Below, in pieces: positions 1 to 36,596 of a DNA stretch of 36,596 bases (the stretch's first letter is position 1; every line of letters begins with the position of its first letter). The position numbers and the translations under genes were made by a program. The stretch comes from Gammaproteobacteria bacterium 42_54_T18 (lineage in GTDB: Bacteria; Pseudomonadota; Gammaproteobacteria; Pseudomonadales; Ketobacteraceae): assembly GCA_002163245.1 (NCBI GenBank), contig MAAL01000069.1:1-36596 (forward strand), in the 5' to 3' direction. Under the pieces are notes generated by a model that worked only from the letters and a program-made list of their open reading frames with translations, did not search any database and was not told where the DNA came from.

Positions 1-38
1 CGCTCTTATAGCTAAAAGAGCTCATGGTAATTAGCGAG

Positions 39-214
39 TGTTACAGTTATTCGTGTGGTTGCTTTCTACAGCCCATATTTGACGGGGTATTCGGATGCGC
101 TCGCCATGCCCCTCCCCCTTCTTCCACTTATACTCATTCAGGTAACACAACTCACCACATATATTTGTTACGGTGTTACCGCAACGGGAACACTTTTAGC
201 CAAAAGAGGTAACA
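39..214. promoter_or_regulatory. Cluster of TGTTAC/GTAACA half-sites, candidate CbrB-type enhancer
   Basis: Five exact half-sites of one inverted motif are visible: TGTTAC at 39-44, 166-171 and 174-179, and GTAACA at 142-147 and 209-214. By my estimate about 0.1 such hexamers would be expected by chance in this length at equal base frequencies. They lie about 85-260 bp upstream of a -24/-12 promoter, where enhancers of sigma-54 activators usually sit. In Pseudomonas, CbrB binds a TGTTAC/GTAACA dyad upstream of crcZ. The half-sites here are not at the 14-bp spacing I recall for that dyad, so the precise operator arrangement is uncertain. CbrB as the ligand is inference; its gene would lie left of the window. 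Confidence 0.55.
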
Positions 215-255
215 AAATATTGTCAATTTGACCTACCCCTTAGCACCTCAAAACG

Positions 256-268
256 TAAGCCATTGATA
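256..268 (-). promoter_or_regulatory. IHF-like binding site
   Basis: TAAGCCATTGATA matches the reverse-strand IHF consensus YAANNNNTTGATW at every defined position. It lies between the TGTTAC/GTAACA cluster and the -24/-12 promoter, about 60 bp upstream of the expected transcription start, which is where DNA bending would bring an enhancer-bound activator to sigma-54 polymerase. The motif is degenerate, so the position carries most of the support. Confidence 0.45.
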
Positions 269-297
269 TATAACGATTTGTTATTTTTACAGAAAAC

Positions 298-314
298 TGG
301 CACGGGATCTGCTT
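298..314 (+). promoter_or_regulatory. Sigma-54 (-24/-12) promoter of the CrcZ-like RNA
   Basis: TGGCAC at 298-303 is followed by a GC at 311-312. The invariant GG (299-300) and GC are separated by exactly 10 nt, as sigma-54 promoters require. The -24 box is perfect and the -12 box is CTGCT against the consensus TTGCW, one difference. The predicted start is near 324, at the beginning of the A-rich transcript. No gene begins here, so the promoter most likely drives an untranslated RNA. Confidence 0.75.
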
Positions 315-323
315 TATATATTA

Positions 324-668
324 CGTAACTGGGACGAAGTGATAAAACAACAAAAACAACCACTTAGTAACTGTGACAACAAAACAATAAAAAGAAGCAA
401 TAATAAAAATAAAATAAATAATAAAAATAAAAACTAGAAAGTTTAAAAATAATAATAAAAATAGAAAATAATAATAAACGAACAATAAAAACACTCTAAA
501 AAAACAGTAAGACATTAATAAAAACAATAATAATAGAAAATATAATAATAAGAACAAGCAATCCCAAAACAATAAAAAGAGTCGGCACATAAAAAAATAC
601 TTATCTGTAACAATAAAAACAAATAGCAGATGATAAAAGGGAGGGCTTAATCGCTCTCCCTTTTTTAC
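324..668 (+). ncRNA. crcZ: CrcZ-like A-rich regulatory RNA (Hfq/Crc decoy)
   Basis: A roughly 345-nt untranslated region is bounded by a sigma-54 promoter and a strong intrinsic terminator. It is extremely A-rich, with very little G or T on the plus strand. It contains more than a dozen AAnAAnAA motifs, for example at 346-353, 352-359, 383-390, 417-424, 448-455, 467-474, 523-530, 547-554, 568-575 and 609-616. AAnAAnAA is the catabolite-activity motif bound by Hfq with Crc in Pseudomonas. There, the CrcZ RNA carries several such motifs, is transcribed by sigma-54 polymerase under CbrAB, and lies between cbrB and pcnB. Here pcnB is the next gene downstream. The combination of location, promoter type, base composition and terminator supports a CrcZ functional homologue that titrates Hfq/Crc when preferred carbon runs out. 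Sequence identity to known CrcZ is not tested, and the motif count is far higher than I remember for Pseudomonas. Confidence 0.75.
635..666 (+). terminator. Rho-independent terminator of the CrcZ-like RNA
   Basis: The stem GGGAGGGC (639-646) pairs with GCTCTCCC (653-660) through one G-U pair around the 6-nt loop TTAATC. It is extended by AAAA/TTTT and followed by six T residues (661-666). This is a canonical intrinsic terminator and fixes the RNA 3' end near 666. Confidence 0.9.
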
Positions 669-858
669 GTCCAAATTTTACCCGCTTCCTTCTTAACTCC
701 CACAACCAAAGACCTGCGCCCCTTACCCCTAATCTAAGTACAAACACAAACACGTAAAAAATAGACGTTTTGTAACAACGCGGCCAATGCTAGACTGTGG
801 CCTAATTGCCCCATTTTACTCTCTAATTGAACACTTTATAGGCACGAGCAGACCACCT

Positions 859-2223
859 ATGCCCAAACGGCTAATAAAAAAGATTAAAAGCATCCTAAAA
901 GGTGGCGAAAGCGCTAACCAGCTTCGAGCCAATGTCATTACTGATGACAAACACCATTTTGACTCAAGCTCCACAAATGCCGCCAATGCTATTAAAGTAG
1001 TTAACACCCTAACAAAAGCAGGTTACGAAGCTTATCTGGTCGGGGGCTGCGTTCGAGACGGGCTACTAGACCTGCATCCAAAAGACTTTGACGTATCAAC
1101 TGATGCTCACCCTGAAGAAATCAAAGCATTATTTAATCGCAACTGCCGATTGATTGGGCGCCGCTTTCGGCTTGCACACATACGCTATGGCAGGGAAATT
1201 ATTGAAGTGGCAACATTTCGTGGCCATCACAGCAATTCGACAAGCAAACAGCAATCCTCAACCTCAGATCACGGCATGTTATTGAGAGATAACGTATACG
1301 GCACTTTAGATGAAGACGCTATCAGACGCGACTTCACTGTAAACGCTCTATACTACCGCCCTGCCGATAACGCTATCATTGACTACGTAAATGGATACGA
1401 AGACATACAGAACCGCTGCTTGCGTATCATTGGTGACCCAGAACTTCGGTACAAAGAAGACCCCGTAAGAATGCTACGAGCCATTCGATTTAGTGCGAAA
1501 CTAGGCTTCACCTTGAGCACAGAATCTGAAGCTCCAATTCAACCTCAATCACAATTGCTAGGCCTAATTCCAGCAGCCCGCCTTTTTGATGAAGTGCAGA
1601 AGTTATTTATGGGTGGTGTTGCCACAGAAGTTTGGCGGCAGCTTTTACATTACGATCTAGCGCAATGGTTATTCCCTTACTCTGTACCAGGCAAAAACAA
1701 ACACCCCGGCGCGACTGCCATGATTGAACACGCCATGGTTAACACAGACAAACGCATCGCAATAGGAAAATCCATTAACCCTGCGTTCCTCTATGCCGTC
1801 ATGTTATGGGGACCTCTACAGGTAAACTGGGAAAAACTAAAGCGCGACGGAATCCCTCCCGTTCCCGCACTCCAGCAAGCCATCCAACAAACATTACAAA
1901 AACAAGCCAAGCACACTACAATTCCAAAACGGTTTGTCACCACAATTCGTGAGATTTGGGAGCTGCAACCGCGCCTTAATCGACGTCATATAAAGCCTGC
2001 CCAACAACTTATTGAGCACCAACGATTTAGAGCAGCCTATGACCTTTTATTACTGCGAGAAGAAGCTGAAGAAACACCTCCTGGTTTAGGTGAATGGTGG
2101 ACAGAATTTCAAGAGGCGGATGCTGATGCGCAAAAAGCCCTTGCTGCTGAGCACACACAACCCAGAAAGAAACGCCGCCCTGCGCGCCGTCGTCGCCCAG
2201 CAAAACCCAAAGCACAACAGTAA
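859..2223 (+). CDS. pcnB: Poly(A) polymerase I
   Basis: PcnB adds 3' poly(A) tails to RNA and so promotes RNA decay. The class II nucleotidyltransferase head is clear: YLVGGCVRDGLL, then KDFDVST with the two metal-binding aspartates, GRRFRLAHI, the RRDFTVNALYY box and EDPVRMLRAIRFSAKLGF. The C-terminus ends in a long Arg/Lys-rich tail typical of PcnB rather than of CCA-adding enzymes. The reading frame is open from 787, but the ATG at 859 (454 aa) gives an N-terminus more like Pseudomonas PcnB. Neither start has a strong ribosome-binding site. folK follows after 15 bp, the usual pcnB-folK pair. Confidence 0.93.
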   Translation: MPKRLIKKIKSILKGGESANQLRANVITDDKHHFDSSSTNAANAIKVVNTLTKAGYEAYLVGGCVRDGLLDLHPKDFDVSTDAHPEEIKALFNRNCRLIGRRFRLAHIRYGREIIEVATFRGHHSNSTSKQQSSTSDHGMLLRDNVYGTLDEDAIRRDFTVNALYYRPADNAIIDYVNGYEDIQNRCLRIIGDPELRYKEDPVRMLRAIRFSAKLGFTLSTESEAPIQPQSQLLGLIPAARLFDEVQKLFMGGVATEVWRQLLHYDLAQWLFPYSVPGKNKHPGATAMIEHAMVNTDKRIAIGKSINPAFLYAVMLWGPLQVNWEKLKRDGIPPVPALQQAIQQTLQKQAKHTTIPKRFVTTIREIWELQPRLNRRHIKPAQQLIEHQRFRAAYDLLLLREEAEETPPGLGEWWTEFQEADADAQKALAAEHTQPRKKRRPARRRRPAKPKAQQ

Positions 2224-2238
2224 AATAGTAACAGAGTA

Positions 2239-2760
2239 ATGACACGCCTCAGCACTGCGCAAAAAAACATAGCTTACATTGGTTTAGGCAGCAATTTAGA
2301 CCAACCACTTAGCCATATCAAACAAGCTGCCGAGGCGCTAAGCCAAATACCTCAAACCCAACTACTTGCTCTATCCCCACTCTACCAGAGCAAGGCTATT
2401 GGCCCTGGGAGTCAGCCAGACTATATCAATGGAGCAGCAGCCCTTGAAACCAGCCTTCCTCCACTGGAATTACTCCACCAGCTGCAAGCAATAGAGAACA
2501 AACAAGGACGTAAACGAGGCTCTGTTCGCTGGGTTGCGAGAACGTTAGATTTGGATCTGCTCCTTTTTAACAACATCACTTTAGAGACAGATGAACTCAC
2601 CATTCCCCACCCGAGAATGACAGAGCGCAACTTTGTACTCTTCCCTTTGCGAGATCTAGCCAAGCATCTATCACCTGCATTAACGCTTCCAGACGGCCGA
2701 TCTATCATTAATCTTGCCCAAAATTGCAATGATGACGGTATTTACCTCGCCAACAGCTAA
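2239..2760 (+). CDS. folK: 2-amino-4-hydroxy-6-hydroxymethyldihydropteridine pyrophosphokinase
   Basis: FolK transfers pyrophosphate from ATP to 6-hydroxymethyl-7,8-dihydropterin in folate synthesis. At 173 aa it is of normal length. It has the N-terminal YIGLGSNL, the substrate-binding QPDYINGA, the HPPK signature RWVARTLDLDLL with the metal-binding aspartates, and IPHPRMTERNFVLFPL near the C-terminus. It lies 15 bp after pcnB and is probably cotranscribed with it. Confidence 0.95.
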   Translation: MTRLSTAQKNIAYIGLGSNLDQPLSHIKQAAEALSQIPQTQLLALSPLYQSKAIGPGSQPDYINGAAALETSLPPLELLHQLQAIENKQGRKRGSVRWVARTLDLDLLLFNNITLETDELTIPHPRMTERNFVLFPLRDLAKHLSPALTLPDGRSIINLAQNCNDDGIYLANS

Positions 2761-2921
2761 TCTCTCACTACAACCCGCATTTTACTTAACCCACACCTTA
2801 CTAAGCCTACCGCCATCTCCACCCTAAACCACTTCATATTTTTGCATCTGCCATTTGTACCCGTTACAAGCTATGGTTATCATGTCATTCGAGTAAACAC
2901 TTCCGCAAAGAGGTATCACAG

Positions 2922-3716
2922 ATGAATATAACCCTTAGTACTCTCAATAAGCTTAAGTCTGAAGGTCAAAAATTCAGCTGTTTAACGGCGTATGACGCAA
3001 CATTCGCCAATCTGGTCAGCAGTGCAGGTGTTGAAGTCATCTTAGTTGGTGACTCCCTTGGCATGGTCCTACAAGGCAAAGACAGCACGGTTCCCGTCAC
3101 CATGGATGAAATGGTTTACCACACTGAATGTGTAAGGCGAGGTAACCAAGGCTCACTAATTATGGCTGACATGCCCTTTATGAGCTGCTCCACCGACGAG
3201 CAAGCCTATGAAAATGCAGCCCGCCTTATGCGCGCTGGAGGACACATGGTGAAAGTAGAGGGCGGCGCCTGGTTCACAAATACGGTATCTAAACTGACCG
3301 AACGCGGCATCCCTGTGTGTGTTCACCTTGGCCTAACGCCTCAGTCCGTCAACAAATTTGGCGGTTATAAAGTACAAGGTCGAGACGAAGAAACCCGTAA
3401 CGCACTGCTCAAAGACTCTATAGATGCAGAAAAGGCTGGTGCAGCAATACTACTTTATGAATGCATCCCTAGCTGCCTAATGGAAGAGGTCATGTCTTCC
3501 GTAAACATTCCTGTGATTGGCATTGGCGCCGGCCCAGCATCTGACGCACAAGTATTAGTGCTACATGATATGTTAGGTGCGACTCCTGGAAAGGTAGCTA
3601 AGTTTGTTCATGACTTTATGCCCGATGGCGATGGCTCGATAAAAGGAGCTATCACTGCATATCACCAAGCAGTTAAAAATGGTGATTTTCCAAAACCAGA
3701 GCATTGTTTTGAGTAA
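2922..3716 (+). CDS. panB: 3-methyl-2-oxobutanoate hydroxymethyltransferase
   Basis: PanB makes ketopantoate from alpha-ketoisovalerate and methylenetetrahydrofolate, the first committed step of pantothenate synthesis. The 264-aa protein is full length, with [23 protein letters not shown] (metal-binding Asp), [23 protein letters not shown] and [10 protein letters not shown]. It is preceded by a ribosome-binding site (AAAGAGG) and a 161-bp gap after folK, so it may have its own promoter. panC follows 60 bp downstream. No panD is present in the window. Confidence 0.97.
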
Positions 3717-3776
3717 CACTCCTCGGTTATAAACAGTAAATGCAAGCCTGTAACACAAACGACAAGGAAACCCTTC

Positions 3777-4631
3777 ATGCAAACCGTCCACACGATCGCT
3801 GAACTACGCTCGGTCATCGCACAACAAAAGTCAGCAGGTAAAACCATTGGTTTTGCCCCCACCATGGGCAACCTGCATGAAGGGCACATCACACTCATCC
3901 GGGAAGGACACAAACACGCCGATTTTATGGTTTCAAGCATCTTTGTTAACCCAACGCAATTTGGCGAAGGTGAGGATTTTGACGCCTACCCCCGCACCCT
4001 TGAAGCAGACAGCACCAAGCTAGACTCAGCCGGATGCCACTGCTTATTCGCTCCAAGCGCGGATGAAATGTACCCAGCCGAAACCAGCTCCTGGGCATCC
4101 GTCCAAGTTCACAACATCACTCATCGTCATTGCGGAGCCGATCGACCAGGGCACTTTGATGGTGTATCCACTGTAGTGACCAAACTTTTTAATATTGTCA
4201 CACCAGACGTTGCTCTATTTGGCAAGAAAGACTTTCAACAACTCGCAGTTATCCGGCGCATGTCCACAGCACTCTGCTTTAACACTGAAGTTATTGGAGT
4301 AGAAACCGTTCGAGAACAAAGCGGCCTTGCAATGAGTTCTCGTAATGGTTTCTTATCAGTAGAAGAAAAAAACAAAGCTTCAGCACTTTATCAACAACTT
4401 TGCACAGCCAAAGAAAAAATACTACAAGGAAATTCTGATTTCGAACAAATAACCCACGAAGCCAGGAACACATTAACGGACGCAGGTTTTGGCGCTGGCT
4501 ATTTTACAGTGTGTAATGCTTCCAGCTTAGAACCGGCCACAGAGAACGATACATCACTGGTAATATTAGCTACCGCACAAATGGGAGGCGCTCGCTTAAT
4601 CGATAATATGGATTTTGAACGCGGCCTTTAA
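3777..4631 (+). CDS. panC: Pantothenate synthetase (pantoate-beta-alanine ligase)
   Basis: PanC condenses pantoate and beta-alanine through a pantoyl-adenylate. The 284-aa protein has the HIGH-type nucleotide motif in PTMGNLHEGHITLI, the pantoate-binding VNPTQFGEGEDFDAYPRTL, GKKDFQQLAVIRR and the KMSKS-like region MSSRNGFLS. A ribosome-binding site (CAAGGAAA) lies 7-8 nt before the ATG. It follows panB in the usual order. Confidence 0.97.
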   Translation: MQTVHTIAELRSVIAQQKSAGKTIGFAPTMGNLHEGHITLIREGHKHADFMVSSIFVNPTQFGEGEDFDAYPRTLEADSTKLDSAGCHCLFAPSADEMYPAETSSWASVQVHNITHRHCGADRPGHFDGVSTVVTKLFNIVTPDVALFGKKDFQQLAVIRRMSTALCFNTEVIGVETVREQSGLAMSSRNGFLSVEEKNKASALYQQLCTAKEKILQGNSDFEQITHEARNTLTDAGFGAGYFTVCNASSLEPATENDTSLVILATAQMGGARLIDNMDFERGL

Positions 4632-4647
4632 ATAGAACCTGCAAACA

Positions 4648-5181
4648 ATGCCACCCGGTCAAAACAAACCCATCATAGGTATCAGCAGCTGTTTATTAGG
4701 AGAGCCTGTTCGCTATGATGGCAACCATAAACACGCGCCACCCATTATCGAGCACCTAACCCATCACTTCTCTTTCCATTCTTTTTGCCCCGAAGTCGCG
4801 ATTGGCCTTGGGGTTCCTCGCCCTCCTATTCACTTAATATTAAAACAGCAACAGATATACTGCGTTGATGTTTCTGACCCCTCTATCGATGTTACAGAGC
4901 AGTTAATACAATGCAGCCAACAACAAGATTGGCAGCAGACTTTATGTGGCTACATTGTTAAAGCCAGATCGCCAAGCTGCGGTTGGAAATCCACACCAGT
5001 AACACAAACAAAAGAAACTACCCCATCTCTTTTTGATTCGGGAGTATATACTGCTCAGTTAATCAAACGATTCCCAGACTTACCTATTATCGAAGAAGAA
5101 CAACTAATCGATGTCAACTGCCGCGAAGTTTTTATCCGACGCGTGCTCTCGTATGAACGAAAAAAACGAAACGCTGGGTAA
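4648..5181 (+). CDS. DUF523 family protein
   Basis: This 177-aa protein has the conserved DUF523 pattern. An N-terminal GISSCLLGEPVRYDG is followed by FCPEVAIGLGVPRPPI and then KARSPSCG, giving the three conserved cysteines and an Arg/Pro-rich segment. The family has no settled biochemical role that I can state. It begins 16 bp after panC and is probably in the same transcript. The conserved Cys residues suggest a metal or Fe-S site, but that is inference. Confidence 0.85.
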   Translation: MPPGQNKPIIGISSCLLGEPVRYDGNHKHAPPIIEHLTHHFSFHSFCPEVAIGLGVPRPPIHLILKQQQIYCVDVSDPSIDVTEQLIQCSQQQDWQQTLCGYIVKARSPSCGWKSTPVTQTKETTPSLFDSGVYTAQLIKRFPDLPIIEEEQLIDVNCREVFIRRVLSYERKKRNAG

Positions 5182-5216
5182 AGTGTTAACATAAAACATT
5201 GCCTTGGAGCCCCTCA

Positions 5217-6029
5217 ATGAAAAGATGTTATGCGTTATTGGTTCTATTTTCAGTTTTGTTATTCAATTCATCAATTGAAGCAAATCAATATAAAATAATG
5301 ACCGAAGATTTCGCACCATTCGGCTACATTGAAAACGACAACCTAACAGGTTTATCTGTTGAAATTGTACGTGAGATTCTAAAACTCCTCTCCCAACCTG
5401 ACAACATTCAAGTTCACCCATGGGCTCGTGTATACAGAGAAGCACAACAAGGCCCCAATAAAATTGTATTTTCGATGGCCCGAAGCCCCGATCGTGAAAC
5501 GCAATTTAAATGGGTAGGACCATTAATCGCTGACAAAATATATTTTTACAAACGAAAAAACTCCAACACTCACATAAAAACCCTGGAAGACGCCAAAGCC
5601 GTCAGTAGGATCATGCTCACTCGTGATTTCCCTGAACATACATTCCCTCACTCTCGTGGCTTCACTAATTTGACGCTAACAGTAAGACCAATCCAAACAT
5701 TTAAAATGTTAATTGCTCAAAGAGGTGAACTAGTACCCATGGGAGAACTAGCCGCACATAACACAATAAAAGAGGCAAACATTGACCCTTCAAAAATTGA
5801 AAGAACCAATGTCAAACTGTTTGAAACAAAACTGTATATTGCCTTCTCAAAAGACATACCTGATAGCGTAGTCAAAAAATGGCAGCAGGCCCTAGACCAA
5901 CTAAAAGCCTCAGGAATACACTCAAAAATCCTAAAAAAACACACTCTGCAAAAGACTACTCAAGCAACCGATACAACCTATCAAATTGACGCACCGAAAA
6001 ACCACTCATTTTATTTTCACCAACAATAA
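5217..6029 (+). CDS. Periplasmic solute-binding protein, family 3-like
   Basis: The 270-aa protein starts with a signal peptide (MKRCYALLVLFSVLLF, cleavage expected near SSIEA). It continues with a family-3 type core: YKIMTEDFAPFGYIENDNLTG, then VEIVREILKLL, and the segment RSPDRETQFKWVGPL seen in many orphan extracellular solute-binding-like proteins. I chose the ATG at 5217 because GGAG lies 9 nt upstream; a TTG at 5199 is also in frame. No permease or ATPase is adjacent, so it may serve as a sensor or act with a distant transporter. Its 3' end overlaps the convergent glutaredoxin gene by 74 bp. The ligand is unknown. Confidence 0.75.
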   Translation: MKRCYALLVLFSVLLFNSSIEANQYKIMTEDFAPFGYIENDNLTGLSVEIVREILKLLSQPDNIQVHPWARVYREAQQGPNKIVFSMARSPDRETQFKWVGPLIADKIYFYKRKNSNTHIKTLEDAKAVSRIMLTRDFPEHTFPHSRGFTNLTLTVRPIQTFKMLIAQRGELVPMGELAAHNTIKEANIDPSKIERTNVKLFETKLYIAFSKDIPDSVVKKWQQALDQLKASGIHSKILKKHTLQKTTQATDTTYQIDAPKNHSFYFHQQ

Positions 6030-6240
6030 TAAGAGGCACTCCATTCCCACCTAAACGGTCGTAGGCTCTTTTTGCCATCCGACTACGCTCAATGTCACGC
6101 TCAACATACTTAATACCTTTCGACTTAAAATAACGCCTCGCCTGTCGACAGTAACCACACCAGCTTGTGGAATACATCACCACGTCATTTAACTCTTTCA
6201 ACTTTTTTTGTTGATCCGAAAAATATCGTTTTTTTTGCAC
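5956..6240 (-). CDS. Glutaredoxin-family domain (probably the 3' part of a frameshifted secreted protein)
   Basis: The thioredoxin-fold glutaredoxin domain is clear: VVMYSTSWCGYCRQARRYF with the CGYC redox motif, GIKYVERDIE, and GNGVPLIIVG with the conserved cis-Pro. Read alone it would start at a GTG (6240) with no good ribosome-binding site. The frame immediately upstream (from 6376) has a perfect ribosome-binding site and a signal peptide, and runs into this frame at an A8 run. A periplasmic dithiol oxidoreductase is therefore more likely than a cytoplasmic glutaredoxin. Its 3' end overlaps the solute-binding gene on the other strand. Confidence 0.8.
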   Translation of the reverse strand: MQKKRYFSDQQKKLKELNDVVMYSTSWCGYCRQARRYFKSKGIKYVERDIERSRMAKRAYDRLGGNGVPLIIVGENKMSGFSVRQFDRLYRLLE

Positions 6241-6376
6241 CGCGAAGAATTTCTTCTGCTATTTCTTTTGACGTTTTCCCAGAATCTAAAACTGATGAAC
6301 TGCCAACAGCAACACCTGAAGTCAAAAACATCACTACTGACAACACGACGGTCACTACCAACCGAAATACCATCAT
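6185..6376 (-). pseudogene. Signal-peptide 5' part of the frameshifted glutaredoxin-like gene
   Basis: A 63-codon frame opens at 6376 behind an excellent ribosome-binding site (AAGGAGG about 6 nt before ATG). It encodes a classical signal peptide (MMVFRLVVTVVLSVVMFL then TSGVAVGSS). After SKEIAEEILRGAKK it reaches an A8 run (plus-strand T8 at 6229-6236). Removing one A joins it in frame to the glutaredoxin domain, giving a single secreted protein of about 140 aa. As written the frame ends at a stop at 6185. The defect could be a true mutation, a phase-variable or slippage-corrected run, or a sequencing error in a homopolymer. Confidence 0.7.
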
Positions 6377-6564
6377 AACCCCCTCCTTGTATACTAATTA
6401 ACTGTTTTTATATGTACGCTAATAATGAACAATATTCAAATAAAATTAGCCTAACAACCCACCCGAGATACATTTATCAATCAATTAAACAGCAAGAATC
6501 GGGTCGCTATACCTTTCCATCCAGACAATACTCACCGCTAAATAACTATTTAAGGAGAGTATTC

Positions 6565-7263
6565 ATGCACAAATCTATTAACCTACCCATATTGTACTTT
6601 GGAACACCCGTTGTTTTAATTAGCACGCTTAATGAGGACGGCTCAACTAACATTGCGCCATCTTCATCAATTTGGTGGCTAGGAAAAAGCTGCATGATTG
6701 GTCTTGATGGGAGTTCAAAGACCACCGAAAATTTAAAAAGAACGCGCGAATGCGTCCTAAACCTGGCCTCAGCAAACATGGTGGAATTTGTCGATCGCAT
6801 TGCCAATACAACAGGTTCGAAATCCCTCCCGCTTCACAAACGCGCCCTGGGTTATCGATATGTACAAAACAAAGCGGAAGAGGCACAACTGACAACCCAA
6901 CCAGCAATAAAAGTAAGCCCACCAAGGGTTACGGAATGCCAAATTCAACTTGAGGCCACCGTTGAAAACACACACGCCTTTTCAGATGCCCCCATCCCCA
7001 TGTTTGCATTCGAACTAAAAATCCGTCATTCACACATTGAGGAATCTTTATTGATGGGAGACAACAAACAATATGTTGACCCCGACAAATGGCATCCTTT
7101 AATAATGAGTTTTAGAAAATTCTACACCACCAACGATTACATCCATCCATCTCGGCTTGAAAAAGCTCCTGTAGAGAAGTACAGAATCAGGAGTACGAAG
7201 AGCATGCCAGGAAAAATATTCAACGCAGTAATTGGGCGTTTATATAGAAAATATCGTCATTAG
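6565..7263 (+). CDS. Flavin reductase-like (FMN-binding split barrel) protein
   Basis: The 232-aa protein looks like the flavin reductase / split-barrel superfamily. Its N-terminal half has TPVVLISTLNEDGSTNIAPSS, then a GLDGSSKTTENLKRTRECVLN segment of the kind that binds FMN phosphate. I start it at 6565 because AAGGAG lies 7 nt upstream; the frame is open from 6412 but the extra 51 residues look random. Such proteins reduce or bind flavins, or act as small FMN-dependent oxidoreductases. The exact substrate is unknown. It converges with the FAD monooxygenase gene. Confidence 0.75.
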   Translation: MHKSINLPILYFGTPVVLISTLNEDGSTNIAPSSSIWWLGKSCMIGLDGSSKTTENLKRTRECVLNLASANMVEFVDRIANTTGSKSLPLHKRALGYRYVQNKAEEAQLTTQPAIKVSPPRVTECQIQLEATVENTHAFSDAPIPMFAFELKIRHSHIEESLLMGDNKQYVDPDKWHPLIMSFRKFYTTNDYIHPSRLEKAPVEKYRIRSTKSMPGKIFNAVIGRLYRKYRH

Positions 7264-7319
7264 CCAACTAACCTTCTTACAAAATCTAACAGCACTATAA
7301 GCGTTTAGTCATGTAACCT

Positions 7320-8513
7320 TCATTTTCGAAATTTATAGTCATACAACCACCGAAGTTTTTTATTCATAAACTCCGGATAAATCACACCCATTAGAGACAA
7401 CACGCGATCTCTAACAAAACGCACGAAGACATTTCTTTCATGAAATATACTCATGTTTTTTCTAGCGGCAAGCTGCACCCTTGCCGTTCTTTTTCCCCTA
7501 ATTTTAAAAAATTCCTCTCCAACGCCATTAGCAGGAGTATTATCAAGACAGTACGCGAGAGCTTGTGCATCTTCAATTCCCATAGCTGCCCCTTGCGCTA
7601 AGAATGGTAACATCGGGTGTGCCGCATCTCCCAAAATGATACAACGCCCGTCACTCCATGATGACAGTGGATCTCTATCATGCAGCGCCCAGCGGAAACT
7701 TTGAGCGGGGTTACTTTTTTCCAACAATTTCAGTATGCCAACATTCCAGCCACTAAAATCACCAAGCATCTCTGCGACAGTACCTTTTTCTGCCCAAGAT
7801 TCCTTCTCCCAATCAGAGCGTTCAACCACTGCCACATAATTAACGGCATCACCTCCACTAACATAATAAAAAACTACGTGACCACCAGGCCCCATCACTA
7901 TATGAGTAAGAGGCTCAGGACTTTCTTTTAGCGATGAAACAGGAATCAAACCCCGCCATGCAACATTTCCGGTAAAACGAGATGCATCAGTTATGGATAT
8001 AGCAGTAGGTCTAACAATGGAATGAATACCATCAGCCCCCACAACCCAATCAAAGTTTTTTTGATCTTGATTATTGAACAGAATAGAAGCCGTTTTCTCA
8101 TTATTTTTTACACTTTTGACTTCTGCATCGATAACAATAGCATCAGGAGCAATCGCTGTTACAGCGGCTAACAAGATGGCATGCAGATCAGCACGATGTA
8201 TGTGAATATAGGGATCATCATCGTCAGCACTTGAATTCTGGGAAAAACGAGCAATTGTAGCCCCTGTTTGCCAGTGCAACATTTTTAACCCTTGAGGTAG
8301 AAAGCCTACACGCCGAACTTCATCTAAAACCCCTAGAGATGATAAAACCCGCGTCGCATTCCCACTGAGTTGCAGGCCAGCACCAACTTCGCCTAGCTCA
8401 ACAGCCTTCTCAAACACTGTAACCCGGTGGCCTGCTTTTAGAAGCGCAAGAGCGGAGGAAAGACCCGCAATACCCGCTCCGACAATACCAATATTATATT
8501 TCTGCTGCCCCAT
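7320..8513 (-). CDS. FAD-dependent aromatic-ring monooxygenase, salicylate hydroxylase-like
   Basis: This is a 397-aa class A flavoprotein monooxygenase. The N-terminal dinucleotide fold is IGIVGAGIAGLSSALAL with the acidic strand end VFEKA. The middle DG motif is VVGADGIHSIVR, and the FAD-ribityl GD motif is ILGDAAHPMLPFLAQGAA. The pattern resembles salicylate and 3-hydroxybenzoate hydroxylases, which use NAD(P)H and O2 to hydroxylate an aromatic ring; the actual substrate cannot be read off. The DUF924 gene lies 24 bp upstream on the same strand, so they are probably cotranscribed. Confidence 0.85.
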   Translation of the reverse strand: MGQQKYNIGIVGAGIAGLSSALALLKAGHRVTVFEKAVELGEVGAGLQLSGNATRVLSSLGVLDEVRRVGFLPQGLKMLHWQTGATIARFSQNSSADDDDPYIHIHRADLHAILLAAVTAIAPDAIVIDAEVKSVKNNEKTASILFNNQDQKNFDWVVGADGIHSIVRPTAISITDASRFTGNVAWRGLIPVSSLKESPEPLTHIVMGPGGHVVFYYVSGGDAVNYVAVVERSDWEKESWAEKGTVAEMLGDFSGWNVGILKLLEKSNPAQSFRWALHDRDPLSSWSDGRCIILGDAAHPMLPFLAQGAAMGIEDAQALAYCLDNTPANGVGEEFFKIRGKRTARVQLAARKNMSIFHERNVFVRFVRDRVLSLMGVIYPEFMNKKLRWLYDYKFRK

Positions 8514-8537
8514 GACATTCCATTCCTAAGAAAATAA

Positions 8538-9098
8538 TTAAAACGACGAACCCGGCTCCAGCAAAAAAACTTTCTCTTCATCCGTAGATACCCGCCCTAA
8601 TATTTCATTTCTATGTGGGTAACGACCAAAGCGCTGTATTATCACTCTATGTTTGTGTTCAAACTCCAGATTCCCTTCCAATCCCGGCTCACTAAATAGC
8701 TTCACCGCCTCTTCATGCACAATCAGTGATTCACTATGCATATAGGGCATAAATAGGAACTGTTTTTGATTGGATGTAAAACCCTTATAACTTTGTTGTC
8801 TCACCGCTTCTTGGGATAACACCAACGCCATCGGGTCTGCGGCAAAAGCCCGCGCATCATCGCGATAAATGTTCCGAGAAAACTGATCCAACACAATAAT
8901 TTCCGCCAACCGACCCAAGGCAGTCTCACGCCAAGAAAACAACTCGCCTTTTACGGCAAAATCAAGCACCCCCTGATAACTATCTATCAACAACTGATCA
9001 AACTCATTGTCTTTAATCCACCACTGCTTTGGTGCTATCTCTTCAAACCAGAATTGAATAATGTCTTGAGGCTGAGTTTTTTGCGAGCAAGTAGTCAT
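8538..9098 (-). CDS. DUF924 family protein
   Basis: This 186-aa protein shows the DUF924 pattern: IIQFWFEEIAPKQWWIKD near the start, then LGRLAEIIVLDQFSRNIYRDD, AFAADPMAL and a C-terminal LEFEHKHRVIIQRFGRYPHRN. The family is an alpha-helical, TPR-like fold of unknown function, common in proteobacteria. It is the first gene of a probable two-gene unit with the flavin monooxygenase 24 bp downstream. Confidence 0.88.
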   Translation of the reverse strand: MTTCSQKTQPQDIIQFWFEEIAPKQWWIKDNEFDQLLIDSYQGVLDFAVKGELFSWRETALGRLAEIIVLDQFSRNIYRDDARAFAADPMALVLSQEAVRQQSYKGFTSNQKQFLFMPYMHSESLIVHEEAVKLFSEPGLEGNLEFEHKHRVIIQRFGRYPHRNEILGRVSTDEEKVFLLEPGSSF

Positions 9099-9228
9099 AG
9101 GCGATTCAACATTTACGTAGTGGCGTTAGTAAGCACTCTTACATCGATACGTTCTCTTAAATTGTATTCCATAACACGCCTCATGAAAACGAACATTCTT
9201 ATGAAAAAACACACTTTGCACTCAAGCC

Positions 9229-10134
9229 TTACTTCTGCCCCATAAACGACAAGACTCGTACGGTGAAACGCTCTGGCTCCTGAAGATAGCTGTAGTGCCC
9301 CGATGACTCAAAGGTTTCATACTCAGCATGAGGAAGACACTTAAGCATGGAACGTTTATCCGTTTTGTAATGGGTATGATCCTTTGGCCCCCAAAGCGAA
9401 AGCGTTGGCTGCTTTACCATAGAAAAGTCAGGAACATCACAACTATGCCAGGCCTGATATATTGAGGCCCAACAATTTATCATCCCCTCTTTTGTAGACA
9501 ACATCGTGGTACTGCGAATCCATTGGCGATCTTCTTTGTCGGGTACCGTCAGCTGAAACCAAGGGTAAAGCCAAACACTCGGCGTATATAAATGCATACC
9601 GGTCATAAACACCTGGCCAACGCCTTTTGCCTTTAGCACACCAAGCCCACTTGTTGTCGTAAACCAATCCAACTCGCCCTGCCAATCAGGTGCTTGAGGC
9701 AGAATAAGACGTTCAATCTTTCCCGGATTTCTCTCTGCTAATGTCATCGCTACATATGACGTGAAGCAAGGAAAAGATAGCATATATGACTTTTTGCCCA
9801 ATACACCCAATACCTCGTCCAGAATATCTGCAAATTCATCCACATCAAACGAAAAATCTTTAGCGGGCATCGAAAAACCAAACCCCGGCATATCGAGGCA
9901 AATCACCGTCATATGTGGTGTTAGCAATTCGAACAATCGATCATGATGTTCAATAACAATCGGCGAGTCTGATGCAAAAACAATGGCTTTTTCTCCCTCG
10001 CCTTCCATTCGAACTCGAACCGAGTGATCGCCAACATCAACATAATGCATCCCAGGGCGGGTCAAGTACTGCTCCCTGTCCTTTTTCGACAGTTTGTTCC
10101 TGTACGTTTCAGTTTCAATTTGAAAACAATTCAT
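9229..10134 (-). CDS. Alpha/beta hydrolase with Cys at the nucleophile position
   Basis: This 301-aa protein has an alpha/beta hydrolase fold: TVICLDMPGFGFSMP after strand 4, the nucleophile elbow, and the late acid and His segments. The elbow, normally G-x-S-x-G, reads SFPCFTSYVA, which puts Cys123 (codon TGC at 9768-9766) at the nucleophile position. Asp252 (LWGPKDHTHY) and His280 (ESSGHYSYLQ) fit the other triad members. A Cys nucleophile is known in dienelactone hydrolase but is unusual in this fold. It lies next to the PF10118-like remnant and the AraC regulator. The substrate is unknown. Confidence 0.8.
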   Translation of the reverse strand: MNCFQIETETYRNKLSKKDREQYLTRPGMHYVDVGDHSVRVRMEGEGEKAIVFASDSPIVIEHHDRLFELLTPHMTVICLDMPGFGFSMPAKDFSFDVDEFADILDEVLGVLGKKSYMLSFPCFTSYVAMTLAERNPGKIERLILPQAPDWQGELDWFTTTSGLGVLKAKGVGQVFMTGMHLYTPSVWLYPWFQLTVPDKEDRQWIRSTTMLSTKEGMINCWASIYQAWHSCDVPDFSMVKQPTLSLWGPKDHTHYKTDKRSMLKCLPHAEYETFESSGHYSYLQEPERFTVRVLSFMGQK

Positions 10135-10233
10135 GGAGTATTCCCGTTTTTAGTTCAGTTTTAAACCCAATACTTTCCTAGAAGCCACAACATTAATAAT
10201 GTTACGCAACCCTTATTTACCTGCAAAATACAC

Positions 10234-10791
10234 TCAACTATTCGCTGCTAACATACTCTCTACATCCAACGTATTTAGAGCATGAAGGTCATTCCCCATT
10301 GCATAAAATTTACGCCATGCATTAGCAAGAGGGTTTTGCTCCAGAAAATCTCTTGGATGGTATTTTTTCGACATTACAGGCATCGCCGCACGCCCAGTAT
10401 CCAATAGAAAAGCCAGGCCGACTTTCCACGCATTTAACGCTTTTCGGGGCTCTCTATAATACCCCTCAAGATTCATCATGTGATGATAAGCTTTGGCTGA
10501 CTCAACACTTAAATGCATAAAAGCACCCCCCACCATAAACCGCCTATACCATTCATCGTCCGGGTAAAATGTTTTGTAAAAATCAAAGGCTACCGCCCCA
10601 TGCTCAACTTCTTCGACTTGATGCCATACCCATAGCGCACGAATGGTTGGATCTGCATCTGCCATATATTCGTCATAACCATCTAATATTATCATCCCAC
10701 CCAAAAAGGTAAACGTCTCATACCCTGCCGTAAAACCAATGGTAAATTTCTTACTTTTTTCCAATAATGCATAAATATTAATGGCGTTGAG
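10234..10791 (-). pseudogene. Truncated PF10118-like (predicted metal-dependent hydrolase) gene
   Basis: The frame encodes the C-terminal two thirds of a PF10118-type protein, a ferritin-like fold with carboxylate/His metal ligands. Visible are KKFTIGFTAGYETFTFLGG, ADPTIRALWVWHQVEEVEHG and AVAFDFYK, where WHQVEEVEH carries the conserved ligands. The usual length is about 280 aa, and here at most 185 codons are open before a TGA at 10794-10792. The expected N-terminal EGE and QE/H ligand helices are missing in all frames upstream, and only 129 bp separate the stop from the divergent AraC gene. No convincing start exists beyond a TTG at 10764. It is probably a deletion remnant. Confidence 0.65.
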
Positions 10792-10920
10792 TCAAACATC
10801 AACATACTGAAGTAATTCTGTCCTACCAGATCAAGTTCTGATAGGTTAAACCCTGACAAGGGGCTGTCTTTTCGTGCCACAAGGAGGTTCACATAATCCA
10901 ATCATCACCTGAGCACACCT

Positions 10921-11955
10921 ATGAGCATGCCTGATACTGGCGACAATACTCTCCACCAACAGGTATCGGCTACGTACCTTCGACTAGCCGCGCGCGAATT
11001 AGGTATTAATAAACAAAATGCGCCTGCATTTTTAAAAGACACCCAACTAACCTACGAAAAGCTGCATCTCTTAGACGAGAAAGTCAGCCTCCAAGAACTC
11101 CTCCCCATCATAGGGAACGCCCTAACACTATGCGCAGAACCCGCTTTGGGCTTGGTGCTTGGTGAAAAGCTCCGAGTAACCACTCACGGTTCATTGGGTG
11201 TCGTGTTAATGTCTAGCCCTAATGTACAAACGATGTTGAAAGAATTTGTTCGCTACGCGGCAGTGACCGTACAATTCCTCAAAGTAACACTAAAGAAAAA
11301 CAGCCAATTCTATATTCTTGAAATAGTTGATTTACCACCATCAATCCCCTTTCATACCAATATTTCTGAGCTTGTATTAACCTCCGTTCAAAGTGTTATC
11401 GAGGATGCTATTGGGAAAAAAATAACCAATGGACGTTTCAATTTCATACACGCCAAACCAAAATACGTAAATAGGTACAAGGAAATACTACACTCACCTT
11501 GTCAATTTTTAGAAAAAAACTATCAATACTGTATCCCAATAGACATTGGCGAAACCTCTTCAATATTTTCTGATGAACCTTTATTACAACATGCAAAAAA
11601 ACTGTGCGACAAACAACTTAACGAACTCACAAAAACCAACACCCTAACAAATGATATTAGAACATTACTCCATAAAAACATCGGTCGTATATGGACAATC
11701 GATGATGTCGCTATGGCAATGAACACTTCAAAGAGAACCGTAGCACGAAAGTTAAAAAGTGAAGGCTGTACTTATAAATCAATCCTAGACGAGGTGCACA
11801 AAGAAGTAGTATCTAGCTACCTTATGCGTGACAATCTCAGCGTTGATCGTATCGGGTTTTTAATCGGTTATAGTGATTCCTCCAACTTCAGAAGAAGCTT
11901 TAAACGTTGGTTTGGCATGACACCGACTCAATATATGGCATCAAAAAAACCTTAA
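10921..11955 (+). CDS. AraC-family transcriptional regulator (OruR-like)
   Basis: This 344-aa protein has an N-terminal arabinose-binding-like effector domain (about residues 25-210, including ALGLVLGEKLRVTTHGSLG) and a C-terminal AraC HTH domain (about 245-342). The HTH region has WTIDDVAMAMNTSKRTVARKL for the first helix-turn-helix and RIGFLIGYSDSSNFRRSFKRW, then GMTPTQYM, for the second. Its size and layout match OruR/VirS-type regulators rather than sugar-binding AraC. It is divergent from the PF10118-like remnant and the Cys hydrolase, which it may once have controlled. Confidence 0.9.
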   Translation: MSMPDTGDNTLHQQVSATYLRLAARELGINKQNAPAFLKDTQLTYEKLHLLDEKVSLQELLPIIGNALTLCAEPALGLVLGEKLRVTTHGSLGVVLMSSPNVQTMLKEFVRYAAVTVQFLKVTLKKNSQFYILEIVDLPPSIPFHTNISELVLTSVQSVIEDAIGKKITNGRFNFIHAKPKYVNRYKEILHSPCQFLEKNYQYCIPIDIGETSSIFSDEPLLQHAKKLCDKQLNELTKTNTLTNDIRTLLHKNIGRIWTIDDVAMAMNTSKRTVARKLKSEGCTYKSILDEVHKEVVSSYLMRDNLSVDRIGFLIGYSDSSNFRRSFKRWFGMTPTQYMASKKP

Positions 11956-12078
11956 GATGCGCTACCATAAAAGCCACTGAAAAATCCAGACACATACAAA
12001 ATATCTGAATCAAATAGCGCCATACTTATTGGTATGTTAATGCCTCCTACTACGTTCATTGCGACAGCACTATCTACT

Positions 12079-12918
12079 TTACGCTCTAACAAATAAAAAA
12101 TTCTTCTGTGTAGCAGCACAGGTAATAATATTATCACTTAAATATAAACAACGATCCATTGATAAAGGTCGGTCGATTGACGCTCTTTCATTAACTCGTA
12201 TCGCCTTTTTATCTTTAATCAAATAGCGGTACATTGTTTCAAAACGCTCATCAAAACTCACACCTCGATTAGTTAAATCGTGGAATAAAAATGCAAACTT
12301 TCCTGACGACATTGTCACCCCGCCCAAACCAATAGCCAACATTTTTTCAATATAACGCTGATACGATGACACCAAATAGTCATTCACATCCGCTTTATTA
12401 TCTAAACGCTGGCGGTAAGGGGCAAGTCCCATTCGGTTACTTTTACTTAAGGCTCCCTCTTTCAAAGTATTATTGTTTTTATTGCCAGTAAGCACATACC
12501 GTTTTGTCGCACACACAATCGCATTGTCATCAAACTCGCAGTTATGCCGCCATGAAGATTGCCCTCGTTGCTGACTTACGTGACGCTTAACATTAATTTG
12601 ACCGTTTTTTTTCGCTCCGCCCTTCACTTTACTTATCACACTCTTTGTTTTCTTGCGGGGCATTGCCAATGTTATGCCGGATCTAGCGGCAGGTTTCTTT
12701 AACAATAAGGCTTGTATCAAGGGATCATTTTTTCGGAAGTCGTAAAAGTCAGGTAGATGTCGCCCATTACCTTTTGACGAAACCTCACAATAAACGTGTT
12801 CGTAGTAGGTTTCCGCCTTAACAAAGCAGAAACTTTTCGCCGATGCTACCCCTGCCCATAGGAACAACGGTAAAACCATACTGACACAAAAAATGTTTAA
12901 CAAAGCTCTTTTTAACAT
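12079..12918 (-). CDS. Secreted protein of unknown function, probably with a frameshifted C-terminus
   Basis: I do not recognise this protein. It has a clear signal peptide (MLKRALLNIFCVSMVLPLFL, cleavage near VASAKS), five cysteines after it and a very basic middle part (KKTKSVISKVKGGAKKNG). It ends as read at 12079. In the next frame, 12078-11952 encodes a convincing continuation (KVDSAVAMNVVGG, then INIPISMALF and SGFFSGFYG). Removing one base from a T6 run (plus-strand A6, 12095-12100) joins the two into a protein of about 320 aa ending at 11952, which would overlap the AraC stop codon. A periplasmic or outer-surface location is inferred from the signal peptide only. Confidence 0.6.
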   Translation of the reverse strand: MLKRALLNIFCVSMVLPLFLWAGVASAKSFCFVKAETYYEHVYCEVSSKGNGRHLPDFYDFRKNDPLIQALLLKKPAARSGITLAMPRKKTKSVISKVKGGAKKNGQINVKRHVSQQRGQSSWRHNCEFDDNAIVCATKRYVLTGNKNNNTLKEGALSKSNRMGLAPYRQRLDNKADVNDYLVSSYQRYIEKMLAIGLGGVTMSSGKFAFLFHDLTNRGVSFDERFETMYRYLIKDKKAIRVNERASIDRPLSMDRCLYLSDNIITCAATQKNFLFVRA

Positions 12919-13125
12919 TGAGATACCACACTTGAGGTGCTCCTACTGAATATATGCACAATCCTAACATAACAACACCCCACCATCGGCCTCATCAACA
13001 GAATTGATTGCCATATGTATGGTGATATTGAACGTATCGGAGCAAACCATCACTTGGTAGGTTTACTCTTTTGGCGCGACGCAAAACAACTTAGCGATAC
13101 CCGAATTTCGGCAGATAACTATAGG

Positions 13126-13139
13126 GAGAAGCGCTTCTC
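13126..13139. repeat. 14-bp perfect palindrome in a gene-free stretch
   Basis: GAGAAGCGCTTCTC is a perfect palindrome without a spacer, about 180 bp upstream of the hydrolase ATG at 13315. A shorter dyad, CCGAA-T-TTCGG, lies just before it at 13101-13111. Either could be an operator for the hydrolase gene. Nothing else is recognisable in the gene-free stretch from 12919 to 13314. Confidence 0.4.
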
Positions 13140-13314
13140 TTTGCCAAGCAAGACTAGTGCAAGCAGGACAATCTGACTTGCCAACCCCTGCTATTTTCGA
13201 ATTATTGTGCCTCGAAAGTCAATTTTCACCCTAGACAACTCGGGGGCACATCACCCACCATCAACAAGGAATAAATCAACGACCAAAATAACAGTCATCT
13301 ACATGGGTATTACT

Positions 13315-14247
13315 ATGACGGCTCACGACTCTACGCGTAAACCTACTTCTCGCTCAGTATTCATTCGCGACAAACACATTAACGTCTACGTGTGGCCAGC
13401 TCTAGATGACCCTGAAAATGACAACACATTAGGCGACCCTATTGTGTTGTTGCATGCCACCGGCTTTCACGCTCGCTGCTGGGACAAAATTATTCACCAA
13501 CTTCCCAACAACACCCCCATCTTTGCCATAGACGCTTTATGCCACGGTAAAAGTGACAGCATAGATCCACCCTATCATTGGCACCGCTTTGCAGAGTACA
13601 CGGAAGAGCTTATTGCTGAATTGGGAATAACCAACATTACCATTGTTGGCCACTCTTTCGGCGGACATATCGCAACACTTCTAGCCTCAAGCAAGCCCGA
13701 ACGATTTAAGCAACTCTTATTATTAGATCCGGTGATTGGCAACCCTGAGCATATGAAATTATGGCAATCCGCTACACAAATAAATAACCCCGTAGCTAAA
13801 CGTCGTAACCAATGGTCATCACCAAACGAATTAAAAGAAAAGCTTGGCAGAAAGTCACCTTTTAATCAGTGGGATAAAGACGTCCTCAAAGACTATTGCG
13901 AATTTGGTTTAACGAAAGCAAATGAGGGCTACAAGCTCGCCTGCCCCCCCGCCTGCGAAGCGGCTATTTATGGCATTGTCGGTGGTGATGAAACACACGC
14001 TAAGCTTGCCGACATTCAAACACCCACATTTATTGTTCGTGCGAGAAATAGAACAGCAGAGGATGCCCCCATGGATTTCCGACCGTCCCCAACATGGGAT
14101 AAGCTGGTCAACCAATTACCTAACGCAAAGGAAATTCACTGCACCGAACGATCGCACTTTTTCCCGATGGAAGACCCTGACTTTGTCGCCTCGTTAATTA
14201 ACGAGCTATATGAGAGCAATACCATTATGAAAGCAATACCATTATGA
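13315..14247 (+). CDS. Alpha/beta hydrolase
   Basis: This 310-aa protein (from ATG 13315) is a standard alpha/beta hydrolase. The HATGFHARCWDKII segment gives the oxyanion region, FAIDALCHGKSDS follows, the nucleophile elbow is VGHSFGGHIA, and the catalytic His is in ERSHFFPMEDP. An acidic residue in RTAEDAP fits the triad. The frame is open from a GTG at 13207 and ATGs at 13303 and 13315 are possible; none has a good ribosome-binding site, and I chose 13315 because the preceding residues look non-native. Its last codons lie in a 17-bp tandem duplication. The substrate is unknown. Confidence 0.82.
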   Translation: MTAHDSTRKPTSRSVFIRDKHINVYVWPALDDPENDNTLGDPIVLLHATGFHARCWDKIIHQLPNNTPIFAIDALCHGKSDSIDPPYHWHRFAEYTEELIAELGITNITIVGHSFGGHIATLLASSKPERFKQLLLLDPVIGNPEHMKLWQSATQINNPVAKRRNQWSSPNELKEKLGRKSPFNQWDKDVLKDYCEFGLTKANEGYKLACPPACEAAIYGIVGGDETHAKLADIQTPTFIVRARNRTAEDAPMDFRPSPTWDKLVNQLPNAKEIHCTERSHFFPMEDPDFVASLINELYESNTIMKAIPL

Positions 14248-14249
14248 AA
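14216..14249 (+). repeat. 17-bp tandem duplication at a gene 3' end
   Basis: GCAATACCATTATGAAA occurs twice without spacer (14216-14232 and 14233-14249). It covers the end of the alpha/beta hydrolase gene. Because 17 is not a multiple of three, the duplication changes the C-terminus from ...TIMKAKT to ...TIMKAIPL. It probably arose by recent slippage. Confidence 0.9.
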
Positions 14250-14351
14250 GCAAAGACATGATATTAGCCTATGACAGCCTCCTGAACGGTTTAATCTATT
14301 GATTTAGGGCCTTGCAGCGCAGCTTATTCCTCCTTACATTCCCATATTAGG

Positions 14352-14380
14352 TTGCACTCACCAGTGATAATAATTATCAT
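14352..14380 (+). promoter_or_regulatory. Sigma-70 promoter of the iron-transport operon
   Basis: A -35 box TTGCAC (14352-14357) and a -10 box TATCAT (14375-14380) are separated by exactly 17 nt. The -10 box is overlapped by the Fur box, the usual arrangement for repression by iron. The binding-protein ATG is 36 nt downstream. Confidence 0.7.
14365..14379. promoter_or_regulatory. Fur box
   Basis: TGATAATAATTATCA is an exact match to the 7-1-7 Fur model (TGATAAT-N-ATTATCA). It overlaps the -10 region of the promoter before the iron-transport operon. Fe(II)-Fur bound here would block transcription when iron is sufficient. Confidence 0.92.
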
Positions 14381-14415
14381 TTAGCTCTCTTTTATTGATG
14401 TACCTGGATTTTTTT

Positions 14416-15441
14416 ATGAACCTAGCTAAATTTTTCACAAAAGCCGTTATATCGACGTTATTATTAAGCTCCACATCCTTATTGGCGGCCCCAGAAGTCA
14501 ACCTATACTCTGCTCGTAAAGAGGCTCTTATTAAGCCTCTATTAGACCAGTTCACGGAAAAAACAGGTATCTCCGTTAACTTGGTAACAGGCAAAGCCGA
14601 TGCGTTACTCACTCGTTTAAAAAGCGAAGGTAGAAATACCCCCGCTGACGTATTCCTTACAACTGACGCAGGTCGATTACACCGAGCAGAGGATGCTAAG
14701 GTATTGCAACCGGTTCAATCAGAATCCCTTAATAATGCCATCCCTGCCAGCTACCGAGACCCTGAAGGTTACTGGTTTGGGCTATCTTTACGTGCCCGAC
14801 CCATTATGTATGTAAAAGGCAAAGTCGACCCTAAAACCTTATCAACCTATGAAGCCTTAGCAACACCAGAGCTTAAAGGTAAAATTTGCATCCGCTCATC
14901 CAGTAATATCTACAACCAATCACTAGTCGCATCAATGATTGCCGTTGATGGCGAAGCAAAAACAGAATCGTGGGCAAAAGGCCTTGTTGGCAACATGGCT
15001 CGACCGCCTAAAGGTGGAGATCGAGATCAAATAAAAGCTGCCGCTGCAGGCCAATGTGATATTGCTGTCGCCAACACCTATTATTTCGGGAAAATGCTTG
15101 CAGGTGGTGATGCATCACAAAAGTCTGCTGCAGAAAAACTCGCTATATTTTGGCCAAACCAAGATGGCCGAGGCACACACGTTAACATCAGTGGTGCAGG
15201 TGTCACAGCTCATGCAAAACACAAGGACAATGCCATTAAGTTAATTGAATTTTTGGCCAGCGAAGATGCTCAAGCCTGGTATGCACAGGTTAATTACGAA
15301 TACCCTGTTCGTGAGGGTGTAAAGCCAAGCAAAGTGCTTGCTGAATGGGGTAACTTCAAAGCTGACAACTTAAATTTGTCACAACTTGGTGATCTGAACA
15401 GTAAAGCGGTTATGTTAATGGACCGCGCTGGCTGGAAGTAA
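14416..15441 (+). CDS. fbpA: Iron(III) ABC transporter, periplasmic binding protein
   Basis: This 341-aa protein resembles FbpA/FutA/SfuA ferric-ion binding proteins. After a signal peptide (FTKAVISTLLLSSTSLLAAP) come VNLYSARKEALIKPLLDQF, ADVFLTTDAGRLHRA, and later IAVANTYYFGKML, whose paired tyrosines are typical Fe(III) ligands in the family. The ATG at 14416 places a normal signal peptide at the N-terminus; ATG 14398 adds six residues. It is the first gene of a Fur-controlled operon with the permease and ATPase, and delivers iron from the periplasm. Confidence 0.92.
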   Translation: MNLAKFFTKAVISTLLLSSTSLLAAPEVNLYSARKEALIKPLLDQFTEKTGISVNLVTGKADALLTRLKSEGRNTPADVFLTTDAGRLHRAEDAKVLQPVQSESLNNAIPASYRDPEGYWFGLSLRARPIMYVKGKVDPKTLSTYEALATPELKGKICIRSSSNIYNQSLVASMIAVDGEAKTESWAKGLVGNMARPPKGGDRDQIKAAAAGQCDIAVANTYYFGKMLAGGDASQKSAAEKLAIFWPNQDGRGTHVNISGAGVTAHAKHKDNAIKLIEFLASEDAQAWYAQVNYEYPVREGVKPSKVLAEWGNFKADNLNLSQLGDLNSKAVMLMDRAGWK

Positions 15442-15455
15442 ACCGTCAAGCAGAA

Positions 15456-15507
15456 GGACTACCTTGCATGACCTATACTCCATAGGAAAGGCAATGCAAG
15501 GTAGTCC
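15456..15507 (+). repeat. Perfect 14-bp hairpin in the fbpA-fbpB gap
   Basis: GGACTACCTTGCAT (15456-15469) is perfectly inverted at 15494-15507. The 24-nt loop contains its own small hairpin (CCTAT/ATAGG). No T-run follows, so it is not a standard terminator. Its place between a binding-protein gene and its permease suggests an mRNA-stabilising or partial-termination element that raises binding-protein yield over permease. Confidence 0.75.
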
Positions 15508-15555
15508 CTATTAGGGCATAATGTGCGCTGTTTTTTATGTCCATGCCCAATAGGG
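15506..15555 (+). repeat. Second hairpin in the fbpA-fbpB gap
   Basis: CCCTATT-A-GGGCAT (15506-15519) pairs with ATGCCCAATAGGG (15543-15555), giving 13 bp with one bulged A. The loop holds a T6 run (15531-15536). Its left arm overlaps the previous hairpin by 2 nt, so the two stems are almost back to back and could compete slightly. It ends 34 bp before the permease ATG. Confidence 0.7.
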
Positions 15556-15589
15556 CTTAGCCAACAGCGATTACTAACTCAAACTACCT

Positions 15590-17296
15590 ATGGCGCTACC
15601 CAGCTCAAACATCACCCCTTCAGCGTCACTTCAAGCACCTAGCCTGTTATTTCGTTTACGTTCAAAATTCACATCATCCAATCTATTTATTCTATTTCTC
15701 TTCAGCACCATTGCACTGTTAGCATTACCCGTACTCACCGTTTTTAGCTTTATTTTTGAACCTGCCAGTGATGTATGGAACCACCTCGTTAACACTGTCC
15801 TGAGTGATTATCTAACCAACAGTTTATTATTATTGCTTGGCGTTGCTGCAGGCACCCTATCCATGGGTATTACCACAGCATGGTTAACCTCCATGTACGA
15901 CTTCCCAGGCCGTCGAGCTATCGAATGGGCCTTGTTACTCCCCCTAGCAATGCCTGCTTATATTATTGCTTATACCTACACAGGTTTATTGGATTTTGCC
16001 GGCCCCGTACAAACATATTTACGTGAGTTATTCGGGTGGCAATACGGTGATTATTGGTTCCCTGAAATACGCTCGTTATTTGGGGCTATTTGTATGTTGT
16101 CATTGGTGTTATACCCCTATATTTATTTGCTCGCGCGCGCCTCATTTTTAGAGCAATCTGTTGTCACCATGGAAGCGGCAAGAACGCTTGGTGCTGGCCC
16201 TTGGAAACGGTTCTTCCATGTTGCATTACCAATGGCCCGCCCTGCCATTGTTGCGGGAACATCCCTAGCATTAATGGAAACCCTGGCGGATTATGGCACC
16301 GTGCAATATTTCGGGGTATCCACCTTCACTACCGGGATATTCAGAACGTGGTTTGGATTAGGTGACCAAGGAGCAGCGGCACAACTCGCAGCCATGTTGC
16401 TTGGGTTTGTTTTGATGCTGATTTTACTGGAACGTTATTCACGTAAACAAGCCCAATACCATCAACAAAGCTCTCGCTACAGCATTCACAAACGCGAAAC
16501 CATTATTGGTATAAAAAGGCTAATCGCCAGCTTCCTATGTTTTATGCCAATAGTATTAGGTTTTTCAATCCCCTTTATACTGTTAGCACAATGGGCGCTA
16601 GGCGAAACCATTGACTCTGCATTTTTGTTACTCGCATGGAACAGCCTTACTCTTGCATTCACAGCATCACTATTAGCGCTCACCTTGGCAATCATTTTAG
16701 GTTATGGCCAACGTTTATTTCCCACCAAAACCGTTAAAGCCGGCGTTCGAGTAGCCACACTAGGCTATGCTGTTCCCGGCACCGTTATTGCGGTGGGAAT
16801 TATTATTCCTCTCGCCTGGATTGATAACACCATCGACGCTTGGGCAATAGAAACCTTTGACGTCGGCACCGGCCTAATATTTTCCGGATCTCTCTTTATT
16901 TTACTCTTTGCTTACTTAGTACGTTTTCTTGCCGTAGCATTAGGAAGCGTAGAGTCCGGTTTACAAACCATTAAACCCTCAATGGATGATTCCGCGCGCT
17001 CTTTAGGTTTTACTCCGATTCAAGTACTTCGAAAGGTGCACCTACCGATTATTCGCCCCAGTTTGTTTACCGCATTATTACTGGTGTTTGTTGATGTATT
17101 AAAAGAATTACCGGCAACATTAATTTTACGCCCTTTTAACTTTAACACCCTCGCGGTTCGAGCCTATGAGCTTGCTAGCGACGAACAACTCGCCAGTGCA
17201 GCGCCCGCAGCAATCACCATTGTACTGACCGGCTTAATTCCTGTGATTTTATTAAACCGCTCCATCAACAAATCAACCCTGGACAACCACCAATGA
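15590..17296 (+). CDS. fbpB: Iron(III) ABC transporter, permease (fused two-domain type)
   Basis: This 568-aa inner-membrane protein has two binding-protein-dependent permease domains with about 12 membrane helices in total. The first domain has EAARTLGAGPWKRFFHVALPMARPAIVAG and the second DDSARSLGFTPIQVLRKVHLPIIRPS; both are EAA loops that dock on the ATPase. The fused layout is typical of FbpB/SfuB. Its stop overlaps the ATPase ATG by 4 bp, indicating translational coupling. Confidence 0.93.
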   Translation: MALPSSNITPSASLQAPSLLFRLRSKFTSSNLFILFLFSTIALLALPVLTVFSFIFEPASDVWNHLVNTVLSDYLTNSLLLLLGVAAGTLSMGITTAWLTSMYDFPGRRAIEWALLLPLAMPAYIIAYTYTGLLDFAGPVQTYLRELFGWQYGDYWFPEIRSLFGAICMLSLVLYPYIYLLARASFLEQSVVTMEAARTLGAGPWKRFFHVALPMARPAIVAGTSLALMETLADYGTVQYFGVSTFTTGIFRTWFGLGDQGAAAQLAAMLLGFVLMLILLERYSRKQAQYHQQSSRYSIHKRETIIGIKRLIASFLCFMPIVLGFSIPFILLAQWALGETIDSAFLLLAWNSLTLAFTASLLALTLAIILGYGQRLFPTKTVKAGVRVATLGYAVPGTVIAVGIIIPLAWIDNTIDAWAIETFDVGTGLIFSGSLFILLFAYLVRFLAVALGSVESGLQTIKPSMDDSARSLGFTPIQVLRKVHLPIIRPSLFTALLLVFVDVLKELPATLILRPFNFNTLAVRAYELASDEQLASAAPAAITIVLTGLIPVILLNRSINKSTLDNHQ

Positions 17297-18345
17297 GCGC
17301 GCACCTTATTTTACAGGATATCGCTATCCGCTACGCCAACAAAACGATCGTAGAAGATATCAGTTTTGCGCTAAAGGAAGGGGAAATAGGTTGTTTATTG
17401 GGGCCATCCGGCTGTGGGAAAACGACATTATTACGCACCATTGCCGGCTTTGAACGCCCCACACACGGTAAAATCACACTACGAGGAAACGAGGTGGCTA
17501 GCCCCTCGCTGCTAGTACCCCCAGAAAAACGCAGAGTTGGCATGGTGTTCCAAGATTACGCACTATTTCCCCACCTCACCATTGAGCAAAACATTGCATT
17601 TGGCCTAAGCAAACAAAGCAAGCCGGAACAGCTGCAACGGGTTGACGCGTTACTCACATTAATTGGCTTATCTCATACAAAAAAACGTTACCCCCACCAA
17701 CTATCCGGCGGCCAACAACAACGTATCGCCCTAGCAAGAGCATTAGCGCCAAAACCTGACATCCTATTATTAGACGAGCCCTTCTCAAATCTTGATGTTG
17801 AGTTACGTGAACATCTTGTCCATGATGTAAGGCAGCTGATTAAGTCAGAAAAAGTTACCGCTATTCTCGTCACCCATGATCAGCAAGAAGCCTTCGCTAC
17901 ATCCGACAAAATCGCACTACTAAATGACGGCAAATTAATTCAATGGGGCAGTGCCGATGAATTATACGACCAACCTAACAGCGTGTTTTCTGCTGAATTT
18001 ATTGGCCAAGGAACACTCATTAAAGGTGCTATAAAAAAAGGCAACGACGGTACCAACAATCTCCAGACTGAAATAGGGAATTTAACAATCCCTGAACATA
18101 TCGCTCACAACGACGCTGTAAAATTATTAATTCGTCCAGACCGAATAGCATTATCCAATAACGAATCCGATATCTCCGTCACTCTGGTCAGCAAAAGCTT
18201 TCGTGGTGGACATTATTTATGCTCACTGGAAACAAACAACAAACAATTGTTAACCGTACGATTACCAGCCCAAAACACTCCCGCTCCAGGTGCACAACTT
18301 TTCATCACGGTATCCCTTTCTAATACAACGCCGATCATTTATTAA
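17293..18345 (+). CDS. fbpC: Iron(III) ABC transporter, ATP-binding protein
   Basis: This 350-aa ATPase has Walker A GPSGCGKTTLL, the Q-loop VFQDYALFPHL, signature LSGGQQQRIALARAL, Walker B ILLLDEP and the switch His in LVTHDQQEA. A C-terminal extension (about 235-350) is a TOBE-like domain, as in FbpC/PotA transporters. It starts inside the permease stop codon (ATGA overlap) and is the last gene of the Fur-controlled operon. Confidence 0.94.
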   Translation: MSAHLILQDIAIRYANKTIVEDISFALKEGEIGCLLGPSGCGKTTLLRTIAGFERPTHGKITLRGNEVASPSLLVPPEKRRVGMVFQDYALFPHLTIEQNIAFGLSKQSKPEQLQRVDALLTLIGLSHTKKRYPHQLSGGQQQRIALARALAPKPDILLLDEPFSNLDVELREHLVHDVRQLIKSEKVTAILVTHDQQEAFATSDKIALLNDGKLIQWGSADELYDQPNSVFSAEFIGQGTLIKGAIKKGNDGTNNLQTEIGNLTIPEHIAHNDAVKLLIRPDRIALSNNESDISVTLVSKSFRGGHYLCSLETNNKQLLTVRLPAQNTPAPGAQLFITVSLSNTTPIIY

Positions 18346-18459
18346 TCAAGACTCTGCAAAGAAAGCCAAATAAGCCTGACAAACTGCGTTACCCAAGCAA
18401 GATTTTGTGTAGACTAGCCAGATGAAGTAAAACAACATGTCTACAGTAGGAATCTTCCC

Positions 18460-20397
18460 ATGAGTGAACACAAAGTATATCCCGTCAAACCCGACTATGC
18501 TGCTGGCGCAAATATTACCAAAGAACAATATGATGCCTGGTATCAAGAATCCATTACTGACCCTGATACGTTCTGGGCAGACCGTGCCAATGAGTTCCTC
18601 GACTGGGATCAACCTTTCACTCAAACTCAACGCTTTGATTTTAATAAAGCTGAAGCCACCTGGTTTGAAGGTGGCAAACTCAACATCACCACCAACTGTA
18701 TTGATCGACACTTAGAAAAACGAGGCGAACAGGTTGCCATTATTTGGGAAGGTGACGACCCGGAAGACGATGCCAGTATCACTTACAATGATCTACACAA
18801 AAACGTCTGCAAGCTAGCCAATGCATTACGTGCACGCGGTGTTAAAAAAGGGGATCGGGTTTGTATCTACATGCCCATGATTGTTGAAGCTACTTATGCA
18901 ATGTTAGCCTGTGCGCGTATCGGTGCTGTGCACTCGGTAGTATTTGGTGGCTTCTCCCCCGACGCACTAAAAGATCGTATCCTCAATTCTGATTGCCAAA
19001 CACTGATCACTGCCGATGAAGGTGTACGTGGCGGCAAAACGGTCCCATTAAAAGCCAATGCTGACAAAGCGCTAGAGTCTTGCCCAAATGTTCACACCTG
19101 TCTTGTGGTAGAACGCACCGGTGGTGACATCCAATGGAACGAGAAAGTTGACGTTTGGTATCACGACCTTGTAGAGCAAATGCCAGAAGAATGTGAGCCT
19201 GAGTCCATGGACTCAGAGGATCCATTATTCATTCTCTATACCTCTGGCTCAACAGGCAAACCCAAAGGTGTTTTACACACTACAGGGGGTTATCTATTGT
19301 GTGCTGCCATGACCCACAAATATGCCCTCGATTATCGTGAAGGCGACATTTACTGGTGTACCGCCGATGTAGGTTGGATTACTGGGCACTCTTATATTGT
19401 CTATGGCCCCCTTGCTAACGGCGCCACAACATTAATGTTTGAAGGTATTCCAACGTATCCGGATGCATCCCGCTGCTGGCAAGTTATCGACAAACATAAG
19501 GTTAATATCTTTTATACTGCTCCAACAGCATTACGCGCCTTAATGCGAGTCGGCAACGAACCGGTCACCAAAACCAGTCGCGCCTCACTGCGTCTACTGG
19601 GTACCGTCGGTGAACCCATCAACCCCGAAGCCTGGGAATGGTATTACAATATCGTTGGTGAAAGCCGCTGCCCTATCGTTGATACTTGGTGGCAGACAGA
19701 AACCGGTGCAGCAATGATTGCCCCATTACCTGGAGCTCACGCGCTAAAGCCAGGATCAGCAACCTACCCATTCTTTGGTGTACAACCCGCACTGGTTGAT
19801 GGTGAGGGCAATATCCTGGAAGGGGAAGCCGAAGGTAACCTTATCATCACGCATTCCTGGCCTAGCCAAATTCGCTCTGTTTACGGTGATCATCAGCGTT
19901 GTATTGATACTTATTTTTCCACTTATAAAGACAGCTACTTTACCGGTGACGGTGCTCGCCGTGATGCCGATGGCTGTTATTGGATTACGGGGCGTGTTGA
20001 CGATGTGCTCAACGTTTCCGGCCACAGACTTGGCACTGCAGAAATCGAAAGTGCGTTGGTATTACATAAAGCTGTCGCAGAAGCCGCTGTTGTTGGTTAC
20101 CCTCATGACATCAAAGGCCAAGGCATTTATGTTTATGTCACACTTATGGCTGGTGTTGAAGCCTCTGACACACTAAAAGCCGACCTGGTAAAAATGGTCA
20201 ACACTGAAATTGGGCCCATCGCCAAGCCTGATATTATCCAGTGGGCCCCAGGATTACCAAAAACCCGCTCAGGTAAAATCATGCGCAGGATACTACGCAA
20301 AGTTGCCGCCAATGAGATTGATAGCTTAGGTGACACGTCTACACTAGCCGATCCTAGTGTTGTTGATGATATTATTACAAATCGCGCCATCAAATAG
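18460..20397 (+). CDS. acs: Acetyl-CoA synthetase
   Basis: Acs activates acetate to acetyl-CoA through acetyl-AMP. At 645 aa it is the standard length. The motifs are [20 protein letters not shown] (P-loop-like), [42 protein letters not shown] and the C-terminal [11 protein letters not shown], whose lysine is the residue acetylated to control Acs in other bacteria. A ribosome-binding site (AGTAGGAA) precedes the ATG. It follows the iron transporter by 114 bp and appears to be a separate unit. Catabolite control by the CrcZ-like RNA would be plausible for acetate use, but I see only a near-match to the A-rich motif in its leader. Confidence 0.97.
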
Positions 20398-20410
20398 CTC
20401 TTGATGCATT

Positions 20411-20456
20411 AGAATAGGGTTGTTATAGCGGACGCCTTACATAACAACCCTATTCT
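20411..20456 (+). terminator. 16-bp hairpin after acs
   Basis: AGAATAGGGTTGTTAT (20411-20426) is perfectly inverted at 20441-20456 around a 14-nt loop. It lies 14 bp after the acs stop. No T-run of normal length follows (CACTTTCACC), so it may be a weak or factor-assisted terminator or a 3' stabilising stem. Confidence 0.6.
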
Positions 20457-20633
20457 CACTTTCACCTTACCGAAAACACCCACCAACAAAAACAATACTC
20501 AATCAATGCTCGACAAAAAATAAAACAAATACTTTCAATAAGTTACACCCCTTCTTTAACGTTTCTCCTACTCTGCATTTCTTAGCTATAGTTAATAGAT
20601 CCCATAGCAATTAACAGCACATGCAGTTAGCCA

Positions 20634-23600
20634 ATGACAAAGTTTACTACCCTATTTCAACACCCTCTTTTTATCTATAAAACCCTCGCCTGGAGCTTGG
20701 TGGTTTTATGTTGCTTGGGGTTAACTCTGCCTACCTTGGGTCACTCTGCAGCAGCGACTTCCATTTCTACAACCTCCCCTGCCTCAGTCCCCGTCAGTAA
20801 AGGCATGAATAGCATAGCGCTAGGGAAGTCTCTTCTTTATTGGGTTGATAGCAATGACACAGCCAACATTGATAACATAGTAAAAAAAGGACAAAGCCAT
20901 TGGAAACCCGTCGAGACAGACACCCCAAACTTTGGCTTCACCAGTGAAACATACTGGTTCAGACTTGATACAAGCAATATCGAAAACATTCAACAAAAAG
21001 TATTATTAAGCATCGAGTATGCCGCCCTAGATGACATTCAAATCTATGAAGTTCAAAACGGCAACGTATTACAATCTCACGTTCTAGGTGACAAGCACCC
21101 CTTTAACAGTCGCCCTATTTACAACCGTAATTTTATTGTTCCTATTATCTACAAACCCGGCGAGCATAAACGTATTTTTCTACGCATAAGTACCACAGGC
21201 TCTGTTCAGGTCCCACTATTTATCCGAGACTACGATCACTTTAATGAACAAGAACAAGGCTACCTAACCGGCCAGGGCTTTTATTACGGCTTAATGTTTA
21301 TTATGGCTGTGTATAATTTATTCCTATTTATTTCTATCCGAGATGTGGCCTACCTTTATTACGCCATCTCTGTTGCTGCTTTTGCCCTTTTTCAAGCTTC
21401 ATTGCACGGAGTGGGATTTCAATTTATATGGCCTAATATAGCGGGAGCCAATAGCTGGAGCATCCCATTTTTCCTCAGTGTATTTGCACTCGCAGGGTGT
21501 TTATTTACCAACTCGTTTCTTCGGCTAAAAAAGTATCATATTAACTTTCATCGTTTTTTTACTCTTTGGATAGTGTTTTACACTTTCATTGGCATCGGCT
21601 CACTGTTTGCACCGTACCAAATAGTAATACGCCTCGCGGCAGTTGGTTCCATTCCCGCTGCTATTATCGCGCTGTATATCGGTATAAAGATGCTGACAGA
21701 AGGTCACAAATCCGCTCGTTTCTTTGCTTCAGCATGGTCAGCATTTCTGATTTCCGCCTTTATCTTAGCATTAAATAAATTCTCTCTATTACCTCGAACT
21801 AACCTCACAGAATACGCCCCTCAAATTGGCGGCATTTTACAAGTTATACTTTTATCCTTCGCTCTTGCAGACCGTATTAGCATGGATAGAAAAGCCAAGC
21901 TTTCAGCGCAACAGAAATTACTGGAAAGTGAAAAACAAGCTCGCCTTGACCAAGAACGTTACATGCAGCTTAAAATAGAAGCGAGAGAAGAAGAAATGAT
22001 CGCAGAGAGAAAAGTGTTCTCTGCAGAAGCTGAAAGCAAAGCCAAGAGTGAATTTCTCGCCACCATGAGCCATGAAATTCGCACCCCTATGAACGGAGTA
22101 CTCGGTATGGCGGAGTTACTTCAAAGTACCGAATTACAAAAGACGCAGCGTCAATATGTAGACATCATTAGCAGCTCAGGGAAAGCGCTTCTTAATATCA
22201 TCAATGACATCCTAGATTATTCAAAAATCGCATCAGGAAAAATGGACATTGAATCCGTTGATGTCGACATTGATCAGTTGTGTTTGGAGTGCGCATCGGT
22301 GTTTTCCCTTACCGCCGAAAAAAAGCACCTAGAGCTTGTTTCTTCAATTGAACCCAACACCCCCATGCTGATTCAGTCCGACCCAACAAGGCTTCGCCAA
22401 ATCTTACTTAACCTTCTAGGCAACGCATTTAAATTTACCAATAGTGGTTGCATTAGTTTACGTGCCTTTGAGATCAAAGAATCCTATTCTGCTGACAATG
22501 GCCACCTCTTACGATTCGAAGTCAAAGATAGCGGCATCGGTATTACTGAAGAACAACAAAACAAACTCTTTACTGCCTTTTCTCAAGCAGACAAATCAAC
22601 CAGCCGGCAATTTGGTGGCACTGGCCTGGGCCTGAGTATATCCAAGAACCTATCCCAATTAATGGGTGGAGAAATAGGCGTTGAAAGTATCGAGGGTGAA
22701 GGTTCAACGTTTTGGTTTACCATTCGCTGCCAAGAAGCCAACGACACATTCAAAGAAGAACACTATATCCCTCTCTCCTCCCTTAAAGGTAAACGCGTTC
22801 TCCTTGTGGATGACTCTCCCGAATTTATACAGGTGGTAAAAGAACAAGCAGAATCCTGGGGAATGGAGGCATCAGTTGCTTATTACGGCGAGCAAGCACT
22901 AAAAATGTTACACACCGCATACGATGAGAAACGCCCTTATGAGCTAGTATCCTTTGATATGAATATGCCAGGGCTCAGCGGCCTAGAGTGCGCTCAAGCC
23001 ATGAGCCAAGACAACGACCTTAAGGCCATTAAACGTTTGCTCCTAACCGCTATGCGAACCACTCCCGAAAAATCGGTACTAAAGAATGCAGGGATAGAAG
23101 TTGCTATGCAAAAACCCGCATCAGCAACGGCGTTACGCGAGTCATTTCTAAACTTACTGGGTTATAGCCAAGAGCAATTGCCTGGGCAACAAAATGACCA
23201 AACAGAGCGCCTATCACGCCTGAGTAAAAAACATGTTCTCATTGCAGAGGACAACATGGTCAATCAAATGGTTATCAAAGGTATGCTTAAGAAATTAAAA
23301 GTCTCCTTTGATATCGCTAGCGATGGTGTAGAGGCCTTTGACAATATCAAACAACACCATGACAAATACGACGCGGTATTAATGGATTGTGAAATGCCGA
23401 ATATGGATGGTTACGATGCAACAACTGCCATCCGTAGCTGGGAGCAGGAAAACAACGAACACCCCCTTCCCATTATCGCTCTTACCGCTCACGCAATGAA
23501 AGATCGACTCGACAAGGCGATTACATGCGGCATGGACAGCCACCTTGTTAAACCTATCGAAATTGAAGGGTTACGTAGCTGCCTTGAAACACATATATTG

Positions 23601-23669
23601 GATAATCATAGCGAAGATGATACGAATTCGCTTCAACCTCATGGTGCTGAAAAAAACGGCAGCCTTTAG
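20634..23669 (+). CDS. Hybrid sensor histidine kinase, 7TMR-DISM type with two receiver domains
   Basis: This 1011-aa inner-membrane kinase has, in order: a signal/anchor segment (about 15-45), a periplasmic 7TMR-DISMED2-like domain (about 60-190, with [12 protein letters not shown]), seven membrane helices (about 215-415), a coiled coil (about 415-465), HisKA with His480 in [11 protein letters not shown], a HATPase domain with [15 protein letters not shown] and GGTGLGLSI, and two receivers. Receiver 1 has VDDSPE and Asp775 ([10 protein letters not shown]). Receiver 2 has AEDNMVNQ, Asp918 ([11 protein letters not shown]) and KP. DISM proteins sense carbohydrate-like or other small ligands, but the ligand here is unknown. 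No partner regulator is adjacent, so it is an orphan. Confidence 0.9.
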
Positions 23670-23677
23670 TCATTAAA

Positions 23678-23697
23678 AGGCAGTCCAAAGACTGCCT
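23678..23697. terminator. Terminator between convergent kinase and desaturase genes
   Basis: AGGCAGTC and GACTGCCT form a perfect 8-bp stem around CAAA. On the minus strand it is followed by TTTTAAT, which suits termination of the desaturase gene. On the plus strand the T-run is absent, so for the kinase gene it would be weak. Confidence 0.7.
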
Positions 23698-23734
23698 CTG
23701 CTAACGACATAACGAATAACATGACAAACAAAAA

Positions 23735-24643
23735 CTAACGTTCTAGAGCTGTCTGTGCATCCCCTTCAACAGGTTGTCGACTAAATATTCCAACAATCGG
23801 CGTACCATACTCTCGTAAAATCGGCTCTATCTCTCGGTGCACAGCGTGGTATCGATAAAAAGGCACGCGGGGGAATAAATGGTGAACCGAATGCAAATTT
23901 TGACCAAGCCAAAACCACTCAAATGGCTTCATCCAAGTAGGCATAATCAGGCTATTGGTCGTACGATAACGCTGCTGTTCCTGATAAGGAATATGTGGTC
24001 GATAAGCAAACCAATAAGCGGTAAAAAGACCTCCAAGTACATACCCCGTCAAAAGCACAGTAAGATCACCAGGTTGATCCACCAATAATACAAAGGCAAC
24101 CCTCCAGCCGATAGAGACAAGCACCTCAGTACAATACGTCACCCGCTCTTTTATACTTGCGGAACGCCAGCCATGTTTTACAAAAAATGTATTTTGAATC
24201 CACAAGAATTTAAACACTGTAGTCAACGCGCTCAGCAGGCCTTTTCCAAAACCGCTAACCACATAATCTGGATCTTTATCGGGATGATTAGTATATCGAT
24301 GATGAGTAAAATGCTCCAAGCGGTGCGACGCGTAAGGCACCGCAATTAATGGCGCCACAAGAAAACCACAAAGTTTATTGAGCCACTCCAACTGATCATT
24401 CTTTCCATGGATATTACCATGAGCCGCTTCGTGCAACGGAGTGTAAGACATGTAAGTAAATGCCCCCAATATAAGCAAGGCTGCCCACGCAGGAAGTATA
24501 CCCATTGCAAACAAAGCTAGGTTGGTTGAAAAACCAATGAGCACCACAACAACCATTACCACGGTAGGCCAAGCAACGTAACCCATATGCTGTTTGGCAA
24601 CGGCAATGGCTTGTTTATTAAGTTTAGCGAGATCAGCTGACAT
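23735..24643 (-). CDS. Membrane fatty acid desaturase / hydroxylase
   Basis: This 302-aa integral membrane di-iron enzyme has the three histidine boxes of the desaturase superfamily: HEAAHGN, HFTHHRYTNHPDKDPD and HSVHH. Two hydrophobic helix pairs surround them, and the N-terminal segment MVVVVLIGFSTNLALFAMGI is the first. Members introduce double bonds into acyl chains or hydroxylate carotenoids; the HHRYTNHPDKDPD pattern does not settle which. It is transcribed divergently from an AraC regulator that starts 152 bp away. Confidence 0.88.
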   Translation of the reverse strand: MSADLAKLNKQAIAVAKQHMGYVAWPTVVMVVVVLIGFSTNLALFAMGILPAWAALLILGAFTYMSYTPLHEAAHGNIHGKNDQLEWLNKLCGFLVAPLIAVPYASHRLEHFTHHRYTNHPDKDPDYVVSGFGKGLLSALTTVFKFLWIQNTFFVKHGWRSASIKERVTYCTEVLVSIGWRVAFVLLVDQPGDLTVLLTGYVLGGLFTAYWFAYRPHIPYQEQQRYRTTNSLIMPTWMKPFEWFWLGQNLHSVHHLFPRVPFYRYHAVHREIEPILREYGTPIVGIFSRQPVEGDAQTALER

Positions 24644-24794
24644 AACGATCCTCTTGTTTTTTACAGTTATTGTTCAGTAGTTTATGCTTCTACGTTACCG
24701 GACTACTATCAACGCAAACAGGGCCACCGAGGCCATTCAATTTGCATATATGGCCAGCTAGTCATCCTTACTTGATTACGTTAGACTTTCTTTT

Positions 24795-25811
24795 ATGCTA
24801 AAAAATGACCCAATTCTTCACCCGGTTGCCATCCCTCAAGTAATGATAAACTTTGCTGCTAACCACGGCATAGACCAAGACACCTGCCTGCAAGGCACTG
24901 ATATTACTGAAGAGATACTGCAAGATAGCGAGGCGCTCATTACTCGCAATCAAGAAATGCGACTGATCGAAAACCTCATCCTTGCATTACCTGACGAACC
25001 TGCACTGGGATTTAAACTAGGCCTGCAATACAATATTGCGACCTTTGGGATATGGGGTTTTGCATTACGAACCAGCCGCACCCTCCGTGATGCAGCAACG
25101 CGAGCGTTACAATACCTCCCCCTTAGCACCGCCTATTGCCGGGTCTATCGATTTGAAGACGCAGAGCACTATGGCCTCTGTATGGACCCGGAATCAATCC
25201 CTCTACATTTGCGTCAATTTTTATTAGAGCGAGACATGGCGACAGGTCTAAACCTAATGAGGGAGCTCAGCTTAGCAGGCGTGAGTATCAGCTCTACGGA
25301 GCTCCAGGGTAAACCTCCTGAATATGCTGACCTGATTGAAAAACTTAGTGGCCTTAAACCAATATACAATAGCCCGCGTAACGCGATGCTGATAAAACTC
25401 AGTAACATGGATAAACCACTCCCGACATTCGACGCCAATCTTGTGCGAATGCTCGATGAACAATGCAGATTACAATTAGAGCGCCGAAAAACGACTGGCC
25501 TTGCGGAGCAAGTGCGAAAACAATTACTTGGCCCTTTAGGGTTGGTTGCGGTTCTTGATGACGTGGCCTGCGCATTAGCATTGTCCCCACGCAGCTTACG
25601 AAGAAAGCTAGAGCAAGAAGGCACCAGTTTTCGCTCTATTGTGGAAGAAGAGCGCCGTCAAATTGCATTGCAGTTACTCACGTGCAGCAACATGATACTG
25701 GATGAACTTGCGATACATATAGGGTACACGGACACTGCGAGTTTTACGCGAGCCTTTCGGCGCTGGATGAGCTGCTCTCCTGGCGAATACCGTAAAAATA
25801 ATAGCCGTTAA
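24795..25811 (+). CDS. AraC-family transcriptional regulator (OruR-like)
   Basis: This 338-aa regulator has the same layout as the one at 10921. An arabinose-binding-like N-terminal domain (about 20-200, ALGFKLGLQYNIATFGIWG) precedes the C-terminal HTH pair (VAVLDDVACALALSPRSLRRK, then LAIHIGYTDTASFTRAFRRW and SPGEYRK). It is divergent from the membrane desaturase and is a good candidate for its regulator. The 151-bp shared upstream region holds AGTAGT (24673-24678) and ACTACT (24699-24704), inverted with respect to each other, which could be operator halves. Confidence 0.88.
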   Translation: MLKNDPILHPVAIPQVMINFAANHGIDQDTCLQGTDITEEILQDSEALITRNQEMRLIENLILALPDEPALGFKLGLQYNIATFGIWGFALRTSRTLRDAATRALQYLPLSTAYCRVYRFEDAEHYGLCMDPESIPLHLRQFLLERDMATGLNLMRELSLAGVSISSTELQGKPPEYADLIEKLSGLKPIYNSPRNAMLIKLSNMDKPLPTFDANLVRMLDEQCRLQLERRKTTGLAEQVRKQLLGPLGLVAVLDDVACALALSPRSLRRKLEQEGTSFRSIVEEERRQIALQLLTCSNMILDELAIHIGYTDTASFTRAFRRWMSCSPGEYRKNNSR

Positions 25812-25845
25812 CGTTTCTCAACTAGGCCAATATGAATAACTTACC

Positions 25846-26427
25846 CTAACGTCGCCCTTGATGCCTTTCTTTATTTTCAAGTTTCTGCTGTTCACTCTTA
25901 CGCAGCAAGACATACACAGCCCCTACTCCGCCTTGATGTTTCTGTGCACTATGAAACGCTAACACTTCATCCATTTGTGGTAGCCACTTATTCACAAAGC
26001 TTTTAAGAAATGCCGGCGGATTACTTTGTACACCCTTACCATGCAAGATCATCACGGTTCGTAAACCATGCTCCACCCCTTCCGTTACAAAATCAAAAAC
26101 ATCCTTGTGTGCTTCTTTTAGCGTCTTGCGATGTAAATCAAGTACACCGTGTATTTCATATTTACCTAAACGTAACTTACGGTAGACACCTTTTTGCACG
26201 CCGTCTCGCTTAAAACAAATAATACCTAGCGGGTCTACTGGCTCAACAAAATCCGTAGATAACACATTGGGGTTGAGTACTATTTTACCTTCTGCCGAGG
26301 CTCTACGGGCTAACTGGGATTCACTTGGATCCCCAGAAGAAACCGGGGCGGTTACCTTCTCTTTTTGACTGATGGGTGCAACACCTGTCATTTCTTGTTT
26401 AAAAAAATCAAAATCATCTTCAGACAT
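25846..26427 (-). CDS. Smr-domain protein (SmrA/YdaL-like)
   Basis: The 193-aa protein has a variable N-terminal half and a C-terminal Smr domain (about 100-185). Visible are VLDLHRKTLKEAH, VMILHGKG and VGAVYVLLRK, with the LDLH and HGKG motifs of Smr endonuclease-like domains. GGAGG 7 nt before ATG 26427 decides the start; an in-frame ATG at 26442 is upstream. SmrA-type proteins nick or bind nucleic acid; the role of stand-alone members is poorly known. Confidence 0.88.
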   Translation of the reverse strand: MSEDDFDFFKQEMTGVAPISQKEKVTAPVSSGDPSESQLARRASAEGKIVLNPNVLSTDFVEPVDPLGIICFKRDGVQKGVYRKLRLGKYEIHGVLDLHRKTLKEAHKDVFDFVTEGVEHGLRTVMILHGKGVQSNPPAFLKSFVNKWLPQMDEVLAFHSAQKHQGGVGAVYVLLRKSEQQKLENKERHQGRR

Positions 26428-26468
26428 CACACCCTCCATCACTTATTCTTCAACGCCGCTTAACGCGA

Positions 26469-26717
26469 TTACTTCAACCCGTCTTTCGAAAAGAAAGCCA
26501 CATTATCGGCGATAAACTTCACCTTAACGTTTTTGTCTTCCTCTCCCCAAGTACAGCTCTTAGTCCCCAAGATCTCATCACAGTTTGTCGGTTCACCCAG
26601 TAACGAAACAACACGGTCGTAATCCATGCCTGCTTTTAGCTGATTATAATTTTCCAAGGTCAATTTCCCACAACCCGCCAATACTACTAACATCAACCCT
26701 AAAACTACCTTTTTCAT
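26469..26717 (-). CDS. Small lipoprotein with BamE/SmpA-like fold
   Basis: This 82-aa protein starts with a lipoprotein signal (MKKVVLGLMLVVLAGCGK) with lipobox LAGC. The mature part has NYNQLKAGMDYDRVVSLLGEP, the signature of BamE/SmpA- and DUF3862-like domains, and two further cysteines (CDEIL and SCTW) that may form a disulfide. It is shorter than BamE itself. It is probably an envelope protein of unknown role. Confidence 0.82.
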   Translation of the reverse strand: MKKVVLGLMLVVLAGCGKLTLENYNQLKAGMDYDRVVSLLGEPTNCDEILGTKSCTWGEEDKNVKVKFIADNVAFFSKDGLK

Positions 26718-26822
26718 TCTCTCTTTCCTTTTATTAACCTTTATGGCTCTTACTTGTGCCGCTACGGCATCTCATCTACCCGAGATGGCTTCACCGCACC
26801 ATTTTATCGTAAAAGCACCCGA

Positions 26823-28187
26823 TCACTCATCAACTAATAGTGCATTTAACAACTTTTGATGAATGCCACCAAAACCACCGTTACTCATAATCACCACCTG
26901 ATCCCCAGGCTTCTTGTTCTTCACAATACGCTGGATAATATCTTCAACCTGTTGCATCAATACCGTTGGCACCGTAGCGGCATCAACAACCGCATCCAGC
27001 TTCCAGTCCGACCCTTCTGGTTGGTACCAAATAACCTCTGATGCATCCGTTGTTGATTCGGCTAATCGGTCTTGATGAACGCCCATTCGCATGGTGTTAG
27101 AACGAGGCTCAATAACAGCAATGATGCGCTGATCTCCCACTTGCTTTCGTAACCCCTGCAACGTTGTTGCTATGGCCGTTGGGTGGTGGGCAAAATCATC
27201 AAAGACCGTGACGCCGCTTCGCGACCCCAAACACTCCATACGACGTTTTACTCCCTCAAAACGACATAACGCATCAATACAATCTCTTACCCTAACACCA
27301 GCATGGTGTGCAGCAGCAATAGCGGCCAATCCATTATTAACACTGTGAGTTCCTGTTTGATTCCAACAAACCGAACCGCATGTATCACCCTGCCATAACA
27401 CCTCAAACTGACTGCCATCGCCTTTAATTAACCTAGCACTCCAGCCCTCATCACCTTGCGCACCAAAGCGTTGCGTCGGCGTCCAGCAGCCCATCTCCAA
27501 GGTCTGATCAATAGCGTTATCATCAGTAGGGTGAATAACCAAGCCATTACTTGGCACTGTACGCACAACATGGTGAAATTGCCGCTGAATCGCCGCAAGA
27601 TCATCAAAAATATCTGCGTGATCAAATTCCATATTGTTCAACACTAAAGTACGAGGCAGGTAATGTACGAATTTGGAACGTTTATCAAAAAAAGCGGAAT
27701 CATACTCATCAGCCTCCACTACAAAAAATGGATCCCCTCCAAGCCTCGCAGATACCTCAAAGTTCTTCGGTACTCCGCCAATCAAATAACCGGGGTTTAG
27801 ACCGACATCTTCCAATATCCAGGTCACCATTGATGATGTAGTGGTTTTACCGTGAGTACCTGCCAGAGCAACAACCCAACGTCCTTGCAACACATGATCG
27901 CGCAACCACTGTGGGCCAGATGTGTACGGGATACCTCGAGCCAACACATGCTCTACTGCCTCGTTACCCCGAGACATCGCATTGCCCACAATCACCATAT
28001 CGGGCTCTGGGTCCAAATGAGACGAAGAAAAACCCTCCATCAACTCAATCCCCTGCGCCTCTAACTGTGTGCTCATAGGAGGATACACATTTGCATCAGA
28101 ACCACTCACCCGATGCCCCAATTCTTTGGCCAATATGGCCAGGCTTCCCATAAAGGTGCCGCAAATGCCCAATATATGTAAATGCAT
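26823..28187 (-). CDS. mpl: UDP-N-acetylmuramate:L-alanyl-gamma-D-glutamyl-meso-diaminopimelate ligase
   Basis: Mpl reattaches recycled tripeptide to UDP-MurNAc, saving energy in murein recycling. The 454-aa protein is a Mur ligase. Its N-terminal domain has HILGICGTFMGSLA, the ATP-binding loop is AGTHGKTTTSSMV, and VEADEYDSAFFDKRSKF and FDDFAHHPTAI follow. The ICGTFMGSLA start and overall length separate it from MurC. The next gene upstream on the same strand is the small membrane protein at 28242, 54 bp away. Confidence 0.95.
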   Translation of the reverse strand: MHLHILGICGTFMGSLAILAKELGHRVSGSDANVYPPMSTQLEAQGIELMEGFSSSHLDPEPDMVIVGNAMSRGNEAVEHVLARGIPYTSGPQWLRDHVLQGRWVVALAGTHGKTTTSSMVTWILEDVGLNPGYLIGGVPKNFEVSARLGGDPFFVVEADEYDSAFFDKRSKFVHYLPRTLVLNNMEFDHADIFDDLAAIQRQFHHVVRTVPSNGLVIHPTDDNAIDQTLEMGCWTPTQRFGAQGDEGWSARLIKGDGSQFEVLWQGDTCGSVCWNQTGTHSVNNGLAAIAAAHHAGVRVRDCIDALCRFEGVKRRMECLGSRSGVTVFDDFAHHPTAIATTLQGLRKQVGDQRIIAVIEPRSNTMRMGVHQDRLAESTTDASEVIWYQPEGSDWKLDAVVDAATVPTVLMQQVEDIIQRIVKNKKPGDQVVIMSNGGFGGIHQKLLNALLVDE

Positions 28188-28241
28188 AATATTCTCTTAC
28201 AAAACTGTTGGTATGGAAAATATGTAAACTAAACCTACAAC

Positions 28242-28745
28242 CTAATTACCCAACATCGCCATGATTCCCATGGACATCGCTAATGCCATTAAGTTGCCCT
28301 GCAATGGGCTAATATCCAAGGCCCTGTGGTAAATAAAACCTTCAATAAATACACCCCATACAAACAGGCCAATTAGCATAAAACCTAAAGGCATTCGCAA
28401 TGCAGAGGTCTCGCCTAAACTATCAGCAGCAAAGCGTAGCGGCACACTTAACAACACCAAAATGACATTCACACCTAGCAGCGCCGTTAATGTCTGCAAA
28501 TAACGCCCCTTTTTACCCATCAGAGCCATAATGCCCCAGAGCACCAAAAACCACCCTCCGGTAACCATTGCCAGAGTTGCTGACGCCTGCAATATAGTTG
28601 CCGGTCCAGTCCACACCCAGACAAACAAATTTAGGCCCCCATAAATCAAACCGGTGAACATTAGCAATACGGAAGAAACCGGTACTGCATCAGGCCCTGT
28701 GCGCTGAAGACATATCTGCCAAAACAATTGAGTTATTGCGTTCAT
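28242..28745 (-). CDS. Small integral membrane protein, unknown function
   Basis: I do not recognise a family with certainty. The 167-aa protein has four or five membrane helices (near residues 20-45, 50-75, 85-105, 120-140 and 145-165) and little else. The pattern resembles YIP1- or Yip-like proteobacterial membrane proteins, but that is only a resemblance. It lies upstream of mpl on the same strand and may be cotranscribed. Confidence 0.7.
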   Translation of the reverse strand: MNAITQLFWQICLQRTGPDAVPVSSVLLMFTGLIYGGLNLFVWVWTGPATILQASATLAMVTGGWFLVLWGIMALMGKKGRYLQTLTALLGVNVILVLLSVPLRFAADSLGETSALRMPLGFMLIGLFVWGVFIEGFIYHRALDISPLQGNLMALAMSMGIMAMLGN

Positions 28746-29015
28746 TTCTTTCTATCCAGTCTCGCTATCTTATTGATTTTTCATGGGCTAACGCGCATAT
28801 AGATACCAGCATTAGCAGCCAATCACCAGCTCTTTAACGGAGGAAAACGCCCTCATCTAAGACAAAGCCCCTGTCAAATTGTCACGTCAGTTACTTTAAG
28901 TTGAAACATTTCACAAATAGACACATGAAACTCAACGCATTTTCCATTATTATGGCGGCGTTTTGACCCATTCAAACCATTAATTTAACAAAATACCTGC
29001 TGGGAGTAGTTAGGA

Positions 29016-30281
29016 ATGACCAAGAAAAATGCGTTTTACGCGCAATCAGGTGGAGTAACTGCCGTAATTAACGCATCCGCCTGTGGAGTCATCGAAACCG
29101 CTCGCAAGTATCCCGAGAAAATAGGTAAGCTTTATGCTGGACACAACGGCATTATCGGTGCGTTAACCGAAGACCTTATCGATACCACTGCAGAGACTGA
29201 AGAGACTGTATCAGCGCTGATGCATACTCCTGGCGGTGCGTTTGGGTCTTGTCGATACAAGCTAAAAAGTGTGGAAGAGAACAAAGCTGAATACGAGCGC
29301 TTAATCCAGGTATTTGAAGCACACGACATCGGTTACTTTTTCTACAACGGCGGCGGTGACTCTCAAGATACCGCCAACAAGGTTTCTCAGATCAGTGAAA
29401 AGATGGGCTACCCCATTACCTGCATCGGTGTACCTAAGACCGTTGATAATGATTTACCGATTACCGATAACTGCCCTGGTTTTGGATCAGTTGCTAAGTA
29501 TGTTGCTGTATCAGTTCGAGAAGCTGCACTTGATGTTGCGTCGATGTGCGAATCATCGACCAAAGTATTTATTATGGAAGTGATGGGGCGTCATGCAGGC
29601 TGGATCGCCGCCTCCGCAGGACTTGCTCATGAAGTCGAAGGTGATCCACCACATATCATCCTGTTTCCAGAAATTGCCTTTGATAAAGAAGCCTTCCTTC
29701 GCAAAGTTAAGCAAAGTGTATTAGAGCACGGCTACTGCGTTATTGTGGTATCTGAAGGTGCTCAAAATGAAGATGGCACATTCCTCGCTGATGCCGGCGG
29801 TAAAGATGCCTTTGGCCACACTCAATTAGGTGGTGTTGCCCCCTTCTTAGCGAATATGGTTAAAGACGAATTGGGTTATAAGTATCACTGGGCTGTTGCC
29901 GATTATTTGCAACGCGCAGCGCGTCATATCGCCTCTGCCACTGATGTTGAACAAGCCTACGCAATGGGTGAAGCCGCCGTCGAGTTTGCAATGGCTGGTA
30001 AAAATGCCGTAATGCCAACAATTGTACGTAATGAAGGCGAGACCTATAGCTGGAGTGTTGGTGAAGCAAAACTTGCCGATGTTGCCAATATTGAACAAAA
30101 AATGCCGAGAAGTTACATCACAGAAGATGGCTTTGGTATCACCAAGGTATGTCACGATTACTTACAGCCACTCATCATCGGCGAGGCTCACCCTCCTTAT
30201 GAAAATGGGCTGCCTAAGATTGCCCGACTAAAACTTGAACGCGTTGAAAAGAAGTTGAACAAGCCGTTTAAAGTTAAGTAA
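29016..30281 (+). CDS. pfp: Pyrophosphate-dependent 6-phosphofructokinase
   Basis: The enzyme interconverts fructose 6-phosphate and fructose 1,6-bisphosphate, probably with pyrophosphate. The 421-aa protein has AQSGGVTAVIN, the phosphoryl-donor loop YNGGGDSQDTA (GGDS rather than the ATP-type GGDG), the catalytic PKTVDNDLP, GFGSVAKYV and MGRHAGWIAASAGLA. The GGDS loop and the lysine in PKTVDND are typical of PPi-dependent enzymes. GGAG about 15 nt and AGGA just before the ATG serve as ribosome-binding site. The 270-bp gap before it holds no other feature I can identify. Confidence 0.93.
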   Translation: MTKKNAFYAQSGGVTAVINASACGVIETARKYPEKIGKLYAGHNGIIGALTEDLIDTTAETEETVSALMHTPGGAFGSCRYKLKSVEENKAEYERLIQVFEAHDIGYFFYNGGGDSQDTANKVSQISEKMGYPITCIGVPKTVDNDLPITDNCPGFGSVAKYVAVSVREAALDVASMCESSTKVFIMEVMGRHAGWIAASAGLAHEVEGDPPHIILFPEIAFDKEAFLRKVKQSVLEHGYCVIVVSEGAQNEDGTFLADAGGKDAFGHTQLGGVAPFLANMVKDELGYKYHWAVADYLQRAARHIASATDVEQAYAMGEAAVEFAMAGKNAVMPTIVRNEGETYSWSVGEAKLADVANIEQKMPRSYITEDGFGITKVCHDYLQPLIIGEAHPPYENGLPKIARLKLERVEKKLNKPFKVK

Positions 30282-30292
30282 AAAAGCGAGAA

Positions 30293-30340
30293 TGCAGGCA
30301 TAAAAAAACGGATCATACGATCCGTTTTTTTATGCCTGCA
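30293..30340. terminator. Bidirectional terminator, perfect 22-bp inverted repeat
   Basis: A 22-nt arm from 30293 to 30314 is perfectly inverted at 30319-30340 around the loop ATAC. The inner stem ACGGATC/GATCCGT is flanked by A7 and T7 tracts on both sides, so it works as an intrinsic terminator in both directions. It separates the convergent pfp and hybrid-kinase genes and overlaps the last codons of the kinase gene. Confidence 0.92.
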
Positions 30341-32240
30341 ATACTCGGCTGCCGGCGTATTCTATCAACTTATCCACGAGCGCCTGCCTTCGCACCGGTT
30401 TCTTCATATAATCATCCATGCCTGACTGCAAACACAAATCTCGATCTTCTGCTAATGCGTTAGCGGTTATTGCAATAATAGGAATGTGATTACCGCTGCC
30501 CTCTTCCATTTGTCGAATATGCCGCGTCGCATCATATCCGTCCATGACAGGCATCTGGCAATCCATGAGGATGCAAAAAAAATCTTTTTGACTAAAGGCT
30601 TTCACCGCCTCTGCCCCATTCTCCGTTAATTGATAGTTATAACCTGACCGCTCCAATATTTTTGCGATAACCTTGCTGTTGGTGGAGTTGTCTTCGACAA
30701 CAAGCACGGGCAGATTTGCATCGACATTATCACGATGAACGATAGGTTCATTCACTTTAATTTGGGGGGGTGCTAACGTGATAGGTAGCGTGAAACTGGC
30801 CTTCGTTCCCTGCGGATAATTTGAATCAAACGCTAACTGCCCTCCTAACACCTTCAAACATAAATCGCTCAACGCAAGCCCCAAACCAAAACCCGCATAG
30901 CTCTTTGTCGTAGAAAGGTCGCCTTGAACAAAAGGCTCTCGAAGTTTACTCATGCTATCAAGGTCAATACCGCAACCGGTGTCCGTAATATGAACCTGTA
31001 GTTCGAGACCTTCACATTCTGCAGTGACGGTCACCATGCCGTCATGGGTAAATTTCACCGCATTATGTATTAACAATCTTAAGATGCGCTCAAAAGACCA
31101 TACGTCGATCGATATCCAACGGGGTATATTTTCTGAAATTTCGCATTCGACTTGCAAGCCCTTCGCCTTGGCACTCGTTTCAAACTCTTCGACTATTTGA
31201 CGGCAACGGACTGGCAGTTCGACAACATTGTCATGCCCTTTTCGATCACTTAACTCTGTTAGCTCCAGCACACCAGTAAACAACTCTAACAGCTGTTCAC
31301 CCGACTCTCTCAGCAAAAGGATTTCGCTCTGCGAAATGCTGCCTTGTATATCCTGAAGTGAGTCAGTAATCCCTATAAGCGCATTCAATGGTGTTCTTAT
31401 CTCGTGGCTCATGTTGGCCATAAACCGAGTCTTAACCTCATTGGCTTTTCGAAGTTCTTCTTCTGCCCGCCCACGTTCGACGGCAAGACCCGTCATCTTT
31501 GCCGCAGCCCTTAATCTGCTGAGCTGCTCGGCCGTTGGCGCTTCTGGCACGGAGCTGTAGAGCGCTAATGCCCCTAGAACACGCCCTTCCTTAGCGACAA
31601 AGGGGTGCGACCAGCAAGCTGCCACACTGGCATTCTTCGCTAACCCCGCGAGAGAAACCCACAAAGGGTCTTTTTGAATATCTTCTACGATTATCGGGAC
31701 ATTCCAATGGATCGCAGTGCCACATGAACCGACAGTGGGTCCTATCGCAAAGCCATCGATCGCACCATTGTATTCATCTGGAAGACTGGGACCAGCCCCA
31801 GCCACAAACCGGCCATGAGCAACAAGGAGGATGGAGCACTTGTAACCTGGATTCTGCTCTTCAATGATCTCTGCGATAGTGTGTAGCGTCCCCTTAACCG
31901 TAGTCTCGTCGCTGGCTGATACTTGAGCTCTTGCCATCGCACTGCTTTCTACCGGTCGACCAAGTACAATCTGACCCTCTCCTAAGTCCTCGATCATAAG
32001 ATCCAATGGGAGCGATGCACCGGCTTTGGTTTTATGGTGCACAACACAGTGTCGATCACCGCCTTCTATTGCACGCTGATAGACTTTCTTATCTTCATCG
32101 TCAATCCATTCGATAAAGGGCTTTTGCGCAAGCTCAGCTTCAGTAAACCCAACCTCAGCAAGAAACATAGGGTTAACACGAAGAAAATCCCCCGCTCGAG
32201 AAGACCGAATGATCATTAATTCATTAAGGCGCTCTTTCAT
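30330..32240 (-). CDS. Hybrid sensor histidine kinase with PAS and GAF domains
   Basis: This 636-aa cytoplasmic kinase has an N-terminal PAS-like domain (about 10-95, FLRVNPMFLAEVGFTEAEL), a GAF domain (about 110-255, with GPTVGSCGTAIHW), HisKA with His279 ([14 protein letters not shown]), HATPase with IHNAVKFT, DTGCGI and FGLGLALS, and one receiver with VVEDNSTN, Asp560 (LMDCQMPVMDG) and KKP. No membrane helices are seen, so it senses an intracellular signal. No partner gene is adjacent. Its own promoter would lie in the 237-bp gap to 32478, where I see only a GC-rich palindrome (CCCCCGGGGG). Confidence 0.9.
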   Translation of the reverse strand: MKERLNELMIIRSSRAGDFLRVNPMFLAEVGFTEAELAQKPFIEWIDDEDKKVYQRAIEGGDRHCVVHHKTKAGASLPLDLMIEDLGEGQIVLGRPVESSAMARAQVSASDETTVKGTLHTIAEIIEEQNPGYKCSILLVAHGRFVAGAGPSLPDEYNGAIDGFAIGPTVGSCGTAIHWNVPIIVEDIQKDPLWVSLAGLAKNASVAACWSHPFVAKEGRVLGALALYSSVPEAPTAEQLSRLRAAAKMTGLAVERGRAEEELRKANEVKTRFMANMSHEIRTPLNALIGITDSLQDIQGSISQSEILLLRESGEQLLELFTGVLELTELSDRKGHDNVVELPVRCRQIVEEFETSAKAKGLQVECEISENIPRWISIDVWSFERILRLLIHNAVKFTHDGMVTVTAECEGLELQVHITDTGCGIDLDSMSKLREPFVQGDLSTTKSYAGFGLGLALSDLCLKVLGGQLAFDSNYPQGTKASFTLPITLAPPQIKVNEPIVHRDNVDANLPVLVVEDNSTNSKVIAKILERSGYNYQLTENGAEAVKAFSQKDFFCILMDCQMPVMDGYDATRHIRQMEEGSGNHIPIIAITANALAEDRDLCLQSGMDDYMKKPVRRQALVDKLIEYAGSRVLQA

Positions 32241-32477
32241 TCAGAACCTCTACTTCAACCGATCTAGACCCACTAACGCCTCACAGCGCTCACTATAATT
32301 AACTATAGCAGCTGTTCCCCCGGGGGGAGGGGATGTCTTTCTTTTACATTCCTTTAGCTTACGGTTAAATCTGCATTCACTGAGCTTGTTGGTTTTACCA
32401 AGCCAAAAATGCCAAATGCAATAAAGAGTACCGCGTAATACCCCTAGATTAACTTTCGTATGTTCATACTCCGATAC

Positions 32478-32678
32478 CTAACTTTTCTTTGCAATCTCTT
32501 TTGTACACTTCAGTGATGCGCTCATGCACTGCTCAAACTTCACATCAAAATTATCCCAAATCATCTTATTCTGACAAAACGGGGTCATTTCTTCTTTTGT
32601 TAATTCCTTCCCTATCTCACCGGCATAGGATAGGTTCGCCCATAAAGCAAAAACCATCAAGGTTAATAAATGTTTCAT
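32478..32678 (-). CDS. Small secreted protein, unknown function
   Basis: This 66-aa protein has a signal peptide (MKHLLTLMVFALWANLSYAG) and a short mature part with three cysteines (FCQNKM, QCMSAS, KCTKE). AAGGAAA lies about 7 nt before the ATG. It is probably exported, but I do not recognise a family. It lies 77 bp downstream of the DUF4234-like gene on the same strand. Confidence 0.55.
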   Translation of the reverse strand: MKHLLTLMVFALWANLSYAGEIGKELTKEEMTPFCQNKMIWDNFDVKFEQCMSASLKCTKEIAKKS

Positions 32679-32755
32679 AGAATTTCCTTTTCATTATTTC
32701 TTAAACAACCCACCGTAAGCAGTGATAGTTCACAACTCACTTGATCTTATATTTT

Positions 32756-33346
32756 TTATATTACAATTACCCCAGAAATAACTAACACGCCTACAATTGC
32801 TGCAACCCAGATAAGTAAACCCAAAAATATCCACAAACAATTAAGTGCAGTGATCGACGAATTAGTACTACCAGCAGGATCATTTTCTGCTGTATTAATG
32901 GCCTTCTGTGCTTTTAACAAAATATAAAAAGTAAATGGTAAGATTATTAACGAAACAAAGGTTATATAAGGAAGCCCAATCTCCGAGTCGGCCAGTCGAT
33001 CACATACACTAGAAGCGATTGATAGCACGATAAAAAGAGTAGCCATTACATCTGATTTCCAACTAAAATCTGACCCACTATCCTTCAATTTATTATTCAC
33101 ATTATTGAACAGTGAATGGATGTAGAATATTGCAAATATGGCTCTAGGTATTGGCCAAATATCCAGTCCTTGCTTGATTTTATGGACCGTCCAATTCCTA
33201 TAGAACCAATATAAAGCGTATATCCCCAAAGTTGATATATAAAGCACTGTAAATTTCAGCGTAGATACCACATAGAACTCGCCTTCTTCTCTTACTTCAT
33301 CCAGTTCAACTTCTGATTCTGGAGCCGAATAAAAACTATCACTCAT
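32756..33346 (-). CDS. DUF4234-like membrane protein
   Basis: The 196-aa protein has four membrane helices. Its first one carries FTVLYISTLGIYALYWFYRNW, resembling the DUF4234 signature of a helix followed by an aromatic/basic turn. A short acidic cytoplasmic N-terminus (ESEVELDEVREEGEF) precedes it. Function is unknown. Its start lies 27 bp from the end of the transposase frame, so the IS91-like element adjoins it closely. Confidence 0.65.
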   Translation of the reverse strand: MSDSFYSAPESEVELDEVREEGEFYVVSTLKFTVLYISTLGIYALYWFYRNWTVHKIKQGLDIWPIPRAIFAIFYIHSLFNNVNNKLKDSGSDFSWKSDVMATLFIVLSIASSVCDRLADSEIGLPYITFVSLIILPFTFYILLKAQKAINTAENDPAGSTNSSITALNCLWIFLGLLIWVAAIVGVLVISGVIVI

Positions 33347-33372
33347 ATTTAATTTTCCTCAAAAACATAATA

Positions 33373-34520
33373 TTAAATTCTAAAAAAAGCCAGACTTTCC
33401 AAAAACATCCGTCTCCATGGCATATTTCTCAAATGGAATAAATTACAGTGGCAACAAAACCAGAGCAGCTTTGGATCTAACGGGCTTTCAACGAAAGAAC
33501 TGATTTCGTCTGGTGTCGTTTTATTCTCATATACCTTACTGTGACGCAACACCTCATTAATTTCCGCTAATTTGACGCGACGATATCGATTCGATAGAAA
33601 TCCATAATGACGAATACGCATAAACCCTTTCGGTAGAACATGTTGCAGGAATCGCCTTATAAATTCCACACCACTTAATCGCATCACCTTGTGTTGTCCA
33701 TCACGGTAGTCTTTCCATCGAAACCTGACCCCATCATCAACTGTATCAATAAGCCGTGACTCACTGATAGCTATGCGGTACGTATAACGCGAAAGGTAAT
33801 CCAATACTCGTTCAGGTTTTCCATGGCACGCTTTGGTATAAACTACCCAATCTTTGTTCATCGATTCTTCCAGTATTCGATTAACCTCACCATTCCGGGT
33901 AATGTTGGGCATATCGTCTTGCTCATATCCATGGCGCAACGCACTCACCATTCTCCCTTTAAAACCCGCTGACAATGCTTTTACGGGGAATAGATAGGTT
34001 GAATCCGCCGGGTGCCATTGTTTTGTTTGCTTGTTCCAAGCACCTGCCGGTACCAACACATGTAGATGAACATGTTGATCAAGTTTTTGCCCCCAGGTAT
34101 GTAATACCATGGTGGCTCCCAACTCACCGTTCAAGCGCTTCGGATTCCTTGCAAATTTTTGCAGGGTTTGCCAAACAGAATGAAATAGTAACCGGTACAC
34201 CACACGAGGATGCAAGCGCACCCAGCCATTAAGCTCGTGAGGCACGTAAATACCAGGTGGAAGTAGGATACGGGCAACAGATCCTGCTGTCGCTTGTCCC
34301 TCCATTCTTGTGAGGCTTGTCGCTGGCATTGGGGGCAATGCCGATTACGACAGGAATGGTATTGGATGGTTTCCTTTTCACAGTCATTGCAATGTATCTA
34401 GGTATACCCCAATGCCGGAGTACGACACTGGCGAATACTGGTGACTGCGTGTCGCTGCTCTTCTCGACAGGCGTATTGGGAGGTATATTCTTCACCAAAC
34501 TGGCTCAATATTTTTGCCAT
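33373..34520 (-). pseudogene. IS91-family transposase, broken by a stop and a frameshift
   Basis: The reconstructed product is about 382 aa and of family length. It has an N-terminal zinc-binding segment (CNDC, then SCRNRHCPQCQ), LLPVSYFHLVF, the HUH-type motif HVHLHVLVPAG, and the YLSRYTYRIAIS segment carrying the Y2 tyrosines. Two lesions are visible: an in-frame TAG (34400-34398) just before CNDC, and a one-base deletion near 34243, where the frame shifts from ...FHLVFT to PHELNGW. Downstream, 33373-34338 is uninterrupted. The ATG at 34520 abuts the recombinase stop; ATG 34535 also is possible. Confidence 0.82.
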
Positions 34521-34521
34521 A

Positions 34522-35379
34522 CTAAGAGAGCTCATAATCATTCCCCTCACTTAGTAAATTGATAAAACGACTTTGCCCGTTGTGATAACTTGGTACCCAA
34601 TGAATATACCGCATAGTCGTGCGAATATCGGCATGTCCTAACCATCGCTGCAATAAATGCAAAGGCAACCCCGCTTCCAATTGGTGTGTCGCAAAAGCAT
34701 GGCGCAGCGCATGAATCCCTCCCTTTTTATTAACACCAACCTGCCGTTTTGTTCGAGTATATAATTTGGACAACGTTGCAGCTGCTGGCGAACGGTCGAA
34801 CCTATTGGTATAAAACAATTTATCTGTCGGTTTAAATTCTCGCCAATATTCTCGTAATAGCTCTAGAAGCCCTTTTGATAACGGAACGAATCGATCCTTT
34901 GCTCCTTTTCCTTGTTCGATTTTTAGCAGTTCCCGCTGACCATCAACATCTTTGACTCGCAACGCCAATACTTCACTGCGACGCAGTCGGCATGCGTAAC
35001 AAATTTGTAATTGCATTTTATGATTGATATTTTTCGGAGCATTCACAATGCGCAATGCTTCCTCTCGAGTCAGCAACTCAGGTATACGAAGTTTGCGTTT
35101 TGGCGCAAGAATAGCAACATGGCAAGCTTCACGTTTTAACACATTGAGATAAAGAAATCGGATCGCCTGTAATTGTATACGGCAACTATTTGCAGACAGG
35201 TGCTTATCTTTTACAAGATAAACAAGGTAACGTTGCAGATCCTCCTGGTTCAGCTGGTCTGGCGATCTATCGTAATACTTTGCATAACAGGAAACGCTAT
35301 ACAGGTAGCTTTTCTGAGTATTTAATGAGAAGTTTCTGACCGTCATTAAGTCGATCATTTTTTCACGAAGAATAGTCAT
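34522..35379 (-). CDS. Tyrosine recombinase associated with the IS91-like element
   Basis: This 285-aa XerD-like recombinase has an N-terminal SAM-like core-binding domain (about 1-90, MIDLMTVRNFSLNTQKSYL) and a catalytic domain with CRLRRSEVLAL (first Arg), GIHALRHAFATHQLEAG (His-x-x-Arg), WLGHADIRTTMRYIH with the last His and the Tyr nucleophile. All catalytic residues seem present, unlike the transposase. It may act on the element ends or a distinct site; the role of recombinases in such elements is not established. Confidence 0.9.
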   Translation of the reverse strand: MTILREKMIDLMTVRNFSLNTQKSYLYSVSCYAKYYDRSPDQLNQEDLQRYLVYLVKDKHLSANSCRIQLQAIRFLYLNVLKREACHVAILAPKRKLRIPELLTREEALRIVNAPKNINHKMQLQICYACRLRRSEVLALRVKDVDGQRELLKIEQGKGAKDRFVPLSKGLLELLREYWREFKPTDKLFYTNRFDRSPAAATLSKLYTRTKRQVGVNKKGGIHALRHAFATHQLEAGLPLHLLQRWLGHADIRTTMRYIHWVPSYHNGQSRFINLLSEGNDYELS

Positions 35380-35472
35380 AACTTATCTCCTAAAAAATGC
35401 CGAAAGTGGCACCAGATAAGTTTGACCCGCTGGAAAGGCCTCATGCAATACGCTAGGAGTTTGGAAGCGCGG

Positions 35473-35505
35473 CAGCTACCGCGAAGCGGTTTAGTTCAAC
35501 AGCTG
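35473..35505. repeat. Nested palindromes, possible end of the IS91-like element
   Basis: An inner hairpin ACCGC-GAA-GCGGT (35478-35490) is enclosed by outer arms CAGCT (35473-35477) and AGCTG (35501-35505). GTTC, the tetranucleotide flanking one end of IS91 elements, lies at 35494-35497. Hairpins near the ends are typical of IS91. Its location upstream of the recombinase gene would make it the terminus distal to the transposase. This is inference from structure and position. Confidence 0.4.
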
Positions 35506-35506
35506 T

Positions 35507-35543
35507 ATATGTGGATGCGTAAACAAAGCCCCACTCCACATAT
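35507..35543. repeat. 9-bp inverted repeat
   Basis: ATATGTGGA (35507-35515) is inverted at 35535-35543 as TCCACATAT, with a 19-nt spacer. It directly follows the nested palindromes. It may belong to the same element end or to the original insertion site. Confidence 0.45.
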
Positions 35544-35910
35544 CATGATTTCATAAAACCCAATTATCCTTTGTTTTCGCCACTAAATCAACGCGTTAGG
35601 TCAAACATAGAACCAATTCTGACTGTGAAAACGTTCACGCTTACACATATCACTCAATCCCTGCTGTCAAAAATGAACCATTGTACCCTTTAAATTCAAC
35701 GGGTTACGAGCCCAGAGAAGCAGCACCTGTAAATATGACTCAGCACAAGCAAAACTACGTCAACGCCCCCTAAATAGAGTGTTTTTTAGGCAAATGTTAG
35801 ATTATGGCAACCACGATACGCTGGGGCAATTTGGGCGGGAAAATTAATTTAAAAAAATTGGAGGGTACTGGAGGTCGGAGTATTGCTACTCCTTCTTACG
35901 CCTGCTACAC

Positions 35911-35936
35911 TACGTACATATTTACGTACATGTACA
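35911..35936. promoter_or_regulatory. Palindromic operator before yefM-yoeB
   Basis: TACGTA (35911-35916) and GTACATGTAC (35926-35935) with the overlapping TGTACA (35931-35936) lie immediately upstream of yefM. E. coli YefM binds operator repeats with a TGTACA core, so this is a good autorepression site. The ribosome-binding site AAGGTGA (35936-35942) directly follows and may be partly masked by bound YefM-YoeB. Confidence 0.65.
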
Positions 35937-35945
35937 AGGTGATTT

Positions 35946-36197
35946 ATGGAAAGCATAAGCTATACCTCAGCTAGAAGCAACTTGGCCAAAACGATGGAGC
36001 AAGTATGCAACGATCATGCACCAATTGCTATTACAAGAAAAGGCGAAGGTGCTGTTGTAATGATATCTATGGATGACTACCAATCTTTAGAAGAAACGTC
36101 TTACCTGCTTAGAAGCCCCAAGAACCTAAAGCGTTTAATTTCATCCATTAATGAGCTAGAAAATGGTAATGGCGTAGAAAGGGAGCTTGATGAGTGA
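35946..36197 (+). CDS. yefM: Antitoxin YefM (Phd/YefM family)
   Basis: This 83-aa antitoxin has the family N-terminus ([20 protein letters not shown]), the middle [20 protein letters not shown] and an acidic C-terminal tail that binds the toxin. It neutralises YoeB and represses its own operon. yoeB overlaps by 4 bp (ATGA-type, GTGA here), which couples translation of the pair. Confidence 0.95.
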
Positions 36198-36448
36198 AGC
36201 TGATTTTTGCAGAACAAGCATGGGAAGATTATCTGTATTGGCAAAAATCAGACAAGAAACTACTCAAGCGTGTGAACTCTCTTATTAAGGAAATTCAACG
36301 TGACCCTTTCGAAGGAATTGGAAAACCAGAACCTCTAAAACATGCCCTGTCTGGATATTGGTCAAGGCGAATAAATGATGAGCATCGTATCGTTTACAGA
36401 ATTAAAGATGACTCCCTCTTAATAGCCCAGCTTCGTTACCATTACTAA
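36194..36448 (+). CDS. yoeB: Toxin YoeB (RelE/ParE superfamily mRNA interferase)
   Basis: The 84-aa toxin is nearly the length of E. coli YoeB. It has the conserved [26 protein letters not shown] and the C-terminal RYHY. The catalytic Glu, Arg and C-terminal His-Tyr residues are all present, so it is probably an active ribosome-dependent mRNA nuclease. It starts at a GTG overlapping the yefM stop. Its last codons form an inverted repeat (36437-36446/36457-36466) with the downstream DNA, at the end of a group II intron on the opposite strand. Confidence 0.95.
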
Positions 36449-36457
36449 TTGGAGCAA

Positions 36458-36596
36458 GTAATGGTAGGAATACAGCTCGCGCCATACCCCCCCATGCAGA
36501 TCCGGACGTGCGGTTTTCCCGCATCCGGCTCCTCGGTCGTACTCGCTCTCGCAGTACAAAGCTACATATTACCACGTTACCCGCTTCGTTATCTTT
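36458..36596 (-). mobile_element. 3' end of a group II intron (domains V and VI), continuing past the right edge
   Basis: On the minus strand, 36531-36498 folds as domain V. It has the AGC catalytic triad (36530-36528), stem GCCGGAUGCGG, a GAAAA loop, the ACCGCAC return with the AC bulge and the GUCCGGAUC base. One G-A mismatch replaces the usual G-U next to the triad. Following it, a G-run stem with a GNRA (GCGA) loop and a bulged A (36465) 7-8 nt before an AC end matches domain VI with the branch-point A. The 3' splice site would be near 36458. The intron-encoded protein would lie beyond the window. The intron is antisense to yoeB and begins right after its stop. Confidence 0.82.

Follow-up and report, generated by a model that had tools for sequence, protein, structure and literature searches.

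RNA sponges of the CsrB/RsmZ type carry many sites that titrate a translational repressor, the sites being GGA hairpins for CsrA/RsmA. CrcY and CrcX are other CbrB-driven, A-rich sponges, which occur as further copies elsewhere in the genome. According to the accessible parts of the sources cited here, CrcZ has been likened to CsrB/RsmZ-type sponges, and the P. aeruginosa RNA binds Hfq itself, through six A-rich stretches (Kd about 7.4 nM), in competition with mRNAs for the distal face of this protein (PMC5501646). Crc joins through a basic patch touching the presented RNA (PMC9890229). In P. putida, CbrB binds forward TGTTAC and reverse GTAACA subsites (PMC6296734), and read-through from cbrB into crcZ is known in Azotobacter (PMC6292655). 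In its accessible part, a 2022 review regards CbrAB as unique to Pseudomonadaceae and the order cbrA-cbrB-crcZ as described only in Pseudomonas and Azotobacter (PMC8871633). No CrcZ in Halomonas, Marinobacter or Cellvibrio was found in the accessible portion of the openly licensed literature, a body of work that could miss a report in a subscription journal.

The window, that is, the whole stretch of DNA analysed here (36,596 bases, the entire contig G000:C118), comes from a 6.66-Mb draft genome in 199 contigs that is 96% complete. Judging from its sequence and surroundings, an RNA encoded at the left of this window is the apparent positional and regulatory counterpart of CrcZ. The features of the locus are as follows:

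1-108, strand not assigned: end of an insertion-sequence-like repeat, recognised by 100% identical stretches of 95-108 nt that end contigs C111, C109 and C178
142-214, plus strand: four CbrB-type subsites (GTAACA 142-147, TGTTAC 166-171, TGTTAC 174-179 and GTAACA 209-214), with subsite letters from the accessible part of PMC6296734
298-313, plus strand: sigma-54 promoter TGGCACGGGATCTGCT, read in the sequence, with the same letters in G002 and G003
324-666, plus strand: CrcZ-like A-rich small RNA of about 343 nt with a predicted start, recognised by motifs, fold and synteny
346-623, plus strand: putative sites for the distal face of Hfq, namely eleven runs with four or more AAN triplets each, from the run count
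571-589, plus strand: family-specific box AATAAAAAGAGUCGGCACA, from the comparison across family genomes
601-634, plus strand: small hairpin UUAUCUG...CAGAUGAUAA just before the terminator, from sequence and fold
635-666, plus strand: intrinsic terminator AAAAGGGAGGGC-TTAATC-GCTCTCCCTTTTTT, from sequence, fold and covariation
859-2223, plus strand: pcnB (poly(A) polymerase), the neighbour of crcZ as in Pseudomonas

The sigma-54 promoter claimed by an earlier, sequence-only reading of this stretch was borne out at 298-313, where GG and GC stand at the correct spacing, and the position of this promoter would place the transcript start near 324. The pattern TGGCAC-N6-TGC has a single occurrence in the 36.6-kb window, which is this very site. 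Because 26 of 100 shuffles of the window also contained at least one such pattern (mean 0.29), the letters of the site prove little by themselves, and it is position and conservation that carry weight. The four CbrB-type subsites further upstream fall within 73 nt, an arrangement matched by none of 300 window shuffles; over the whole window, subsites show no enrichment (22 vs. 18.7 expected). Among 62 loci preselected for a sigma-54 site (14 from the window's family and 48 named), all 62 have two or more GTTAC/GTAAC half-sites in the 300 nt before this site, compared with 3 of 48 pcnB control stretches. The subsite spacing (forward subsites at -132 and -124 and reverse ones at -156 and -89 in the window; about -124, -103 and -81 in Pseudomonas) is peculiar to the window's family, which has a reverse site at about -89 in place of the Pseudomonas ones near -103 and -81.

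Downstream of the promoter, the stretch 324-638 is composed of 61.3% A, 11.7% C, 9.2% G and 17.8% T, so that a near absence of G and T, as previously proposed, was overstated for T, G being the rarer of the two. The earlier count of more than a dozen AAnAAnAA motifs proved correct, with 14 non-overlapping copies in this interval vs. 7.9 ± 1.7 in dinucleotide shuffles, none of 1000 being as high. Runs of at least four AAN comprise 55 triplets vs. 13 ± 6 in shuffles (0 of 1000 as high), and the autocorrelation of A at lag 3 reaches 0.24 vs. 0.00 ± 0.05. Since all three measures lie above the shuffles, the triplet pattern exceeds mere A-richness. The longest AAN run (six) is not unusual, as 231 of 1000 shuffles show. 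Outside the RNA, the window contains 65 AAnAAnAA motifs on both strands combined, or about one per kb and strand. A 117-aa open reading frame on the minus strand (321-674) was set aside as a by-product of the A-rich strand.

The fold of the whole RNA has a z-score of -3.3 and is mostly open apart from the terminator. This strong terminator had also been noted, and sequence, fold and stem covariation agree on it at 635-666, with 4 of the 10 stem pairs having both partners changed in one or more of 12 family sequences; a simple terminator scan found none and left it unreported. The covariance search showed weak sequence similarity to Pseudomonas CrcZ, the best match of the window to the Rfam CrcZ model (RF01675) reaching 20.7 bits for a cut-off of 95. 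No CrcZ match in the window attained the gathering threshold, and the sub-threshold CrcZ pieces returned by a permissive scan have no weight alone. The sole match at threshold was a group II intron 3' domain (36458-36533, minus strand, 50 bits) at the right contig end. Elsewhere in the window, positions 18460-23669 are occupied by an acetyl-CoA synthetase-like gene followed by a gene for a 7TMR-DISM hybrid histidine kinase.

With the CrcZ of Pseudomonas and Azotobacter, the RNA shares its place between cbrB and pcnB, a sigma-54 promoter, a terminator, CbrB-type subsites about 80-160 nt upstream of the promoter and repeated A-rich Hfq-type motifs. It differs in falling below the Rfam cut-off, in having its own 3' box and in the lack of any Crc found beside it. 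Whereas Pseudomonas CrcZ has 4-6 AAN runs and 31-39% A (18 stretches, among the matches listed), the window RNA has eleven runs and 61% A. Over the 315 nt past the promoter, the window (61%) and its sister species G002 (62.5%) rank highest in A content among 55 stretches from the matches listed, in line with the earlier impression of a decoy more extreme than the known versions. AAN runs also set it apart from the GGA hairpins of CsrB/RsmZ-type sponges. The box, with the consensus AAYAAWAARAGUCGGCAYA, is present in the RNA of 13 of the 15 family genomes when 0-1 mismatch is allowed, G006 carrying a variant. At that stringency it had no match other than the RNA in the 15 family genomes and is thus single-copy, unlike CrcY and CrcX, which are further copies. 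By its locus, the window RNA is a crcZ counterpart; its sequence does not belong to the Rfam family, and its circuit represents a variant with no known co-repressor.

The genes cbrA and cbrB had been expected just left of the window. Both are present in the genome, on contig C34 (68% identity for cbrB and 55% for cbrA, the queries being the two proteins from G133, a Pseudomonas-type genome), but cbrB is absent from the window contig, the assembly being broken by the insertion-sequence-like repeat. Contig C34 terminates 334 bases past the cbrB stop, and its end, followed by the window, aligns consecutively to a single contig of G002, the sister species (C251; PcnB 93%), where an uninterrupted stretch carries the 3' part of cbrB, then the RNA and then pcnB. 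This order, together with CbrA, CbrB and Hfq encoded in the genome itself, supports the CrcZ-like identity and crcZ position initially attributed to the RNA. cbrB is also found upstream of the RNA in G003 and G004, two ferritin-like genes lying between them in G003 (L066 8638-9590). The repeat occurs at four contig ends of the own genome and at the end of C34. Its inverted ends, CATGGCGAACGCATC on C34 and GATGCGCTCGCCATG in the window, each stand beside a 10-nt direct repeat, CCCCTCCCCC (window 109-118), an arrangement that has the appearance of one left by a transposon; the sequence of G002 is diverged at the position of the direct repeat beside the insertion. In the own genome, cbrB is therefore predicted to lie upstream of the RNA, with a putative insertion-sequence-like element between them (C34/C118). 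The CbrB subsites and the promoter are on the RNA's side of this element, which may interrupt cbrB-crcZ read-through here.

The proposal of an Hfq/Crc-type control held for Hfq, which is encoded in the own genome and has a conserved sequence, F replacing Y at position 25. It did not hold for Crc, as a Crc/nuclease profile search found no Crc in the own draft genome or in any of the 15 family genomes. This profile yielded one match of 77-101 bits in 12 of these genomes and one of 365 bits in G005, with no match in G006 (54% complete) and G012. Both the own match and that of G005 have the nuclease residues E, D and N intact, as in ExoIII-type nucleases, the other 11 of the 12 low-scoring matches being judged by score only. 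An ordinary CrcZ acting on Hfq and Crc, with a crc gene missed through assembly gaps or divergence, is an unlikely explanation, even if the 199 contigs and 96% completeness of G000, the fast evolution of Crc suggested by its long tree branches and the score-only judgement of those 11 matches leave it some room. Indeed, the profile returned at most one gene per family genome, the two matches inspected are catalytically intact nucleases and a Crc-type match is likewise absent from G005 and G007, each a single contig. Moreover, the same profile scored 268 bits or more in 28 of 30 genomes from named loci, and a protein with a degenerate Crc-type active site was identified in 26 of the 30 (as top match in 21 and second match in 5), those without it being UBA5078, LSUCC0112, SI072 and the sister species of the window. 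The decoy thus likely acts on Hfq without Crc.

Searches of 23 other genomes of the order, made with a single-sequence query that is less sensitive than the profile, detected a Crc-type protein in 18 (in G036 from partial sequence), intact nucleases only in G030, G031 and G035, and no match in G016 (75% complete) and G032. In a tree of 61 proteins, rooted for drawing only and with some long branches that leave inner placements unsure, the 42 rows with a degenerate active site all fall on one side of a branch (100/100), and the nucleases of G005 and G035 are adjacent to them (95/95). A FastTree species tree of 63 taxa groups the family with G035 and G030 (support 1.0) and leaves its placement beside Pseudomonas unsupported; at this depth the tree fits both a loss of Crc and its absence from the start. 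The CrcZ-like RNA was also found in G035, G030, LSUCC0112 and UBA5078, so that, together with the family, the sponge was kept in more than one lineage where Crc is missing. G031 had no sigma-54 match of the searched form, and G032 no CbrA/CbrB-level match. Regarding Hfq, the changes common to the 14 family sequences recovered (F12, F25, Y39 and LLRN) look like lineage markers. Their interpretation as compensation for Crc loss was rejected, since F25 also occurs in genomes with a Crc-like protein (G019, G020, G028 and G033), and G031, which is without Crc-like protein, has an ordinary Hfq.

Within the window's family, the CrcZ-like RNA was found in 14 of 15 genomes, the one without it being G001, in which cbrA is located at a contig end and a full pcnB was not found. 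In G005, G008 and G010, pcnB is elsewhere and the RNA remains with cbrB. The version in G005 (L121, G005:C1:519500-523000) is an 821-nt CrcZ-like RNA with 19 AAN runs; it adjoins cbrB, and pcnB is far away. Partner loss would remove part of the selection on such an RNA, and the window RNA is more A-rich than those found elsewhere, two points that would suit a relic that drifted towards A after Crc loss and no longer works. Such decay is nonetheless very improbable, given a promoter identical in three congeners, the conservation of subsites, box and terminator pairing in the family, an AAN phasing far above shuffles, the size and run number of the G005 version and the persistence of the RNA with cbrB when pcnB is elsewhere. 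That the RNA is a leader or attenuator of pcnB and not a free small RNA, as its location upstream of this gene on the same strand might suggest, is hardly credible with a strong terminator about 190 nt before pcnB and an RNA separable from pcnB in these three genomes.

Beyond the family, a PcnB-alignment scan of named genomes, covering a sample of at least 80 loci, revealed cbrB upstream of pcnB in 52 loci among the matches listed, 51 of which have a sigma-54 site and at least three AAnAAnAA motifs in between. Among these listed matches, this holds for 18 of 18 Pseudomonas loci and for 33 of the 34 from elsewhere, including the sister species; only the MAG SI072 (L184) deviates, in which cbrB adjoins pcnB and neither a CrcZ-like RNA nor a Crc-like protein was found. 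Loci without cbrB were positive in 2 of 28 cases among the matches listed, namely Salinicola and a Cellvibrio contig that starts inside the region. Positive genomes included Halomonas and relatives, Marinobacter, Oceanospirillum, Motiliproteus, Cellvibrio, Gilvimarinus, Microbulbifer, Zhongshania and Spongiibacter, and the pcnB loci of Vibrio, Photobacterium, Colwellia, Ferrimonas and Chromatiales-type genomes were negative among the matches listed. The Rfam CrcZ model captures little of this spread: under strict filters, 28 of 145 genomes of the order gave a match at E up to 0.001, 7 of them above the cut-off. In Marinobacterium (L178), an A-rich motif stretch precedes pcnB, but the locus has neither cbrAB nor a sigma-54 site of the TGGCA type; its genome encodes a Crc-like protein.

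On a broader scale, CbrA matches of at least 640 bits were obtained in 20 of 185 genomes sampled across the class, 17 of them labelled only as belonging to the same class. Seventeen CbrA loci were examined (16 of that label from outside the order, and G048 from the same order), and cbrB was located behind cbrA in 16. None of these 16 class-wide loci, G048 included, has an A-rich RNA behind cbrB, which suggests that the CbrA/CbrB two-component system predates its RNA partner. The case of G048, in which cbrA and cbrB occur but cbrB is not followed by such an RNA, shows that the link between CbrAB and the RNA is not universal. In two genomes from outside the order, G289 (L347) and G310 (L343), CbrB-type half-sites and a sigma-54-like site were observed between cbrB and the next open frame, and CbrB may drive a protein gene instead of an RNA in these bacteria. 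Transcripts of cbrA/cbrB have been reported from a seawater metatranscriptome, in the accessible part of that study.

By analogy with Pseudomonas, CbrA/CbrB would be active under poor carbon supply. CbrB would then bind the TGTTAC/GTAACA cluster at 142-214 and drive sigma-54 transcription from about position 324. The resulting RNA, ending at 666 and predicted to be largely unstructured, would offer about eleven AAN runs to the distal faces of Hfq hexamers. Hfq would be drawn off the A-rich leaders of catabolic mRNAs, the translation of which would be freed. In the window itself, only 3 of 29 open reading frame starts have a run of at least four ARN triplets nearby. Since P. aeruginosa CrcZ binds Hfq directly, an RNA with eleven AAN runs should titrate this protein without Crc, and both repression and relief would rest on Hfq alone, or on Hfq and another partner yet to be recognised. 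The abundance of Hfq sites may make up for the absent co-repressor; the high A content of the RNAs in Cellvibrio and Gilvimarinus (54-56%), which have kept a Crc-like protein, speaks against A-richness as compensation for a lost Crc.

On these grounds, we regard it as highly probable that the locus codes for the lineage's counterpart of CrcZ, a CbrB-driven Hfq sponge with a predicted function. The broader evolutionary reading is probable, at a lesser degree: CbrA/CbrB would be older than the RNA, and the CbrB-sponge-Hfq circuit would be separable from Crc and Crc-free throughout the window's family and related lineages, making the window RNA a natural Crc-free Hfq sponge. This state might have arisen by a single loss of Crc in the clade, or the circuit might be older than Crc, an option raised by the nucleases of G005 and G035, which branch next to all Crc proteins. 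If this reading is true, the CbrAB-CrcZ system spans many families, compared with the Pseudomonas and Azotobacter to which the accessible part of the 2022 review confines it (PMC8871633). Natural lineages would also exist in which the sponge works without Crc, CrcZ being otherwise described as an Hfq/Crc antagonist. The contribution of Crc, and the sufficiency of Hfq on its own for carbon catabolite control, would then be open to direct testing.
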